Positions 1-64,000 of a stretch of DNA of 64,000 nucleotides are shown here, one piece after another. The stretch is from Natrialba aegyptia DSM 13077 (lineage in GTDB: Archaea > Halobacteriota > Halobacteria > Halobacteriales > Natrialbaceae). The number at the start of each line of letters is the position of its first letter. The first letter of the stretch is position 1. The notes beneath the pieces are model-generated. The model ran no database searches, was not told the origin of the DNA, and saw only the letters and a list, made by a program, of their open reading frames with translations. A program made the position numbers and the translations under genes. Where the stretch lies: NCBI RefSeq assembly GCF_000337535.1, contig NZ_AOIP01000017.1:1-64000 (forward strand), given 5' to 3'.

Positions 1-18
1 GATGTGTATAAGAGACAG
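1..18. other. Nextera/Tn5 mosaic-end adapter remnant
   Basis: The first 18 bases read GATGTGTATAAGAGACAG, which is the Tn5 mosaic end used in Nextera library preparation without its first A. It is not archaeal sequence. It shows that position 1 is an untrimmed contig end and that the gene reading through it is artificially truncated. Confidence 0.96.
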
Positions 19-97
19 GGGCAACATGGACGGAACGACGGACGACACCAGCGGCGACGAAACCGAGACCGGTACCGAGACAGGCGACAACGAATAG
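19..97 (+). CDS. C-terminal tail of a truncated acidic protein
   Basis: An open frame enters from the contig edge and stops at TAG 95-97. After the adapter it encodes about 25 residues made almost only of Asp, Glu, Thr and Gly (ending TGTETGDNE). Such Thr/Asp/Glu-rich tails are common on haloarchaeal surface or lipoproteins. The body of the gene is missing, so no function can be given. An internal ATG at 26 would give a 23-residue peptide, which I consider less likely than a cut-off gene. Confidence 0.55.
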
Positions 98-215
98 TCC
101 CCTGACAGAGAGCCAGCCACCCTGAACGCAGACACCAGCACAGAACACACCAACCCCTTCCTTTTCGGTTCCCGATTCCGATCGTCCGACCCGTTCGGAC
201 CCATCAGTCAAAGGG

Positions 216-223
216 TATAAATT
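216..223 (+). promoter_or_regulatory. TATA box of the tRNA-Arg gene
   Basis: TATAAATT lies 35-42 nt upstream of the mature tRNA 5' end at 258. An archaeal start point 25-30 nt downstream would leave a 5' leader of roughly 10-15 nt for RNase P to remove. Confidence 0.7.
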
Positions 224-257
224 GGCCTGACGAATACGGACGTGATGACGAACTCGT

Positions 258-361
258 GGGCACGTAGCTCAGTCTGGACAGAGCGTCGGACTTCTATCCT
301 CATTGGGATTGCAATGGGGGAAGCCATCCGATGGTCGTGGGTTCGAATCCCATCGTGCCCG
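258..361 (+). tRNA. tRNA-Arg(TCT) with intron
   Basis: All cloverleaf elements are visible. The acceptor stem is GGGCACG (258-264) with CGTGCCC (354-360) and discriminator G361. The D-stem is GCTC/GAGC (267-270/281-284). The anticodon stem is TCGGA (286-290) with TCCGA (327-331). The anticodon is TCT at 293-295. The T-arm is 337-353 with the TTCGAAT loop. CCA is not encoded. The anticodon loop is interrupted after position 37 (A296) by a 29-nt intron, the canonical archaeal site. The mature tRNA is 258-296 joined to 326-361 and reads AGA codons. Confidence 0.93.
297..325 (+). other. tRNA-Arg intron with bulge-helix-bulge motif
   Basis: A bulge-helix-bulge can be drawn exactly. CTTC (291-294) pairs with GAAG (320-323) as the 4-bp central helix. 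It is flanked by the 3-nt bulges 295-297 and 324-326, with cleavage after 296 and after 325. Inside the intron CCTCATT (298-304) pairs with AATGGGG (313-319), including one G-T pair, around an 8-nt loop. This is the substrate architecture of archaeal tRNA splicing endonuclease. Confidence 0.88.
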
Positions 362-362
362 T
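340..362 (+). repeat. Direct repeat copy 1, 3' end of tRNA-Arg
   Basis: These 23 bases, from the end of the T-stem through the acceptor stem and discriminator plus one base, recur identically at 429-451. Sequence upstream of the repeat differs. Duplication of a tRNA 3' end is the usual footprint of tyrosine-recombinase integration. Confidence 0.85.
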
Positions 363-428
363 TATCTGCGAACGACGTGAGCAGTAACGGCACCGGGATT
401 CGAATCAGGGAGGTGTTACTGTGACCGC

Positions 429-451
429 GGTTCGAATCCCATCGTGCCCGT
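429..451 (+). repeat. Direct repeat copy 2, att-like tRNA 3' fragment
   Basis: An identical copy of 340-362 placed 89 bp downstream, not preceded by the rest of a tRNA. It looks like an attachment-site remnant. The 66 bp between the copies hold no gene but include another T-arm-like string (GGGATTCGAATC near 395-406), which suggests repeated events at this site. No integrase is seen in the window. Confidence 0.75.
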
Positions 452-598
452 GCAGAAACTATCTCCGCGTTGCGGGACTGCTCGACGAGAACGGCAACCG
501 ACGAGACAACCCTCACATTCGCAGTCGTCACGTTGGCAAGGGGAATAGCGTCTTGAACGCGTGGAATTGAATTACGACCGATAAATACGGAGAGTGGG

Positions 599-1349
<751 letters not shown>

Positions 1350-1395
1350 ACATCTGATAGTTTCAGCGGCCGGATTTTGTCTCTCTGCACTGCTG

Positions 1396-1635
1396 TCACC
1401 GATAAACTGAAACCAGTCGGTGATCGACGAGCACGAACTCCCACGCCGACGATAGTGGGGCGGACTGGGTCACAGCACGACCACTTGCGTCAGTAGTAAC
1501 GGCTACAACCGCGTTCATTGCTCCGGGAATTGCGATTCCAATGAAGACTGAACGTGAGAATTGATGCACCGACCATCGTTCAGTTCTGGCATCGGTTGTG
1601 TGACGACGAAAATCAACGCCGACCTGCTGGTCCAT
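1396..1635 (-). pseudogene. Possible N-terminal remnant of the same decayed pilin
   Basis: A 79-codon frame from ATG 1635 to TGA. Its middle part, SVFIGIAIPGAMNAVVAV, aligns loosely with the pilin helix [18 protein letters not shown]. The DNA also aligns over about 55 bases with gaps. The distance from the C-terminal remnant at 1084-1349 roughly fits one frameshifted pilin gene of normal length. It lacks the charged pre-SPVIG motif. It may instead be a short unrelated ORF; I do not recognise it otherwise. Confidence 0.3.
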
Positions 1636-1707
1636 CAATGACCAATATAGAGTTCACCAAACGATCGAAGCCACGGTACGGATACACCGGTGGAGAGAGG
1701 AGAGCGA

Positions 1708-1980
1708 CTAGCGGCTAGCCTCGAACCGCTGGAGCACAACAACCACCCTGTAGAGAAGATACGTCACGGCCAAGCCGATCCCCATCCAGAACCACGAGAC
1801 AACGATTCCGCTGTCCGCTTCCTGCCCGCCGCCGAAAATACCGATTGCTGTACAGACGAGAAGGATACTGATCACTACCTGTCGAATATGAGAACGCTGA
1901 TCGGTGGCCATACGTCCGGCATTCTGTCCGATTGCCATCACTATTACGATAACTACAACGTCGACGACGGAAACAAACAT
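1708..1980 (-). CDS. Small two-helix membrane protein
   Basis: 90 aa from ATG at 1980. Three hydrophobic stretches are visible: an N-terminal valine/isoleucine-rich run (about residues 3-17), one at about 34-50 (VVISILLVCTAIGIFGGG) and one at about 61-82 (VSWFWMGIGLAVTYLLYRVVVVL). A short basic tail (QRFEASR) follows. There is no signal peptidase site or known motif. The family is not recognised. The opposite-strand ORF here has no haloarchaeal composition and looks like a shadow. Confidence 0.55.
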   Translation of the reverse strand: MFVSVVDVVVIVIVMAIGQNAGRMATDQRSHIRQVVISILLVCTAIGIFGGGQEADSGIVVSWFWMGIGLAVTYLLYRVVVVLQRFEASR

Positions 1981-2475
1981 CAGTGGTTCGGTGTGGGAGG
2001 CGACACTCCGCTCGAGAGTTGAACGCGAGGTCTAATGGCCGTTTGGCAGCCGGGTACCGCTGTCAATCGAACGCAAATCCGGCTGCAGAGACTGCAAGCC
2101 CAGCCGCGAAGAAGGGGAACCGGGTTCGACGGCAAATCCGAGAAGTGTAAAGTGAAGTCCAAAGATCGTTAGTTTGAGCCCCGTTTGGTGACCGTCGAGT
2201 GTTGGCATCACTTCGAATATTCCGTTTCATTCACACCAGCGTTCGGATTTCGACCGGCAACGAGGTTTCGGCAGGCGACTCTCGCTCGCGAGAACGCCGA
2301 TCCGCGGTGTTAACTGAGATACGAGCGCGGGAGCGAGCGGTCCACCGGTCCGTCGACAGTACGGAGAACGTATCTGATCAATTTCGTTGCTCAGCGTACG
2401 CATGCCGCTGCTTCTGCGAGTTCAGGTCGTTCGATCCGCGCGTCGCCGGAGCGCAATCGCGGCGCAAATCGCCGG
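1981..2475. other. Gene-free stretch
   Basis: Only short ORFs with poor composition are found in either direction. No tRNA, strong hairpin or repeat was seen. It presumably carries the promoter of the membrane protein at 1708-1980 and the 3' region of the gene at 2476-2964. Confidence 0.5.
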
Positions 2476-2964
2476 TCACGCGGCGGACGACGAGTCTCGG
2501 TGAAAACCGATGCGGACGATGCCGTCGGCGAGTTCGTCCGTCGACTGTATCCGGTCGGTTCGGTACGTCGTCTCCTGGTCGAGATCGACCTCGAACGGCG
2601 GAAAGAAGAGCACTCGTTCCTGCGTGTTCTCGTATCGAATGAGGCGTGTATCGTAATCGCTCCAGTAGAGGTCTCCCAGAAACGTCTCGCCTTCCTGAAC
2701 CGAAACGGCGGGTTTGTATTCGAGGGAGGAAGAGACCACGCGAAAGCGCGCAGCGGGATAGAAGTCGTTGCCGTAGAGTCGAGCCTGGAAGTCTGGTTCG
2801 GGTTCGGATTCGGCCTCGGATTCGGGTTCCGATTCAGAACTGGACCCGGATTGCGCCGAAACGCGCGTAGCACCGATCGATCCGGAGGCGAGCGCACCGA
2901 GGAGAAGCGACCCGGTTCGCACGACCGATCGTCGCGAGACGGAGTGATGGCCTGGGTTTGACAT
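2476..2964 (-). CDS. Tat-exported hypothetical protein
   Basis: 162 aa. The ATG at 2964 was chosen because it begins a clear Tat signal: SRRSVVRTG, a hydrophobic stretch (SLLLGALASGSIGA), then an AXA-like cleavage region (TRVSAQ). The much longer upstream extension is Arg/Pro-rich and not haloarchaeal in style. After the signal comes a Ser-Glu-Pro linker (repeats of SE/PE, about residues 38-56), then a folded-looking domain of about 100 aa rich in Tyr, Arg and Glu with no recognised motif. No lipobox Cys is present, so it is probably released or held by other means. Function unknown. Confidence 0.75.
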   Translation of the reverse strand: MSNPGHHSVSRRSVVRTGSLLLGALASGSIGATRVSAQSGSSSESEPESEAESEPEPDFQARLYGNDFYPAARFRVVSSSLEYKPAVSVQEGETFLGDLYWSDYDTRLIRYENTQERVLFFPPFEVDLDQETTYRTDRIQSTDELADGIVRIGFHRDSSSAA

Positions 2965-3276
2965 AGTTGCCTCGCCGGTTGCCCGGTACTGCGTCGGTCT
3001 CGATCGCACGAGTTCACAACTACTCGCCGATCGGGAGGACCTCGCCGCTGGTACACGTCGGAACTGCATAAACGGCGACGATGAGAGTACAGGGCAGCGT
3101 AGTGGCCGGCGGGGCGTTCCTGCGCCGGGCGAACTCCTCTCCGTCGGGTTCAGGAGGGAGCTGTTCGTGCGGTCTCGGTGGCAGCACTGTCCGGGCGGGT
3201 CTAGTAACACGGATGTCACGTGGTTGGTCCCGCGTCTCTGCAGGCTTCATACGTCGCGGTAACATAGTGTAACCAC
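2965..3276. other. Divergent intergenic region
   Basis: It separates the minus-strand Tat protein from the plus-strand VOC gene and should hold both promoters. ORFs across it are Arg/Pro-rich shadows. A weak AT-rich patch (GGTAACATAGTGTAACC near 3258-3274) lies just before the VOC start and is partly self-complementary (GGTAAC/GTAACC), a possible operator. Confidence 0.35.
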
Positions 3277-3912
3277 ATGAGCGACGAGACGACACCATCG
3301 AGTTCGGTGCCGGTAACGCCGGAGCGCCCCGACAGCCCGGTCCACATGCAGGGGACCGACCACATCACGATCTGGGGGAGCAACGCCGAGGACACGATCG
3401 AGTTCTATCGCGACCTGCTGGGAATGCCGCTGGTGCTTCGCCAGCCGAACCTCGACGATCCCTCGCAGACGCACCTGTTCTTCGATACGGGCGACGGGCG
3501 GATTCTGACGTTCTTCGTCAGCGACGACCGGCCGTCGAACCGGCGCGGGCAGCGCGGCGGCGTCGGAGCCGTCCACCACCTCTGTTTCAGCGTCGACCCC
3601 GACGAGTACGAGGAGACGATGCGGGCGCTCGAGGACGCCGGCCACCAGTACAACGTCTTCGACCGGGGTATTTTCCACTCGATCTACACGACGGACAACA
3701 ACGGGCTCGTCATCGAACTCTCGGCGGACAAGTACGAGATTCCGAACGACCGCCGCGGCGAGGTGCTGGCGAAAGCCCAGGAGCTGCGCGAGTCCGACGG
3801 TGCCGAGTACGCCAAGGACGAACACCTCCGCGGAGCGATCGAGGAACTGGGACTCGAGGTCGTCGAGAACGACTTGCCCGACGCGAGCGCCGGCGTCGGT
3901 GGTCTAGAATGA
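3277..3912 (+). CDS. VOC-family (glyoxalase/extradiol-type) protein
   Basis: 211 aa with one complete vicinal-oxygen-chelate unit after a 25-residue acidic lead. It carries the first metal His in DHITI (about H29), the typical EFYRDLLGM helix, VHHLCF (H100/H101) and LVIELSADK (E147) as the third ligand. It could be a glyoxalase, ring-cleaving dioxygenase or ring-cleavage-like hydrolase; the substrate cannot be deduced. Its stop overlaps the start of the next gene (ATGA at 3909-3912), so the two are translationally coupled with the carboxylesterase. Confidence 0.9.
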   Translation: MSDETTPSSSVPVTPERPDSPVHMQGTDHITIWGSNAEDTIEFYRDLLGMPLVLRQPNLDDPSQTHLFFDTGDGRILTFFVSDDRPSNRRGQRGGVGAVHHLCFSVDPDEYEETMRALEDAGHQYNVFDRGIFHSIYTTDNNGLVIELSADKYEIPNDRRGEVLAKAQELRESDGAEYAKDEHLRGAIEELGLEVVENDLPDASAGVGGLE

Positions 3913-4586
3913 GTGACGCGAGCGACGGTATCGACGGTCCCCACCAGGACCAGCCGCTCGTCACGGCCGGCACCGAACTCGGGGACGCCACGGCCGCGGT
4001 GATCCTGGTTCACGGACGGGGTGCGACCGCCCGGAGCATCGTCCAGATGGGGCGGGAAGTCCACCGCGAGGGCGTCGCCCTCCTCGCACCGCAGGCCGAG
4101 CGCAACGAGTGGTACCCGAACTCCTTCCTGGCACCCGTCGAGTCGAACGAACCGGGCCGGTCCTCGGGGCTGCGGGCGATCCGGGATGCGATCGAGACGG
4201 CGACCGACGCCGGGATTCCGACCGAGCGCGTCCTGGTGCTCGGCTTCTCCCAGGGTGCCTGTCTCGCGAGCGAGTTCGTCGCGCGCAACCCCCGACGGTA
4301 CGGCGGGCTGGCAGCGCTGAGCGGCGGCCTCATCGGTGACGAAATCGAGGCCGACGACTACGCGGACACCGACGACGACCTCGACGGAACGCCCGCCTTC
4401 CTCGGCTGTAGCGACGTTGACCCGCACATTCCCGAGGAGCGAGTTCACGAGACGGCGCGCGTTCTCGAGGCGTTAAACGCGGACGTCACCGAGCGCATCT
4501 ACGAGGGGATGGGCCACGGGGTCAACGAGGACGAACTCGAGGCCGTCGCGGAGCTGGTCGCTGAACTCGTCTCGGCGTCGCGGTAA
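3909..4586 (+). CDS. Phospholipase/carboxylesterase-type alpha/beta hydrolase
   Basis: 225 aa of the YpfH/phospholipase-carboxylesterase family. Features are the oxyanion region VHGRGATA, the nucleophile elbow GFSQGA (Ser114), an Asp in SDVDPHIP (D169 or D171) and His203 in GMGHGVN. This is a complete Ser-Asp-His triad. The lack of a signal suggests a cytoplasmic ester hydrolase. The 4-bp overlap with the VOC gene recurs in haloarchaeal genomes as far as I recall, and a joint role in breaking down an unknown ester or aromatic compound is inference. Confidence 0.9.
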   Translation: MSDASDGIDGPHQDQPLVTAGTELGDATAAVILVHGRGATARSIVQMGREVHREGVALLAPQAERNEWYPNSFLAPVESNEPGRSSGLRAIRDAIETATDAGIPTERVLVLGFSQGACLASEFVARNPRRYGGLAALSGGLIGDEIEADDYADTDDDLDGTPAFLGCSDVDPHIPEERVHETARVLEALNADVTERIYEGMGHGVNEDELEAVAELVAELVSASR

Positions 4587-4700
4587 GGTTTCCTCGTCGA
4601 CCCGGTTTCGAGTGCAGCACCCGTCGTATCCGTTAGCAGCGACGACGTTCCGATTGACGCGGACTGGGGCTTATGCTGCTCTCCGTGCTAATACGACCTA

Positions 4701-5222
4701 ATGGCCGCGAACCGATCGGAACGGCGCGCGTTCGTGGCACGCACTGGTGCGGTAGCCGCGGGAGTGGTCAGTGCCGGCTGTCTCGGATGGGGGAATAACT
4801 CGACGGGCGACGCCGAGACCGACGAGTCGGAGCCGGTCGTCGACGTGGCGGAAGCGACGACGAACGACACCGATCCCGATACCTGGGCGTCCGTCTCGAC
4901 GGTCCGACTCGACGCTTTCGTCGGCGGGTGGGTCGGCGTCGAACCCGCACACATCGACCGCGTCGAGAATCCGACGCTCGTGCTCCTCGAGGGTCGGGAG
5001 TACGAGTTCACCTGCGAAAATCGGGATAACGTCAAGCACAACCTCGCGATTTACGACGCGGCCGAGGAGGCCGTGGATGAACTCGCGACTGGTGTCGTGG
5101 CTGACCGGGGCGAGACGGCGAGTCTCACCGTCGAAGCGACGGCGGAGATGACGACCTATATCTGCGAGCATCAGCCGGTGATCCAGCGAGGAGAGATCGA
5201 GGTTATCGATCCGGACCTGTGA
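4701..5222 (+). CDS. Cupredoxin-like Tat lipoprotein
   Basis: 173 aa. The N-terminus has an RR pair, a hydrophobic segment and a lipobox ending SAGC (Cys27), so it is a Tat-exported lipoprotein. A Thr/Asp/Glu linker leads into a blue-copper-like beta domain with the first His in VKHNLAIY (H113) and the pair YICEHQ (C155, H157). The usual axial Met about five residues after the second His is absent; Gln or another residue takes its place, as in stellacyanin-type sites. It probably carries electrons or copper at the outer membrane face. A TATA-like CTTATG near 4672 fits a leaderless transcript. Confidence 0.82.
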   Translation: MAANRSERRAFVARTGAVAAGVVSAGCLGWGNNSTGDAETDESEPVVDVAEATTNDTDPDTWASVSTVRLDAFVGGWVGVEPAHIDRVENPTLVLLEGREYEFTCENRDNVKHNLAIYDAAEEAVDELATGVVADRGETASLTVEATAEMTTYICEHQPVIQRGEIEVIDPDL

Positions 5223-5275
5223 GTGTGAGTGAGTGTGAGCGTGTGCGTTCGCGTGAGTGCGAATACGAGCGTGGG
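5221..5275. repeat. GTGAG-rich low-complexity tract
   Basis: Directly after the cupredoxin stop the sequence repeats GTGAGTG-like units with drift. It is a short, decayed simple repeat in the gap before the SDR gene, with no coding potential. Confidence 0.5.
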
Positions 5276-5378
5276 TGGGGCCGGAGTTCGGGGCCGGTGA
5301 CGGGTCGAATGTGAGGACCTATTGGCGGGGTGACTGATGGACACTACTTAGCAGACTGCTGTGGTACGACGGTCGGCT

Positions 5379-6158
5379 ATGGCACAGTCACAGATGCTCG
5401 AAGACGACGTAACGATCGTAACCGGCGGATCGAGCGGCAACGGACGCGCGATTGCGCGCCAGTTCGCGACGGAGGGATCGGATGTCGTCGTCGCGGACAT
5501 TCGAGATTCGCCGCGCGAGGGCGGCACGCCGACGCACGAGCTAATCGAGGAGGAAACGGACGCCGGCGCGACGTTCGTCGAGTGCGACGTGACGAGCGTC
5601 GGCGACCTCGAGAACGCCGTCGGCGCGGCCGACGAGTTCGGCGGCGTGACCGTGATGGTGAACAACGCCGGGATCTTCCACGGGGAGGAGTTCCTGGAGG
5701 TCGGCGAGGACGACTTCGATCGGATGATGGACATCAACGTCAAGGGGGTCTACTTCGGGGCGCAGGCGGCGGCGAATCGGATGGTCGAGGCGGACGGCGG
5801 CCGCATCATCAACCTCTCGTCGATCGCCGGGCTCGAGGGGGCTGGCGATTTCGTCACCTACTGCGGGACGAAGGGAGCGATTCGCCTGCTGACCTACGCG
5901 ATGGCGGCGAAGTTGGGTCCGGAGGGCGTTCGCGTGAACGCGATCCATCCCGGGCTGATCGAGACGACGATGACGACCGACGACGTCGAAATCTTCGGAA
6001 CCGAAGCGGAGTCGGGATACCTCGAGACGATTCCCTCACGACGGGCGGGCCAGCCCGAGGACGTGGCAGACGCGGCGCTGTATCTCGCGAGCGACCTCTC
6101 GTCGTACATCAACGGCGAATCGCTCGTCGTCGACGGCGGGCTAACGAATACGCAGTGA
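5379..6158 (+). CDS. SDR-family oxidoreductase
   Basis: 259 aa classical short-chain dehydrogenase. The cofactor motif is TGGSSGNG (15-22), followed by VNNAG (95-99), the catalytic Ser in NLSS (S147/148) and YCGTK (Y161, K165). The C-terminus has the usual SSYINGESLVVDGG. Asp at the end of beta-2 (VVVADIRD) suggests NAD rather than NADP preference. The substrate is unknown; the best guess is a glucose/3-oxoacyl-type alcohol dehydrogenase. The ATG at 5379 was taken over the upstream in-frame start because the fold begins just after it. Confidence 0.92.
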   Translation: MAQSQMLEDDVTIVTGGSSGNGRAIARQFATEGSDVVVADIRDSPREGGTPTHELIEEETDAGATFVECDVTSVGDLENAVGAADEFGGVTVMVNNAGIFHGEEFLEVGEDDFDRMMDINVKGVYFGAQAAANRMVEADGGRIINLSSIAGLEGAGDFVTYCGTKGAIRLLTYAMAAKLGPEGVRVNAIHPGLIETTMTTDDVEIFGTEAESGYLETIPSRRAGQPEDVADAALYLASDLSSYINGESLVVDGGLTNTQ

Positions 6159-6183
6159 GTCGGCTGTGCCCGTCAGGGGGCGA

Positions 6184-6600
6184 CTACCGAACGATCGTCA
6201 CCGGCATCGGGGCCCGGCGGGCGATCCGCTCTGCAACGCTGCCGAGAAGCACTCGAGAGACGCCAGACCGGCCGTGGCTGCCGACGACGATCTGATCGAC
6301 ATCGTTCTCCTCCGCGAACGCGACGATCTCACGATCCGGCCGTCCCACGACGGTTTCCGTCGTGAACTGGACGTTCTCGCTGTTTGCGAGTTCAGTCGCC
6401 TCGTCGCGGAGCGTGTCGGCCGCGGTGTCTTCTTCTTCCTTGAGGAGGTCCTGAGCGTAGTTGATGCTCGCGCCGGTCGAGCCGTCCGCGGCTTCGACGA
6501 CGCGCAACAGGATGATCTCGTCGTCCGCGTGGGTGGTGAACGCGTACTCTGCGGCCTGCTGTGCCGGGGCCGAGCCGTCGTAGGCGACGAGGATGGACAT
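6184..6600 (-). CDS. Universal stress protein (UspA family)
   Basis: 138 aa from ATG 6600. It starts MSILVAYDGS and ends with the ATP-binding signature G-x2-G-x9-G(S) seen as GSHGRSGVSRVLLGS, then PVTIVR. It is a nucleotide-binding UspA fold, probably a homodimer acting in stress adaptation. A longer reading frame extends upstream into the promoter region with non-haloarchaeal composition. It is convergent with the SDR gene, whose end lies 25 nt away. A second paralogue lies at 25799-26248. Confidence 0.95.
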   Translation of the reverse strand: MSILVAYDGSAPAQQAAEYAFTTHADDEIILLRVVEAADGSTGASINYAQDLLKEEEDTAADTLRDEATELANSENVQFTTETVVGRPDREIVAFAEENDVDQIVVGSHGRSGVSRVLLGSVAERIARRAPMPVTIVR

Positions 6601-6697
6601 CGGTATTCGTTCGTATCGTGCCGGGAGCGTATAAAAACGGCTGTCGTCACGGGTGCACGGAGACGGGTGGTACCGCTTTCGAAGCGGACAGCGTCGA

Positions 6698-7939
6698 TTA
6701 GCGGTTGCCGGTCTCGCGTCCGGTGCTGCCGTCCATGGCCGGATCGGAACCGAGCGAGAGTCGGACGAAGATCGGAATCGTGACGATCGCGATCGCGATT
6801 TCGAGGCCGCCGACGACGAGAAACGCCAGGCCGTAGCCGTAGGCGCTGGCGACGGTGCCGCCGACGAGAAAGCCGCCGAGGAAGCCGAGGCTGCCGGCGA
6901 GATTGAATCCGGCCATCGCAAGGCCGCGCTCGCGTTCGGACGCGAGATCGGTCACGAGCGCCATGGTCGCCGGGGAGACCAGCGCGCCGAGGATGCCGAC
7001 AATAACCATCGCCACGGCGGCGGTGCGTACCGACGGGGCGACGCCGACGCCGAGGATACCGAGCCCGTAGCACGCCGACCCGGCGACGATCGGGATCGTT
7101 CGGCCGATTCGATCCGAGAGCGATCCCATCGGATACTGGAGCAGGGCGAACGGCGCGAAGAAACACGCGAGCAAAAGCCCGGTCGTCCCGGCGTCGAGAT
7201 CGAACGCGTCCTGGAAGTAAAGCGTTCCCACGAGGGCGAAAAAGCCCGCTGTCATCCGATCGATGAAGCCGAACGCGTAGGGGATCGACAGCGTCGGTCG
7301 CCGGCGGACGCCCTCGAGCAGTGCCCGCGCGCTCCGGCTCGTTTCGGGCGTTCGATCGGCGAGTCGAGAGACGAGCGCGCCGACGCAGACGAGCAGTCCG
7401 GCCGCGACGAGCAACGGCGCGACCGGATCGAGTTCGGTGAGTTGGCCGCCGATCGGCGCGCCGAGGGCGGCCCCGAGGCCGATGGCGATGCCGGCCGCGC
7501 CCATGTTGCGCCCGTGGCCGCCCTCCAGGTCCATCAGCATGGTCATCGTGAGCGAGAACGCGCCGATGGTCATCGCGCCCTGGAAGACCCGCAGGAGGAG
7601 GACGCCGCCGAAGGGGATCGAGCCGATCGCGGGAACCGCCGCGAGGACGGCGTAGCCGACGGCTCCGGCGAGTGCGCTCGCGACGATGAGGGGCGTTCGC
7701 CGGCCGGTCACGTCGCTTATCGCTCCCCAGACGCCGACGAAGACGACGTAGGCGGCGAACTCGGAGACGAGAAACCACATGCTCGCGTCGAGCGTCGTCG
7801 CGGTAAGTCCCGAACCCGTCGTCTCCGCGCCCAGCACGGAGACGAGCGTGCCGATGCCAGGGTAGAGCAACAGTTGGGAGAATAACACGGCGAAGACGAC
7901 ACCCGCGAGCACCAGCCGGTCACGATCACTCGAGTGCAC
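6698..7939 (-). CDS. Major facilitator superfamily transporter
   Basis: 413 aa with about 12 hydrophobic segments in two halves. The cytoplasmic loop signature between helices 2 and 3 is visible as GAISDVTGRRTP, and its second-half copy as GSLSDRIGRTIP. The protein resembles drug/H+ antiporters or sugar efflux carriers, but the substrate is open. It is in line with the universal stress gene (97 nt gap) on the minus strand, possibly as the first gene of that unit. Confidence 0.9.
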   Translation of the reverse strand: MHSSDRDRLVLAGVVFAVLFSQLLLYPGIGTLVSVLGAETTGSGLTATTLDASMWFLVSEFAAYVVFVGVWGAISDVTGRRTPLIVASALAGAVGYAVLAAVPAIGSIPFGGVLLLRVFQGAMTIGAFSLTMTMLMDLEGGHGRNMGAAGIAIGLGAALGAPIGGQLTELDPVAPLLVAAGLLVCVGALVSRLADRTPETSRSARALLEGVRRRPTLSIPYAFGFIDRMTAGFFALVGTLYFQDAFDLDAGTTGLLLACFFAPFALLQYPMGSLSDRIGRTIPIVAGSACYGLGILGVGVAPSVRTAAVAMVIVGILGALVSPATMALVTDLASERERGLAMAGFNLAGSLGFLGGFLVGGTVASAYGYGLAFLVVGGLEIAIAIVTIPIFVRLSLGSDPAMDGSTGRETGNR

Positions 7940-8107
7940 GCTGGCCCCTTCGGACTACGGCCCTATGAAGCCGTCCGTTTCGCCGCGTAGAGCGCCGAAT
8001 CGACCAGAAGCGGTCCTGCACGACGTCCCCGAACCGAGTGACTGTCACTGAACTGTCCCGTTACGAGCCATATCGACGGCTTTTCACTGATCCACGACAC
8101 CTCGTGA

Positions 8108-8779
8108 ATGATGACATACACGCGTCGACACCTGCTGGCGATGGGTGGGGCGACCGCAACAGCGGCCCTGGCCGGGTGCTCCGGGCGGCTCGAAGGAACG
8201 CTGTCGGCGGGGCCAGCAACCGTCTCCGCGGACGCACGAGCGGAAACCGGCTACGAGGAACACACCGTCGAAGAACTCGTCGTCGAACGGACGGTCGGCC
8301 GGTTCGGTATCGAGCGGACGATCGAAGCGACCAACTGGTACGCCGAGTACGACCGCGCAATCGCCCTCGATAGCCTCGGCCTGACGCGCGTGCAAGCAGC
8401 AGTTACTGCGGTGCTTACCACGCCGCAGGTATCCGTTCTCGGACGAACGTTCAACCCCGTCGGCGACCTCTCGACGGCCGAACTCGTCACCATGATCCAG
8501 AACCGGTACGACGGGCTCGAATCCGTCGAGTTCGAAGACGAGACGACCCTCTCGATACTCGGATCCGAGACGACCGTCGATCGGTACGTGGCGGAGGCGC
8601 GCCTGATCGACGCCGGGACGACGGTCGACGTGTACCTGCAGGTGTCCGAACCGGTCGAACACGGCGAGGACTTCGTGATCTGCATCGCCGTTTATCCGCA
8701 GGCGCTCGGGTTCGAAGCGGAATCGGGCGCGGTCGAAACGATGTTCGAGGGCCTCGAACACGACGCGGAGGGCGACTAG
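8108..8779 (+). CDS. DUF6517-type Tat lipoprotein
   Basis: 223 aa. The start MMTYTRRHLLAMGG is a Tat signal, followed by ALAGC (Cys at about 24), a lipobox. The mature part carries the string TGYEEHTVEELVVERT and TTPQVSVLGRTFNPV that I associate from memory with the haloarchaeal DUF6517 family of membrane-anchored proteins. No enzyme motif is visible. The ATG could also be the second Met. It is a single gene between divergent and downstream metabolic genes; function unknown. Confidence 0.85.
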   Translation: MMTYTRRHLLAMGGATATAALAGCSGRLEGTLSAGPATVSADARAETGYEEHTVEELVVERTVGRFGIERTIEATNWYAEYDRAIALDSLGLTRVQAAVTAVLTTPQVSVLGRTFNPVGDLSTAELVTMIQNRYDGLESVEFEDETTLSILGSETTVDRYVAEARLIDAGTTVDVYLQVSEPVEHGEDFVICIAVYPQALGFEAESGAVETMFEGLEHDAEGD

Positions 8780-8913
8780 CGAAGGCGCAGCCCACGGTGA
8801 ACTCGTCTCGCGGCGAAGCGAGAGGCGGCGACTGCGTGCGATGTGTCAGCACGTCCAGCGGATTTTGCCGTTACTGCGACGCATATGTGGATGGATCAGT
8901 ATGCATACTAAAC

Positions 8914-10254
8914 ATGAGTGACGACGCGAGCGACGGGACTGGCGCCGAGTTCAGTGCGGACGGATTCGGTACGCGAAGCGTCCACGCCGGGCAGGAGGCG
9001 GATCCGGAGACGGGTGCGCGAGCGCCGCCGATCTACCAGACGACATCCTACACCTTCCCCGACGCGGATACGGCGGCCGAGCGCTACGCCCTGGCGGACG
9101 ACGGCTACATCTACTCACGGATCAGCAATCCAACGGTCGAGACCCTCGAAGAGCGACTCGCCTCGCTCGAGGGCGGCGCTGGTGCGGTCGCGACCGGTAG
9201 CGGCATGGCCGCGCTCGACTCGGCCACGCTGATCCTCGCCGAGGCGGGCGACAACGTGGTCTGTTCGACCGATACCTACGGCGGGACGACGGCTTACTTT
9301 TCGAAGACGGCGACGCGACGGGACATCGAACCGCGATTCGTCTCGACGCTCGAGTACGACGCCTACGCGGACGCGATCGACGAGAACACCGCCTTCGTCC
9401 ACGTCGAAACGATCGGGAACCCCTCGCTCGTCACGCCCGACTTCGAACGCGTCGCCGCGATAGCTCACGAGCACGGCGTGCCGCTGGTCGTGGACAACAC
9501 CTTCGCCACGCCGGCACTGTGTCGGCCGCTCGAACACGGCGCGGACGTGGTCTGGGAGTCGACGACGAAGTGGCTCCACGGCTCAGGAACGACGGTCGGC
9601 GGGGTCCTCGTCGACGGCGGCTCGTTCCCCTGGGGTGAGCACGGCTACGACGAAATCGCCGGGCAGAACCACGCCTACCACGACGTCGACTTCTCGCGGG
9701 ACTTCCCCGAGGCCCCCTTCGCCGCCGCGGCCCGGTTCCGATCGCTGCGGAGTCTCGGGAACCAGCAGTCGCCGTTCGACGCCTGGCAGACCCTCCAGGG
9801 GCTCGAATCCCTGCCGCTTCGGGTGGAGAAACACTGCGAGAACGCCACCATCGTCGCCGAGTACCTCGACGACCACGACGACGTGGCCTGGGTCACCCAC
9901 CCCGGTCTGGAGTCACACCCGACCCACGATAACGCCACAAACTATCTGGCCGACTACGGCGGCATGGTCGCGTTCGGCCTCGAAACCGGCTACGACGGCG
10001 GCAAGACATTCTGCGAGAGCGTCGAACTCGCCGGCTTCCTCGCCAACATCGGCGACGCGAAGACGCTCGTGATCCACCCCGCCAGCACGACCCACGGCCA
10101 GCTCACCCCCGACGAACAGGACGAAGCCGGCGTGACGCCCGACCTCGTCCGCATGTCCGTCGGCATCGAAGCCCCCGAAGACATCCTCGCGGATCTCGAC
10201 CAGGCCATCGAAACCGCGACGCGCACACCGACGGGAGGGCACCCGCACACATGA
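8914..10254 (+). CDS. metY: O-acetylhomoserine sulfhydrylase/aminocarboxypropyltransferase
   Basis: 446 aa PLP enzyme of the Cys/Met-metabolism family. The start [19 protein letters not shown] is typical of MetY. Further motifs are [13 protein letters not shown] (phosphate binding), the PLP lysine in [10 protein letters not shown], and [18 protein letters not shown], which distinguishes MetY from cystathionine gamma-synthases. It converts O-acetylhomoserine and sulfide to homocysteine in the cytoplasm. The ATG at 8914 was chosen; an upstream in-frame start gives a Cys-rich extension unlike the family. Its stop overlaps metX by 4 bp (ATGA), so both are made together. Confidence 0.94.
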
Positions 10255-11513
10255 CGAGAGACACCGTCGACCTCGGCGAGTTCACCTTCGAATCCGGCGA
10301 GTCGATTCCCGAACTCGAGGTGGCCTACGAGACCTACGGCGAGTTCACCGGCGACAATGCGGTGCTCATCTGCCACGCGCTGACCGGGAGCGCCCACGTC
10401 GCGCGCCGACCGGACGCCGGCGACGAGACCGCGGGGCAGGCGCGGGCCTGGTGGGGCGACGTGGTCGGCCCCGGGAAGGCGATCGACACGACCGAGTACT
10501 ACGTCGTCTGTGCGAACGTGCCGGGCTCGTGCTACGGAACGACCGGCCCCGCGAGCACGAACCCCGAAACGGGCGAACCCTACGGCACCGACTTCCCGCC
10601 GGTGACGGTCGGCGACTGGACCCGCGCCCAGCGCCGACTGCTCGACGAACTCGGCGTCGGTCGCCTCCACGCCGTCGTCGGCGGCAGCGTCGGCGGGATG
10701 AACGTGCTGGACTGGCTCCGGCGGTATCCGGACGACGTTGGCCGGGCGGCCGCCGTCGCAACGGCGGGACGGCTCGACGCGCAGTGTCTCGCGATCGATA
10801 CGGTCGCGCGACGGGCGATCACGAGCGATCCCGACTGGAACGGCGGCCACTACTACGAGGCCGCCGGAAGCGAAGCGAACGGCGACTCGTCGGACGAGTC
10901 CGACGGTGACGGCGGTACCGGACCCGAGGACGGCCTCGCCCGGGCGCGTCAGCTCGGACACATCATGTACCTCTCGAAGGCGTCGATGGCCCAGAAGTTC
11001 GGTCGCCGCTCGGCCGGCCGCGAAACGGTTCGCGAGGAGCCGCCGGATCCGGCGGCCGCGTTCTTTCCCTACCGCGAGGTCGAATCCTACCTGGACTACC
11101 AGGCCGAGAAGTTCGTCGACCGCTTCGACGCGAACAGCTATCTCTACCTCACGCGCGCGATGGACGATTTCGACCTCTCGACGGGCTACGAGTCCGATAC
11201 GGCCGCGCTCGCCGCCTTCGAGGGCGAACTGCTGCTCCTGTCGTTTACCGCCGACTGGCACTTCACCGTCGACCAGGCCGAAGCGCTCGCCGAATCGGCT
11301 CGCGAGGCCGCCCTCGATGTCGCACACCACGTCATCGAATCCGACCACGGCCACGACGCCTTCCTCGTCGAACCCGAGACGGTCGGGCCGCCGCTGTCGG
11401 CGCTCCTGGCTGACGGGCTCTCGGGGCGACCGATTACGGACACCGCCGAGTCGAACTCGTCGGCTCCGTCCGAAACGTTCGCCCCTGTTCACACGAGTTT
11501 GTTTTCACAGTGA
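10251..11513 (+). CDS. metX: Homoserine O-acetyltransferase
   Basis: 420 aa alpha/beta-hydrolase-fold acyltransferase. Family signatures are CHALTGSAH, the oxyanion and substrate segment [10 protein letters not shown], the nucleophile elbow GGSVGGM with its Ser, and a distal SDHGHDAFL supplying Asp and His. It makes the substrate of the preceding MetY. An acidic insert ([19 protein letters not shown], about 205-223) lies in the lid region, and the C-terminal 20 residues are an unstructured Ser-rich tail. Overlap with metY indicates an operon for homocysteine synthesis by direct sulfhydrylation. Confidence 0.94.
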
Positions 11514-11602
11514 TTTCTGAACACTGTACGAGATCGGTCTGCCGACCGATAGAAACCGCGAAGTACAGTGTGAGAACCCGAACGGGCGGTTCGAAACTAG
11601 GC

Positions 11603-11614
11603 TTTTTTATATAT
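11603..11614 (+). promoter_or_regulatory. TATA box of the lipoprotein gene
   Basis: TTTTTTATATAT is centred about 29 nt before the ATG at 11638. This spacing predicts a leaderless transcript and supports that ATG over the one 12 nt upstream. Confidence 0.7.
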
Positions 11615-11637
11615 CACGTTCGCTGGTGTATTCGTAC

Positions 11638-12669
11638 ATGACTAACAGCGGATCGCGGAGCGGCCGCGGAAGCGGTAGTGAGAAGCGCAGACGGTTGCTA
11701 TCGAAACGGCTCGCCCTCTTTGGCGTCGTCGCCGTGCTCGTGCTGACGGCCGGTTGTCTCGGCGTCCTCGGCGGCGGTGACAGCGAACCCGCCGAGCACG
11801 CGCCTGCGGGCAGCAACATGCTCTTGCACGTGGACGCGGACGTTTTGAGCGACGAGGACAACCAGCAACTGGTCGACGCGTTCGCCTCCGTGGAAGACGA
11901 GGAGGCGGTCGACGACCAGGGAGACGTCGTCAGCGAGTTCGAGAACGAAACGGGACTCGACATCCGCGAGGCGAATCAATTCCTGCTGTTCGCAAACACC
12001 GACGAGGGTCCCGTCGACGAAAGCGGCGGCATCATCGTCTACAGCGACTGGGAAACCGATGCCGTCATCAGTGCGATCGAGGAGGAAGACGAGACGGAGT
12101 ACGAGCAGACCGAGTTCGAGGGCGAGGGCGTCCTCTACGAACCGGCTGAAGATCCCGAGTACGGAGCGCCGCAGTACGTCGGCGACCTCGGTGACGGCCG
12201 GTTCGTCTTCGGACCAGAAGCACCCGTTCGCGGAGCGCTCGAGGTCGAATACGGCGATGCAGACCCGGTCTCCGGCGACGTGCGGGAGGCCTACGACGAG
12301 ACGCGGGACGGGCACGTGACCCTGGCGATGTCGCTTCCCGACGGATCGGTTCCGGAAAACGATCCGATGACCCCCAACGTCGACGTCAGCGCCTTCCAGA
12401 ACGTCAGCGTCATCACCGGCGTCTACGACACGGACGGCGGCGAGGCCGGCATCGAGATGGGAATCCACGCCGACAGCGAGGACGACGCACTCGACGTGAA
12501 AGACGTGATCGACGGCGCGATCTCGATGTTCAGCGGCTCCACGACGAACGACGATCTCAAGGACACCCTCCGCGAGATCGAGGTCGAACAGGACGGCACG
12601 ACCGTCGACGTCTCGTACTGGAACGACATCGACGAACTCGTCGAGTTAATCGAATCGAACGACCTGTAA
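11638..12669 (+). CDS. Haloarchaeal lipoprotein of unknown function
   Basis: 343 aa. A basic start (SEKRRRLLSKR) precedes a hydrophobic run and the lipobox LTAGC (Cys around 40). No Tat RR-x-hydrophobic pattern is clear, so Sec export is possible. The remainder is strongly acidic, with repeated Asp/Glu and a beta-rich appearance (HAPAGSNMLLHVDADVL, GRFVFGPEAPVRGAL). It looks like a large, single-domain surface lipoprotein of the type common in haloarchaea. No catalytic motif is seen. It stands alone between metX and a convergent gene. Confidence 0.82.
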   Translation: MTNSGSRSGRGSGSEKRRRLLSKRLALFGVVAVLVLTAGCLGVLGGGDSEPAEHAPAGSNMLLHVDADVLSDEDNQQLVDAFASVEDEEAVDDQGDVVSEFENETGLDIREANQFLLFANTDEGPVDESGGIIVYSDWETDAVISAIEEEDETEYEQTEFEGEGVLYEPAEDPEYGAPQYVGDLGDGRFVFGPEAPVRGALEVEYGDADPVSGDVREAYDETRDGHVTLAMSLPDGSVPENDPMTPNVDVSAFQNVSVITGVYDTDGGEAGIEMGIHADSEDDALDVKDVIDGAISMFSGSTTNDDLKDTLREIEVEQDGTTVDVSYWNDIDELVELIESNDL

Positions 12670-12778
12670 GTCAGTTCGAGCGAGAAGGGAAAACAGAAAA
12701 AGAGAGAACAGCACCGTTCCCGCTGCTATCGAACGTGAAAGCAGCGATTACCGAACGGTACCGGCCTGCAAATTACTC

Positions 12779-13168
12779 TTAATCGGCTGCGTTACGTTGT
12801 CCGTGCTGTTCGTGTCCCGGATTGGCCTGTGCGTACTGATCGACGACGCTGTAACTCGGCCGTCGTCGTGCCGCCCACCGTCGCAAGTCGCTACCGAGTA
12901 AGTCGAGGCCGGTCGCTCGCATGAACCGCCGTGCAGGCGGCGATCGAATCATCGTGATCAGGGCCCACATCGTTCCCGCCGTAAACGATCCCATCGCCGA
13001 GAACGTCATCCCGAGCGTCAGGAACGTCGCCGAGTAGACGTACCCGATCGTCATCGACGGAATGCTCGTTCCGAGCGGCACTCGTGAACTCGGGTTCAAC
13101 AGCGTCGGCCCGAGAAAGACGATAGAGAGGCCGCTTCCGATCATGAAGACGAAGTCTTGCCACATCAT
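12779..13168 (-). CDS. Conserved haloarchaeal membrane protein
   Basis: 129 aa from ATG 13168, with ATG 13165 as an alternative; the in-frame TTG further up is less likely. Three hydrophobic segments are visible: FVFMIGSGLSIVFLGPTLL, IGYVYSATFLTLGMTFSAMG and the start of FTAGTMWALITMI. Short motifs (VPLGTS, TLGMTFSA, IRSPPA) give it a conserved look. The cytoplasmic tail is Arg-rich, then polar. No function is recognised. It is divergent from nothing nearby and runs in the same direction as serB. Confidence 0.7.
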   Translation of the reverse strand: MMWQDFVFMIGSGLSIVFLGPTLLNPSSRVPLGTSIPSMTIGYVYSATFLTLGMTFSAMGSFTAGTMWALITMIRSPPARRFMRATGLDLLGSDLRRWAARRRPSYSVVDQYAQANPGHEQHGQRNAAD

Positions 13169-13264
13169 CAAACGCGCTTACTCGATTGTGAGTTAAAACT
13201 CTCTCGGTCGGGAAATAAGCAGTTACAACCGACATTCGTGCTGAATCGAGGTACCAGATCCGAA

Positions 13265-13909
13265 CTAGGAACGGTCGAGAACGCCCTCCGAAACTAGCGT
13301 CTCTTCGACGGCCGCCATCGAGGAGACGACAACATCACAGTGCGGTTCAACGGCCGGTTTCGGCTCGAATCCGATCGCGAGCGACGCGGCCTCAAGCATC
13401 GGTAAGTCGTTCGCGCCGTCGCCGACCGCAACGGTGTCCGCGAGTGAGACGCCGACCGTCTCCGCGAGTTCAGCGAGCGCATCGTCTTTGGTGCCCTCGA
13501 TCAGCGGACCGTCGACCTCGCCGGTGAGTTCGGCTTCGGTTACCGGCAAGCGATTCGAGACGATGTGATCGACGGTTACGCCCTCGCGCTCCAGTGCGGC
13601 CGCGACGCCGCGTTCGAAGCCGCCGGTGAGAATCGCCGTCGTCACGCCGGCCTCGTTCAGCGTCTCGATGAGATCGGCCGCCCCCGGTCGGAGTTCGACC
13701 TGATCGAAGGCGGCGGTCGCGTCGGCCTCCGGCAGCCCTTCGAGCAGGGCCGCTCGCTCGCGGAGGCTCGTCGCGTACCCGATTTCGTCGTTCATCGCGC
13801 GATCCGTGATCTCGGCCATCTCGTCGGCGACGCTCCGGCGCTCGCCGAGGAGCACCGTCATCTCCGAATCCGAGAGCGTCCCGTCGAAGTCGAAAGCGAC
13901 GACTGTCAT
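13265..13909 (-). CDS. serB: Phosphoserine phosphatase
   Basis: 214 aa HAD-superfamily enzyme. Motif I is FDFDGTLS (nucleophile D7, acid D9), motif II is ILTGGFERG, and motif III/IV is GDGANDLPML. The insert region after motif I (SVADEMAEITDRAMNDEIGY) matches the cap of SerB proteins. It hydrolyses O-phosphoserine to serine, the last step of the pathway begun by SerA at 19899-21485. The two genes are separated by the ABC operon and point in opposite directions. Confidence 0.92.
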   Translation of the reverse strand: MTVVAFDFDGTLSDSEMTVLLGERRSVADEMAEITDRAMNDEIGYATSLRERAALLEGLPEADATAAFDQVELRPGAADLIETLNEAGVTTAILTGGFERGVAAALEREGVTVDHIVSNRLPVTEAELTGEVDGPLIEGTKDDALAELAETVGVSLADTVAVGDGANDLPMLEAASLAIGFEPKPAVEPHCDVVVSSMAAVEETLVSEGVLDRS

Positions 13910-14266
13910 TGCCCGCCGATTGTGGCCGGTCGGATAAACCAGTTCAGGTTTCAGGCAGGTTTGACGCAGTGTTGGAAACCGGCCATCCGCGGAGTCCCAT
14001 CGAAAGAAGCACCGAAACGCCTCGTCCCGGGCGGTAGGACACGCCCCAATCGAGTCACGTCAGGTGTCGAGAACCAAACCAGAACATTCACAAGTGTACT
14101 TTCAATACACAAATTTAGATTGTATAATGCGCGAAATCGACCCGATACCCGACGTTCACAACCTGACGGAAACCGACAGTAAGGCCGATCTCTCACGGCC
14201 ACACGGCGATATTCCCCAGCTGTTCCGGATTTCCCGACGAGGACCATCCGAATAGAGACGAAGACA
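13910..14266. promoter_or_regulatory. Intergenic region serB / peptide ABC operon
   Basis: It holds the divergent promoters of serB and the transport operon. An inverted repeat, GTGTA-n7-TACAC at 14094-14110, lies in an AT-rich patch about 160 nt before the operon and could be an operator. A 43-codon frame (ATG 14127, TAG 14253-14255) sits between this patch and the operon start. Confidence 0.4.
14127..14255 (+). CDS. Possible 42-aa leader ORF
   Basis: Starts ATG in GTATAATGCGCGAAATC and encodes MREIDPIPDVHNLTETDS and so on, ending RRGPSE, 11 nt before the ATG of the binding protein. Its codons are fairly haloarchaeal. It could be a short translated leader of the transport operon or chance. 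No motif is recognised. Confidence 0.25.
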   Translation: MREIDPIPDVHNLTETDSKADLSRPHGDIPQLFRISRRGPSE

Positions 14267-15817
14267 ATGACTGCAGACCTCTCACGACGACACCTCCTCT
14301 CCAGCGTTGGTGGCGTTGGATTCGCCGGTCTCGCCGGCTGTGCAGAAACCGGGTTGGACGATACCGAAACTGCGTTCACGATCGTCCCCGGTTCGGATCC
14401 GACCGGGACCGGCGACTCCTGGGATAACTGGGGTGGGATGGCTCCCTACTGGACGCGCGTCGTCGAACCGCTCGTCTGGGGAACTGACGACATGCAGCCC
14501 CAGCCGTGGCTCGCCACCGACTGGACTGCAACCGACGAGACAACCTGGGTGTTCGAACTCCGGGAAGGCGTGTCGTTTCACAACGGTACGGAACTGACCG
14601 CCGACGATGTCGTCCACTCCTTCGAAGAAAACATTCTCACCGAGCGCGGCGACTTCGTCCACGGCTGGCTCCACCTGGAACCCGGAAGCGTCGACCGAAT
14701 CGACGAGTTCACCGTCGCGTTCGAGACGACCGACCCCTTCCCTGGCTTCCCCGGCACGATCGCACACAACATGATCGACATCCAGCCCCCCGAGGCCGAC
14801 CGCCGGGCCGGCGAAATCATCGGCACCGGGCCGTTCGAACTCGCGAAAATGGATCAGGGCCAGCAGCTCCGCGTCGAACGCTTTCCGGACTACTGGGGCG
14901 GCGAGCCAGCCCCGACTGAACTCGCGTTCCGGGCCGCCGAGGACGCGACGACGCGAACCGACCTGCTCGAGGCCGGCGAAGTCGACCTCGTCTACGAACC
15001 CGCAACGAGCCGTATTTCCGGACTTCGCGATCGCGACAACATCCGGACCGAAATCCAGCAGTCCTCCGCCTCTCGGTTCGTCTCGATCAACATTCATCGA
15101 GCGCCAACCGACGACACCGATCTACGGCGAGCGCTCAACTACGCGATTTCCCAGTCGGAAATCGTCGACACCGTCCTCGAAGGCATCGGCGAACCCGCAC
15201 ACGGACCGATTTCGACGGTCATCGACTGGGCTGCAGATGAATCGCTACCGCGCTATGACCGGGATCGAGACACGGCGCGCGAACTCGTCTCGCAGTCATC
15301 TTACGACGGCGAGGCGCTCACCTGCCTCGTCGAAACCGATATGGACGACGGCCGGACGCTCGTCCAGATCCTACAAGAAGCGTTCAAGTCGATCGGGGTC
15401 AGCCTCGATATCGAAGTGCTCGAGAAAGCGTCGCTACAGGACCGCACCGATCGCGGCGAGTTCCATCTCGAACTCACTAATTCCCAATCAAACAGCCCGG
15501 CGGCGGACTACATCATGTGGGAAAACTTCCACACGATGGGCATCGAGAACAAAGACCTGTACGAAGCCGAGGGAACGGGACTGTACAATCTCGGCGGCGA
15601 GGTCGATGACCTGATCGAAACGGGATTCCAGTCCTACGATGCAACGGAAACCCGGGAGTCCTACATCGCCGCACAGCGTGCGATTATGGATGCGGCGGTT
15701 GTCATTCCCCTCTTCTACGAAGAATACGTCGTCGCCGCAGACGCCTCCATCGATGGGCTCGACCTGCACCCGATCGACAAGTTCGCCCAATGGGGCGACC
15801 TGACACGGACAGCATAA
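14267..15817 (+). CDS. ABC transporter substrate-binding lipoprotein, peptide type
   Basis: 516 aa of the SBP_bac_5 (oligopeptide/dipeptide/nickel) family. The start LSRRHLLSS is a Tat signal, with lipobox GLAGC (Cys near 25). Family hallmarks include FELREGVSFHNGTELTADDV and FEL-type loops with KMDQGQQLRVERFPDYWGG. It binds the solute outside the membrane and delivers it to the permeases encoded next. Its stop is one base before the first permease start, so it is the first gene of a four-gene operon. The actual ligand (peptide, opine or metal complex) cannot be told. Confidence 0.94.
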   Translation: MTADLSRRHLLSSVGGVGFAGLAGCAETGLDDTETAFTIVPGSDPTGTGDSWDNWGGMAPYWTRVVEPLVWGTDDMQPQPWLATDWTATDETTWVFELREGVSFHNGTELTADDVVHSFEENILTERGDFVHGWLHLEPGSVDRIDEFTVAFETTDPFPGFPGTIAHNMIDIQPPEADRRAGEIIGTGPFELAKMDQGQQLRVERFPDYWGGEPAPTELAFRAAEDATTRTDLLEAGEVDLVYEPATSRISGLRDRDNIRTEIQQSSASRFVSINIHRAPTDDTDLRRALNYAISQSEIVDTVLEGIGEPAHGPISTVIDWAADESLPRYDRDRDTARELVSQSSYDGEALTCLVETDMDDGRTLVQILQEAFKSIGVSLDIEVLEKASLQDRTDRGEFHLELTNSQSNSPAADYIMWENFHTMGIENKDLYEAEGTGLYNLGGEVDDLIETGFQSYDATETRESYIAAQRAIMDAAVVIPLFYEEYVVAADASIDGLDLHPIDKFAQWGDLTRTA

Positions 15818-15818
15818 C

Positions 15819-16769
15819 ATGGACGACGCCACGTACCTCCTCCACCGGCTTGGAACGTCGATCATCGTCCTCCTCGGCGTTTCGGTCGTCACCTACGGGC
15901 TCCTCTTTCTCACGCCCGGCGATCCAGCTGAGGTGATCCTTACCCAGCAACTCGACCGCCAGCCCTCCGCGTCCGAAGTCGAGTCGTTTCGGGCGACCCA
16001 CGGCATGGACGACCCGGTTCCGGTCCAATACGTGAGCTGGGTAACCGACGTGCTCCGGGGCGATCTTGGCACCTCCTACTACAGCGATACGGCGGTGTCG
16101 ACGCTCATCGTTGACGCGCTCCCGCTGACGATCGAACTCGCCGTCGCCTCGCTACTCGTCGCGCTCGCGATTGCGATCCCGACCGGCGTCTTGAGCGCCG
16201 TCCACCGCGGCTCGGCGATCGACTACGCGAGCCAGCTCGGCGCGCTGGTCGGCGTCTCGATGCCGAACTTCTGGCTCGGCTATCTGCTCATCCTCGTGTT
16301 CGCATTGACCCTTGGATCCCTCCCGGTCGCAGGCGCAGGCAGTTACGGCCAGCTCGTCCTGCCCGCGATCACGCTCGGTACCGGGATGGCCGCCGTGCTG
16401 ACGCGACTCATCAGGAGTTCGATGCTCGAGGTACTGGACGAGGCGTACGTCGATACCGCACGCTCGAAAGGGCTGCGCGAGCGGATCGTCCTCTACAAGC
16501 ACGCGCTGCGGAACGCGCTCGTTCCCGTGGTGACGATTCTCGGTGTCCAACTCGGATCGCTGCTCAACGGGGCTGTGGTCGTCGAAATCGTTTTCCAGCG
16601 GCCGGGACTCGGAATGTTACTCGTCGACGCGGTGTTCGAACGAAACTATCCCGTCGTACAGGGGATCACGCTCGTCACGGCGGGTATCTTCGTCGGAACG
16701 AACGTGCTCGTCGACCTCAGCTACCGGTACCTCGATCCGCGGGTGGAACTGGGAGGTGAGACGGTGTGA
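15819..16769 (+). CDS. ABC transporter permease, DppB type
   Basis: 316 aa with an N-terminal membrane helix, a large outward loop (GDPAEVILTQQLDRQP to GDLGTSYYSDTAV) and five further helices. The cytoplasmic EAA loop, which contacts the ATPase, is visible as DEAYVDTARSKGLRERIV. It forms the channel with the next gene product, which overlaps it by 4 bp. The length and topology match DppB/OppB. Confidence 0.94.
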   Translation: MDDATYLLHRLGTSIIVLLGVSVVTYGLLFLTPGDPAEVILTQQLDRQPSASEVESFRATHGMDDPVPVQYVSWVTDVLRGDLGTSYYSDTAVSTLIVDALPLTIELAVASLLVALAIAIPTGVLSAVHRGSAIDYASQLGALVGVSMPNFWLGYLLILVFALTLGSLPVAGAGSYGQLVLPAITLGTGMAAVLTRLIRSSMLEVLDEAYVDTARSKGLRERIVLYKHALRNALVPVVTILGVQLGSLLNGAVVVEIVFQRPGLGMLLVDAVFERNYPVVQGITLVTAGIFVGTNVLVDLSYRYLDPRVELGGETV

Positions 16770-17674
16770 GCGGCGTGCTCGGGTCGGTCGGAACCGCCGT
16801 TCGCCGTCGTTACCGGGCCCTCCGAACCTCTCGCAAGGTGGCTGCGTTCTGTGCGAATCCGCTCAACGTTGTCGGGCTCGCACTCGTCGTCGCGATCGCG
16901 GTCGCCGCGGCCGTCGGCCCGTTCATCGCACCGTACGACCCGACGACACAGCAGCTGACGAACAGGCTACAGCATCCCTCGCTGGCGCACCCGCTCGGAA
17001 CCGACCAGCTCGGCCGGGACGTGCTCTCGCGACTCCTCCACGGTGCGCGGCTCTCGCTCGGCATCGCCGTCGCCGTCACCGGAATCAGACTGACTCTCGG
17101 GACGACGATCGGCCTGCTCGCGGGCTACGCCGGCGGCTGGACCGACGAGTTCTTGATGCGACTGGTGGACGTGCAACTCGCGTTTCCGGGACTCGTTCTC
17201 GCGCTCGTAATCGCCGGGATTCTCGGTCCGAGCCTGCGGAACGTGATGCTCGCACTCGCGCTCGTAGGATGGGCGTCCTACGCTCGTCTCGTTCGCGGAA
17301 CCGTCCTCGCGACGAAAGAGCGCAACTTCGTCCGAGCGGCGCGGCTGCTGAACGTCTCCCGGTTTCGGATCGCGACGCGACACCTCCTCCCGACCGTCGC
17401 CGGTCCCGTCGTCGTCCTCGCGACGCTGAACATGGGAACGGTCATCCTCGGCACCGCCGGCCTCTCGTTCATCGGCCTCGGCGCACAGCCGCCGACCGCC
17501 GAGTGGGGGACGATGCTTTCGGACGGCCGCCACCACCTCCGGAGCGCCTGGTGGATCGCGAACGTTCCCGGCGTCGCGATCATGCTCACCGTGCTCGGAT
17601 TCACCCTCCTCGGCGACGGCCTTCGGGACGTGCTCGATCCGAAACGCGATGCAACGATCGAAAAACTATCCTGA
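16766..17674 (+). CDS. ABC transporter permease, DppC type
   Basis: 302 aa, starting with GTG inside the 3' end of the DppB gene. The N-terminal OppC helix (FCANPLNVVGLALVVAIAV) is followed by GPFIAPYDPTTQ, the HPLGTDQLGRDVLSR signature of DppC proteins and the EAA loop KERNFVRAARLLNVSRFRI. It is the partner permease of the operon. The next gene starts 2 nt after its stop. Confidence 0.94.
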   Translation: MSGVLGSVGTAVRRRYRALRTSRKVAAFCANPLNVVGLALVVAIAVAAAVGPFIAPYDPTTQQLTNRLQHPSLAHPLGTDQLGRDVLSRLLHGARLSLGIAVAVTGIRLTLGTTIGLLAGYAGGWTDEFLMRLVDVQLAFPGLVLALVIAGILGPSLRNVMLALALVGWASYARLVRGTVLATKERNFVRAARLLNVSRFRIATRHLLPTVAGPVVVLATLNMGTVILGTAGLSFIGLGAQPPTAEWGTMLSDGRHHLRSAWWIANVPGVAIMLTVLGFTLLGDGLRDVLDPKRDATIEKLS

Positions 17675-17676
17675 TC

Positions 17677-19839
17677 ATGCAACAACCGAGAAAGACCGCG
17701 TCGGAGTCGACGCATTCGACGCCCGCGTTCGATACCGACGATTCGAACCACACTGCCTGTACAGCCGAGTCGACAACCGATCTCCTCACCGTCGAGGGCC
17801 TCCGGGTCCAGTTTCCGTCCCCCGACGAACCCGTTCGGGCCGTCGATGGCGTCTCCTTCGGCATTGCCGACGGCGAAATCGTCGGCCTCGTCGGCGAAAG
17901 CGGCTGTGGCAAGTCCGTCACCGCTCGTTCGATCATCGGACTCGACCCACCGGAGGCGGCCGTCCGCGGCTCCATCGAACTCGACGGTACCGACGTGACT
18001 GCCGCAAGTGAGCGACAACTCCGCCGACTCCGCGGAGATACCGTTTCGATGGTGTTTCAGAACTCGATGGAGACGCTCAACCCCGTCCTCGACATCGGCG
18101 AACAGATCGCCGAATCGACCAAGGTCCACGACCACCCCGACTCACAGCGTCTGCTCGATTACCTTCACGCACCCCTGTTCAGCAGCCGCGCCGACTGGCA
18201 CGAGCGCCGCGAACACGCGGCCGAACTCCTGGATCAGGTCGGCATCGCCAGCCCCGAAGAACGCGTCGACGACTATCCGCACGAACTCTCCGGCGGCCAG
18301 ATTCAGCGCGTCGCGATCGCACTCGCACTCGCATCGGACCCCGACTTGCTCATCGCCGACGAACCCACGACCGCGGTCGATGCAACCACGCAGGCACAAC
18401 TTCTCGATCGATTTCGACACCTCAACGACACCCGCGGGATGGCACTGCTCCTGATCACGCACGATCTCAGCGTCGTCGCCGAACTCTGTGACCGAGTCGT
18501 CGTCATGTATGCCGGGCAGGTAGTCGAAACCGGACCCGCAGGACGCGTTCTCCGCGATCCGAGCCATCCCTATACCCGGGCGTTGCTCAACTGTCTCCCA
18601 CAGCGCGTCGACCGCAACGAACGGTTGCCGACGATCGAGGGAGCAGTCCCCGACCCGACCGACGACCGTTCAGGGTGTCCGTTCGCGCCGCGGTGTGAAC
18701 GTGCGACCGACGACTGCCGACACGGCGACGTACCGACGATCGATCTCGGAGACGGCCGCGGCACTGCGACTTGTTACGATGTCGATGATAGCCGACCAGC
18801 GGCCCCCTACAACCGACCCGGGATCACCGTCACCGCCGGCGAGGACGAATCCGACCCGACTCGAGAACCGACGACCGCCGCCGAAACGCCCGCCGCCGAA
18901 ACGCCGAGTTCAGAATCGACGGCGCGCTCGTCGACGAGAGAGAAAACGCGACCGGAATCGACCGCCGACGGCGATCGGCAGCCGCTTGTCGAACTCGAGG
19001 GCGTTACGAAGCGGTACGCGACGGCGAACGGGCTCATCGATCGCCTGTTCGGAGCCACCGCCACTCGCCGTGCAGTCGCCGATGTCGACCTCGAGATACG
19101 CGCGGGAGAGACGCTCGGCCTCGTCGGCGAAACCGGCTGCGGGAAAACGACGCTCGCCGAACTCGTCACCGGGCTGGAGACGCCGACAGCCGGCGAGATT
19201 CGGTTCGGCGGGGACCCGGTAGGGGGCGTCGAGAGCCGCTCGGCCGAGACGCTCGCCGATGTCGGCGTCGTGTTTCAGAATCCGCGGTCGAGTCTCAACC
19301 CGCGACTGACCGTCGAGCAACTCGTCGCCGAACCGCTGCGCAGTCGGGGATGGTCGACGGGCCGTCGCAGAGAGCGCGTCCGGACCGTTCTCGATCGGGT
19401 CGGGCTCTCGGAGCATCGCGCAAGGAGCTATCCGCACGAACTCTCCGGCGGACAGGTCCAACGCGTTGCGATCGCACGTGCGATCGCTCCCGATCCGACG
19501 CTGATCGTCCTTGACGAACCGGTTTCCGCACTCGACGTGTCCGTTCAGGCCCGCATCCTCAACCTCCTCTCGGAACTGCAAGCCGAGTTCGGACTGACGT
19601 ACCTACTGATCTCCCACGACCTCGCCGTCGTCGAACACGTCGTGGATCGCGTCGCGGTAATGTCCCGCGGCGAATTGGTGGAGATCGGCCCCGTCGACCG
19701 GGTGTTCGATCAGCCGACACACCCGTACACGAAGACGTTGCTCGCCTCGATTCCGTCGCTTTCACCCGAGGAGACAACCGGTGTCCGACCGTCCGCGTCC
19801 GACGGCGTTAGTAGCTCTCTCGACCGACCGACGCGGTAG
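17677..19839 (+). CDS. Fused double ABC ATPase (DppD-DppF)
   Basis: 720 aa with two complete nucleotide-binding domains. Domain 1 (about 36-365) has Walker A GESGCGKS (73-80), LSGGQIQRVAIA and Walker B LLIADEPTTAVD. It ends with the oligopeptide/DppD C-terminal segment, including CPFAPRCERATDDC. A Thr/Glu/Pro-rich linker of about 50 aa follows. Domain 2 has GETGCGKTT, LSGGQVQRVAIA and LIVLDEPVSALD. In most systems the two ATPases are separate genes. The first ATG after the DppC stop was used; the longer open frame upstream reads through the permease genes out of register. Confidence 0.93.
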   Translation: MQQPRKTASESTHSTPAFDTDDSNHTACTAESTTDLLTVEGLRVQFPSPDEPVRAVDGVSFGIADGEIVGLVGESGCGKSVTARSIIGLDPPEAAVRGSIELDGTDVTAASERQLRRLRGDTVSMVFQNSMETLNPVLDIGEQIAESTKVHDHPDSQRLLDYLHAPLFSSRADWHERREHAAELLDQVGIASPEERVDDYPHELSGGQIQRVAIALALASDPDLLIADEPTTAVDATTQAQLLDRFRHLNDTRGMALLLITHDLSVVAELCDRVVVMYAGQVVETGPAGRVLRDPSHPYTRALLNCLPQRVDRNERLPTIEGAVPDPTDDRSGCPFAPRCERATDDCRHGDVPTIDLGDGRGTATCYDVDDSRPAAPYNRPGITVTAGEDESDPTREPTTAAETPAAETPSSESTARSSTREKTRPESTADGDRQPLVELEGVTKRYATANGLIDRLFGATATRRAVADVDLEIRAGETLGLVGETGCGKTTLAELVTGLETPTAGEIRFGGDPVGGVESRSAETLADVGVVFQNPRSSLNPRLTVEQLVAEPLRSRGWSTGRRRERVRTVLDRVGLSEHRARSYPHELSGGQVQRVAIARAIAPDPTLIVLDEPVSALDVSVQARILNLLSELQAEFGLTYLLISHDLAVVEHVVDRVAVMSRGELVEIGPVDRVFDQPTHPYTKTLLASIPSLSPEETTGVRPSASDGVSSSLDRPTR

Positions 19840-19898
19840 TTTTTGCCACCCGTGTCGACAACGGAAGGGTTTACCTGCTCCGCCCGATTGTCTCGCGC

Positions 19899-21485
19899 AT
19901 GAACGTGCTCGTCACGGACCCCATCGCGGACGCGGGTCTTGACGTACTCAGAGACGCCGGCCACGAGGTCGAAACGGGCTACGAACTCGAGGGCGAGGCC
20001 CTTCTCGAAGCGGTCTCGGACGCCAACGGACTCATCGTTCGATCCGGGACGGAGGTCACCGAAGAAGTACTCGAAGCCGCCGACGACCTGGTTATCGTCG
20101 GCCGCGCCGGGATCGGCGTCGACAACATCGACATCGACGCCGCAACCGACCACGGCGTCATCGTCGCCAACGCACCGGAAGGCAACGTTCGCGCCGCCGC
20201 AGAGCACACCGTCGCCATGACCTTCGCCGCCGCCCGCTCGATCCCCCAGGCCCACATCCGCCTCACGGACGGCGAGTGGGCAAAAAGCGAGTACCTCGGA
20301 GCCGAACTCGACGGCAAAACCCTCGGCGTCGTCGGCCTCGGCCGCGTCGGTCAGGAAGTCGCCAAAAAACTCGACTCGCTCGGCATGGACATCGTCGCCT
20401 TCGATCCCTACATCTCCGAGGAACGCGCCGACCGCCTCGGCGCCGAACTCGTCGAGTTCGACGACTGCCTCGCACGCGCCGACTTCCTCACCATCCACAC
20501 GCCGCTGACCCCCGAAACCGAAGGCATGATCGGCGAGGCTGAACTCGACCTCCTCGAAGACGGCTACGTCATCAACGTCGGCCGCGGCGGCATCATCCAG
20601 GAGGATGCACTCGCCGCGAAGGTCGAAGACAGCACGCTCGCCGGAGCAGCGCTCGACGTGTTCGCGGAGGAACCGCTGCCCGCCGAGTCGCCGCTGCTCG
20701 AACACGAGGACGTTATCGTCACGCCCCACCTGGGTGCGTCGACCGAGGCCGCCCAGGAGAACGTCGCGACCTCGACGGCCGAACAGGTCAACGCAGCCCT
20801 CTCTGAGGAGCCGGTCGCAAACGCGCTCAACGCCCCCTCGATCGACGAGAGCGCGTTCCCCCGCGTCGAACCGTACATCGAAATCGCCGAGACCGCCGGC
20901 AAGGTCGCCGCCCAGTTGCTCGACGGCCGCATCGAAACCGTCGAGGTCACCTACGAGGGCGAGATCACCGACGAGGACATCGAGTTCGTCACGGCGTCGG
21001 CACTGAAGGGCGTCTTCGAGCCGCTCGAGTGGCAGGTCAACGCGGTTAACGCGCCCCAGATCGCCGAGGATCGCGGCGTCGACGTGACCGAATCGAAGAC
21101 CCACCAGGCCGCGGACTTCCAGAGCCTGATCTCCGTGACGGTCGGTAACGACGAGGACGAGATCTCCGTCGACGGAACGCTCTTCGCCGGCGACGACCCG
21201 CGGATCGTCCGCGTCGACGGCTACCGGGTCGACGCCATCCCGCACGGGAAGATGGTCGTCACGCGTAACACGGACGAGCCGGGCGTCATCGGCCTGATCG
21301 GCTCCGTCATGGGCAAACACGGCGTCAACATCGCCGGCATGTTCAACGCCCGCGAAGCCCACGGCAGCGAGGCGCTGACGGTGTACAACGTCGACAGCCA
21401 GGTTCCCGACGCGGCGAAGGACGAACTCAACGAGGACGAGCGGATCATCGGCGTCGACTACATTACGCTGAACGGCCAGAACTGA
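19899..21485 (+). CDS. serA: D-3-phosphoglycerate dehydrogenase
   Basis: 528 aa, the long form. The N-terminal catalytic and NAD-binding domains carry GLGRVG (146-151) and the catalytic R229 (VGRGGI), E258 (FAEEP) and H277 (TPHLGAST). These are followed by the intervening (ASB) domain and a C-terminal ACT domain starting near 450 (GKMVVTRNTDEPGVIGLIG). The ACT and intervening domains suggest feedback control by serine, as in bacterial long-form enzymes. It makes 3-phosphohydroxypyruvate, the first step of serine synthesis. The start codon lies in TCTCGCGCATG; no strong ribosome site is visible. Confidence 0.95.
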   Translation: MNVLVTDPIADAGLDVLRDAGHEVETGYELEGEALLEAVSDANGLIVRSGTEVTEEVLEAADDLVIVGRAGIGVDNIDIDAATDHGVIVANAPEGNVRAAAEHTVAMTFAAARSIPQAHIRLTDGEWAKSEYLGAELDGKTLGVVGLGRVGQEVAKKLDSLGMDIVAFDPYISEERADRLGAELVEFDDCLARADFLTIHTPLTPETEGMIGEAELDLLEDGYVINVGRGGIIQEDALAAKVEDSTLAGAALDVFAEEPLPAESPLLEHEDVIVTPHLGASTEAAQENVATSTAEQVNAALSEEPVANALNAPSIDESAFPRVEPYIEIAETAGKVAAQLLDGRIETVEVTYEGEITDEDIEFVTASALKGVFEPLEWQVNAVNAPQIAEDRGVDVTESKTHQAADFQSLISVTVGNDEDEISVDGTLFAGDDPRIVRVDGYRVDAIPHGKMVVTRNTDEPGVIGLIGSVMGKHGVNIAGMFNAREAHGSEALTVYNVDSQVPDAAKDELNEDERIIGVDYITLNGQN

Positions 21486-21573
21486 GCCTGAGGCTGAACG
21501 GCCAGATCTAAGCCGCATTGCACTCGATAGCCGGCGTTCAGATTCGAATCGCTGCTCCGGCGACCGTTGAACG

Positions 21574-22518
21574 TTATTCCGACTGGGATTCCTGGTCCTG
21601 TTCCGCCGACGGCGACTGCTCCGGCGTCTCCGGCGGCTCCGGTGCCGACCCCGTGATCGTCACCGTCCGCCCCTCGACGCTACTCTCGTGAACGTCGCTC
21701 GTAATTCCTTCGAGTTCGGCCACGACTTCGTCGGTCAGGTCGGTGCCCGGCTCGAGGATGAAGACCCAGGTCATGGTATCCGCCATCGGCGTCTCGCTGG
21801 AGACGCCCCAGATGTATATTTCGTCGAGCGTGACCGCATCGCCCGCTGGAGCGTTGTATTCGCCGGTAACGGTCGTCTCGTGCGGAAGTTGTCTGAAGAG
21901 GTGGGTGAACTCCTGGTCGACGTCTTCGAGGCGGTCGTGGTCGCCGTTGTGGGCGTCGATCCGCTCCTCGTAATCCGGCCCGACGACGATGGTCTCGTTG
22001 CTCACCGCGATGTCGCGCCGTCCAGACGAGTTCGGAATCGCGCCGTCGATGACGGCGAAGTCCGCGTACTCCTCGACGAACTCGTACTCGTCGTCGCCCT
22101 CGACGCCGTCGACGATGGCCTGCTTGTCGAACGAGCCGAAGAAGACCTGCGTGAGCGACTGGATCAGGTGTGCATCGACGGTGTCGGCGGAGACGCCGAA
22201 GTACTCCGGGAAGACGGAGGAGAAATCGGTGTCTTCGGGGAACGACTCGGTGTAGTCGAAGCGTCGGTTACCGCCGTTGAACGGGTCTGCGTCGGTCAGC
22301 CACGTTCGGAAGGCGGCGGCCTCGTCCCAATTCGCGTCGATGTCGCGGTCCGGGATGTCCCGGTCGAGGCCGTCCTGTTCGCCGTTGCCGTCAGTGCTGT
22401 TTCCGTCATCTTGATTGCCGTTCCCGGTATCTTTGGAGTCGTTACTGCCCATACAGCCCGCCAGTCCGACTGCGAGAAGCCCGATGACGCCGCGGCGCGT
22501 GACCGTTGAAGATGCCAT
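21574..22518 (-). CDS. Tat lipoprotein of unknown function
   Basis: 314 aa. The ATG at 22518 gives MASSTVTRRGVIGLLAVGLAGC, a Tat signal with lipobox Cys22. The upstream in-frame start adds six residues and is not needed. A Gly-Asn-Asp-rich linker (GNGNQDDGNSTDGNGEQDG) precedes an alpha/beta domain of about 220 aa with many Asp and Phe residues, and the C-terminus is a Pro/Glu/Ser tail. I do not recognise the family, though similar proteins occur in haloarchaea. It is divergent from the RNA element at 22.7 kb. Confidence 0.82.
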   Translation of the reverse strand: MASSTVTRRGVIGLLAVGLAGCMGSNDSKDTGNGNQDDGNSTDGNGEQDGLDRDIPDRDIDANWDEAAAFRTWLTDADPFNGGNRRFDYTESFPEDTDFSSVFPEYFGVSADTVDAHLIQSLTQVFFGSFDKQAIVDGVEGDDEYEFVEEYADFAVIDGAIPNSSGRRDIAVSNETIVVGPDYEERIDAHNGDHDRLEDVDQEFTHLFRQLPHETTVTGEYNAPAGDAVTLDEIYIWGVSSETPMADTMTWVFILEPGTDLTDEVVAELEGITSDVHESSVEGRTVTITGSAPEPPETPEQSPSAEQDQESQSE

Positions 22519-22694
22519 GTCTCTGGTAGGCGTCAATCACGGGCAGACGGATAATGACTCGTGACTGTCTATCCGCGTGAGAACGTCCGTAATGTTAAGG
22601 TGTCTCGTAGCGCTGCAGGCGCTGGTGGGGCGCGAACGCGGACCGCACATCGGGCGCAGTCCGCGCCGAGCGACGTTCCGAGCGGGTAACAGTA

Positions 22695-22702
22695 GGTATA
22701 AG
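22695..22702 (+). promoter_or_regulatory. TATA box upstream of candidate RNA
   Basis: GGTATAAG lies about 26 nt before 22722, where the folded element begins, so a transcript could start just there. AT content is locally high. Confidence 0.45.
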
Positions 22703-22720
22703 CCGCTATAGATCAACAAT

Positions 22721-22830
22721 TAGACCGGAAGCCACACTCCAGAGTGGGGACAACCGCGCAAGCGGAAATGTCCCGGGTGCTAGGCCCACCCGAGACGTGG
22801 CTTCCAAGTTTGCACCACTTCGAAGCCATG
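22721..22830 (+). ncRNA. Candidate structured RNA with alternative helices
   Basis: Helix P1 is GGAAGCCAC (22727-22735) with GTGGCTTCC (22797-22805), perfect over 9 bp. It encloses three arms: CACU/AGUG near 22734-22745; GGGACA/TGTCCC around a CCGC-GCAA-GCGG stem with a GNRA loop; and GGGTG/CACCC. The 3' strand of P1 can instead form a hairpin with 22817-22828: TGGCTTC-C-AAGT against ACTT-C-GAAGCCA, 11 pairs with one C-C mismatch. Two exclusive folds plus a TATA box upstream resemble a riboswitch or attenuator leading to the zinc-ribbon gene at 22970. It does not match tRNA, RNase P RNA, SRP RNA or 5S RNA as I know them. Confidence 0.5.
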
Positions 22831-22846
22831 ACCTGGTTCATTCTAC

Positions 22847-22864
22847 CGGGATATAAACGTCCCG
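22847..22864 (+). promoter_or_regulatory. TATA-containing small hairpin before the zinc-ribbon gene
   Basis: CGGGA (22847-22851) pairs with TCCCG (22860-22864) and the loop is TATAAACG. The loop reads as a possible TATA box (ATATAAAC) for the gene at 22970, with a leader of about 90 nt. Alternatively it is a further hairpin of the RNA element. Confidence 0.35.
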
Positions 22865-22969
22865 ACAGATTGACGAATACGCGGGAGAATCAGTGGCATC
22901 CGCCGGGTTTGAATCTGACAAGAATAAGAGAAATACGGCCAACAACTGAGGCGGGTCGAGGTGAGCCCG

Positions 22970-23140
22970 ATGTGTGATCGCGATCCACCCGATGACGCTG
23001 AGCGGCCGAACGTCCTCTCACTGTCTACCTGTCCGGTGTGCGGCGGGTCGATCACTCGCGTAACAGTTCACAGCCCCTCCAAGGCCGTTTCGACCCCCTG
23101 TGGCTGTCAGTTTCCGCCCGCCGGTCTCGAGTTCGAGTAG
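22970..23140 (+). CDS. 56-aa zinc-ribbon micro-protein
   Basis: A short gene from ATG 22970 to TAG 23138-23140. The product has MCDRDPPDD, then a CPVCGG knuckle, then PCGCQF, which gives four closely arranged Cys ligands for a zinc ribbon of the kind found in haloarchaeal micro-proteins. The ribosome binding site GAGGTGA lies at 22958-22964, a perfect distance from the ATG, which is unusual here because most genes look leaderless. The predicted long leader contains the structured RNA at 22721-22830. The hisI gene follows 126 nt downstream. Confidence 0.75.
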   Translation: MCDRDPPDDAERPNVLSLSTCPVCGGSITRVTVHSPSKAVSTPCGCQFPPAGLEFE

Positions 23141-23266
23141 CCGGTCGCGTCCGCAGTATCCACAGCCAGTCGGTACCGAACAGGTTCGGGTATCCAGTGC
23201 CCGCGTGCGCGATGTGCGATCGGTAGCGGCAAAAGACCTATCGGCCCAACGGCCAACCCATCACTT

Positions 23267-23680
23267 ATGAACGACAATGCCGACGTCGCGGTCGAGTTCG
23301 ACGACGACGGACTCGTTCCCGCCGTCGCACAGGACGCCGAAACGGGCGACGTACTCATGCTCGCGTACGTCTCCCAGGAAGCGCTCGATCGAACACGGGA
23401 AACCGGCCGCGCACACTACTACTCGCGCAGCCGAGACGAACTCTGGGAGAAAGGGGCAACGAGCGGTCACGTCCAGACCGTCCGGGAGGTACGCGTCGAC
23501 TGCGACGCCGATACCCTCCTCTATCTGGTCGAGCAGGACGGCGGCGCGTGCCACACCGGCTACCGCTCGTGTTTCTACCGGACCATCGAGGGCGATGTCG
23601 TCGGCGAGCGGGTGTTCGATCCGGATGCTGTCTACGACGCGGACGCAGACGGCGAGGAAACGACCGAAACCGAGGGCTAA
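23267..23680 (+). CDS. hisI: Phosphoribosyl-AMP cyclohydrolase
   Basis: 137 aa, the stand-alone archaeal form. The signature regions include [34 protein letters not shown], the zinc/magnesium motif [11 protein letters not shown] and [12 protein letters not shown] with its Cys and His ligands. It opens the purine ring of PR-AMP in histidine synthesis. Other his genes are not nearby. A 20-residue acidic tail ends it. It is 9 nt ahead of the next gene and therefore probably co-transcribed with it. Confidence 0.95.
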
Positions 23681-23689
23681 CACGGGCGA

Positions 23690-24850
23690 ATGAGCGAACG
23701 CGTCCACCCCGCCGCCGACGTCGGCGACGAGACACCTACACCCCTCGAAGCGCTCGAAGCGGCCAGAGAACGGCTCGAGCAGGCAAATCGGCGCATCGAG
23801 GACCACGGCAGCGACGCCGTCGCCGAGGCCGCCGAAGCCTACCGCAACGCGGACGAACTCCTGACCGAGTACGTCGACCGAGCCACCGGCACCGGCCGCG
23901 AGAACTTCCAAGCCTACGTCGAACTCGAGGGCCAGTTCTCGACGCTGGTCGAAAGCCTCCCCGACGACCTGAAAGCGCGCGCGGCGTTCGACGACGCACT
24001 CGACGCGATCGACAAACGCCGTCTCAGCGAAAGCGACTTCGAACGCGCACACGACGCCCTCGAACCCGCCGCCCAGTACGCCGACCTGCTCGACGAACGC
24101 GAAGCCGCCCGCGAGGCTCTCGACGACGCCCGAACCGTCGCCGCCAAGCGCCGCCGCGAACTCGACGACGAGATCGGCGAGCGCGAACGACTCGTCGAAC
24201 TCGGGACCGCCGATCTCGATGCCCCGGTCGAGCGGTTGCGAGACCCGATCGAGCGCTACAACGAGGCGGTCCGCGAGGCGTTCTCGGCGTATCTACACGA
24301 GACGTCGGCTCGCGATGTCTTCACCCTCCTCGAACGAAGCCAGTGGTACCCCTTCGTCGAGTTCAGACAGCCGCCCGCAGACCTGCGCGAGTACGTCGAA
24401 GAGAGCGCCGACGGCGAGGACACGATCCCGGAACTGCTCAAGTTCGCCGACTACTCGCGGTCGAAACTCGAGCACTACGTCGAGAGCGCGGACGTGCTCA
24501 AACGTCGGGTTGCGACCCAGCAGACCTATCTCGACGGAATCGACGCCGAGCCGCTGACCGTCGAGTGGCCGCCCGGTCCCGCCGGCGCGCTCCGACGCCG
24601 AGTCCGGGAGTATCGCCCGTTCGTCGCCCGCGTCGCCGACGAGGAGACGGTCGATCGACTCCGAGCGGTCCGCGAGTGCACGTTCGAGGACGAGTACGAC
24701 CGCCTCCAGACGGCCGCTCAGGCGGTCGTCCGGCTCACGCCCGACGAGCGCGAGCAACTCGCAAGCGGCGCACTCGACGCTGAACTCGAGGCGCTACGAG
24801 AGGAGCAGGCTGCGCTCGAAGCCGCACTCGAGGTCGACGATCCGGTATAA
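23690..24850 (+). CDS. Coiled-coil protein, DUF7118 type
   Basis: 386 aa, mostly helical with long heptad-like Ala/Glu/Leu/Arg stretches (ALEAARERLEQANRRIED, LDEREAAREALDDARTVAAKRRRELDDEI). It has a conserved-looking core around 215-330 (FTLLERSQWYPFVEFRQPP, LLKFADYSRSKLEHYV). From memory it matches a haloarchaeal family called DUF7118. No enzyme or DNA-binding motif is visible. It is 9 nt after hisI; its role is unknown. Confidence 0.85.
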   Translation: MSERVHPAADVGDETPTPLEALEAARERLEQANRRIEDHGSDAVAEAAEAYRNADELLTEYVDRATGTGRENFQAYVELEGQFSTLVESLPDDLKARAAFDDALDAIDKRRLSESDFERAHDALEPAAQYADLLDEREAAREALDDARTVAAKRRRELDDEIGERERLVELGTADLDAPVERLRDPIERYNEAVREAFSAYLHETSARDVFTLLERSQWYPFVEFRQPPADLREYVEESADGEDTIPELLKFADYSRSKLEHYVESADVLKRRVATQQTYLDGIDAEPLTVEWPPGPAGALRRRVREYRPFVARVADEETVDRLRAVRECTFEDEYDRLQTAAQAVVRLTPDEREQLASGALDAELEALREEQAALEAALEVDDPV

Positions 24851-24923
24851 CGCGGTTCGAGACTGCGGCTGTGACGGGGTTTGAAACACAGTTTCGCTTA
24901 ATGAGCAGTGAGTATCGGAGATC

Positions 24924-24979
24924 GATCATCGAGAAGCGAGAAACGAGAAGCGAGAAGCGAGAAGTGAGCATCGAGCATC
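24924..24979. repeat. Heptamer tandem repeat GAGAAGC
   Basis: Eight consecutive 7-bp units, five of them variants of GAGAAGC (24931-24965), are flanked by GATCATC and GAGCATC units. It lies in the 131-bp gap between two convergent genes. It is not coding. Confidence 0.75.
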
Positions 24980-24981
24980 GA

Positions 24982-25209
24982 TCAGTCGTCAGGACTCGTC
25001 CCGTTTTCCGCCGCGAGTTCACCCGGTTCGAAAATGTCCTCGATCGGGCAGTCGAAGTACGCGGCGAGTTCGAACGCGAGTTCGAGCGAGGGGTCGTATC
25101 GCTCGCGTTCGATCGCGTTGATCGTCTGTCGGGTGACGTCGACGGCCGCGGCGAGGTCACCCTGGCTCAGGTCGGCCCGTTCGCGGCGGGTCCGAAGGTC
25201 GTTTTGCAT
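24982..25209 (-). CDS. XRE-family HTH regulator, small
   Basis: 75 aa from ATG 25209. It is a single Cro/C1-type helix-turn-helix: LRTRRERADLSQGDLAAAVD, TRQTINAIERERYDPSLELAF, then FDCPIEDIFEPGE. This short type acts as a dimeric repressor. It begins 4 nt after the stop of the upstream membrane-protein gene, so the two form an operon. The protein is closely similar to that at 59419-59616, in the same gene arrangement. It probably represses its own operon. Confidence 0.92.
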   Translation of the reverse strand: MQNDLRTRRERADLSQGDLAAAVDVTRQTINAIERERYDPSLELAFELAAYFDCPIEDIFEPGELAAENGTSPDD

Positions 25210-25213
25210 ACTG

Positions 25214-25618
25214 TTACGCTCGGAACCGGACGTACGTGTACGTACCGCCCCAGAGCAGCCAGAACGCACACCACGCCCAGAAGACGGAGAGGAGTTCCGA
25301 ACTCCAGGTGAACCGCCCGAGGAGTTCGAGCGTCCACAGCGAGACGAAGACGGCGAAGCCGCCGAATCCGATCGCCGTCAGGACGAGGTCGCTCGTGCGA
25401 GCGGCCAGCGCCTCGTCGCGTTCGTCATAGACCGGCTGCGGTGACGCTCGCGGGATCGTGACGCCGACGGCAAACGCGGCGACGTAGACGACAGTGCCGA
25501 TCAGCGCCTCGCCGACGGCGACCCCGAGGAGGAGCGCGGCGATGCCGACGACGTAACTCGCGTTCGACGCTCTACGGTACGTCCGGGAACTGAACTCGGA
25601 AATTGGGAGTGCGGTCAT
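25214..25618 (-). CDS. DUF2178-like four-helix membrane protein
   Basis: 134 aa with four predicted helices in two pairs: NASYVVGIAALLLGVAVGEALIG, VVYVAAFAVGV, then LVLTAIGFGGFAVFVSLWTL and LLSVFWAWCAFWLLWGGTY. A short loop, PQPVYDERDEALAARTSD, links the pairs. DERD(E) followed by a small-residue helix is characteristic of DUF2178 proteins, which accompany XRE regulators in archaea and bacteria. It starts the two-gene unit with the regulator at 24982. The function is unknown, perhaps membrane or drug stress sensing. Confidence 0.85.
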   Translation of the reverse strand: MTALPISEFSSRTYRRASNASYVVGIAALLLGVAVGEALIGTVVYVAAFAVGVTIPRASPQPVYDERDEALAARTSDLVLTAIGFGGFAVFVSLWTLELLGRFTWSSELLSVFWAWCAFWLLWGGTYTYVRFRA

Positions 25619-25651
25619 GGGTGGTCTCGGCGGGAACGGTGGAAAGTTCCC

Positions 25652-25662
25652 TTTACAGTAAA
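25652..25662. promoter_or_regulatory. Palindrome TTTACaGTAAA, likely operator
   Basis: A perfect 5+1+5 inverted repeat about 39 nt upstream of the membrane-protein ATG (25618), overlapping the place expected for BRE/TATA on the minus strand. It is a plausible binding site of the XRE regulator encoded second in this operon (autoregulation). Confidence 0.45.
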
Positions 25663-25798
25663 GGATGTTTTACACCCTTATGAAACTAGCCACTAGTCGG
25701 ATTTCTGTCAGTGGATCGACCCCGGACGAGACCACCAAAGGTGGGCAGAATCGACGGCCGAGCACGGAGTTTTCACTGTCGGTCGCATAACGTCGGCC

Positions 25799-26248
25799 AT
25801 GACTCGCCACCTGCTCGTTCCGATGGATGACTCCGAACCGGCTCGTGCAGCCCTCGAGCACGCGCTCTCGGTATTCCCCGACGACGAACTCACGGTTTTG
25901 CACGCCGTCGATGAACTCGAGGCCGGTTATGGCGGCGAGCCGTCAGCCGCCACTGCCGCCGTCAACGAGGGCAACGAGAGCGACGAGTTCGAGCCCGAGT
26001 TCTTTGCGACTGTCCGATCGATGGCCGCGGAATACGACCGGAGCGTCGAAACGGCCGTCGTCGAGGGTACGTCGGCAGCAGCGATCCTCGAGTTCGCTCG
26101 CGAGGAGGGCGTCGATCAGATCGTCATGGGAAGCGAGGGGCGATCGGGCGTTTCCCGGATGTTGCTCGGGAGTATCGCGGAGGGGGTCGCTCGACGCTCG
26201 ACGGTTCCGGTGACGATCGTTCCGGGTGGAGAGACTGAGGAGGACTGA
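25799..26248 (+). CDS. Universal stress protein (UspA family)
   Basis: 149 aa. It starts MTRHLLVPMDDSEPARAALE and carries the ATP-binding signature GSEGRSGVSRMLLGS, ending PVTIVPGG. An acidic loop (VNEGNESDEFEPEF) is longer than in the paralogue at 6184-6600. It probably binds nucleotide and acts in stress responses. It lies divergent from the DUF2178/XRE operon, with the shared intergenic region holding the palindrome at 25652. Confidence 0.94.
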   Translation: MTRHLLVPMDDSEPARAALEHALSVFPDDELTVLHAVDELEAGYGGEPSAATAAVNEGNESDEFEPEFFATVRSMAAEYDRSVETAVVEGTSAAAILEFAREEGVDQIVMGSEGRSGVSRMLLGSIAEGVARRSTVPVTIVPGGETEED

Positions 26249-26351
26249 CGAGTGACGAACGAACAGATGTTTAGCAGACAAGTGACGAACTGAGAGACGG
26301 CGGATCGCCGAAAATCGGCGGGTTTTCCAGGGCACAGCCCAATCGAGACGT

Positions 26352-26861
26352 ATGGACGACAGGACGGGGACGACGCTACACACCGGCCTGCTTATCCTGA
26401 CGACCGCCACGATCGCGTGGCTGTCCGGGCTGCCGATGCTGTTTCCGAGTCTCGGTCCGTCGGCGTTCGTCCTCGCGCTCTTTCAGGACAGTGACGCCAC
26501 CTCGCCGCGGCGGGTGATCGGCGGGCACGCAATCGGCGTCGCCGCCGGATTACTGGCGTATCACCTGCTCGCGACCGGCGTCTCGATGACGAGTTCACCG
26601 CCGCCGGGGTCGATCGAGGGGCTTCGCCTCGCGGGGAGCGCCGTCCTCGCGACGATGCTCACGGCGGGCGGGATGCTCGCAACCGATACCCGTCATCCGC
26701 CCGCGTGCGCGACGACGCTGATCGTTTCGCTCGGCCTCCTCTCGACCGTCTTCGAGGGGGTGCTGATCGCGCTCACCGTCGTCGTCCTCGTCGTCGCACA
26801 CCAACTCCTCCTCGCGACCGAGCGCGCGGGTGCGCGATACGAAAAGCGGCTCCGATCGTGA
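26352..26861 (+). CDS. HPP-family membrane protein
   Basis: 169 aa with four to five hydrophobic segments and the family signatures FPSLGPSAF (near 32-40) and DTRHPPACATTL, which contains the HPP triplet. Some HPP proteins take part in nitrite transport in plastids and cyanobacteria; here the substrate is not known. It ends with a basic tail (ERAGARYEKRLRS). It converges on the adenylate-forming-like gene, with a 17-nt gap. Confidence 0.9.
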   Translation: MDDRTGTTLHTGLLILTTATIAWLSGLPMLFPSLGPSAFVLALFQDSDATSPRRVIGGHAIGVAAGLLAYHLLATGVSMTSSPPPGSIEGLRLAGSAVLATMLTAGGMLATDTRHPPACATTLIVSLGLLSTVFEGVLIALTVVVLVVAHQLLLATERAGARYEKRLRS

Positions 26862-26878
26862 GGACGCACTCCCCGCGT

Positions 26879-28246
26879 TCAGCGTCGGACGTAGCGTCCG
26901 TCCTCGTCGCGGGCGAACGGTTGGCCGGTGTCGAACCAACCGTCGACGAACCGACCGGCGGCTGATGAGTCCGCATCGGTCGCGTCGGATTCTACTGCCT
27001 CGTGCTCCCGTTCCGTCTCCGCTCTCGTATCCGCCTTACTTTCGCTACCGACGGGCGGCGCGCGTTCGTCGGCGACGATCGGTCCCGTCACCTGCAACCG
27101 GCCGGTTCCCGCTCCCTCGAGTTCGGCGTCGCCGGCGTCTACCAGTCGCACGCGGCAGTCGAGCACCGGTCGGCCGACCGCGCCTGGGACGGACTGGGCG
27201 TCCGCTCGCTCGCCGTCTGGCGTCTCCCGGTTGCGCTCGACCGACTGCGCGAGAACGGTCGGACATTCGAGGCGGCCGTAGGCCCGCGAAACGGCGATCC
27301 TACTCGTGTTCGTGTTCCTGCGCTCACTTTTGTTCCCGTTCCCGTTCCCGTTCTCAGCGTCAGAATCAGTTCCGGGAGCAGTACCGGAGACCTCGCGGTA
27401 GGGCTCGAGAACGTCGTCTTCGACCGTCGAATCCGCGATCACCCGCTCGATCGATCCGATCGCGTCGTCGAACGCCGGTTCGGCCGCGAGATCCCGGAGT
27501 GCCGGCGTGCGTCCCGCCAGAAGCGTCGCGTTCTCGGCCGCGATCGCCGTCAGCGCGTCGCCGGGATCGAACGCTCGATCGAGCAGCAGTCGACCGCCGG
27601 CATAGAGGAGGGGAAGCGCGACTCGAATGAGCCCGTCCGGCGTCGACAGCGGCGCGACGAGCGGTGCTACGTCGTCCTGCGTGATCCCCCACGTCACGAG
27701 CGCCGTGATGCAGTTCCACTCGAGCGTCCGCGCGGAGAACCCGGCAACCGGCTGGCCGCCGTCACCGTGCAAGCACAACAGCGGGTTCGACGCGTCGGAT
27801 TCGTCCCGCCAGTCCGCCTCGGGGGAAACGGTCGCCAATTCTTCCAGCGTCACCGACCGATCGAACGGGATCGAGCGGACCAGATCGCGCTGAGCCGGCT
27901 CGGCGACGACGAGTTCGGGATCGATCGCGTCGAAGGGGCGTTCCACGGTCACCGGCGTCAGTAGGTGCGAGATCGGGGCGAGCGTCGCGCCGAGTCGGCG
28001 GCAGGCGAAGAGGAGCGCGAGCGAGAGCACGCGGTTGCGCGAGACCAGACAGACGGTATCGCCGGGGTCGATATCGAGCCCCGAGAGCCGGGCACCCGCC
28101 CAGTCGGCGAGCGTCGAGAGATCGCCGTAGGTGAGCCGCTCCTCGCTGATCGTCTCGGCGGGCGCGTACAGCCGTTCTTCCGAGATGTCGACGACGGCCG
28201 TTCGGTCGGGAAAGCGTTCGGCCCGTCGCGAGAGCGAAAGGGTCAC
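26879..28246 (-). CDS. Degenerate adenylate-forming (acyl-CoA synthetase-like) protein
   Basis: About 455 aa from GTG 28246; no ATG lies near the family start, so the exact start is uncertain. The N-terminal ANL domain is recognisable (LSRRAERFPDRTAVVD, TVCLVSRNRVLSLALLFACRRLGATLAPI), as are motif remnants RAYGRLECP and GWFDTGQPF. The P-loop S/T-G-T-T-G-x-P-K is replaced by LHGDGGQP, and the protein stops soon after the hinge (DEDGRYVRR). The C-terminal subdomain with the catalytic Lys is therefore missing. It cannot act as a normal ligase. A low-complexity insert (NGNGNGNKSERRNTNTS) is also present. It lies 80 nt downstream of a hydrolase gene. Confidence 0.75.
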   Translation of the reverse strand: MTLSLSRRAERFPDRTAVVDISEERLYAPAETISEERLTYGDLSTLADWAGARLSGLDIDPGDTVCLVSRNRVLSLALLFACRRLGATLAPISHLLTPVTVERPFDAIDPELVVAEPAQRDLVRSIPFDRSVTLEELATVSPEADWRDESDASNPLLCLHGDGGQPVAGFSARTLEWNCITALVTWGITQDDVAPLVAPLSTPDGLIRVALPLLYAGGRLLLDRAFDPGDALTAIAAENATLLAGRTPALRDLAAEPAFDDAIGSIERVIADSTVEDDVLEPYREVSGTAPGTDSDAENGNGNGNKSERRNTNTSRIAVSRAYGRLECPTVLAQSVERNRETPDGERADAQSVPGAVGRPVLDCRVRLVDAGDAELEGAGTGRLQVTGPIVADERAPPVGSESKADTRAETEREHEAVESDATDADSSAAGRFVDGWFDTGQPFARDEDGRYVRR

Positions 28247-28326
28247 GGGAGCACGAACGACGCTCGCAGCCGTAATACGAGAGGGGTCATTCGCAAGCAC
28301 GCATCGGACGAGGCGTCGCCGGGCGC

Positions 28327-29133
28327 TTACGATTCGCCCGCCGGCGAGTTCACCTGCGATTCCAGAAATCCGAGCAGCAGATCGTTGGCGTCTCGCGAGC
28401 GCTCGACGAACGCGAGGTGGCCCGCTCCCTCGAGTTCGGTGAACTCGCCCCGCGGCAATCCCCGGGCGAGTTCGCGTCCGGCCGCGGACGCGACGAGGTC
28501 GTCCTCGCTCCCATGGAATATCCGCGTCGGCTGCGTCACCTCGACGAGCCACTCAGTCGCGTCGAACTCGTCGAGGGCCGCACGCTGTGCCTCCCAACCC
28601 GCCCGGTCGGCGTCGCCGTCGGCCCGCCAGTCGACGATCCCCTCGACCGCGTCGGGTTGGGCGGCGCTGAACTCGTCCGAGAGGGCCGCCTCGAGCGAGT
28701 CGCGAATCGCCTCGCGATCGGTCGGCGGCGCGAACAGGGCATCGAGACCGAACTCGTCGCCGCGGGCGGCGGTGCCGAACAGCGACAGCGTCGCGACGCG
28801 ATTCGTGGTTCGGGCCGCCGCGAGCGCGATCGCGCCGCCGAGTCCGCAGCCGACGAGGTGGGCATTGTGGATATCGCACTCCGCGAGGACCGCCTCGAGA
28901 TCGGCGACGAGTTCGGACATGGCGTACGGAGCCGGCGGGGCGTCCGAGCGGCCGGTTCCCCGGAGGTCCCAGACGACGGTTTCGAAGGGGCCGGTGAGCG
29001 CGGCGTGTTGCCAGCCCCAGAGCCAGCCGCCGAGGCCGGCCTCGGAGACGAAGACGACGGGGGCGGCGTCGCCCGCGGTATTGCCCTCGCGGTCGTAGTA
29101 CAGCGAGACGCTCCCGTTCGATGCGATCGGCAT
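28327..29133 (-). CDS. Alpha/beta hydrolase with Cys nucleophile
   Basis: 268 aa with an alpha/beta-hydrolase layout: oxyanion strand VVFVSEAGLGG, WDLRGTGRSDAP, nucleophile elbow VGCGLGG (C96), the acid in FHGSEDDLV, and the His in GAGHLAF near 250. A Cys instead of Ser in the elbow occurs in dienelactone hydrolases and some thioesterase-like proteins. It is first in a probable operon with the ANL-like protein (26879-28246), so a coupled role in acyl transfer or thioester metabolism is possible but unproven. Confidence 0.82.
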   Translation of the reverse strand: MPIASNGSVSLYYDREGNTAGDAAPVVFVSEAGLGGWLWGWQHAALTGPFETVVWDLRGTGRSDAPPAPYAMSELVADLEAVLAECDIHNAHLVGCGLGGAIALAAARTTNRVATLSLFGTAARGDEFGLDALFAPPTDREAIRDSLEAALSDEFSAAQPDAVEGIVDWRADGDADRAGWEAQRAALDEFDATEWLVEVTQPTRIFHGSEDDLVASAAGRELARGLPRGEFTELEGAGHLAFVERSRDANDLLLGFLESQVNSPAGES

Positions 29134-29162
29134 GGCTACGGCAAGGAGACGAGCGAGGGTGA

Positions 29163-29324
29163 AAGCGACGATTTCCTCGCCAGACCGCGGCCCGACGCGG
29201 GTTCGACCTCCGCGTCACCGTCGAGGCGACGCTCAAGGTGGCAGGTACCCTCGGTCTCGGCCAAACGTACGACCTCGAGGGTGAACTCGTTCGAACGCTT
29301 CCGGGGACCGATCGGGTCGAGTGA
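29163..29324 (+). pseudogene. Possible gene remnant (C-terminal fragment)
   Basis: An open frame of about 52 codons with strong haloarchaeal codon bias (C or G at most third positions) but no start codon, preceded by TGA. It reads ...FDLRVTVEATLKVAG, then TLGLGQTYDLEGELVRTLPG, ending DRVE. The composition is protein-like in this frame only. It lies between the hydrolase start and alaS and may be the 3' end of a lost gene. Confidence 0.3.
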
Positions 29325-29428
29325 GGAGTGAGATTGATGCAGTCGATCGACTGCGAGGATCGTCACTAGCAGGTCGCAGTCGTTCGAGCGAAGTCAATCG
29401 ACGAACAGAGAAGATCCGAGTGAGCTCG

Positions 29429-32209
29429 TTACGCGTCCAGGACCTGCCGCAACACGTCCGGCGCATCCTCGAGTGCCGCATCGAGATCCTCGACGTTCGG
29501 TCCGCCGCCCTGTGCGAAGTCCGGCGGACCGCCGCCGCCGCCGCCGACCTTCGCGGCGAGTTCGCCGACGACCTCGCCGGCGTTGACGGCGACGTCGTCC
29601 GGCACCGCGACGACGAACTGGGCACCGCTCTCGCCGCTGCCGAGAACGGCGATACTGCCCTCCTCGGCGATGGCGTTCGCGGTCGCGCGCAGTTCGTCCA
29701 CGTCGGTATCGAGTCGGTCGACGACGGCCGTCCGATCGCCGATATCGAACTCGTCGCCGCCGCCACCGCCGCCGGCGCGGGCGGCCGCGAGCTGTTCCGT
29801 GAGGTCGTCGATCTGCTTGCCGCGATCCTTCCACTCCCGGAAGAACCGTGCTGCGGTCTCGGGAACGTCCTCCGGGGAGACGTCGAGCGTTTCGGCGGCC
29901 TCGTAGAGGGCGTCCTCGTTGGCCTGGGTCGCCTCGAGTGCGGCTTCGCCGGCCGCGAAGGTGATCCGCTCGACGCCGTCTTGCACGCGCTCGGTGGTCA
30001 GGATCTTGATCGCGCCGATGTCGCCGGTTCGGTCAACGTGCGTGCCGCCGCAGGCCTGCACGTCGTCGGCGACGTGGATGAGCCGGATCTGTTCGCCCGG
30101 CGGGATGCCGCCCTGGTAGAGGTCGAAGCCGTGTTCGGACTCGGCGTCGTGGCGGTCAGGCCACTCCTGGGAGACCGACGTGTTGTCCATCACGAGTTCG
30201 TTCGCGACGCGTTCGATTTCCTTGACGTCGTCGCGGGAGATGCGGTCGTAGTGGCGTAGGTCGATCCGCGAGGAGTCGATGCCCTTCTGTGCGCCGGCCT
30301 GGCGGACGTGCTCGCCGAGGACCTCGCGCGCGGAGTGGATGATGATGTGCGTGGCCGTGTGGTGGCGCATGAGTTGGCGGCGACGGCCGGCGTCGAGTTG
30401 GCCGTTGACGAACTCGCCCTTGCCGAGTCGCTCGTCGGTGCGGTGGAGGATGACGCCGTCTTCGATCTGCACGTCGCGGACGTCGACGGTCGCGTCGTCG
30501 GTCGAGAGCGTCCCCTTGTCGGCGGGTTGACCGCCGCCTTCGGGGTAGAACATCGTCTGATCGAGGACGACGTCGTAGCCGTCCTCGCGTTCGAAGACGT
30601 CGAGCACGACGGCCTCGAACTGGGTTCGCTGCTGGTCGTCGTAGTAGAGTCGTTCCGTCTCGGGAAGGTCCGCGAAGCGCTCATCTTCCTCGTCGGCCGC
30701 CTCTTCGACCGTCTCTGGGGTATCGTGGCGCTTGGCGACGAGACTGTAGAAGTCGTCGGGGACGGCGACCTCGGCACCGGATTCTTCGGCGATTTCCTCG
30801 ACCATGTCCGGCTGGATGCCGTGGGAATCGTAGAGTTCGATCAGTTCCTCGGTGGGGATCGGCTCGCCCTTCTTGGCGTACTCCTCGGCGAGGCTCTCGA
30901 CGCGGCGGCCGCCGCGTTCTAAGGTCTCGCGGTACTTCTCGACCTCGGTGCGGACGATATCGCGGATGGTGTCGCGGTTCTCGTACTCCAGGCGCTCGGC
31001 CTGCATGTCGACGAGTTCATCGAGCGGTGCGTCGACGCCGACGGTGTCACAGAGGCGCTTGGTGCGCCGGAGAACCATCCGGGCGAGGTAGCCGGTGCCG
31101 ACGTTCGAGGGGACGATGCCGTCACCGAGCATGTACGCGAGGGTGCGGGAGTGGTCGGCGATGGCGTAGATGTCCTCAAGGGGCTCCATCAGGTCCTCGA
31201 GTTCGCCGGCGTCGACGTCGAGTTCGGCCGCGATGTCGCCGCGGGCGGTTTCCATGTCCTCGGCCTCGTCGATGTCCATGTGGCCCGCGAGTTTGGCGGC
31301 GCGGTGGATGAGCGCCTCCTCGTCGTCGGAGTGGTCGATCCCCGCGTTGTCCTTTAGGAACTCGATCATGTCGGGGTAGACCGCCTCGTAGACCGTCGGG
31401 GTTCCCTGGGACACCCAGGTCCACCGTTCCAGACCGTAGCCGGTGTCGACGATGTAGGTGTCCATGTAGGAGTAGCGGTTCCCGTCTTTCATCTCGAACT
31501 CGCCGTCGGGGTCTTGCTCCATGCACATGAAGACCAGCGTGGCGAGTTCGACGCCGCGGTAGATGACCTCGATCGCGGGGCCGGCGTTGCCGCCGCCGAC
31601 CCACGGATCCTCGATGTAGATGACCTCTTCTAAGTCGACGCCCATCGAGTCGAAGAACTCGTCGCAGAGTTCGACGGTGTGGTCCTTCCAGTAGACCTCG
31701 CCCTGGTAGGCGTACTGGTCGGGGTCGTCCAGATCCTCGCGAGCGTTGAACGCGTGGTGGGCCATCATTTCGAAGGCCATGGTGTGGCGGCCGGTCTTCC
31801 CGACGTTGTCGATATCCTGCATCCGGATGCAGGGCTGGGAGACGGTGAGCGGGTTCGCCGGCGGCGGCGTCTCGCCGCTGGTGACGAGCGGTTGGAAGTC
31901 GTAGATCGACGCCTGGGTCAGCAGGACGTCGTCTCGCCAGCGGTTCGCCGCGACCGGATACGGGTCGATCCGTTCGTGGTCGTGGGATTCGAAGAACGAG
32001 AGGAACGCCTCGCGCATCTCCGTGAGGTTGTAAGCCTCGTCGAAACCGGGATTGTCGATGAAGTCGTACTCCTCGCAGGGCGGTTCCCCGCAGGTTTCCC
32101 GGTCGTGGTCGCGCGTCCAGAAGTGCGCACCACAGGAGGGACATTCCTTGCGGACGAATCCCTCCGTCTCGAAATACTCGAGACGATACTCCTCCTCAAG
32201 TGCACTCAT
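29429..32209 (-). CDS. alaS: Alanyl-tRNA synthetase
   Basis: 926 aa, archaeal type. An N-terminal zinc-binding lead (CPSCGAHFW, then CGEPPC) found in archaeal AlaRS precedes the class II core ([59 protein letters not shown]). The tRNA-recognition region, the editing domain with [11 protein letters not shown] and [10 protein letters not shown], and the C-terminal Gly-rich DHHA1 region ([28 protein letters not shown]) follow. It charges tRNA-Ala and clears mischarged Ser/Gly. The ATG at 32209 gives [11 protein letters not shown], the family start; ORF extension to 32251 is not conserved-looking. Confidence 0.96.
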
Positions 32210-32509
32210 TATACACGTGTTGGCCATGCAGGGCGTAAAACAGTTCCGCAACGTTCATTGTCCGAGAATCGCCTTGCCGTCGGCCGGTTCGTAAGAAGTT
32301 GAGACTGTTCAGTTATTAGTTATGTCGAGTACAAATAAGTCACAGTGAGATAAATCATCCGGAGAGAGCGTGTTCTCGAATAGTCGACGGCACGTGTATC
32401 CGATAATAACAGATAGTTGTATTGTTAGGAAAGGGAGACACTCAGCAGAATCTTTATCGTGGTGATACGGACAGTACGAATAGACGATCAGTCAGAGGGC
32501 ACCACGACG
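32210..32509. promoter_or_regulatory. AT-rich divergent promoter region alaS / sensor gene
   Basis: About 300 bp, AT-rich for this genome, between divergent genes. CTTTATCG (about 32450-32457) could be the TATA box of the plus-strand sensor gene (ATG 32510), giving a short leader. No gene is seen inside. Confidence 0.4.
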
Positions 32510-34786
32510 ATGGGGAACGAGACATCACGACACCGACCGCAGACGATCCTCTACGTGGCCGCAACCGACGAGGCGGCCCGGAGCGGAGCGACGGCGCTCG
32601 AACGGGTTCCTGCAGGGCCAAAGCGGGCCGTCCGGCCGACGACATCCGTCGAGCGCGTTCGAAACTGGGCTCCGAACGTCGATTGCGTCGTCTTCGCCGA
32701 AACGCCGACGACCCCCGCCGGCGCGCACCTCCTCGAGGTCGCCGACGCCTGCGGGTCGACTCCCCTCGTGCTCTTCAGCGAGTCCGCCTACGGCGCGACC
32801 GCCGCCCGTTCGACCGACGGCATCGACGGCTACGTCCGCCGTGACACTGACAACGCTATCGCGCATCTCGCCGACGAACTCACCTGGCTGTGCTACGGCG
32901 ACGAGGCGGCCGCGACAGCCGAGTCCGCCGATCGATCCGCCGGGACGAGTTCAGTTCTCGCGGCCGCCGCCGACCTGATCGCACGCCGCGACCGGGACCG
33001 GTTGCTCGAGCACCTCGTCGAGGCCACCGTCGAGGCGATAGACACCGACCGGTGCTGGATCGCGACCGTCAACTTCGGCGAACTCGTGCCGCAGACGACG
33101 GCAGCGGGCGTCGATGCAACGGCGATCGAACCGGTGTCGACCGGCGGCCCGCTCGGGGAGGCGTTCCGCGCGGGCGAGTCGCTCCGGCTCCCGGACCTCG
33201 AAGGGCGAACTGAACTCGAGTCGCCGTGGTCGGACGCACGATCGCTGTGTAGCGTCCCCATCGCCGATCTCGGCGTCTTGCAGATTGCCGCCGACACCCC
33301 GGAGGCGTTCGACGACGCCGACGTGGCGCTCCTCGAGTCGCTCTGTGCGGTCGCGAGCGCCGTTCTCGAACGGAACCGTGCCGAGACGCGCCTCACCGCC
33401 GAACGGGATCGGTTACGGAACGAACTCGACGCCCGCACGAGCGAGCGAAACCGACTCGCCGACGAGCAAGCGGTGATCGGGCAGGCCGCCGAACACCTTG
33501 CAGCCGAGCGCGATCGCTTCCGAGCGGCGTTTTCGAGCGCGCCGCTGCCGATGCTGCGGTACGAGATCGATGGCCCCCGCTCAAACGCAGACGCTGCTCG
33601 AGACGCACGTCCGGAGTCAATCCCAGATACGCCGGATTCCGAGCCGAATCAGGCTCCCGAAGCGACCATTACGGACGTCAACACCGCCTTCGAGACGACG
33701 TTCGGCGAGGAGCGAGCCACCGTTCTCGGCCAGCCGGTCAGCGACTACACCGTTCCCTCGGGAGTTCGCGACCGCGAAACCGAACTCACCGAGGCGCTCC
33801 GCGCGGGCGGCCGACGCGAACTCGAGTGTCGCCGCGAAACGACCGACGGCATCCGCGAGTTCAGCGTGACGGTCGTGCCGCTCGAACGGGCGGCGCGGGA
33901 CCGACGGGACGGTGGAGACGACGAGATCGAACCCGGATCGGGAACCGAATCCGCGCCCGATAGCGCACCCACCGACCACCCGACCGGCATTCTCTACTTC
34001 ACCGACATCACCGACCGGACCCGCACGCAGCGGGCGCTCACGGCCGCTACCCGACGCCTCGACGCCATCGCAACCCTGCTCGAAGACGAGGTCCAGACGC
34101 CGCTTAACGTCGCCCGCGGCTACCTCGAACTCGTCGAGAAAACCGGCGACGGCGACCACTTCGAGGTGATCGACGACGCACACCTGCAACTGACCGACCA
34201 CGTCGAATCGCTGTACGAACTCGCCACTACCGACGAGATCCTCGCCGAGACCGAACCGGTCGCGATCCACGACGTCGCACGGCGCGCCTGGCTCACCGTC
34301 GACACCGGCGACGCCGAACTCGTGGTCGAATCGACCCTGATGCTCGAAGCCGACAGAGTGCGGTTGCACGACCTGTTCGAGTCGGTCCTGCGGCTCGTCA
34401 CCGGGAACGATAGCGAAAACGGGACGGGTACCGTCCCACCGTCGGTGACGATCACCGTCGGGGCGACCGAGGACGGCTTCTACGTGGCACGCGACGGGCC
34501 GGCAGCCGACGATCCGCGGTTCGATCGCGCTCCCGAGGACCCGGGCAAAGAGGGCGCGACAGCCGCCGACAGCGATGGGACCGCGCACCGATCGACATCG
34601 ACAACGACAACGACAGCAAGCGCAACCGACCCCGACCACCCCGACTATCCCGCCCGCCCCGACACCGACGGCGCACGTGAACTCGTCGAACAGATCGCCG
34701 ATGCGCACGGCTGGGATGTCGGAATCGCTGCAGATGAGGCTCGGACGGCGTTCGCGTTTCGGGGCGTCGATTCGGTCGATCTCTAG
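32510..34786 (+). CDS. Degenerate GAF/PAS sensor histidine kinase
   Basis: 758 aa with a receiver-like N-terminal region (about 1-125, lacking the acceptor pattern), a GAF domain (150-300) and a coiled coil rich in ERDR. A PAS domain follows (360-500, ITDVNTAFETTFGEERATVLG), then a HisKA-like helix, LEDEVQTPLNVARGYLEL. In haloarchaeal kinases this helix carries HDLRNPLN; here the acceptor His is gone. The C-terminal ATPase part lacks recognisable N and G boxes (DRVRLHDLFESVL, YVARDGPAADD). It probably senses a signal but cannot autophosphorylate. The ATG at 32510 was chosen over the upstream frame. Confidence 0.82.
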   Translation: MGNETSRHRPQTILYVAATDEAARSGATALERVPAGPKRAVRPTTSVERVRNWAPNVDCVVFAETPTTPAGAHLLEVADACGSTPLVLFSESAYGATAARSTDGIDGYVRRDTDNAIAHLADELTWLCYGDEAAATAESADRSAGTSSVLAAAADLIARRDRDRLLEHLVEATVEAIDTDRCWIATVNFGELVPQTTAAGVDATAIEPVSTGGPLGEAFRAGESLRLPDLEGRTELESPWSDARSLCSVPIADLGVLQIAADTPEAFDDADVALLESLCAVASAVLERNRAETRLTAERDRLRNELDARTSERNRLADEQAVIGQAAEHLAAERDRFRAAFSSAPLPMLRYEIDGPRSNADAARDARPESIPDTPDSEPNQAPEATITDVNTAFETTFGEERATVLGQPVSDYTVPSGVRDRETELTEALRAGGRRELECRRETTDGIREFSVTVVPLERAARDRRDGGDDEIEPGSGTESAPDSAPTDHPTGILYFTDITDRTRTQRALTAATRRLDAIATLLEDEVQTPLNVARGYLELVEKTGDGDHFEVIDDAHLQLTDHVESLYELATTDEILAETEPVAIHDVARRAWLTVDTGDAELVVESTLMLEADRVRLHDLFESVLRLVTGNDSENGTGTVPPSVTITVGATEDGFYVARDGPAADDPRFDRAPEDPGKEGATAADSDGTAHRSTSTTTTTASATDPDHPDYPARPDTDGARELVEQIADAHGWDVGIAADEARTAFAFRGVDSVDL

Positions 34787-34812
34787 GGACGACGGCCCGC
34801 GTGAACTCGTCG

Positions 34813-37800
34813 CTACTCGTCTTCGAGTGCCAGGGATGCGAGCATCGCTTCGAGCTGCAGACGCTCGTTCGCGCCCTCGGTGATCCGGAAGTCGACCTCG
34901 CCGAGTCGTTCGAGCAGTCGCACCGTCGCCCGTTCGGGGATGTCGAACGTCCAGGCCGACCGGTGAAGCTGGTCGATAACGTCGCCGCCCGCGAGCCCGC
35001 GGTCGGTCAAGAGGTCCTCGAGCGTCGCGCGGGCGGCGGTGAAATCGCCGGCGATGGCGTGGTCGACCATCTCCTCGACCTCTTCGGGCCGAGCCGTGGC
35101 GGTGATCGCAAAGACGGTCTCTTCATCGACCGTTTCGCCCATCACGGCCGCGGCCTGCAGGGCGTTGATCGCCTTGCGCATGTCGCCGTCGGCTGCGTAG
35201 ACGAGCGCGTCGACGCCGTCGTCGGTGACCTCGATCCCCTCTGTCTCGGCAATTTCGCGGACCTGCGCCTCGATGGCGTCCTCGGTGAGTTCGGTAAAGC
35301 GGAAGACGGCGCAGCGGGACTGAATCGGGTCGATGATCTGGCTCGAGTAGTTACACGAGAGGATAAAGCGGGTGTTGTTCGAGAACTGCTCCATCGTCCG
35401 GCGCAGGGCCGACTGGGCGTCGGAGGTGAGCGCGTCGGCCTCGTCTAAGAAGATGATGCGGTGGTCGTAGCCGCCGAAGGAGGCGCGCGCGAAGTCCTTG
35501 ATCCGGTCGCGGACGACGTCGATCCCGCGCTGGTCGGAGGCGTTGAGCTCGAGGAAGTTCTCGCGCCAGTCGTCGTCGTAGACCTCGCGAGCGATGGCTT
35601 GCGCTGCCGTTGTGTTGTGCATAACCGTTGGTATGTCCCCCGCGACGTAGTTTCGGGTTCCGGGTACCGTAAGGTCGTAGACCCGCTGCTCGTCCTCCAC
35701 TTGCTCTACAGTCGACACGCGGTCGAAGTAGAGCGTGCCGCGGGAGAACCGATCGAGCGCGACCAGTCGTTCGACGGTGTCCATCGAACACATCTCGTCG
35801 GCGATGTCGTGAACTCGATCAGCGACGGTCTCGAATCGTGGGAGGGACGCAAGATCGTGGTCATCGTTCTCGACGAGTTGTCGGACGTCTCTTCCGAGCA
35901 ACTCCGTCCCCTCGGCGATACGATTGTCCGAAACGCCGAGTGCATCGATCACGGTCCGGAGCGATTGCTGTACGGAGGCGATATCCGGCGTTTCAGTGTG
36001 CGACTCTACCGCGGCAAGCAACTCTCCTGTGCGACTTGCGGTTGGCGACCGTCGTCCGTCGGAGTACTCGAGTAGCCGGTCCGTCCGGATTCCTGTTTTC
36101 TCCTCGACCTCTTTCCGCATCTCGAGCGGCCCCAGTGCGTTCCGCTGACCGATCCACGCCGTTGGAACGGCGGTCACCGACTGAATATCGGATCGAACCT
36201 GCTCTATCTCTTGCTTGGCCTGCTGTGCGGCCTCGAGACGATCTGACGCCGCCTCGAGAACGCGGTCGATGTCCTCGAGGTGGGATTCACGACCGGGATT
36301 GTCGGGGTGCAGGCTCTCGGTCACCAGTGGCTCCTTTTTCAGTGCGAGCGTGCAACAGAGGTCGTCGACGGCCGCCTGTGCAGGCATCGTATCGTAATTC
36401 GGGTTCCCAGAGCCGGCCGTCGCGTCGGCGAGACGATCGCGCTTGTAGTCGATAGTGAATCCGACGGCGTCCTCGAAACGCGAGAGCGCCGACACACCCG
36501 AGACGTATAGGGTGTGGTATTCGCGCTTCGTTTTAGAGCCGTTCGTCGCGGTCTTCTCGGCGCAGTCGCGTCGCGTCTGAATTCCAAACGAAGCGAGCAG
36601 ATACGAACAGAGTGTGATCAGCGACTCGTCTTTCTGTGTCAGTTCGATCGTTCCCTGATCTGCGACGTAGGCCTCCGAATCGAAAACAGCCCGCAGGAAC
36701 GCTGCTCGGACGTCTTCCGGGGCATGAACGAGGGTTGAACCGATAGCAGACGCCGACGAATCACCGAAGACATCGAAGGAGGATTCGAGGAGATGATGGA
36801 GCGATTTGGTCTGAAGTTCGACGTACGGCACGCCTTTCTGTACACCGCGGGCCGTCTCGACATCGAACAGGTCCTGTGCAATTCGTTCGAACGACGTACA
36901 GAGGTCGTCATCGGTGTTGTAGAACTTGATACGGCCGTTGTCGATCCGTGCTTCGCTGATCGCGAATCCAACGAAACGCGCCAGGTCCGGAGTGAGTTTC
37001 CAGGGAGGCGTGATCGGGCTGGATCGCCTGTTGTACCGCGTAACGTAGCTGACGGATTCGACATGAGATCGAAGTTCCGATTCCTCGACATCGAGCGATC
37101 GAAGATACGTCAGTGAACAGGTCGTGGACGGTTCGTCGAGATCGACCGAAACCGCGCGTTTGTAATTTTGAGCGGTTTTACGAGAGACATCGGACTCGGC
37201 GACGATTTCGTCGATCGAATAGCCGCGGCGGAGACAGCCGATTACCGTTTTCTTCTGTCCGACGTAGTTCTCTTCCACCGGAATCTCGTATCGCTGAGCG
37301 AATGGCTTCGAGACAGTGACGAACGTCCGATTGCCATCCATTGACGAGAGCCAGTCAAGCGACGGTGATGAGTCGTCGGCGACGGGTGTTTCTAGCGGCC
37401 GAGCAATTCGTTCTCCATCAGTGATCGACTCGGCTTGCTTCCAGGAGAGACCCGTCTCGTCAGCGACGAGGAGTTTGTGTTCGGGCGTAACCGTGATCTC
37501 GTTTCCATCCCGCGTCTCGATCGAAATGAGATTAGCCGCTTCTTTGGAGAAGACGTGCGACGGAGCGGCGTACTCAAACGAGCCGTCGTCGTTGTACGTG
37601 AGGATCTCGAGGTCATCGTCCGGTGTATCGAAGCCGTCAATAGCACCGACGACTGCAGATATCGGGGTGATCCCCTTGTTCGTCAATACCGGTGTCTCGC
37701 CGGTAACACACTTCCCGGTGCCGGCCGGCCCCGCAAACATGAGGTGGGGCAGGTCGTCTTGCTCGACGTACCGCTCGAGACGCGGAACGATATTCTCGTG

Positions 37801-37905
37801 GCCCTTGATCTCGTCGAGTCGCTCCGGGCGGTACTTCTCGATCCAGACCTCGGTCTTGCCGGGAGTCGACTCGGCGACCTCGGCGTCCGCGTCGGCGTCG
37901 CTCAT
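34813..37905 (-). CDS. rfcS: Replication factor C small subunit with intein
   Basis: 1030 aa precursor; without the intein it is 331 aa, the normal RfcS length. Extein 1 (65 aa) is [17 protein letters not shown], then [18 protein letters not shown] and the Walker A start GPAGTGK. After the intein, [17 protein letters not shown], Walker [19 protein letters not shown] and the sensor/collar region follow. It is an AAA+ subunit of the clamp loader that places PCNA on DNA. The Walker A motif is split, so ATP binding requires protein splicing. The longer open frame upstream is not conserved-looking. Confidence 0.96.
35614..37710 (-). other. Intein in rfcS (699 residues)
   Basis: It is inserted after GPAGTGK, so the first residue is Cys (codon 37708-37710) and the last is Asn (codon 35614-35616) before Thr. 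Splicing blocks are clear: A ([13 protein letters not shown]), B ([14 protein letters not shown] with the T-x-x-H), F ([17 protein letters not shown]), G (IPTVMHN). A LAGLIDADG-type DOD endonuclease lies near 290-420, with [10 protein letters not shown] and [12 protein letters not shown] as its two helices, both with the final Gly changed. A further roughly 220-residue helical segment after it is longer than typical inteins of this class. Confidence 0.94.
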
Positions 37906-38044
37906 ACCGGACCAAGGAGTGGCCCGAAGATAAAACGACCGAACGACACCGTCGTCGCCACTGCGACCGATCCGGTACGAAACCGACGTATCTAGCCATT
38001 GAACGAATGACAGATTTTTCACACTCGTCGGGAAAGATATACTC

Positions 38045-39196
38045 ATGGTGACAAAACAGACGGCCCGGACGAGTTCGCGTCGCGGATCAGTGCTCCTCGT
38101 CCTGGTGCTCGTCATCCTCGTCGGCTGTAGCGCGCTTTCGGCACCGGTCGCCGCACAGACCGACACGCGAACCGGGGGGACCATCACCGTCGAAGCGGAC
38201 GAGACCGTCGATAGCCTCACCGCCGTCGGCGGCACCGTCATCGTCGAAGGGACCGTCACCGGCGATGTGAGCGCCGCTGCGGGTGAAGTTCGAATCGAGG
38301 GCGACGTCGGCGGCGATCTCGAAGCGGGGGCTGGGAGCGTCACGATCACCGGCACCGTCGACGGGGATGTCGACGCCGGGGCCGGCGGCTTTGAACTCGC
38401 CGAGGGCGCGACCATCGGTGGCGACCTGACGGCCGGCAGCGGCGGGGCGACGATCGACGGGACGATCGAGGGCGACGCCGAAATCGGGGCCGAAACGACC
38501 CGCCTCGGCGACGAGGCCGCGATCGAGGGCGACCTGCGCTACGGCGGCGATCTCGAGGGCAACACCGACGCCGTCGCCGGGACTATCGAGTACGACTCCA
38601 CGTTGGGCAACGACTTCCTTCCCTCGTTCGACCCGATCGGCTCCCTCCTCGTGTCCGCGTACGTCCTCGCGCTGAACCTGTTGTTCGGAGCCATATTACT
38701 GGCGCTCTTTCCGCTGTTCTCCGATCGCGTTGCGGGCCGCGTCGCGGAGACGCCCGCCCGGTCGGGACTGGCGGGCCTCGGCGTCCTCATCGGCGTTCCG
38801 ATCCTGCTCGTCGCGCTCGCGATCACGGTCATCGGGATTCCGCTCTCGATCGTCGGCGCGTTCGTCTTCGCGCTGCTCGTCTGGATCGCCGGCATCTACG
38901 GCTGGTTCGCCGTGGCAGCGTGGCTCCTCTCGCTTGCCGGCATCGGAAACCGGTGGATCGCACTCGTCGTCGGCCTCGTCGGCGGCGCACTCATCGCACA
39001 AATCCCCTGGATCGGCGGCCCGCTCAACTTCATCGTCCTGCTGCTGGGACTCGGTGCGCTCGCGCTCGCGCTGTTCGGCCACCGGCGAGCGGTCCGCGAG
39101 CGAGAACGGCGACGGGACCGAGAGCCGCGGGCGGATACACGAACGGACCGCGACACCCGCGATAGCTTCGATTCCGACGAACCGGCGGCCGAATGA
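38045..39196 (+). CDS. Bactofilin-like membrane protein
   Basis: 383 aa. An N-terminal signal ([22 protein letters not shown]) leads to a right-handed repeat region of about 140 aa with polymer-forming motifs ([38 protein letters not shown]). At about 200-360 follow five membrane helices, then a charged tail. The repeats resemble the bactofilin (DUF583) fold. It is likely outside the membrane on a membrane-bound base. The Cys near 28 (VGCSAL) could be a lipobox, but the following AQTDT suggests signal cleavage at AxA. Function unknown; a surface scaffold is possible. Confidence 0.82.
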
Positions 39197-39365
39197 GTCG
39201 GTCGTGTGCCTACGCTGAATGCGAATATCAATGAGGGCGTCATAGAGCTCTGCTCAAGAATTGGTTTTACCCCAGACACCGGTGAATCAGCCGGTAGGTC
39301 TGCGAACCTACCAGAACAGTCGGTTAGTCCGAAGTGGTACATATCGAAACGATCTACGGCAATTT

Positions 39366-39578
39366 ATGTCGGGTAATAAATCCAATTCTGGGAGCCTGTA
39401 TGCCCGACTGCCGTGGAGTGTGAAACTCGGCTTTGCACTGCTAAGTCCGGTGTACGCTGTAGCGATACTGACCGACACTATCAAGGACCCAATCCCAAAT
39501 GACGTCTGGGCAATCATCTGGTTCGCGGTGGCTGTTGGTCTGCTCGTACGTGCGGTTCGTCTGCACAGACAGTCGTGA
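39366..39578 (+). CDS. Small two-helix membrane protein
   Basis: 70 aa from ATG 39366. Two hydrophobic segments are FALLSPVYAVAILTD and WAIIWFAVAVGLLVRAV, with a short DPIPNDV turn. The base composition is clearly lower in GC than its neighbours, so it may be acquired DNA. No motif is recognised. It is placed between the bactofilin-like gene and samp2. Confidence 0.55.
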   Translation: MSGNKSNSGSLYARLPWSVKLGFALLSPVYAVAILTDTIKDPIPNDVWAIIWFAVAVGLLVRAVRLHRQS

Positions 39579-39771
39579 TAGGCTTACACACTGTATGTAA
39601 CGCTCGCCGAGATCAACACAATCGGTACGCGAACCGTCCCCTGACAGTCATTACCAAACTAACACTGACCGAACCAAACGGTAACCCGATTTGCACACCG
39701 ATACCGCGCGAATACGAACTCGCGACAAACACGAACGACGCGCTCAAGACCTACCCTCGATAATCCCGTAT

Positions 39772-40032
39772 ATGCGCGTCACCGTCGATATCAAAGGCGA
39801 GGGAACCCACGAAATCGAACTCGCAACGCTGAACGAGGAGCGCAGCGACGGCGACGCCACGAGTTCAGCGCAGCCGTCGGTCGCGACCGAGCCGACGTAT
39901 GCGGATCTGCTTCGCGAGGTCGACCTCAGCCCGCACGAGGTGAGCGTGCTGGTCGACGGGCGGCCGGTGCCGGAGGATCAGCCGGTCGAGAGCGAGCACG
40001 TGACGGTGTTGCGGCTGATCAAGGGCGGTTGA
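39772..40032 (+). CDS. samp2: Ubiquitin-like small archaeal modifier protein 2
   Basis: 86 aa beta-grasp protein ending LRLIKGG, the C-terminal diglycine used for conjugation and tRNA thiolation. YADLLREVDLSPHEVSVLVDGRPVPEDQ matches the Haloferax SAMP2 protein closely as I remember it (66 aa). An extra acidic/Ser stretch after the first strand (NEERSDGDATSSAQPSVATE) makes this one about 20 residues longer. It is activated by UbaA and attached to lysines of target proteins or used as a sulfur carrier. ATG 39772 was chosen; upstream in-frame codons do not fit the fold. Confidence 0.92.
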   Translation: MRVTVDIKGEGTHEIELATLNEERSDGDATSSAQPSVATEPTYADLLREVDLSPHEVSVLVDGRPVPEDQPVESEHVTVLRLIKGG

Positions 40033-40173
40033 CGCTGGCGGCGTCGGGTGGAGCGAGTGGCGCGGACGGCGTGTATCGCACGGGTGCGCGGATACTACGG
40101 CTCGGGAGGGCCTTTTCAACGGGTCGATCACCTGCGATCAAGCTACTTAGAACGGAGCATCGATGGCAGTGAT

Positions 40174-41418
40174 ATGTCAAGACCTATCAGAGACGTTGCG
40201 CCGACGGTCGCCGACGCCGTCGCGAACGAACGCGAGCGCCAGGAGTCGACGCTCGGGATGATCGCATCCGAGAACCACGTTTCTGAGGCCGTCCTTGCGG
40301 CCCAGGGGACGGTGCTGACGAACAAGTACGCCGAGGGCTACCCCGGCGCGCGCTACTACGGCGGCTGCGAGTTCGTCGACGAGGTCGAGCGACTGGCCGT
40401 CGAACGGGCGACCGACCTGTGGGGTGCGGATCACGTCAACGTCCAGCCCCACTCGGGCACGCAGGCGAACATGGGCGTTTATTTCGCGGCCCTCGAGCCG
40501 GGCGAGACGATCCTCTCGCTCGACCTCACCCACGGCGGGCACCTCAGTCACGGCCACCACGTCAATTTCTCCGGCCAACTCTACGATGTCTCCCAGTACG
40601 AGGTCGACCCCGAAACCGGATACATCGACTACGACGAACTCGCCGCGCTGGCCCACGACGTCGATCCCGAGCTAATCGTCAGCGGATCCTCGGCGTACCC
40701 CCGCGAGTTCGACTGGGAGCGCGTCGGCGAAATCGCTGACGAGGTCGGTGCCCACCAGCTCGCCGATATCGCGCACATCACGGGGCTCGTCGCGGCCGGC
40801 GTGCACTCGAGTCCCGTCGATCACGCGACGTTCGTCACCGGCAGCACGCACAAAACGATCCGGGCCGGCCGGGGCGGGATCATCATGTGCGACGCGGCGT
40901 ACGCCGACGACGTGGACAGCGCGGTCTTTCCCGGCAGCCAAGGCGGGCCGCTCATGCACAACGTCGCCGGCAAGGCCATCGGCTTCACGGAGGCGACGAC
41001 GCCGGCGTTCGAGGCGTACGCGGAACAGACCGTCGCGAACGCGACCGTTCTCGCGGATGTCCTCCGTGATCGCGGCCTGTCGCTCGTCTCCGGCGGCACG
41101 GACAAGCACCTCGTGCTCGTCGATCTGCGGGACTCACACCCCGATCTCACCGGCGACGACGCCGAGGACGCCCTCGCCGCCGTCGACATCGTCGTCAACA
41201 AGAACACCGTGCCGGGTGAGACGCGGTCACCGTTCGTCACCAGCGGGATCCGGATCGGGACGCCCGCGCTGACGACGCGCGGATTCGGCGCGGACGAACT
41301 CGAAACGGTCGCGCACCACATCGTCGACATCCTCGACGAGCCCGACGACGAGGACGTTCGAAACCGCGTTCGCGAGGACGTACAACGGCTCTGCGAGACG
41401 CACCCGATTTACGACTGA
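40174..41418 (+). CDS. glyA: Serine hydroxymethyltransferase
   Basis: 414 aa PLP enzyme. Signatures are LGMIASENHVSEAV, NKYAEGYPGARYYGGCEFVDEVE (divided over the Tyr and Gly loop), and the PLP lysine in TGSTHKTIRAGRGG (K227), where most family members have LRGPRGG. It interconverts serine and glycine and makes methylene-tetrahydropterin. In this window it links serA/serB with the glycine-forming genes of the betaine region. The start at 40174 fits MSRPIRDVAPTVADAV. Confidence 0.95.
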   Translation: MSRPIRDVAPTVADAVANERERQESTLGMIASENHVSEAVLAAQGTVLTNKYAEGYPGARYYGGCEFVDEVERLAVERATDLWGADHVNVQPHSGTQANMGVYFAALEPGETILSLDLTHGGHLSHGHHVNFSGQLYDVSQYEVDPETGYIDYDELAALAHDVDPELIVSGSSAYPREFDWERVGEIADEVGAHQLADIAHITGLVAAGVHSSPVDHATFVTGSTHKTIRAGRGGIIMCDAAYADDVDSAVFPGSQGGPLMHNVAGKAIGFTEATTPAFEAYAEQTVANATVLADVLRDRGLSLVSGGTDKHLVLVDLRDSHPDLTGDDAEDALAAVDIVVNKNTVPGETRSPFVTSGIRIGTPALTTRGFGADELETVAHHIVDILDEPDDEDVRNRVREDVQRLCETHPIYD

Positions 41419-41514
41419 TACGGATTACCGTCCCGATTTCCCGGCGCAACCGTACAACCGCACAACCCGTAGACGGGTCGCGGGTGCACCGACACTGACT
41501 GCCAGCAGTCCGTC
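41418..41514. repeat. Diverged copy of palindromic element
   Basis: Immediately after glyA. Its left arm, with ATACGG then CCGGCGCAACCG, and right arm, ending CCAGCAGTCCGTC, resemble the arms of the near-perfect palindrome at 48125-48205, in the same order and orientation. The centre is longer and decayed. It is probably an older copy of the same dispersed element. Confidence 0.55.
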
Positions 41515-41697
41515 TACCGCGGCCGCCGAACCGAACTCGTTCTGCGAGAGAGCGCCGTCGCGGCATTGGTGTTAGCGGCAACTCACCGTCCAGTTGCCGT
41601 TCAGCCGCGTTTTCCCGCAACCCGACAGAACCGTTATGATGGATCGTGTTGAATCAGTACCAATCCCGTCGAACGGATGCGGCGGGGTCTGCATTTC

Positions 41698-42048
41698 ATG
41701 ACTACGACCGAAGACGTACTGAACCACCACCTCGAAGCGTTCGAGAGCCAGGATCTCGACGCCGTCATGGAGGACTACACCGACGAATCGACCGTCGTCA
41801 CGAACATGGGGACGTTTCGGGGACTCGCGGAGATCGAGGGACTGTTCGAGACATTATTCGACGAGTTCGATGCGCCGGACGCATCGATAACGATGGACGA
41901 ACAACTCGTCGAAGACGAGTTCGGCTACATCACGTGGACGGCCGAGACGCCGGAAAACGACTACGAGTTCGCGACCGATACGTTCCACATTCCCGACGAC
42001 GAAATCGCGTTCCAGACGTTTGCGGGGAAGATCAGCCCGAAGGAGTGA
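41698..42048 (+). CDS. NTF2/SnoaL-like protein
   Basis: 116 aa. MTTTEDVLNHHLEAFESQDLDAVMEDY opens the cone-shaped NTF2-like fold, followed by GTFRGLAEIEGLFETLF and strands to EIAFQTFAGKI. Such proteins bind small ligands or act as isomerases; no catalytic residues can be assigned. The ATG at 41698 was preferred over the in-frame ATG 21 nt upstream because it begins the fold. It faces the BCCT gene across a repetitive gap. Confidence 0.85.
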   Translation: MTTTEDVLNHHLEAFESQDLDAVMEDYTDESTVVTNMGTFRGLAEIEGLFETLFDEFDAPDASITMDEQLVEDEFGYITWTAETPENDYEFATDTFHIPDDEIAFQTFAGKISPKE

Positions 42049-42096
42049 CCGAGCGCCCGATCGATCCGGCGGTGTGGGTCGATCGGCTGCACTCGG

Positions 42097-42235
42097 CGGC
42101 GAGTGCGAGTCGCGCGGGTGCGAGTCGCGCGAGTGAACTCGAGTTCGAGTGCGGAGCGTCACAGAGTCACAGAGTCGGTTGCGATTGCGAGTCGCGTGTG
42201 AGAAGGAGTTGCGGAGTCGGGCGTGAGTCGGCTGC
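42097..42235. repeat. Low-complexity GAGTCGCG-rich tract
   Basis: Between the convergent ends of the NTF2-like and BCCT genes lie repeated units such as GTGCGAGTCGCGCG (twice) and CACAGAGT (twice). No coding potential was found. Confidence 0.5.
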
Positions 42236-42265
42236 GGGAACCGCGTGTCCGAAGGTCGGAGCCGA

Positions 42266-43891
42266 TCAGTCGTCGTCTTGGGCGCCGCTGCTGACGACGT
42301 CGCTGGAGCCGGGCATCTCCACGCTGTCTTCCTCGCGGAGGAACAACGCGCGTTCGGTGCCGAACGAGTACGCCATCGACGCAACGGCGAGGAGGGCGAT
42401 GATCGAGAACGGCCCGCCGGTGATGATCGCGGCCGCCTGCAGCGCGTCGACGCCGCCGGTGACCATCAGCAGCGACGCGAGCGCGCCGATGAGGACGCCC
42501 CAGATGACGCGGTTGATCGTCGACGGGCGTTCGGCACCGCCGGTGGTGAGCATCCCCAGCGCCAACGTCGACGAATCGGCCGACGTGACGAGGAACGTCG
42601 TCACGAGCACGAGGAACAGGACCGTCAACAGGCCGCCGAGCGGCAGGGCTTCGAACAGCGGGTAGCCCGAGCCGGCCTCGCCGAGTTCACCGATGACGGA
42701 GAGGATGTCGGCCCGCCCGGTCTGTTGCATGAAGATTCCCGTGGCACCCATGGTGGCGAACCATGGGATCGTGACGCCGGTCGAGGCGACGACGCCGGTG
42801 ACGGCGACCTGTCGAACCGTCCGGCCGCGCGAAATCCGCGCGATGAACAGGCCGACGAACGGCATCCAGGAGAACCACCACGCCCAGTAGAAGATCGTCC
42901 AGTCGCCGACCCAGCCGGCGATCGCGCCGCCGGCAGTCTCCGCGGAGCCGGTGTAGAAGCTCATCGTAACGAACTGGTTGATGTACGCCCCGAGCGCCTC
43001 GGTGCCGACTGACATGATGTACGTCGTCGGGCCGAGAACGAACGTGATGACGGTCAACAGGGCGAACAGCGCCATATTGAAGTACGAAATTCGGCGGATC
43101 CCCTTTCGGACCCCGAGTGCGACCGAGACCGTGAACGCGACGGTGAGGCCGGTAATCACGAGGACGGTTCCGGCGTCGCCGACGCTCGCCCCCGTCATCC
43201 ACTCGACGCCGACGAGGAACTGATTCCCGACGAGTCCCAGCGTGGTCGCGACGCCGCCGATCGTCGCGAACACCGCGAGGATATCGATGACTTTTGCGAG
43301 CGGACCGTCGAGGTTGTCGAGTCCGACCCACGGAGCGATCACCGTCGAGATGCGCAACGGGGCATCGTAGCAGTACGCGTAGTACGCGATCGGGAGCGCC
43401 ATAACCACGTAGGCCGTCCACGCGGAGATACCCCAGTGGAAGAAGGTGTACTGGACGGCACCGACGGCGGCCGCGGACGATTGCGATTCGGCACCGATTA
43501 ACGGCGAAACGGTATCGTAGTGGAAGATCGCCTCGGCCGGCCCCCAGAACACGATCCCGGCGGCGATCCCCGCCGAGTACAGCATCGCGAAGTACGCGAG
43601 AAACGAGAACTCCGGTTCTTCGTCGTCGTCGCCGAGCGTAATGTTTCCCCAGGGGCCGAAGATGAGGAACGCGACGAACGCGACGAGGATGAACATCGCG
43701 ATCAAGTACCACCAGCCAAGCGCCGTCCAGAGGAACTCGTTCGCGTCGTTCATGTACTCCGACGCCCGGTCCGGTCTGAGGATGAACGCGAGCACTGCGA
43801 TGGCCGCAACGACGAATCCGACGCCGAAGACGACGGAATCGAGTTCATCACGGAACCTGGATAGTGGATGCTGTGAGCCTGAGTCGTTCAT
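42266..43891 (-). CDS. BCCT-family betaine/choline/carnitine transporter
   Basis: 541 aa with about 12 membrane helices. The family signature near 325-345 is GGWVGDWTIFYWAWWFSWMPF-like: WTIFYWAWWFSWMPFVGLFI, containing the aromatic box for the trimethylammonium group, then ARISRGRTVRQ. It also has SADSSTLALGM. It imports glycine betaine, choline or carnitine with sodium or protons. It is on the minus strand beside ilvA and the dimethylglycine dehydrogenase-type gene, both also minus, and thus fits uptake for betaine catabolism or osmoprotection. Confidence 0.94.
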   Translation of the reverse strand: MNDSGSQHPLSRFRDELDSVVFGVGFVVAAIAVLAFILRPDRASEYMNDANEFLWTALGWWYLIAMFILVAFVAFLIFGPWGNITLGDDDEEPEFSFLAYFAMLYSAGIAAGIVFWGPAEAIFHYDTVSPLIGAESQSSAAAVGAVQYTFFHWGISAWTAYVVMALPIAYYAYCYDAPLRISTVIAPWVGLDNLDGPLAKVIDILAVFATIGGVATTLGLVGNQFLVGVEWMTGASVGDAGTVLVITGLTVAFTVSVALGVRKGIRRISYFNMALFALLTVITFVLGPTTYIMSVGTEALGAYINQFVTMSFYTGSAETAGGAIAGWVGDWTIFYWAWWFSWMPFVGLFIARISRGRTVRQVAVTGVVASTGVTIPWFATMGATGIFMQQTGRADILSVIGELGEAGSGYPLFEALPLGGLLTVLFLVLVTTFLVTSADSSTLALGMLTTGGAERPSTINRVIWGVLIGALASLLMVTGGVDALQAAAIITGGPFSIIALLAVASMAYSFGTERALFLREEDSVEMPGSSDVVSSGAQDDD

Positions 43892-44082
43892 GGGTTGTCA
43901 CCGTATCACGCCGTGTCCGCCTGTCTCCGTGCTCTCGATCGGTCGACCGTCGATCGAGCGACGCAGTCTCCGTGCTTCGCCCCATCATGTGACGGACAGT
44001 CATGGCAATAATTGGCAAATGGGGCTATCAGTGTTCATCTTAATCAACGGTGGGGCTTTTAACTGGTCGAAAAAGAGGATCG

Positions 44083-45402
44083 TCAGGCGTTGACGTGCGT
44101 AACTTCGTAGCCGTGATCGCGGATCGAGCGGATGATCGCTCGTGCTTGCCCTGCGCCGCTGGTCTCGACCTGGAAGTCGAGGTGGGCCTCGCCGACGTCG
44201 AGTTCGGGTGCGGATCGATCGTGGCGGACGGTCTGGATGTTGGCGTTGTGATCGGCGATGAGTCCCGAGATTTCCTCCATCTTGCCGGACCGGTCGTCGA
44301 TACGAACGCGCAATCGAAGCAGTTGTTCGCGATCGCTCAGCGCGTGGACGAGGACCGTCTGGAGCATCGTCATGTCGAGATTGCCGCCGCCGAGCAGCGC
44401 CACGACCGTCTCGCCTTCGACGTCGAGTTCATCGCTGATGATCGCAGCGACCGCGGCCGCGCCAGCGCCTTCGACGACCTGTTTCGCTCGCTCTAACAAC
44501 AGCAAGATCGCGCGAGCGATTTCGCCGTCCGTGACCGTTACGACCTCGTCGACGTGGTCCTCGATGAGCGAGAGCGTCAGGTCCGACACGCCGCCGGTGG
44601 CGATACCATCGGCGATGGTGTCGACCGACTCGAGCGCGATCGGGGCCCCCTTTTGCAGGCTGTCAGGAACGGTGGCAGCACCCGTCGCCTGCACGCCGAC
44701 GACGCGCGTCTCCGGCGACAGTTCCGAGAAGGCGGTCGCAATCCCCGAGATGAGTCCCCCGCCGCCGATCGGGACGACGATCGTGTCCACGGACGGAACG
44801 TCCTCGTACATCTCGAGTCCGAGCGTTCCCTGCCCGGCGACGATCGCGGGGTCGTCGTAGGCGTGGACGAACTCGGCGTCGGTCTCGTCGACGAGGTCCC
44901 GAGCGTGAGCCATCGCGTCCTGGAAGTCGGTGCCGACGAGTTCGACGGTCGCCCCGTAGCCCCGCGTCGCGTCGACCTTGGCCTGGGGGGCGGTTCGCGG
45001 CATGACGATGGTCGAGTCGACGCCCAGTTTCGTCGCGGCGAGGGCGACGCCTTGCGCGTGATTGCCGGCGCTCGCGGCGACGACTCGGTCCGTCTTCGTT
45101 TTCGTTTTCGTTTCCGTCTCCGTTTCTGTTTCCGTCTCCGTTGCCGTTGCCGTTTCTACCCCCGTTCCCGACGCCGACTCACCGTCAGCGACGAACTGGG
45201 CGATCTTGTTGTACGCGCCGCGGGTCTTGAACGAGCCCGTCCACTGCAGGTGCTCCATCTTGAGGAAGACCTCGGCACCGGTTAGCTCGTCGAGGGACGT
45301 GCTTCGCTCGACCGGCGTGTGTTTGACGACCGAGTCGTCGTCGAGTCGGTCGCGGGCGGCCTCGATATCGTCGACGGTGACGGATTCGAAATCGTGAGTC
45401 AT
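44083..45402 (-). CDS. ilvA: Threonine (serine) ammonia-lyase
   Basis: 439 aa. The PLP lysine is in GSFKTRGAYNK (K59); VVAASAGNHAQGVA, IGGGGLISGI and the C-terminal ACT domain (LRLRVRIDDRSGKMEEISGLI) complete the short catabolic form. It deaminates threonine or serine. Between the first beta segment and DRVVAAS is a low-complexity insert of alternating Thr with Glu, Ala or Lys (about residues 75-105) that normal enzymes lack. ATG 45402 lies 4 nt after the stop of the flavoprotein gene (45407), so both share a transcript. Confidence 0.94.
   Translation of the reverse strand: MTHDFESVTVDDIEAARDRLDDDSVVKHTPVERSTSLDELTGAEVFLKMEHLQWTGSFKTRGAYNKIAQFVADGESASGTGVETATATETETETETETKTKTKTDRVVAASAGNHAQGVALAATKLGVDSTIVMPRTAPQAKVDATRGYGATVELVGTDFQDAMAHARDLVDETDAEFVHAYDDPAIVAGQGTLGLEMYEDVPSVDTIVVPIGGGGLISGIATAFSELSPETRVVGVQATGAATVPDSLQKGAPIALESVDTIADGIATGGVSDLTLSLIEDHVDEVVTVTDGEIARAILLLLERAKQVVEGAGAAAVAAIISDELDVEGETVVALLGGGNLDMTMLQTVLVHALSDREQLLRLRVRIDDRSGKMEEISGLIADHNANIQTVRHDRSAPELDVGEAHLDFQVETSGAGQARAIIRSIRDHGYEVTHVNA
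45091..45158. repeat. Hexamer-type microsatellite inside ilvA
   Basis: The plus strand repeats GTTTCC / GTCTCC / GTTTTC units. It is in frame in ilvA and produces the Thr-Glu and Thr-Lys dipeptide run. The length probably varies between strains. Confidence 0.75.
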
Positions 45403-45406
45403 CGTA

Positions 45407-47923
45407 TCAGCGCAACAGTTTCTTTCGGTCGGGGTCGAATAATGGTTCGTCTCGTACCGTCGCGGGATGGCGCTCGTTCTCGTACCCGATCTCGACCTCG
45501 CGGCCCGCCTCGGCCGCGGCAGCCGGCAGGACGGCGTAGGCGATCCCCGCGTCGATCGTGTAGCCGTAGTCGGCCCGGACGACATCCCCGAGCACGTCGC
45601 CGCCGTCGGGATCGAACACCGGATGGCCGGCGTCGACGAGTTCGCCCGGTTCATCGAGCGTAATCGGCGCGATTTTCCGGTCGATTCCCGCGTCGCGCGA
45701 CTCGAGCAGCGCCTCCTTTCCGACGAAATCCGTCTCGAGATCGACGGCGAAGCCGATGCCCGCCTCGTAGGGGTTGAACTCGGGCGTCAGGTCGGTTCCC
45801 CACAGCCGGAACCCCTTCTCCATGCTCGCCGAATCGAGGGCCGCCCACCCCATCGGAACGATGTCGTACGCCTCGCCGGCGTCTTCGATCCGCTCCCACA
45901 GCCGCGCGCCGTACTCCATCGGCGCGTAAATCTCCCAGCCCAACTCGCCCGCATAGGAGAGTCGAAGCATGGTCACTGGCAGACTCTCGAAGTACGTCTC
46001 GCGCGCCGTATAGAACGGGAACGCGTCGTTCGAGAGATCCGCCTCGACCAGCGGAGCCAACACGTTCCGCGCGTCGGGCCCGAAGACGCCGACCCCACAC
46101 CGACTCGAGTCGTGCGCGGTCACCGAGACGGAACCGTCGTCGGGTGCGTGCTCGCGGATCCACCGCGAGTGCAGCGTCGCCGAGTTCCCGCCGCCCGTAA
46201 ACACCATGTAGCGATCGTCCGCCAGCCGACTGACCGTCAGATCCGCGAGGACGCCGCCGTCCCTGTTGCACATCGCGGTGTAGCGCATCCGGCCCGGAGA
46301 GACATCGACATCGTTGGTCAGCAGTCCCTGGAGGAACTCGCAGGCACCCTCCCCCGTCACCTCGATCCCGGTGAACGTGGTCATATCGACCATCGCGACG
46401 CGGTCGCGGACCGCCTGGTGCTCGACGCCCTGGGCCTTCGACCAGCCGCGGTCGAGCCAGTCCGGCCTGTCCGGAACATCGTACTCCTCCAGCAGGGCCT
46501 CGTTGGACTCGTACCACTGCGGCACCTCCCAGCCGCCCGAATCGTAGAACTGTGCACCGAGTTCAGCCTGGCGCTCGTAGAACGGACTCCGGCGGAGTTC
46601 CCGCTGGTCCGCCGGCTGTTCGCGCGGATGGATCAGCTGGTAGACCTCCCGATATTGCTGTGCGCCGCGGCCTCGGGTGTACTCTCGCGAGCCGGCGTGG
46701 GGCTGGAAGCGAGAGATGTGTGCGGGCGTCGCATCGACGCGCTCGCCGTCGAGCCGCGGGACGCCGTCTTCCATCCAGTGGGCCACGATGTTCCCGGCAC
46801 CCCCGGACTGTGTCACCCAGATGGCGAGCGCCCACCAGAGCCCGTCGATATCCTCGGTGGGCCCCAGGATCGGCATCCCGTCGGGCGTAAAGCAGAACAT
46901 CCCGTTGATCGCCGACTCGAACTCGGCGTCCCGTAGGGACGGTACGAGTTCGGCCGCCGCATCGGCGGCCGACTGGTCATGGTCAGGATGCGTGTTCTCG
47001 ACGAAGTGCTCCGCGGTGAACTCGCGCAAGGACGGGTACTCGAGGCCGAGATCCGCGAGTTTCTCGGGGCCGTAGATGTCGGCAGGGTCGACGAGCAAGG
47101 ATTCGTGGTTGTACGAACCGATGCCGTAGCGCTCGCCGTGCTGGCGGAAGTACAGCGACTGGTCCTGGTGGCGAAGCAGCGGTTGTTCGATTTCCCTGTC
47201 CGCGCCCGCGAGTGCAGCGAGTTCGTCGGAGACGAGGTACTGGTGGGCGCAGGGGACCAGCGGGATATCCACGTCGACCATGTCGCCGAACAGCGGCCCC
47301 CAGATGTTCGTCGCGACGAGCACCTCGTCGGCCGCGATGCGCCCGCGATCGGTGACGACCGTCTGAATCTCGCCGCCGGCCGTTTCGAGGTCGGTTACCG
47401 TCGTCTGGCCGTAGAACTCGGCACCGGCAGCCCGGGCGCGCTCGGCCATCGCGGCGGAGGCGTCGACGGCGTGCGCTTTGCCGTCCGTCGGGACGTAGTA
47501 GCCGCCGTGGATGGTATCCGCGTCGATCTGCGGGATCCGTTCGGCGACCTCGGCGGGCGAAAGGAGTTCGCCGCCCTCGACGCCGTACGACTGCCCCCGT
47601 TCTCGCTTTCGTTGCAGGTAGTCCCAGCGGTCCTCGGTGGCTGCGACCTCGATGCCGCCGCACGTTCGAAATCCGTCGAGCGCCTCGTACAGCTCGCGCG
47701 TGTACGACGCCATCCGCGTCATCAGCTTGCAGCCGCCGGTCTGGAACACCAGTCCTGGCGCGTGTGACGTGGAACCGCCGGTCTCGAACAGCGGTCCCTG
47801 ATCGAGCACGACGACGTCCTCGCGTCCGAGTTCGGTGAGATGGTAGGCGGCACTACAGCCCACGCAGCCGGCACCGACGACGACGGTTCCCGCGCTGTCG
47901 GGTATCGTGTTCCCTGTACTCAT
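45407..47923 (-). CDS. Dimethylglycine/sarcosine dehydrogenase-type flavoprotein
   Basis: 838 aa. The N-terminal FAD domain (VVVGAGCVGCSAAYHL) has GSTSHAPG with H54 in the place of the covalent-FAD His of dimethylglycine dehydrogenase. A middle FAO_M-like part leads to a C-terminal GcvT-type folate-binding domain (HQAVRDRVAMVDMTTFTGIEVTGEGACEFLQGL, GELGWEIYAPMEYG, GKEALLESRDAGI). Such enzymes remove an N-methyl group and pass it to tetrahydrofolate. It fits the betaine pathway step from dimethylglycine to sarcosine, with sarcosine to glycine also possible. It starts the minus-strand run before ilvA. Confidence 0.9.
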   Translation of the reverse strand: MSTGNTIPDSAGTVVVGAGCVGCSAAYHLTELGREDVVVLDQGPLFETGGSTSHAPGLVFQTGGCKLMTRMASYTRELYEALDGFRTCGGIEVAATEDRWDYLQRKRERGQSYGVEGGELLSPAEVAERIPQIDADTIHGGYYVPTDGKAHAVDASAAMAERARAAGAEFYGQTTVTDLETAGGEIQTVVTDRGRIAADEVLVATNIWGPLFGDMVDVDIPLVPCAHQYLVSDELAALAGADREIEQPLLRHQDQSLYFRQHGERYGIGSYNHESLLVDPADIYGPEKLADLGLEYPSLREFTAEHFVENTHPDHDQSAADAAAELVPSLRDAEFESAINGMFCFTPDGMPILGPTEDIDGLWWALAIWVTQSGGAGNIVAHWMEDGVPRLDGERVDATPAHISRFQPHAGSREYTRGRGAQQYREVYQLIHPREQPADQRELRRSPFYERQAELGAQFYDSGGWEVPQWYESNEALLEEYDVPDRPDWLDRGWSKAQGVEHQAVRDRVAMVDMTTFTGIEVTGEGACEFLQGLLTNDVDVSPGRMRYTAMCNRDGGVLADLTVSRLADDRYMVFTGGGNSATLHSRWIREHAPDDGSVSVTAHDSSRCGVGVFGPDARNVLAPLVEADLSNDAFPFYTARETYFESLPVTMLRLSYAGELGWEIYAPMEYGARLWERIEDAGEAYDIVPMGWAALDSASMEKGFRLWGTDLTPEFNPYEAGIGFAVDLETDFVGKEALLESRDAGIDRKIAPITLDEPGELVDAGHPVFDPDGGDVLGDVVRADYGYTIDAGIAYAVLPAAAAEAGREVEIGYENERHPATVRDEPLFDPDRKKLLR

Positions 47924-48124
47924 ATGACATGGAACGTGCCATGCGATCGACTATAGCTACCCGGGTGGATAATCTGGGGCGTATAACTGCCGTCGGGTGA
48001 GCGCGACGATTTCAGCGGCGAAACGAACCGAACGGCGCGGGCGTCGCGGCTATTCGTGCTGGCGGATTCCACAGCACCGTCGTCCATCGAAGGATGCTAC
48101 ACGAACCGCCGGTCGCTCCGACTC

Positions 48125-48205
48125 ATACGGTCTACTGTAACTATTTACCGGCGCAACCGCGCCCGTCCTGCGGTTGCGCCGGAAATGACTTACAGCAGTC
48201 CGTAT
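48125..48205. repeat. 81-bp palindromic element (MITE-like)
   Basis: The arms are near-mirror images. The inner 13 bp, CCGGCGCAACCGC (48148-48160) and GCGGTTGCGCCGG (48170-48182), are perfect around a 9-nt loop. The outer parts, from ATACGG to CCGTAT, match with a few changes. It can fold into one long hairpin. A diverged relative lies at 41418-41514. Confidence 0.8.
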
Positions 48206-48305
48206 CACGCACCCAGACGGATCCGTTTCGGTTGCACTGGTCTCACTGGTACCGGTCGCGCTGGTGCCGCGTTCCGCTCTGTGAAGATTCATTCGGAGCG
48301 GTGAT

Positions 48306-48322
48306 GGTAATACCGTATTACC
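48306..48322. promoter_or_regulatory. 17-bp palindrome GGTAATACcGTATTACC
   Basis: A perfect 8+1+8 inverted repeat in the intergenic region, of a size and symmetry typical of a dimeric repressor operator. No gene start is directly next to it; the nearest are at 47923 (minus) and 48860 (plus). Confidence 0.4.
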
Positions 48323-48859
48323 GACGCTTACGGCATCGCGGTGATCTCGCGCTGCATTCGGAAGCCGACCGTCACACCACTCGGAGCCGACAGACGAGTT
48401 CCCGTACCCGATCGTAGAGACGCCCGCGAGAGCAAACGAACTCGCGCCGACGCGAGCCGGCGAGTCGCCGTCGCTCGAGGAGGACCGAGAACGGAACGCC
48501 TCATCGAGTCGCGTTCCGAATCGTATTCGGATCCGGATACTGAGCGAAAACTGAAACGTCCACCGAATCGGCGTCGGATCACGACGCCGACCGCAAGCCG
48601 ATCGTCGACAGCGTCGGTGCCGATCGCGATCCAACCAACTGTTATCGGCGCCACGTCCCACGATTTCGGCGCTGCTCGTGGTCGGTCGCGCGTCAACAAA
48701 ACGCCCCGTTCGGCATCGCTCCGAGACGATCCATATGTCGTATAATTCGCCGTAACAGATGCTTCACCCGTCGTATCGGTCGTGCTAGTGAACGGATTTT
48801 TACAGACTCTCGAATAGTTGGATAATTACAAAGAGTGGCGGAGCGCAAGCGCGACACGT

Positions 48860-49666
48860 ATGGTACAACTCCAACCCGCCCAACAGGTACAGGTACCGGA
48901 GTGGTTGCAGGATCCGGTCGCGGAACTGGTCGTGTTCCTCCCCCGACTGATCGGCGCGCTGGTCATCCTCCTCATCGGCTGGGTCGTCGGTCGTTTCGCC
49001 GCACGGGTCGTCCGACGAATCGCCGACGGCATTGAACTCGACCGGATGGTCCTCGAGACGCCGCTCGGGCGAATACTCGGGGGGACTGAACGGGCCGTCT
49101 CCAGGGCATTCGGCAAGCTTGGAAAGTGGTTCGTCTACGCGCTTGCCATCCTCGCGGCCGCGAACGCGCTCGCGATCCCGACCCTCTCGGAGTGGATCGC
49201 GACGGCGGTCTCGTACTTGCCGGCATTCATCGCGGGCCTGCTCGTCATCGTCTTCGGGTTCGTGGTCGCCGACTTCATCGGCGACGTCATCGAACGAACG
49301 CGAGCGGCAGCGGAGACGGCGTACGCGAGCTGGTTCGCGAACGGCGCTCGCATGTTCCTCTACTTTACGGCGATCGTCATCGGTCTCGACACGATGGGGA
49401 TCGATGTCGGCATCCTGTACGTCTTCGCTCGAGCGCTCGCGTGGGGACTGGCGGCCGCCGTGGCCATCGGTGCCGGCGTCGCGTTCGGCTGGGGCGGTAA
49501 GGACTACGTCGCTGAAAACATCGACCGCTGGATGGGACGGACGAGTTCGGTCACGCCGACCGAGAGCGATACCAGTAGCGAGCGTCCCCGCGGCAGCGAG
49601 TCACGCGGTAGCGACCGAGAACCAGGAACCGAGCCGGGCCCCGGACGGGGCGCGGAAGACGACTGA
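48860..49666 (+). CDS. Mechanosensitive-channel-like membrane protein
   Basis: 268 aa with a conserved TM_helix (MscS-related) layout: LPRLIGALVILLIGWVVGRFAARVVRRI, then two helix pairs, LLVIVFGFVVADFIGDVI and a last segment, GIGAGVAFGWGGKDY-like (AIGAGVAFGWGGKDYVAENI). Proteins of this type have the pore helices but not the large MscS cytoplasmic domain. The C-terminus is an acidic Ser/Gly/Pro tail. It probably helps cells under osmotic change. ATG 48860 begins the family sequence, MVQLQPAQQVQVPEW. Confidence 0.85.
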   Translation: MVQLQPAQQVQVPEWLQDPVAELVVFLPRLIGALVILLIGWVVGRFAARVVRRIADGIELDRMVLETPLGRILGGTERAVSRAFGKLGKWFVYALAILAAANALAIPTLSEWIATAVSYLPAFIAGLLVIVFGFVVADFIGDVIERTRAAAETAYASWFANGARMFLYFTAIVIGLDTMGIDVGILYVFARALAWGLAAAVAIGAGVAFGWGGKDYVAENIDRWMGRTSSVTPTESDTSSERPRGSESRGSDREPGTEPGPGRGAEDD

Positions 49667-49681
49667 GTCGCCGCAGTCGCC

Positions 49682-50107
49682 TCAGTCGGTCGGCGGAGCC
49701 ACGTTCTCCGTCGTCCGGTCGGCCTTGGCTTTGGCCTTGGTGCGCGGAAAGAGCGGCTTGACGGGCACGACGACGTAGGACGTGACGAGACGGCCGTCGA
49801 TCGATCGCCACTTCTCGAGCTGTGCGAGCCGGTGTGTCCCGGCATAGGCGTCCTCGATTCGCTCGAGGATCGCCTCGAACGCGTCCACGTCGAACGTCTC
49901 GGCGGAGACGCGGTCCGTGGCGACCGCGATGCCCTGCGACCGAGCGTAGATGTCGAGTCGGCCCTCGAAGGCGTGCTCCAGTTCGTCGATTCGGTCGTGG
50001 ATATCGCCGACCGGCCGATCCGCCCGCGACGGGAAAGCGACGTACGCCTGGTATTGGTCGGGGCGACCCGTAACGCGGCGTTTCCAGAGGTGTCGTAGCA
50101 GCTTCAT
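49682..50107 (-). CDS. Hypothetical protein, 141 aa
   Basis: Not recognised. It begins MKLLRHLWKRRVTGRPDQYQ, then an alpha/beta stretch with YVAFPSRADRPVGDI and FEGRLDIYARSQGIAVATDR. The basic C-terminal part ends with PVKPLFPRTKAKAKADRTT. The balanced acidic core and lack of hydrophobic helices suggest a soluble protein. It converges on the channel gene with a 15-nt gap. Strong codon bias supports it as real. Confidence 0.65.
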   Translation of the reverse strand: MKLLRHLWKRRVTGRPDQYQAYVAFPSRADRPVGDIHDRIDELEHAFEGRLDIYARSQGIAVATDRVSAETFDVDAFEAILERIEDAYAGTHRLAQLEKWRSIDGRLVTSYVVVPVKPLFPRTKAKAKADRTTENVAPPTD

Positions 50108-50321
50108 CTATCCGTGGTCGGTGTGCGGCACCCGGCGTTCGATCGCCCGGTAGCGGTTTCGTTCGGAACCCTGCCGCACCCGGTTTCACGTTCGCCTTGT
50201 CCGCACGGGTAATACGTTCTTTGTTGTGCGCCGACGGGCGTCAGCGAACTGTTTCTTCACGGTAAGCGACGGTTCGAAGTTCGCGAAACCTTTGTACGAT
50301 CCGCTGTAATCGGCGGGCAGT

Positions 50322-50774
50322 ATGCGCCCCACCCTCCCCGCATCGTCGACGCTACTCCCGGCGGTTTCGGCTGGAATCGTCGCGATCGGCGTGACGATTA
50401 ATACCGGCTTTCCCGCCTCCGTCCGAACGGTGCCCGCAGTGCTCCTGATCGCCGCCGGTCTCTTCGGCGTGGCCAGATCCGTTCGCGGCAGGTCCGTCGA
50501 CTCCCTTCGACTCGCCGCGAGACGGTGGTGGGTACTCGCGTTCGCCGCCTTTCTCCCGTACGGGCTCGCGACGGCACCCTCGAACGAGCAGGCCGAAGCG
50601 GTCGGCGAGGCGTTCTCCGGACCCCTTGCAACGACCGCGCTCGAGGGAATCGCCGGGGCCGCTATCCTGTGTGCGGTCGCGGTGACGGTGCTCTACTGGT
50701 TCGCGAGGTACGGCATCCACCCGGGGCGGCCGACGCCCGAAGAGCGCATTCTGGACGATCAGGGGAGCAAGTAG
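50322..50774 (+). CDS. Membrane protein, 150 aa
   Basis: Four hydrophobic segments: LLPAVSAGIVAIGVTIN, TVPAVLLIAAGLFGVA, WWVLAFAAFLPYGLAT and ALEGIAGAAILCAVAVTVLYWFA. These are joined by short charged loops, and a hydrophilic tail (HPGRPTPEERILDDQGSK) follows. Family not recognised. It converges on the sarcosine oxidase gene, 26 nt away. Confidence 0.65.
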   Translation: MRPTLPASSTLLPAVSAGIVAIGVTINTGFPASVRTVPAVLLIAAGLFGVARSVRGRSVDSLRLAARRWWVLAFAAFLPYGLATAPSNEQAEAVGEAFSGPLATTALEGIAGAAILCAVAVTVLYWFARYGIHPGRPTPEERILDDQGSK

Positions 50775-50800
50775 CGGGTCGGTGAGCGCCGTTCTCGGAA

Positions 50801-51955
50801 CTATCCCGGCCCGTCGTCGAACCGGTCGAGTCGGAACATATCGATCGGATGGTCGGTCTCGCCGTCGACGGCGAGGTCGGCGAGAATCTCGCCGATCACG
50901 CTGGCGAACTTGAATCCGTGGCCCGAAAAGCCCGCACCGACGGCCACCTGCGGATGGTCGGGAAGGGTATCGAGAATGAAGTGTTCGTCCGGCGAGTTCG
51001 TAAACATACAGGTGGCGAGTCGCATCGTCGGACCGCCGGCCTCGGGGAAGTAGTTCGCCACGACCTCCCGGAGCAAGCGCTCGTCGTCCCGGTCAGGGTC
51101 CGTCTCGTAGGCGTCCGGATCGACCCGTTCGTCGCGGTGGTGGTACTTGCCGATCTTGAATCCCGGAACGTCGTAGATCGGCAGCCCGTAGAAGCGGCCT
51201 TCGGGGATCTGCAGGTTCCAGACCGGGAAATTATCGGGTTCGAACGTCGATGGCCGCTCGGGCTGGAACCAGCCGAGGACCTGGCGTTCGGGAACGGCGA
51301 GTCCGTCGAGTTCGTCTGCGAACTTGTAGTTCCACGCGCCGGCAGCGAGGACCAGCGCCGACGCGTCGTAGGTGCCGCGGTCGGTCTCGACGCGCACGCC
51401 GCCTGCCGGCGTCGGCTCCCAGTCGTGAACTCGTTCGCGGGCGCGGACGTCCGCCCCGGCGGCTTGTGCGGTCTCGACGTGCCCGATGATCGACTGTTCG
51501 GGGACGACGAACCCGCCGTCGGGCTGGTACAATGCCTTGTACCCCTCCGGAAGCCGATAGCCGGGAAAGCGCTCGGTAACCTCCTCGCTCGTCAGGACCT
51601 CGTGTGGAATATCGTGTTGCTCGCAGGAGCGCAGCGAGCCCTCGAAGACGACGGTGTCCTCGGGACCGGCGTCGATCGATCCCGTCCGGCGGATGATCTC
51701 GCGATCGGTCTCGGCCGCGAGTTCATCCCAGAGGTCGTACGCCCGCTCGATGAGCGGAATGTACGACGGGTGTTCGTAGTAGGCCCGGCGGATGATCCGC
51801 GTGATACCGTGTGATGACCCCATCGTGTGCGGGATATCGTATCGCTCGAGTCCCAGCACGTCGAGTCCGCGCTCGGCGAGGTGAGCGGTCGTCGCGCTGC
51901 CCATGCCGCCGACGCCGACGACCACGACGTCGTACCGGTCGTCTGGTGAGTGCAT
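50801..51955 (-). CDS. Monomeric sarcosine oxidase-type flavoprotein
   Basis: 384 aa from ATG 51955; an in-frame GTG nine codons upstream is weaker. The FAD motif is VVVGVGGMGS (11-20), with SSHGITRIIRRAYYEHPSY and the covalent-FAD cysteine in TCMFTNSPDEHFILD (C316), all typical of MSOX/N-methyltryptophan oxidase. It oxidatively demethylates sarcosine to glycine, giving formaldehyde and peroxide, with solute and N-methyl amino acid alternatives. It lies 266 bp from the divergent Rieske oxygenase gene, sharing an upstream region with it. Confidence 0.92.
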   Translation of the reverse strand: MHSPDDRYDVVVVGVGGMGSATTAHLAERGLDVLGLERYDIPHTMGSSHGITRIIRRAYYEHPSYIPLIERAYDLWDELAAETDREIIRRTGSIDAGPEDTVVFEGSLRSCEQHDIPHEVLTSEEVTERFPGYRLPEGYKALYQPDGGFVVPEQSIIGHVETAQAAGADVRARERVHDWEPTPAGGVRVETDRGTYDASALVLAAGAWNYKFADELDGLAVPERQVLGWFQPERPSTFEPDNFPVWNLQIPEGRFYGLPIYDVPGFKIGKYHHRDERVDPDAYETDPDRDDERLLREVVANYFPEAGGPTMRLATCMFTNSPDEHFILDTLPDHPQVAVGAGFSGHGFKFASVIGEILADLAVDGETDHPIDMFRLDRFDDGPG

Positions 51956-52221
51956 ACTCTCGGTCGGTTCGAGGACTGGCACCTTGGTAGTTGGTCTGTC
52001 TCACGCCATCCCTTTTTGGCGCAACGGCGGGCGACTTCGCGCTGTGTATCCGGCCCGGAAACGGACGTATCATGCCTTCGAGACGGCGAGAGAGCGGAAA
52101 TAAACGGTCCACGGTGCAGCCGTTCTCGATGGGATCGAGGCCGAATCCCCCCGCCACTTATACGTCCGAACTACCTGCGATCAACCCTTATTGAACGGTA
52201 CGCCTTGGCATACCATATAGT

Positions 52222-53361
52222 ATGACGCGGTGGAACAACGGTCTCGACGAGGTAGAGCAAGTGAGCGCCGACATCACCGACGAAACGAACGCGCTCCCGG
52301 CGCGGTACTTCACCGACCCCGCCGTCCACGAGATGGAGAAAGAGAAAGTGTTCGGGCGGTACTGGGTGTACGCCGGCCACGCGAACTGCATTCCGGAGGC
52401 GGGAGACTACTTCACCCGCACCATCGGCGACCGGGAGATTATCGTCCTCCGGAACCACGACGGCGACATACAGGCGTTCTACAACGTCTGCGCCCACCGC
52501 GGATCTGCGATCGTCGAGGAGACCCCGATGACCGATCCGGACAACGCACGACGGATCCAGTGTCCGTACCACCTCTGGACTTACGACCTCGACGGCGACC
52601 TCGCGAGCACCCCGCGGAGTTTCGAGGAGGCGCGGCTAAACCCCGACCTCGACGACGAGGACGTTCCCGACCTGGACGCCGAGGAAAACTCCCTCATGGA
52701 GGTCCACAGCGACCGTATCGGCCCGTTCGTCTTCGTCAACTTCGCCGACGACCCGATGTCGCTCGCCGAACAGGCCGGCAAACTGAAATCCGAACTCGAA
52801 TCGCTCCCCCTGGCGGAGTACGAACTCGCCCAGCGAATCGTCTCGGAAGTCGAGTGCAACTGGAAGGTCTTCGGCGGCAACTACTCCGAATGCGACCACT
52901 GCCAGGCGAACCACCAGGACTGGGTCACGGACCTCGAACTCCTCGACTCCGAACTCGAGGTCAACGACTACCACTGGGTGCTCCACTACAAGCACAGGGA
53001 GGACGTCGACGACGAGATGCGCATTCACGACGAACACGAAGCGCAGTTCCACTACTTCTGGCCCAACTTCACGGTCAACATGTACGGCACCGCCGACGGC
53101 TACGGAACGTACATCATCGACCCGATCGACGAGGAGCGGTTCCAGCTCGTCGCGGACTACTACTTCAAGGACCCCGAGCTGACCGACGAAGAAGAGCAGT
53201 TCATCCGAACGAGCAGACAACTCCAGGAGGAGGACTTCGAGCTGGTCGAACGACAGCAGCGCGGTCTCACATCCGGCGCGATCGCACAGGCCCAGCTCGG
53301 CCCGAACGAACACACGGTACACAAGCTCCACCGCCTCGCTCAGACGGCGTACGAGGCCTAG
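52222..53361 (+). CDS. Rieske non-haem iron oxygenase, GbcA/choline-monooxygenase type
   Basis: 379 aa. The Rieske [2Fe-2S] ligands are CAHRGS (C90, H92) and CPYHLW (C114, H117). The mononuclear iron site is NYSECDHCQANH (H226, H231), with D338 in EEDFELVERQQRGL as the third ligand. In relatives the segment is NYxECYHC; here Asp replaces Tyr. This subfamily includes glycine betaine monooxygenase GbcA, choline monooxygenase and carnitine oxygenase. With the sarcosine oxidase next door, betaine to dimethylglycine is the most likely reaction. A reductase partner is not in the window. A predicted TATA lies near 52190-52197. Confidence 0.92.
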   Translation: MTRWNNGLDEVEQVSADITDETNALPARYFTDPAVHEMEKEKVFGRYWVYAGHANCIPEAGDYFTRTIGDREIIVLRNHDGDIQAFYNVCAHRGSAIVEETPMTDPDNARRIQCPYHLWTYDLDGDLASTPRSFEEARLNPDLDDEDVPDLDAEENSLMEVHSDRIGPFVFVNFADDPMSLAEQAGKLKSELESLPLAEYELAQRIVSEVECNWKVFGGNYSECDHCQANHQDWVTDLELLDSELEVNDYHWVLHYKHREDVDDEMRIHDEHEAQFHYFWPNFTVNMYGTADGYGTYIIDPIDEERFQLVADYYFKDPELTDEEEQFIRTSRQLQEEDFELVERQQRGLTSGAIAQAQLGPNEHTVHKLHRLAQTAYEA

Positions 53362-53390
53362 GTGCCCGATATCCCTCTCCGCAACTACGT

Positions 53391-53807
53391 ATGCCCAACC
53401 ACACCCATCACACCCACCACTCGCAGCCCGCACCGTTCGTCGCCACCTGTCCCGACTGTGAGATCGAACGATCCAGCGAGTCGGCCACCGAACTCGTCGC
53501 GTTCTATCGGCGACACCACGGGCACACGGGACACGATATCGTCGTCACCCGCGCCGATCTCGAGTTCGGCGCTGCACTCGACGCTGCGGACGACGTCGCA
53601 GCGGTCGTCGACGGTCTCGACGCCCGGTACGGTGTCGACAAGCACGATAGTACCGAGAGCGGTACCGCCGGGGTGCCGATCGGTATCGTCGTCGCAGCGA
53701 TGAGCGAACGGGGATTCACCGTCGGTGAAACCCTCGAGGAGATCGCCGACGTTCGGATGACCGGAGCGCTCTACGAGCCCCGCGACGATCACCTCGCGGC
53801 CTTTTGA
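53391..53807 (+). CDS. Possible zinc-binding regulator-like protein, 138 aa
   Basis: Begins MPNHTHHTHHSQP, then CPDCE and, 25 residues on, HHGHTGHD. This gives a Cys/His set able to bind zinc. The middle has acidic helices (LDAADDVAAVVDGLDARYG), and the end resembles a winged helix (PIGIVVAAMSERGFTVGETLEEIADVRMTGALYEP). It follows the Rieske gene by 29 nt and could be co-transcribed. Family not recognised; a DNA-binding or co-factor role is inference. Confidence 0.75.
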   Translation: MPNHTHHTHHSQPAPFVATCPDCEIERSSESATELVAFYRRHHGHTGHDIVVTRADLEFGAALDAADDVAAVVDGLDARYGVDKHDSTESGTAGVPIGIVVAAMSERGFTVGETLEEIADVRMTGALYEPRDDHLAAF

Positions 53808-53877
53808 GCGGCACCGTCCGAGTGCACTGTGTCGTCGCGACGGTGCGTTCGGTTCTCTCGTCTCTGTCCCAGTGCGA

Positions 53878-54525
53878 TCACCGTTCCTCGTACAACGTTG
53901 CCTCGACGAGTTTGCCCATGCCGCGCCGAATGCGGCCGCCGACCGCCGTCGGCGAGATGTCGAGGCGCGTCGCGAGTTCTTCGAGCGACGTTTCGCGGGG
54001 TTCCTCGAAGTATCCCTCCTCGTAGGCGTTCACCAGGGCAGCCTGCTGTTCGTCGGTTACGTCGGTCGCCGGTCCGTCGACCCACTCGTCCTGGCGGAAG
54101 ACGCGATGCAGTTCGACGGAAATGTCCTCGGCCTCGCAGAACTCCCACAGCGTTGCGAGCGCCTCCCGATCCGGCAGGTGCAGTCGAACGGTCCAGCCGC
54201 GATCGTTGCTTTCTGCGTTGAGCATGAGTCCGCCGATCCCGGCGGTTTTCGGCGAAATGAGTTTCGTTCCCTCGGCGTGTTCCAGTCGGTAGACACGCGT
54301 CGAACCAAAGTCGTCGATAAGCGTCCAGTCCGTGACCGTGTGATCGCCCTCGAGAGCCGACTCGAACGCCTCGTCCGCGCCTTCGACGAGGAAAAAGAAG
54401 AGTCCGGTTTCAGGGTCCGTCGTCGAGTGAGAGACGACCTGAATGGACACCTCGGGGCACTCGTTGATCGTCGGCGTCAGCGCAAGATTCGGATGTGCGA
54501 TATCGAGTATCGCGATCAGACTCAT
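53878..54525 (-). CDS. Bat-type (HTH_10) transcription regulator
   Basis: 215 aa. The N-terminal part (about 1-150) is the sensing region of bacterio-opsin-activator-like proteins (HPNLALTPTINECPEVSIQVV, FFFLVEG). The C-terminus is an HTH_10 domain: LTDEQQAALVNAYEEGYFEEPRE-like VTDEQQAALVNAYEEGYFEE, then SLEELATRLDISPTAVGGRIRRGMGKL. It probably regulates a nearby gene set, perhaps the Rieske and sarcosine oxidase genes. ATG 54525 was taken two codons inside the open frame; the GNAT gene is divergent from it. Confidence 0.92.
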   Translation of the reverse strand: MSLIAILDIAHPNLALTPTINECPEVSIQVVSHSTTDPETGLFFFLVEGADEAFESALEGDHTVTDWTLIDDFGSTRVYRLEHAEGTKLISPKTAGIGGLMLNAESNDRGWTVRLHLPDREALATLWEFCEAEDISVELHRVFRQDEWVDGPATDVTDEQQAALVNAYEEGYFEEPRETSLEELATRLDISPTAVGGRIRRGMGKLVEATLYEER

Positions 54526-54759
54526 TGGCACTCACTTCCCACTGCGGGATGAACCGGTCGCTCCCTCGCTCGTCCGCAAGCCGCCCGCGCCGCGAGCACG
54601 GATCGGTCGAAGGCGGCCGTCCCTGCGATCCACATTGGTGTGTTTTACCACACCACCATCCTTAACGATTACTACAATCATGCGCGCGAGCCCGCACGAG
54701 CGATCGAACCGATTCGAAAGCGACGCGCTGTTGATCGACGCGAACCGAAGTCCCGTCGA

Positions 54760-55212
54760 ATGCGCGTCCACGTTCGCACCGCCGACCCCGACGACGAACT
54801 CGATGTCCGCCGGATCATCGACGCCGCCATGCTCGATCTCGGCGATATCGAAGCCCGCATCGGCAACGAAGACGTGCTCGTCGCGGGCGACCAGCGCGGC
54901 GTGACCGACGAGTTCACTGAGACGGCCGAGACGAGCGAGCGGGAACGCATCCTCGGCGTGATCGTTCTCGACCCACACACGGACGAACGCGGGGCCCACA
55001 TCTCGGCCGTCGCCGTCCGCAACCGCCACCGAAACCGGGGCATCGGGCGAGAACTCGTGAGCCGTGCACTCGAGCGCCAAGGGCGGTTGACGGCGCGATT
55101 CGATGCGGACGTGCGGCCCTTTTACGGGGCGCTCGAGTTCGCGATCGAACCGGTCGACGACCGCCGGTATCGTGGTGTCGTCGCGCGGTCGGGCGACGGG
55201 ATCGACGGTTGA
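54760..55212 (+). CDS. GNAT-family N-acetyltransferase
   Basis: 150 aa. VHVRTADPDDELDVRRIIDAAML starts the GNAT fold, with strand ILGVIVLDPHTDERGAHI and the acetyl-CoA motif VRNRHRNRGIGRELVSRAL, then RPFYGALEF. The target is unknown. The ATG 54760 fits the fold start; upstream codons to 54640 read a basic extension. Divergent from the Bat-type regulator, which may control it. Confidence 0.88.
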   Translation: MRVHVRTADPDDELDVRRIIDAAMLDLGDIEARIGNEDVLVAGDQRGVTDEFTETAETSERERILGVIVLDPHTDERGAHISAVAVRNRHRNRGIGRELVSRALERQGRLTARFDADVRPFYGALEFAIEPVDDRRYRGVVARSGDGIDG

Positions 55213-55280
55213 CCGACGACCGACCGACTGCTGCCAGGTTGCACCCGAGCGCAGCGCCACCGACGCGCGAACAGTTGGAA

Positions 55281-55290
55281 TTATTATATC
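55281..55290 (+). promoter_or_regulatory. TATA box of the SHOCT gene
   Basis: TTATTATATC is centred about 25 nt before ATG 55310, predicting a leaderless mRNA and confirming that start. Confidence 0.65.
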
Positions 55291-55309
55291 GGGTCGCTGT
55301 CGTAATCAC

Positions 55310-55957
55310 ATGGGTCCTCGCCGCTCCGGGTCGAGCACGAACTCGCGTCGCAGGTGGCACGCACGGATCGAACAGTACACGCCGGACGGAGCGCTCGGGC
55401 GATGGCTCCTCGGTGCTCCGCTCGGAATGACCGGGCTCTGGCTGCTCGCACTCAGCGTCTTCGAAGTTCCGCGCTGGGGGCTCACCCTCGAAGCGTTATT
55501 CTGGGGGCCGGCCCTGGTCGGGGCGGGGCTCCCGACGCTCCTCCTCGCGGTTCTCGTCCTCTGGCCGGTGTACCTCTCGCTCATCGGAAACATCTCGTCG
55601 CCGGCGGCGTACTCGGTCGCCGACACCGCAGCGTCCGCGTCGAAACCGGCCGTGAACTCGTCCGGGCCGGTGGCAACCGGGGACGACGCCGGCGAACGCA
55701 CCGCCGCCAAACGCACCGCCGCCGACTCCACCCGCAGAACGGCAACACCATCGTCGCCGCCGGACGTGAACTCGCCACCGTCGACGCCCGACCCGGTCGA
55801 GGACCTCAAACGACGGTACGCGGCCGGCGAACTCGGCGAGGAGGAGTTCGAACGACGAATCGAGGCGCACTTTCAGGACGACAGCCGCGATCGAAACGCG
55901 GAGACGAACGACGAGCTATCGGCCCGCGAGTCCGAGCGACTCGGTGAGCACGACTAA
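55310..55957 (+). CDS. Membrane protein with SHOCT domain
   Basis: 215 aa. Two membrane helices (WLLGAPLGMTGLWLLALSVF and FWGPALVGAGLPTLLLAVLVLWPVYLSL) are followed by a Thr/Ser/Ala-rich linker of about 70 aa. A SHOCT domain comes next (DPVEDLKRRYAAGELGEEEFERRIEAH), then an acidic tail. SHOCT modules occur at the ends of many small membrane proteins and may mediate oligomerisation. The function is unknown. Confidence 0.85.
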   Translation: MGPRRSGSSTNSRRRWHARIEQYTPDGALGRWLLGAPLGMTGLWLLALSVFEVPRWGLTLEALFWGPALVGAGLPTLLLAVLVLWPVYLSLIGNISSPAAYSVADTAASASKPAVNSSGPVATGDDAGERTAAKRTAADSTRRTATPSSPPDVNSPPSTPDPVEDLKRRYAAGELGEEEFERRIEAHFQDDSRDRNAETNDELSARESERLGEHD

Positions 55958-56017
55958 CGAACCACCCAAGCGCGAGCGGAAAAGCGGCGCAGGCGAGGCC
56001 AGCGCGAAGAGACACCG

Positions 56018-58390
56018 TCACGAGAGCCGCGACCGAAACCGGTCGAGGCCGTACTCGAGCATGTCCGGACTCACGGCCTGGAACTCGTCGTCATCCGGCA
56101 GATACGGCACCACCGAATCCCAGCTTTCGCGGGCGTAGCGCTCGTCCAGGAGCACGCGAACGCCTACATCTTCGGGCGAGCGAATTACCCGACCGATCGC
56201 CTGGCGCGCCTTCCGGACCGCCGGAATCGTCAGCGCGTACGTGAAGCCATCACCGAACTCGTCGTCGTAGGCTCGCCGCACCGCCTTCGTGCGCGGGCTC
56301 GAGGTGTTGACGATCGGAACGCCGCAGACGACGGCCGCGGAGAGGCGGTCGCCGCTGTAGTCGACCCCCTCCGTCAGCGTCCCGCGAAGGCTCGTCACCA
56401 GCACCTTCCCCTCGCCCGCGAAGAACTCGCTCTTGAGCGACTCCGTCGTCTCGTCGTCGCTCGAGGCGTCGAGCAGGACGGGCTTCGAGAGACGGCCCTC
56501 GAGAATCCCGGCGATCCACTCGGCCTCGGCGTAACTCGGCATCCCGACGAGGACGTTACCCGGCAGTCGGCCGACCCGTTCGATCGTATCCGCGTAGTGA
56601 ACTCGCGTCGGATTGTCGTCCCCCGTCCGCCCTCGATTGTCGTACGTGAACTTCGGCGCGGCGACCGCGAAACTCTCGCGGTTCTCCGCGGGGAAGTGCA
56701 GCCCGTATCGGCGTTCGACGACCGGGCGATCCTCCTCGCGCGCGAGGTACTGCAGCCCCGTCACCTCGGTGAAGGCGTCCATCGGTTCCAGGGTCGCGCT
56801 CATCAAAATCCCGCCGCCGAAGGCCGCAAGCCGGTCGCCGATGGCGTCACTTGGCACGCAGTTGTGCAAGGCGAGTCGGGCCGTGTAGGCCCTGCGCCAG
56901 GAATCCGCGGGCTCCGCGTCGTTCCACGTGCGCTCGAGTTCGATCTCGCGGAAGTAGTCGGTGTGTCCGCAACGGTACCAGTCGCCGAGGACGCGCCCGA
57001 CGGCGGGCGCGGCTCGGATTCGGTCTTCGTCTTCGGCCTCGTTCAGAATTCGCGCGGCGACCGCGCCGACCGCTTCGGCGCGGACCCAGTCGGCGTCGCC
57101 GTAGCCCGCGTCGCGCGCCCACTCGGAGAGTTCGTCTTCGGCGGGATCGGCGGGGTCACGAAGCGGAATTTCCTCGTCCGGAAGGTCGGTGAGATTCGAC
57201 TGCCACCCCCTGTGTTTCCGGTCGAGATGGGCACGCACCCGGCGATCGAGTTCGCTCCGCAGATCCTGGATGAACTCGCGCGTGCGATTGAGTTCCTCGA
57301 AGGTAACGTCGCTGTCCTGCAGTTCGGCGCGGACGAGATCGGCGTCGGCGGTCTGGGACCCGCCCTGTGCGCGGCGGCCCTCGCGTTCGAACTCGATGGG
57401 CTGGATGACCCGCGAGAGTTCGGTTTCGGCGTCCCGGAGGGTGGCGTCGGCGACGCCGTCGCTGACGAGATCGCGCACGCGCGGTTCGAGCATGTGGGCC
57501 TCGTCGCAGACGACGAACGTGGAGTCATCGAGTAGCGCGCCGGTGAAGGAGCCGGTCGTTCGCGGGTCGAACGCGTGGTAGTAGTTGCCGATGACGACCT
57601 CGGTGTGGGCGAGCGCCGCGCCCATGATCGAGTGGGGGCAGGTGCCGTGGCGGACCGACCGGGCGACCAGGTCCTCCGGCGTGATCATTCCCGCGTCGGT
57701 GAAGTCGTAGGGAACCGCTTCGACCGCGTCGCCGTCGCTGCCTTCGTCCGGGAGGTCGTCCAAGAACCGGGCGTAGAACGGACAGAACTCGGTTTCGGCG
57801 CTCACGGGACCGCCGTCGGAGTAGGTCGGCATCTCCGGCGGGTAGGCGGCCGTCTCACCGGCGGTCTCGAGAAAGCGGCCGGTCGGCCCGGACTGGCCGC
57901 TGTCCGCGAGGCCGGTCTGTTGCTGGCGCGCGTTCGCGGTGAGCGCCGCGGCGGTCGTCTCGCCGCCCTCGCCGGTCAGGTCCCGCGTTCGGTCGCGCAG
58001 CGTTTCACAGCGGTCGTAGACGTTGCCGTCGTCGATGTCGCCCGCGCTCTCGCGATTGTACGGGCAGACGTCGGCCTTGCCGACGAGCGTGAGCCCCGAA
58101 ATCGGGTTCCAGTCGTCGGGCAAGTTCTCGTTGATCGTCTCGAGGTCGGCTTCGAACTGGCGCAGTTGCTGTTTGACGCTCGTGAGAACGAAGACGCGCT
58201 CGTAATCGGTGTCGGGATCGCGAACGAGTTCGATCCCGGCGGTGAGCGCGATCATCGTCTTCCCCGTTCCGCACGCCCCCTCGATGACGGTGTAACCGCC
58301 ATCCTGCCCTGCGTCGATGGCGGTCTCGATGCCGTCTACCTGCGGGTCGTAGGGATCGGCGTGGCCGAATATCGAGCGCCAGTCGGTCAT
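56018..58390 (-). CDS. XPD/Rad3-family DNA helicase
   Basis: 790 aa superfamily 2 helicase of the DinG/XPD branch. Walker A is EGACGTGKT (37-45), the DEAH box is CDEAHML, and the C-terminal motifs include VRVLLDERY and the GRVIR-type QAIGRVIRSPED. Four Cys between motif I and II (ADVCPY, DRCETL, EFCPFY, GTCPHS) are spaced as in the iron-sulfur cluster of XPD. It unwinds DNA, likely in repair. ATG 58390 starts MTDWRSIFGHADPYDPQ; the frame above it, opened at 58591, only translates the heptamer repeat. Confidence 0.92.
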   Translation of the reverse strand: MTDWRSIFGHADPYDPQVDGIETAIDAGQDGGYTVIEGACGTGKTMIALTAGIELVRDPDTDYERVFVLTSVKQQLRQFEADLETINENLPDDWNPISGLTLVGKADVCPYNRESAGDIDDGNVYDRCETLRDRTRDLTGEGGETTAAALTANARQQQTGLADSGQSGPTGRFLETAGETAAYPPEMPTYSDGGPVSAETEFCPFYARFLDDLPDEGSDGDAVEAVPYDFTDAGMITPEDLVARSVRHGTCPHSIMGAALAHTEVVIGNYYHAFDPRTTGSFTGALLDDSTFVVCDEAHMLEPRVRDLVSDGVADATLRDAETELSRVIQPIEFEREGRRAQGGSQTADADLVRAELQDSDVTFEELNRTREFIQDLRSELDRRVRAHLDRKHRGWQSNLTDLPDEEIPLRDPADPAEDELSEWARDAGYGDADWVRAEAVGAVAARILNEAEDEDRIRAAPAVGRVLGDWYRCGHTDYFREIELERTWNDAEPADSWRRAYTARLALHNCVPSDAIGDRLAAFGGGILMSATLEPMDAFTEVTGLQYLAREEDRPVVERRYGLHFPAENRESFAVAAPKFTYDNRGRTGDDNPTRVHYADTIERVGRLPGNVLVGMPSYAEAEWIAGILEGRLSKPVLLDASSDDETTESLKSEFFAGEGKVLVTSLRGTLTEGVDYSGDRLSAAVVCGVPIVNTSSPRTKAVRRAYDDEFGDGFTYALTIPAVRKARQAIGRVIRSPEDVGVRVLLDERYARESWDSVVPYLPDDDEFQAVSPDMLEYGLDRFRSRLS

Positions 58391-58486
58391 GCTGGCCGAA
58401 CTCGTCGTCGGGTAGCCAAAGCGTTGACGGACCGGCCGCGCGAGAACTCGTCCCGGGAGGCCGTGAGTTCGGCTGGCGGCCGGCGG

Positions 58487-58549
58487 CTGGCAGTTGGCAG
58501 TTGGCAGTTGGCAGTTGGCAGTTGGCAGTTGGCAGTTGGCAGTTGGCAG
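58487..58549. repeat. 7-bp tandem repeat TTGGCAG
   Basis: Eight perfect copies of TTGGCAG (58494-58549) plus one variant (CTGGCAG). It lies in the promoter region of the helicase gene, about 100 nt upstream of its start. Copy number probably varies. Confidence 0.95.
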
Positions 58550-58748
58550 CCGGCGAATGGCGGGTAGTGAATGACGGATGACGGACGACAAACGAGGATG
58601 ACGAACGGTAACTCGCGCGCGGAGTCACAATCACAAGAGCGGGCGGCGACATCGTGTAGCGACGGAAGCGACCGAACCGGCACGCGTGCGACGAGAGCGT
58701 CCGGGACGCGGATGTTAAGCAACCCACCCATTTTGCAAAGGTAGCTTA

Positions 58749-58757
58749 ACATTTATG
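58749..58757 (+). promoter_or_regulatory. TATA-like box of the membrane/XRE operon
   Basis: ACATTTATG is centred about 29 nt before ATG 58782; leaderless start predicted. Confidence 0.5.
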
Positions 58758-58781
58758 TGGTATCAGTAAGATGGTGAGAAT

Positions 58782-59018
58782 ATGGTGCAGAACCCACGGC
58801 AAGCGTACGGTGCCCTCTTCGTCGTCATCGTTGCGGCCATCAGCGGCGTTATCATCGCCGCCGGATTCGTCGCGCCCGAGTTCGTAATACGGGGAGCGAC
58901 CTTCTGGCTCTTCATCGGCGCGGTCGGAGTAATGGTCGTCTGTGCGATCATCAGCTGGCTCGCGGATCTCCCGGGAATTCTGGCGCGCGAGTTCGGCTCG
59001 AACGGGGGTGACCACTGA
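58782..59018 (+). CDS. Small two-helix membrane protein
   Basis: 78 aa with the segments ALFVVIVAAISGVIIAAGFVA and ATFWLFIGAVGVMVVCAIISWLA and a polar tail ending GSNGGDH. No family is recognised. Its TGA overlaps the ATG of the next gene (ATGA-like at 59016-59020), so the two are coupled, together with the XRE gene after them. Confidence 0.82.
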   Translation: MVQNPRQAYGALFVVIVAAISGVIIAAGFVAPEFVIRGATFWLFIGAVGVMVVCAIISWLADLPGILAREFGSNGGDH

Positions 59019-59416
59019 TGGGACGGTGGCTACCGGCGACGTACAACGTTCTGCTGTTTCTCGTTCCGGCACTCCTGTATCCGATTATGGGGGTTTTCAT
59101 CGGCGAGCCGTTTACGGAGCCGACGATCGTGGAGTTGACCGTCGTCCCGGCTGCGATCGTCCTCGGCGGGAACGTTGCCTACGCCGTCCGCACCGAGCAC
59201 GGTGACTCCGGCGTCGTCGACGAGCGGGATCTGCGCAACATTCACACCGCGCTCGCGGGGGCGGGCATCGTGCTTCTCGGGTCGCTCGTCGCCGTCTACG
59301 TCGGCTACGCGACCGCGACCCGGGCCGCACCGGCCGCCGTCGACTACATCGCGTTGGCCGGGGTCGCGACGATCTTCGCCATCTTGGGCGGAACGGAACT
59401 CCAGCAACGACTGTAG
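59018..59416 (+). CDS. DUF2178-like four-helix membrane protein
   Basis: 132 aa with four hydrophobic segments: YNVLLFLVPALLYPIMGVFIG, VELTVVPAAIVLGGNVAYAV, LAGAGIVLLGSLVAVYVGYA and YIALAGVATIFAILGG. A loop with DERD (VVDERDLRNIHTALA) connects the halves, as in the protein at 25214-25618. It is second of three overlapping genes, ending 2 nt before the XRE gene. Possibly part of a membrane-stress sensor. Confidence 0.85.
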   Translation: MGRWLPATYNVLLFLVPALLYPIMGVFIGEPFTEPTIVELTVVPAAIVLGGNVAYAVRTEHGDSGVVDERDLRNIHTALAGAGIVLLGSLVAVYVGYATATRAAPAAVDYIALAGVATIFAILGGTELQQRL

Positions 59417-59418
59417 AC

Positions 59419-59616
59419 ATGGAAAACAGACTGCGGGTCAAACGCGCGGAGGCGGAGATCACACAACAGGAACTCGCCGATGCGGTCGGCGTCAGCCGCC
59501 AGACGATCTACGCGATAGAGAAGTCGAAGTACGATCCCTCGCTCGAACTGGCGTTCAAACTCGCCGAGTACTTCGAGTGTTCGATCGAAGAGCTGTTCGA
59601 GCCGGATTTCGAGTAA
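59419..59616 (+). CDS. XRE-family HTH regulator, small
   Basis: 65 aa, almost only one HTH: LRVKRAEAEITQQELADAVG, SRQTIYAIEKSKYDPSLELAF, EYFECSIEELFEPDFE. It is about 60% identical by eye to the regulator at 24982-25209, which is also paired with a DUF2178-like membrane protein. It starts 2 nt after the previous stop. It probably represses its own operon. Confidence 0.94.
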   Translation: MENRLRVKRAEAEITQQELADAVGVSRQTIYAIEKSKYDPSLELAFKLAEYFECSIEELFEPDFE

Positions 59617-59648
59617 CAGCCGTTCAAACCGGAAGTCGAGTTGCGCCG

Positions 59649-60602
59649 TTACGCGCCGTTTTCGGGCTCGGTACTGTCGGTCTCGACTCCGGAGTCGGCC
59701 GCATCCTCGCGTTCAGCCTCGCGCTCGTCGTCGAGCGCCCACTCGCGCGTCAGCGCCGGCGCGCCGCGAACGGCGATCGCAGCCGTCGCGAGGCCGAACA
59801 CCACAATTCCGACCGCGCCGACGGGGTTGACCACGAGTTCGGATCCGCCCTGGGCGAAGACGATCATGGTCGTGCCGAAGGCGTTGAACGTGCCGTGGAA
59901 GATCGACGGGGCGATGACCGACTCGGCGTTGAGCGTGATGTAGGTGTAGACCGGCGACATCGCGAGGCAGGCCGCGACCATGACCCCGACGCCGACGACG
60001 GGATAGTTCGGATAGTTGTACCCTTCGAGGATCACCGGCGCGTGCCACAGGCCCCAGACCAGCCCGGTCGCGGCCGAAGCCGGCCAGAAGCCGTAGGGGG
60101 CCAGTTCCGTGAGGAAGACGCCGCGCCAGCCGAACTCTTCGCCGAACGCGAGCACCGCGTTGATCGTCACGCCGGCCACGACCGCGACGACGATCGTCAC
60201 GAGGAGGTTGAGCGGCCAGTCCGGCAGCGACGGCCCGGCGGGTTGCTCCGCGTCGGTCGGCGCGAACTCGGTCCCCTCGCCCGTCAACGGGTTCGCGTCC
60301 GGGACGAACGAAACCTCGGGGAGGAGCAAGGCAATCCCGGTCCCGAGGAGGATCAGCACGAGCGGGACGGCAACGGCGATTGCGAGCCAGCGAAGCCGCC
60401 CCCAGGGCGCGCGAAGCCCGGCCTGCTCGAACGACGGCGAACCGGTCAGACACGTCACGATTCCGGCCACCATCGGCGTGAACATGTACGCCGGCGCGAA
60501 GGCGATCATGCTCACGTCCGTCACGCCGGAGATGAGAACGAACGCGCCGGCGAGCACGATCAGCGAACTCAGAAACACGACGATCGGGCGGCGGTCGGTC
60601 AT
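59649..60602 (-). CDS. CPBP-family intramembrane protease
   Basis: 317 aa with about eight membrane helices. The catalytic motifs of the Abi/CAAX protease family are EEFGWRG (E155, E156, R160), GLWHAPV (H187) and PSIFHGTFNAF (H236, N240). Relatives process prenylated or bacteriocin peptides. An acidic Glu/Asp/Thr C-terminal tail is added. ATG 60602 begins MTDRRPIVVF. The in-frame extension upstream overlaps the next gene in antisense and is not used. Confidence 0.92.
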   Translation of the reverse strand: MTDRRPIVVFLSSLIVLAGAFVLISGVTDVSMIAFAPAYMFTPMVAGIVTCLTGSPSFEQAGLRAPWGRLRWLAIAVAVPLVLILLGTGIALLLPEVSFVPDANPLTGEGTEFAPTDAEQPAGPSLPDWPLNLLVTIVVAVVAGVTINAVLAFGEEFGWRGVFLTELAPYGFWPASAATGLVWGLWHAPVILEGYNYPNYPVVGVGVMVAACLAMSPVYTYITLNAESVIAPSIFHGTFNAFGTTMIVFAQGGSELVVNPVGAVGIVVFGLATAAIAVRGAPALTREWALDDEREAEREDAADSGVETDSTEPENGA

Positions 60603-60806
60603 CGATTCACCACCCGAAACGAGGGAGCGTCGTACTGTAACATGGCTGAATTGTACGCAATGGACGACTAAGTATCCTCCTTCTGATCCGGCGTCTGCGT
60701 CGGATCCCGAGTCCGGTTCCGAGGTGGGCCACTCCCGCACCACAAAGTGGCTCCCGACAGCCCGCAGAAACACAACACACACGAGTCGCGACACCGAACA
60801 GGCTGT

Positions 60807-61442
60807 ATGAGCGACACCAACCGCGAGGAGAGCGATACGAAAGCCGGACCCGGTACCGACGCTGACGCTGACGCTGACATCGATATCGACCAGTGGCGCG
60901 ACGAACTCGAGGCTAAACGCGCCGAGAAGGACGAGTTCTTCGACGAGCATCCGCAGTCGCCGATCCCACCCGAAGAACGCGAGGACTTCGAGGGTCTCGA
61001 CTACTTCGACCCCGATCCGGACTACCGCGTCACCGCGACCGTCGAGGCCCACGACGACCCCGAGGTCGTCCTGATGGATACCACGGCGGGTCGGGAGATG
61101 CGGTACCTTCGAGCCGCTACCCTCACATTTGACCTCGACCGGGCGGATGCCGACCTCGAAGACGCGACGGCCGAACTCGCGGCGTACCAACTCGAGAGCC
61201 CCAACGAGGAGGCGTACTTCGTTCCCTTCCGCGACAAGACGACCGGCCAGCAGACCTACGACGGCGGACGCTACATGGAACTGGCAGCCGACCGAGACCT
61301 CGAAACCGGCGACGAACTCGTCGTCGACTTCAACCTCGCCTACTCGCCGTTCTGTGCGTTCAGCGAAACGTTCGACTGTCCGCTACCGCCGGAGGAGAAC
61401 TGGCTCGACGTGGCGATTCCGGCGGGAGAGCGCCACAAGTAA
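60807..61442 (+). CDS. DUF1684 protein
   Basis: 211 aa. An acidic dipeptide-repeat lead (ADADADIDID, about 19-29) is followed by WRDELEAKRAEKDEFFDEHPQSPIP and YFDPDPDYRVTATV, then YFVPFRDKTTGQQTYDGGRYMEL and YSPFCAFSETFDCPLPP. These are the typical conserved strings of DUF1684. Function unknown; the fold is beta-rich and soluble. ATG 60807 chosen after the Thr/Arg-rich lead. Confidence 0.9.
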   Translation: MSDTNREESDTKAGPGTDADADADIDIDQWRDELEAKRAEKDEFFDEHPQSPIPPEEREDFEGLDYFDPDPDYRVTATVEAHDDPEVVLMDTTAGREMRYLRAATLTFDLDRADADLEDATAELAAYQLESPNEEAYFVPFRDKTTGQQTYDGGRYMELAADRDLETGDELVVDFNLAYSPFCAFSETFDCPLPPEENWLDVAIPAGERHK

Positions 61443-61596
61443 CGCTCGGTAGCCGACTGACTCGTCGTCTGTCGCGCATAGACGTGTGTTTCAGCTGGAA
61501 AGAAACGGATAGTAGACGGTACGACACCATCGATAGAGCGGGTTCGAGTCGAAACAGAGGGGGAACGACGATCAGCGAATGGGACTATCGACGACC

Positions 61597-62277
61597 TTAC
61601 GGGGCGACGCCGACGGTAAGCAGCGTCCCGAACTCGCGATAACGTTCGACCATCTCCTCGCGGGTATCCCAGTTCTGCGTCGGGAATTCGGCCTCGGCAG
61701 GGATCGTGATCTCGCGGTCGGGAATGGTGTCCTGCTCGGCGACGTAGAGCCCCGACTCCCGGAAGGCATCGCGGTACTGCTCGCGGTCCCAGCGGGTCAT
61801 CTCGATCGAGATTTTCTCCTGCCACTGGTGAGAGTGGACGTTTTCCTCGTAGTAGTTGACGGCACAGTAGAAGGTTCCACCAGGACGAAGCACACGAGCG
61901 ATCTCCGCGAGCGTTTCGCGCGGATCTGCGGCGTAGTAAAACGCCTCCATGGACCAGACGTGATCAATCGTGTTCTCGCCGAACGGAAGCGAGCCGAAGT
62001 CACCGACGAGGTAAGAAACCTGCTCGTCGTCCGTATAGCCCGCCGCATTATGCGCCATCTCGGGCGACCCATCGAGTCCATAAATTCGACCCGCATCCTT
62101 GGTATCTCGAAGCGCCCGGCCCGCATAGCCGCTCCCACAACCCAGATCGAGCACCGTATCACCGGGTTCGACCGGAATGCGGGCGAGTGCGTGCTTTGCC
62201 GTATGCCAGTGGCGCTCTTCCATTCCTCGATCGCGACCGCTCGTAGCCCAGTCGTCGAACTCCTCGCGTACGCTCAT
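61597..62277 (-). CDS. Class I SAM-dependent methyltransferase
   Basis: 226 aa. Motif I is VLDLGCGSGYAG (about 42-53), then YGLDGSPEMA, VGDFGSLPF, SMEAFYYAADP and LRPGGTFYCAVNYYEEN. It resembles small-molecule or ubiE-type methyltransferases; the substrate is unknown. ATG 62277 starts MSVREEFDDWATSG. About 110 nt upstream is a DtxR-like box at 62385-62400, so control by metal availability is possible. Confidence 0.9.
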   Translation of the reverse strand: MSVREEFDDWATSGRDRGMEERHWHTAKHALARIPVEPGDTVLDLGCGSGYAGRALRDTKDAGRIYGLDGSPEMAHNAAGYTDDEQVSYLVGDFGSLPFGENTIDHVWSMEAFYYAADPRETLAEIARVLRPGGTFYCAVNYYEENVHSHQWQEKISIEMTRWDREQYRDAFRESGLYVAEQDTIPDREITIPAEAEFPTQNWDTREEMVERYREFGTLLTVGVAP

Positions 62278-62616
62278 GTCCGTTCTACGTCGCTCCGTGT
62301 GCAAAACGAGTTCGGCTTGCACCGACAGCCGAAACTGATGACCGGCGTGTCACAATTGCCGTGTGCTCTTACAGCGACAGATTCTTTAGGGTAGCCTAAA
62401 AATATACGCGTGGAGAGAAACAGGCCGGCCGAACTACCGTGGGCATCGGTGGTGGCCGTCACTGACGGCGCGACTCTCCGAATAGCGATCTTTTAGCGAG
62501 TATCCGGAAACGCACGACAGCAAGAACAGTATGCGGTGACTCGACGGAGAAGCCGATGGCGGCGAGTTCCATCGATCCGCACTATTAAGTCGATCCCGAA
62601 AGTTGTTCACGCCAGT
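62278..62616. promoter_or_regulatory. Divergent region with metal-box and promoters
   Basis: It separates the minus-strand methyltransferase from the plus-strand gene at 62617. It holds TTTAGG-n4-CCTAAA (62385-62400) next to an AT-rich TATA (AAAAATATA). An AT-rich stretch, CTATTAAGT, near 62582-62590 suits the plus gene's TATA. No gene is seen inside. Confidence 0.5.
62385..62400. promoter_or_regulatory. DtxR/IdeR-like operator TTTAGGGTAGCCTAAA
   Basis: A 6+4+6 inverted repeat with the core TTAGG-n-GCCTAA that resembles the binding boxes of DtxR/IdeR/SirR metal-dependent repressors. It adjoins the TATA-like AAAAATATA (62397-62405). Such sites in haloarchaea control iron or manganese genes through Idr/SirR proteins. 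Confidence 0.55.
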
Positions 62617-63195
62617 ATGGATTACACGCTCGAGATCGAGGAGACACCCACCACGGTACCGGGTGGGACAGGCATTCTCTTGCTCCATCCAAGTACCGGC
62701 GAAACCGACCGCATCGACACCGATTTTCTCAAAACCGATACGGATCATTTCCTCGTCGTCTCCACTCGAACGACTGCCCGCGAGGCCAAACAGAAACTCG
62801 AGTACTACGATGTCGACGAAGACCGCGCCGAAATCCTCGACACCCTCAGCATCGAACACGGCTATTCGCGCCGCCAGAGCGACAGCGTCCACTACGTCGC
62901 TGCCCCCGACGATGTCGACGGCATCGTCGACCACATCGACGGCTTTCTCGACGCCCACGACGGCAAACTCAGAATAAGCTTCGACTCCGTCACCGAACTC
63001 GCCTACTACGCCGGCGACGAAGAGGCACTCGACGCCGTCGACCGCATCCTCGAACTCCTCGCAGCGTACGACGCCGTCGGTCTCTTTCACGTCTCCGAAG
63101 ACCCCCACGATCCCGAACTCGTCGAGCGATTCCGGGAACGCTTCGATGGCGTGATCGACCTCGACGAGGACGGAAGCATCGACGTCGATTTCTGA
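62617..63195 (+). CDS. Conserved haloarchaeal protein (DUF7090-type by memory)
   Basis: 192 aa. After MDYTLEIEETPTTVPGGTGILLLHPSTGETD comes an alpha/beta domain with TDTDHFLVVSTRTTAREAKQKLEYYDVDEDRAEILDTLSIE-like segments (TDTDHFLVVSTRTT, KLEYYDVDEDRAEILDTLS), then the central SFDSVTELAYYAG. The ATP-loop type opening and the layout suggest a RecA/KaiC-like fold without a full Walker motif. Real haloarchaeal codon usage. Function unknown; the TATA near 62584 indicates a leaderless mRNA. Confidence 0.8.
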   Translation: MDYTLEIEETPTTVPGGTGILLLHPSTGETDRIDTDFLKTDTDHFLVVSTRTTAREAKQKLEYYDVDEDRAEILDTLSIEHGYSRRQSDSVHYVAAPDDVDGIVDHIDGFLDAHDGKLRISFDSVTELAYYAGDEEALDAVDRILELLAAYDAVGLFHVSEDPHDPELVERFRERFDGVIDLDEDGSIDVDF

Positions 63196-63260
63196 CGACG
63201 ACCGCGGTGAGTTCCCGAAACGCACACGTATTTCTCCACCCGAAACTCGGGGCGTCGTTC

Positions 63261-64000
63261 TCACTCCGCAAGCGCATCGAACGTCTTCTCCGCCCACCTG
63301 ATCGCGTACTCGGGTCCGTGGTGACGATACGCATCCGTATCGAGCGCCCCGAACGGTGCGGGTAACTCGATTGCGTGTTTGATCGCCGCACACGCGAGTT
63401 CAGTCGCGTCCGCAAAATCCGTGTCACCGCGTGCGACCGCCCGCGACAATTCCCCAACGCGGTCTTCGAGTCTCGTTCCCGCATCCTGCCAAGAATCGCC
63501 GAGAGCCGCGCGGTCGGTCCGGTCGTGCCACGTCGCGAACGTCTCGCGCGTCTGCAGTCCCAGCCAGCCGTCGTACAGCGCCGCAGCGATCTGGTAGGTG
63601 CTGTTGGGCCCGCGCTCGACCGCCCGGTCGAGATCCACGTACCGCTCCTCGAAGAACCCGAGGAAGTGTTCGGGCGTCTCGAGTCCCAGTTCGACGAACG
63701 CCTCCGCGAGCAGGAACTCGATGAACGGCTCCGGAGACCCCTCGACGCGCGGTTTGACGAGCACGATCGGCGGATCGGTCTGGCGCGTCCAGACGACGCT
63801 GCCGTCGCCCGGCATCCCGATCGTCAGATCCGAACTCGCGTAGCGAGCGAGCAGCGTCGGGGCATCCGCGGGGAGCCACGCGTCGGGATAGCTCACCGGG
63901 TCGAGTCCGTCGACGAGGAGGCCGAGGTCCTCCGCCTGCGCGGGCGGCAGCGTCTCGAAGTCACGCTCACAGTCAATAACGAGTGCGCCCGGAGCGTGTT
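63261..64000 (-). CDS. Conserved haloarchaeal protein, 5' end cut off
   Basis: The visible 246 residues run from the window edge to the stop at 63261. The frame is open past the GTG at 63896 and includes ALVIDCERDFETLPPAQAEDLGLLVDGLDP, so the start is outside the window. The rest has VVWTRQTDPPIVLVKPRVEGSPEPF, a helical middle and CAAIKHAIELPAPFGALDTD. The pattern of conserved Asp, Glu and Arg suggests an unrecognised domain. It is convergent with the gene at 62617-63195 (66-nt gap). Confidence 0.8.
   Translation of the reverse strand, partial: HAPGALVIDCERDFETLPPAQAEDLGLLVDGLDPVSYPDAWLPADAPTLLARYASSDLTIGMPGDGSVVWTRQTDPPIVLVKPRVEGSPEPFIEFLLAEAFVELGLETPEHFLGFFEERYVDLDRAVERGPNSTYQIAAALYDGWLGLQTRETFATWHDRTDRAALGDSWQDAGTRLEDRVGELSRAVARGDTDFADATELACAAIKHAIELPAPFGALDTDAYRHHGPEYAIRWAEKTFDALAE

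Follow-up and report, generated by a model that had tools for sequence, protein, structure and literature searches.

A candidate RNA switch with two exclusive folds in leaders of haloarchaeal and haloviral genes

A structured RNA that can adopt either of two folds was found upstream of a small zinc-ribbon gene in the window, by which we mean the whole 64,000-nucleotide stretch of DNA analysed, and it appears to belong to a large class of gene switches, so far undescribed, in haloarchaea and their viruses. It occurs in most of the haloarchaeal genomes sampled, with up to 34 copies per genome, and heads halovirus operons. On comparative sequence evidence, the element is probably a cis-acting switch on translation initiation, in which a central strand (b) pairs either with an upstream strand (a) in fold A or with a downstream strand (c) in fold B, the two pairings being mutually exclusive, and a leader open reading frame (ORF) relays ribosomes to the gene behind it. 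Transcription would start from a TATA box. Pairing of b with a would close a domain made of the helices P1, P3 and P4 and leave the AUG of the leader free (ON), and pairing of b with c would hide that AUG (OFF). The hairpin P6, which lies just past the reach of the initiating 30S subunit, probably places or holds the ribosome. Translation of the leader would terminate at the next gene's start codon, in an overlap of the ATGA type, and the main protein would then be made by termination-reinitiation. An effector, either a small molecule or a protein, would select the fold through the conserved loops of P3 and P4. The coordinates of all features are listed in Table 1.

Table 1. The RNA element, its promoter and the reading frames behind it in the window
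Feature	Position	Strand	Remarks
Promoter region	22688-22724	+	Consensus CagTAgaTATAagtcactaca..gtcaac.attagaac; TATA box TATAAG inside
Whole RNA element	22724-22881	+	Match to the wider model R2, E = 5.8e-22
Strand a (P1 5' strand), GGAAGCCAC	22727-22735	+	All 9 P1 pairs covary; a:b cross-locus permutation z -10
P2/P3 region	22736-22773	+	P3 is GGACA...UGUCC and its pairs covary; P2 optional
P4 hairpin, CGGGTG-CTAGGCC-CACCCG	22774-22792	+	98.1% of cells paired; both sides changed in 5 of 6 pairs
Strand b (P1 3' strand), GTGGCTTCC	22797-22805	+	Common to both folds; pairs with a and with c
Strand c and start codon, GAAGCC-AUG	22822-22830	+	Partner of b in fold B, hiding the AUG; strict b:c permutation
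Leader ORF, 49 codons (MTWFILPGYKRPDRLT...)	22828-22977	+	Overlaps the next gene by 8 nt
P6 hairpin, CGGGA-UAUAAACG-UCCCG	22847-22864	+	Inside the leader ORF; all 5 pairs changed on both sides
Shine-Dalgarno-like GAGGTGA	22958-22964	+	Read from the sequence; inside the final part of the leader ORF
Small zinc-ribbon gene, 56 aa (CPVCG...SP...PCGC)	22970-23140	+	Family alignment: invariant C-P-x-C...P...C

Two exclusive folds

In the window copy, the closing helix P1 was perfect over 9 bp (22727-22735, GGAAGCCAC, with 22797-22805, GUGGCUUCC), exactly as the original prediction had it. The stems foreseen inside this helix were present, including the one with a GNRA loop, which was GCAA; it belongs to an additional CCGC-GCAA-GCGG hairpin in the P2/P3 region, which only the window copy and its nearest relatives have and which the family as a whole does not conserve. 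The exclusive hairpin, proposed with 11 pairs and one mismatch, was found in closely similar form between 22796-22809 and 22817-22830, with one C.C position as the sole exception. The 3' part of the P3 loop contained AAA ('AAa' being conserved in the family consensus), and the family consensus of the P4 loop was YUGGA. These two motifs would be natural sites of contact, either with an effector or between the two loops.

A model (R1) was built from 20 compact copies and used to align 92 members (alignment A4). Across P1, P3, P4 and P6, standard pairs were found in 95.3% of the cells and changes on both sides in 25 of 26 pairs, with 262 double-changed cells vs 52 +/- 8 in shuffles. For P1, P3 and P4, 93.8-98.1% of the cells were paired and 20 of 21 pairs contained double changes, and the slid controls collapsed; moving one strand by 1-3 columns lowered pairing to 27-50%. 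Because the alignment was fitted to the structure, the raw percentage counts for less than these slid controls and the variety of pair types.

In distant members, the three strands differed in sequence, yet a and c each stayed complementary to b, as illustrated by the a/b/c triplets of L089 (CGAACGCCGC / GCGGTGTTCG / GAACACC-AATG), L090 (AGAAAGACCAG / CTGGTCTTTCT / AAAGACC-ATG) and the halovirus BJ1 (TTGACCTGGCC / GGCCGGGTCA / GACCC-ATG). Strands were permuted across the loci of 17 types, with cores chosen by eye, and each locus paired better with its own partner, both for a:b (-21.8 vs -12.0 +/- 1.0, z -10.0, 0 of 20000 permutations) and for b:c (-14.1 vs -9.9 +/- 0.7, z -6.1, 0 of 20000). 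When windows were taken from the alignment to R2 and the AUG only, the b-region and c gave a z of -10.2 (35 distinct types), and a strict test, in which the 3' strand of P1 was set against the AUG together with 8 nt, gave a z of -7.7 (0 of 20000; 30 distinct types), with z between -1.2 and +1.3 for c windows displaced by 10-20 nt. An initial permutation through a free helix search was uninformative, GGAAGCC being common to most members. Many members contained only about 6-7 gapless b:c pairs. Column-wise covariation of b with c was weak since the register of c slips, and it is the per-locus tests that carry the claim for b:c. Both of the exclusive folds predicted for the structured leader were in this way supported by covariation. 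As judged by sequence comparison, these results show a conserved domain, two exclusive pairings, P6 with its spacing and an open, overlapping leader frame.

Folding energies were computed for 1 M NaCl at 37 C and not for molar KCl. The window region reached -59.7 kcal/mol vs -41.8 +/- 4.0 kcal/mol for shuffled sequences (z -4.5), and none of the 200 shuffles was as good. Forced into fold A or fold B, the window copy gave -59.0 and -60.3 kcal/mol, respectively, and is thus close to balanced in the energy model. Over 157 canonical copies the median of dG(A)-dG(B) was -1.4 kcal/mol, and 96 of them lay within 5 kcal/mol. Two folds of nearly equal energy, the order a-b-c along the transcript and the predicted location of strand a at its extreme 5' end would all suit a kinetic timer without a ligand, in which the a:b helix, the earlier one to form as the RNA is transcribed, keeps the AUG accessible to the first ribosomes until c invades b and closes it, with the output set by transcription-translation coupling or by salt or temperature. 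Such a timer needs a, b and c alone, but conservation and covariation extend to P3, P4 and their loops even in very distant members, and we consider it unlikely.

Promoter, leader ORF and downstream gene

The TATA box was located at 22697-22702, 30 nt upstream of strand a, and the same spacing was kept in 126 of the 158 canonical copies, which bears out the promoter-like distance claimed for it originally. Sequence similarity among the copies of this genome starts at about this promoter region, and the transcript is predicted from the promoter region to start at about 22721-22724. In many copies the TATA box lies within an imperfect palindrome, GGTAG-ATATAAGTCA-CTACC, which suggests a putative repressor site shared by the 20 copies of this genome.

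The AUG next to strand c was found to open an overlooked leader ORF and not the zinc-ribbon gene; the stop of the leader overlaps the zinc-ribbon start at 22970. The switch had been predicted to stand before the zinc-ribbon gene, and a structured leader does lie upstream of that gene, but the hidden AUG is that of the leader ORF. The ribosome site attributed to the gene at 22970 was also recovered (GAGGTGA). A leader frame free of stops for 25 codons or more was present in 151 of the 158 canonical copies, as compared with 32 and 13 for the other two frames, and the offset between the leader stop and the next start was -4 in 90, -8 in 33 and -11 in 8. Termination-reinitiation at overlaps of the ATGA type is documented in Haloferax volcanii (PMC6728339, PMC10666635), and an open, peptide-neutral leader fits the delivery of ribosomes by this route.

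The zinc-ribbon pattern was detected in the downstream ORF of 123 of the 158 canonical copies. Haloarchaeal genomes encode large numbers of small C(P)XCG zinc-finger proteins (PMC11241148, PMC6562870); the zinc-ribbon family found here (CPxCG..GP..PCGC) resembles the small CPxCG proteins in being small and numerous and differs from them in that no Pfam or NCBIfam model scored above its cut-off. Its association with the switch opens the question of the role of the many small haloarchaeal zinc ribbons. Elsewhere, the downstream genes encode integrases, PadR-like proteins, zinc ribbons, Tat-signal proteins and one RAMP-like protein. Zinc, histidine or purines had been suggested as ligands; since the genes downstream encode zinc ribbons, PadR-like regulators and mobile-element integrases, this suggestion found no support beyond the presence of hisI 3' of the window copy and its orthologues. 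The zinc ribbons, which also follow members in other families (L247, L263 and L082), could point to autoregulation, in which the small downstream protein (a zinc ribbon in the host, a PadR-like or zinc protein in viruses) binds the RNA and locks one fold. The same RNA core, however, also precedes integrases, Tat-signal proteins and the RAMP-like protein, so that a shared protein ligand encoded elsewhere would fit better, and we regard autoregulation by the downstream product as quite improbable.

The distance from the A of the AUG to the first pair of P6 is 19 nt in the window copy and in 53 of 57 divergent members, a spacing that the model favoured though did not force. Substitutions in the leader codons were then examined. 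In the P6 codons, synonymous sites were nearly frozen (pS 0.010) while non-synonymous sites varied (pN 0.127; pN/pS 12), indicating that P6 is under RNA rather than protein constraint. The codons after P6 evolved neutrally (pN/pS 1.34, then 0.91 in codons 17-30), and purifying selection on the peptide was not found except for a pN/pS of 0.59 in codons 2-6. Since the frame is kept open the leader appears to be translated, and since its evolution after P6 is neutral its peptide hardly matters; the leader ORF thus seems, from its pattern of substitution, to be translated into a peptide of little importance. No obvious transmembrane-type sequence, as a type I toxin would suggest, was seen in the peptide.

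The leader overlaps the next gene and its N-terminus looks conserved (M-F/I-A-Y-I-L-x-G-Y-K), as might be expected of an attenuator or arrest peptide in which the peptide rather than the RNA senses the signal. The apparent conservation, however, tracks P6 (pS 0.010 vs pN 0.127), the later codons are neutral (pN/pS 0.91-1.34), and distant members retain P6 with unrelated peptides. This reading is very unlikely, and it was dropped on the substitution analysis of the leader codons.

Distribution in haloarchaea and haloviruses

A common order was found in 158 distinct canonical copies: promoter block, RNA domain, P5 (a short, variable hairpin), strand c with the AUG, which lies about 93 nt downstream of the first position of a, then P6, leader ORF, overlap and small protein. 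What had been described as a single candidate element turned out to be one of 20 copies in its own genome (by R2 at E <= 1e-4) and a member of a large family, with 10 copies in genome G003 and up to 34 per genome in Natrialbaceae. With R1, the element was detected in 80 of the 125 genomes that belong to its own taxonomic family and in 12 genomes of other families. With R2, which was partly trained on distant members with imperfect alignment and whose E-values are rough, it was detected in 181 of the 293 haloarchaeal genomes searched, the positive ones representing 12 families or more. Named matches include Natrialba, Natrinema, Halovivax, Halostagnicola, Natronorubrum and Halopiger, and 29 loci from other families look authentic on reading. 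When the phylum as a whole was sampled, the 21 genomes with a match all belonged to the order, and R2 detected no element in about 164 Halobacteriota genomes outside it, a soft control in that these genomes are probably lower in G+C.

Viral relatives were reached through the neighbouring downstream protein; exact core motifs had no match in IMG/VR. In HRPV9, SNJ2 and BJ1, the element had a divergently oriented gene of repressor type on one side and the operon facing that gene on the other, and in Humcor1 and Humcor2 it was located 5' of an operon. R2 matched HRPV9, a member of its training set, at E = 3e-12, Humcor2 at 5.5e-7, SNJ2 at 5.6e-7 and BJ1 at 1.5e-4, the last three being outside the training set, and Humcor1 at 0.016. 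The switch AUG is the annotated start of HRPV9 ORF4, SNJ2 gp3, BJ1 ORF21 and the PadR gene of Humcor1, so in these viruses the leader is the N-terminus of the gene itself. No element was seen in the regions of PhiCh1, HHTV-2 and LSV-48N that contain a related PadR or zinc protein. The SNJ2 operon holds two integrase accessory proteins, which are reported to raise integrase activity 70- to 180-fold (PMC8371274). These loci open the question of whether temperate haloviruses decide at the RNA level.

The best explanation of this distribution is an RNA family common to haloviruses and mobile elements that has multiplied before small zinc-ribbon genes in Natrialbaceae-type genomes. Within the window genome, similarity between copies was confined to the promoter, RNA, leader and small ORF, without shared ends, and a non-exhaustive look detected no target-site duplications or terminal repeats around the copies. 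Two other species have the window copy at the same place beside hisI, with 94-96% identity across 3.2 kb, and hisI was found downstream only of this copy and its orthologues. Many dispersed copies might recall a dispersed repeat or miniature transposon with accidental folding, or neutral hitch-hiking of a duplicated gene, but compensatory changes in all helices, two exclusive pairings, homologues at the head of viral operons and an orthologous position in three species with flanks 94-96% identical make this extremely improbable, and the transposon idea was dropped for want of shared ends and for its conserved positions.

Several individual loci were observed in addition. Genome G233, from another family, contained some 20 divergent copies, of which 13 or more shared a single contig (loci L083, L092, L096 and L099-L109, mostly on contig C7), which looks like a large mobile element; its copies precede regulators of the PadR-like kind and another small zinc protein, the second of its sort (MGCRKCG...). 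Canonical copies at L023, L037 and L013 and at L024 and L038 precede other small proteins, namely a zinc protein (CYRCD...CCPDCxAAIGLLEF) and a non-zinc protein ending in ELRATADAYARL, and the same RNA is joined in these five loci to different gene families. Weaker second elements were found in tandem within about 1-1.5 kb of a first one (L016:614-751, L115:2041-2180, L064:2018-2145 and L267:2756-2874). The element at L256:1501-1630 heads a RAMP/Cas7-like gene (PF03787, E 0.006, below the cut-off), and a relative of its protein also lies 3' of the L257 element; a link of these neighbours to a CRISPR-like system is possible.

Comparison with known systems

We compared the preferred reading, a two-fold switch on leader translation, with systems already described. 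Like translational riboswitches in general, the element has a conserved, covarying domain in what is predicted to be a 5' leader, and of its two exclusive pairings one covers the region of initiation. It departs from them in hiding the very AUG and in having as its target a gene-coupled leader ORF; P6 stands at a fixed spacing within coding sequence, and there is no Rfam match or known ligand. The predicted structure contains two hallmarks of a riboswitch, a covarying folded domain and an exclusive pairing that takes in the AUG, and the element is a candidate riboswitch in the strict, ligand-binding sense. It could conceivably also act as an RNA thermometer, whose AUG-hiding helix would melt as the temperature rises.

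In some alphavirus subgenomic mRNAs, a downstream initiation hairpin stands some 20-30 nt past the AUG, where the initiating ribosome has its front edge. P6 has a similar position; the alphavirus hairpins belong to eukaryotic viral mRNAs, with no evolutionary link to P6. Haloarchaeal translation is thought to be largely leaderless, and the switch opens the question of how haloarchaeal ribosomes locate internal AUGs.

Few cis-regulatory RNAs were known in archaea according to a survey of 2020 (PMC7247131), and the Thermococcus fluoride riboswitch was the sole experimentally determined natural archaeal riboswitch by 2021 (PMC8241225). Archaeal ribosomal-protein leaders such as the S15 leader of Halobacteria (PMC7247131) are likewise covarying haloarchaeal leader RNAs found by comparison; they head ribosomal-protein operons, whereas no ribosomal-protein gene lay downstream of the element in the loci read. 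The termination-reinitiation coupling of Haloferax (PMC6728339, PMC10666635) shares the ATGA-type overlap of an upstream ORF with a gene, but the upstream ORF is here a short, peptide-neutral leader under an RNA switch. We tentatively suggest, with somewhat more doubt than confidence, a class of switch sensing a ligand or a protein that is common to haloarchaea and viruses, times early or integrase operons in viruses and mobile elements and has expanded in Natrialbaceae, where it would link 20-34 small zinc-ribbon genes in one co-regulated network. No natural riboswitch class of haloarchaea would precede it, and it would combine a hairpin at the ribosome's front edge with a leader ORF relaying translation.

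No description of the element was found in the literature searched, subscription papers being outside the search. None of the 4227 Rfam models exceeded its gathering threshold on the element, and matches up to E = 10 were chance ones, the best being on the opposite strand with E = 1.3. Neither this search nor the comparison of homologues for covariation, two of the three refuters named in the original prediction, refuted the element. Over the whole 64-kb window, Rfam matched only a tRNA at 258-361 on the forward strand (104 nt, 61 bits), which was missed by ARAGORN and whose length suggests that it contains an intron.
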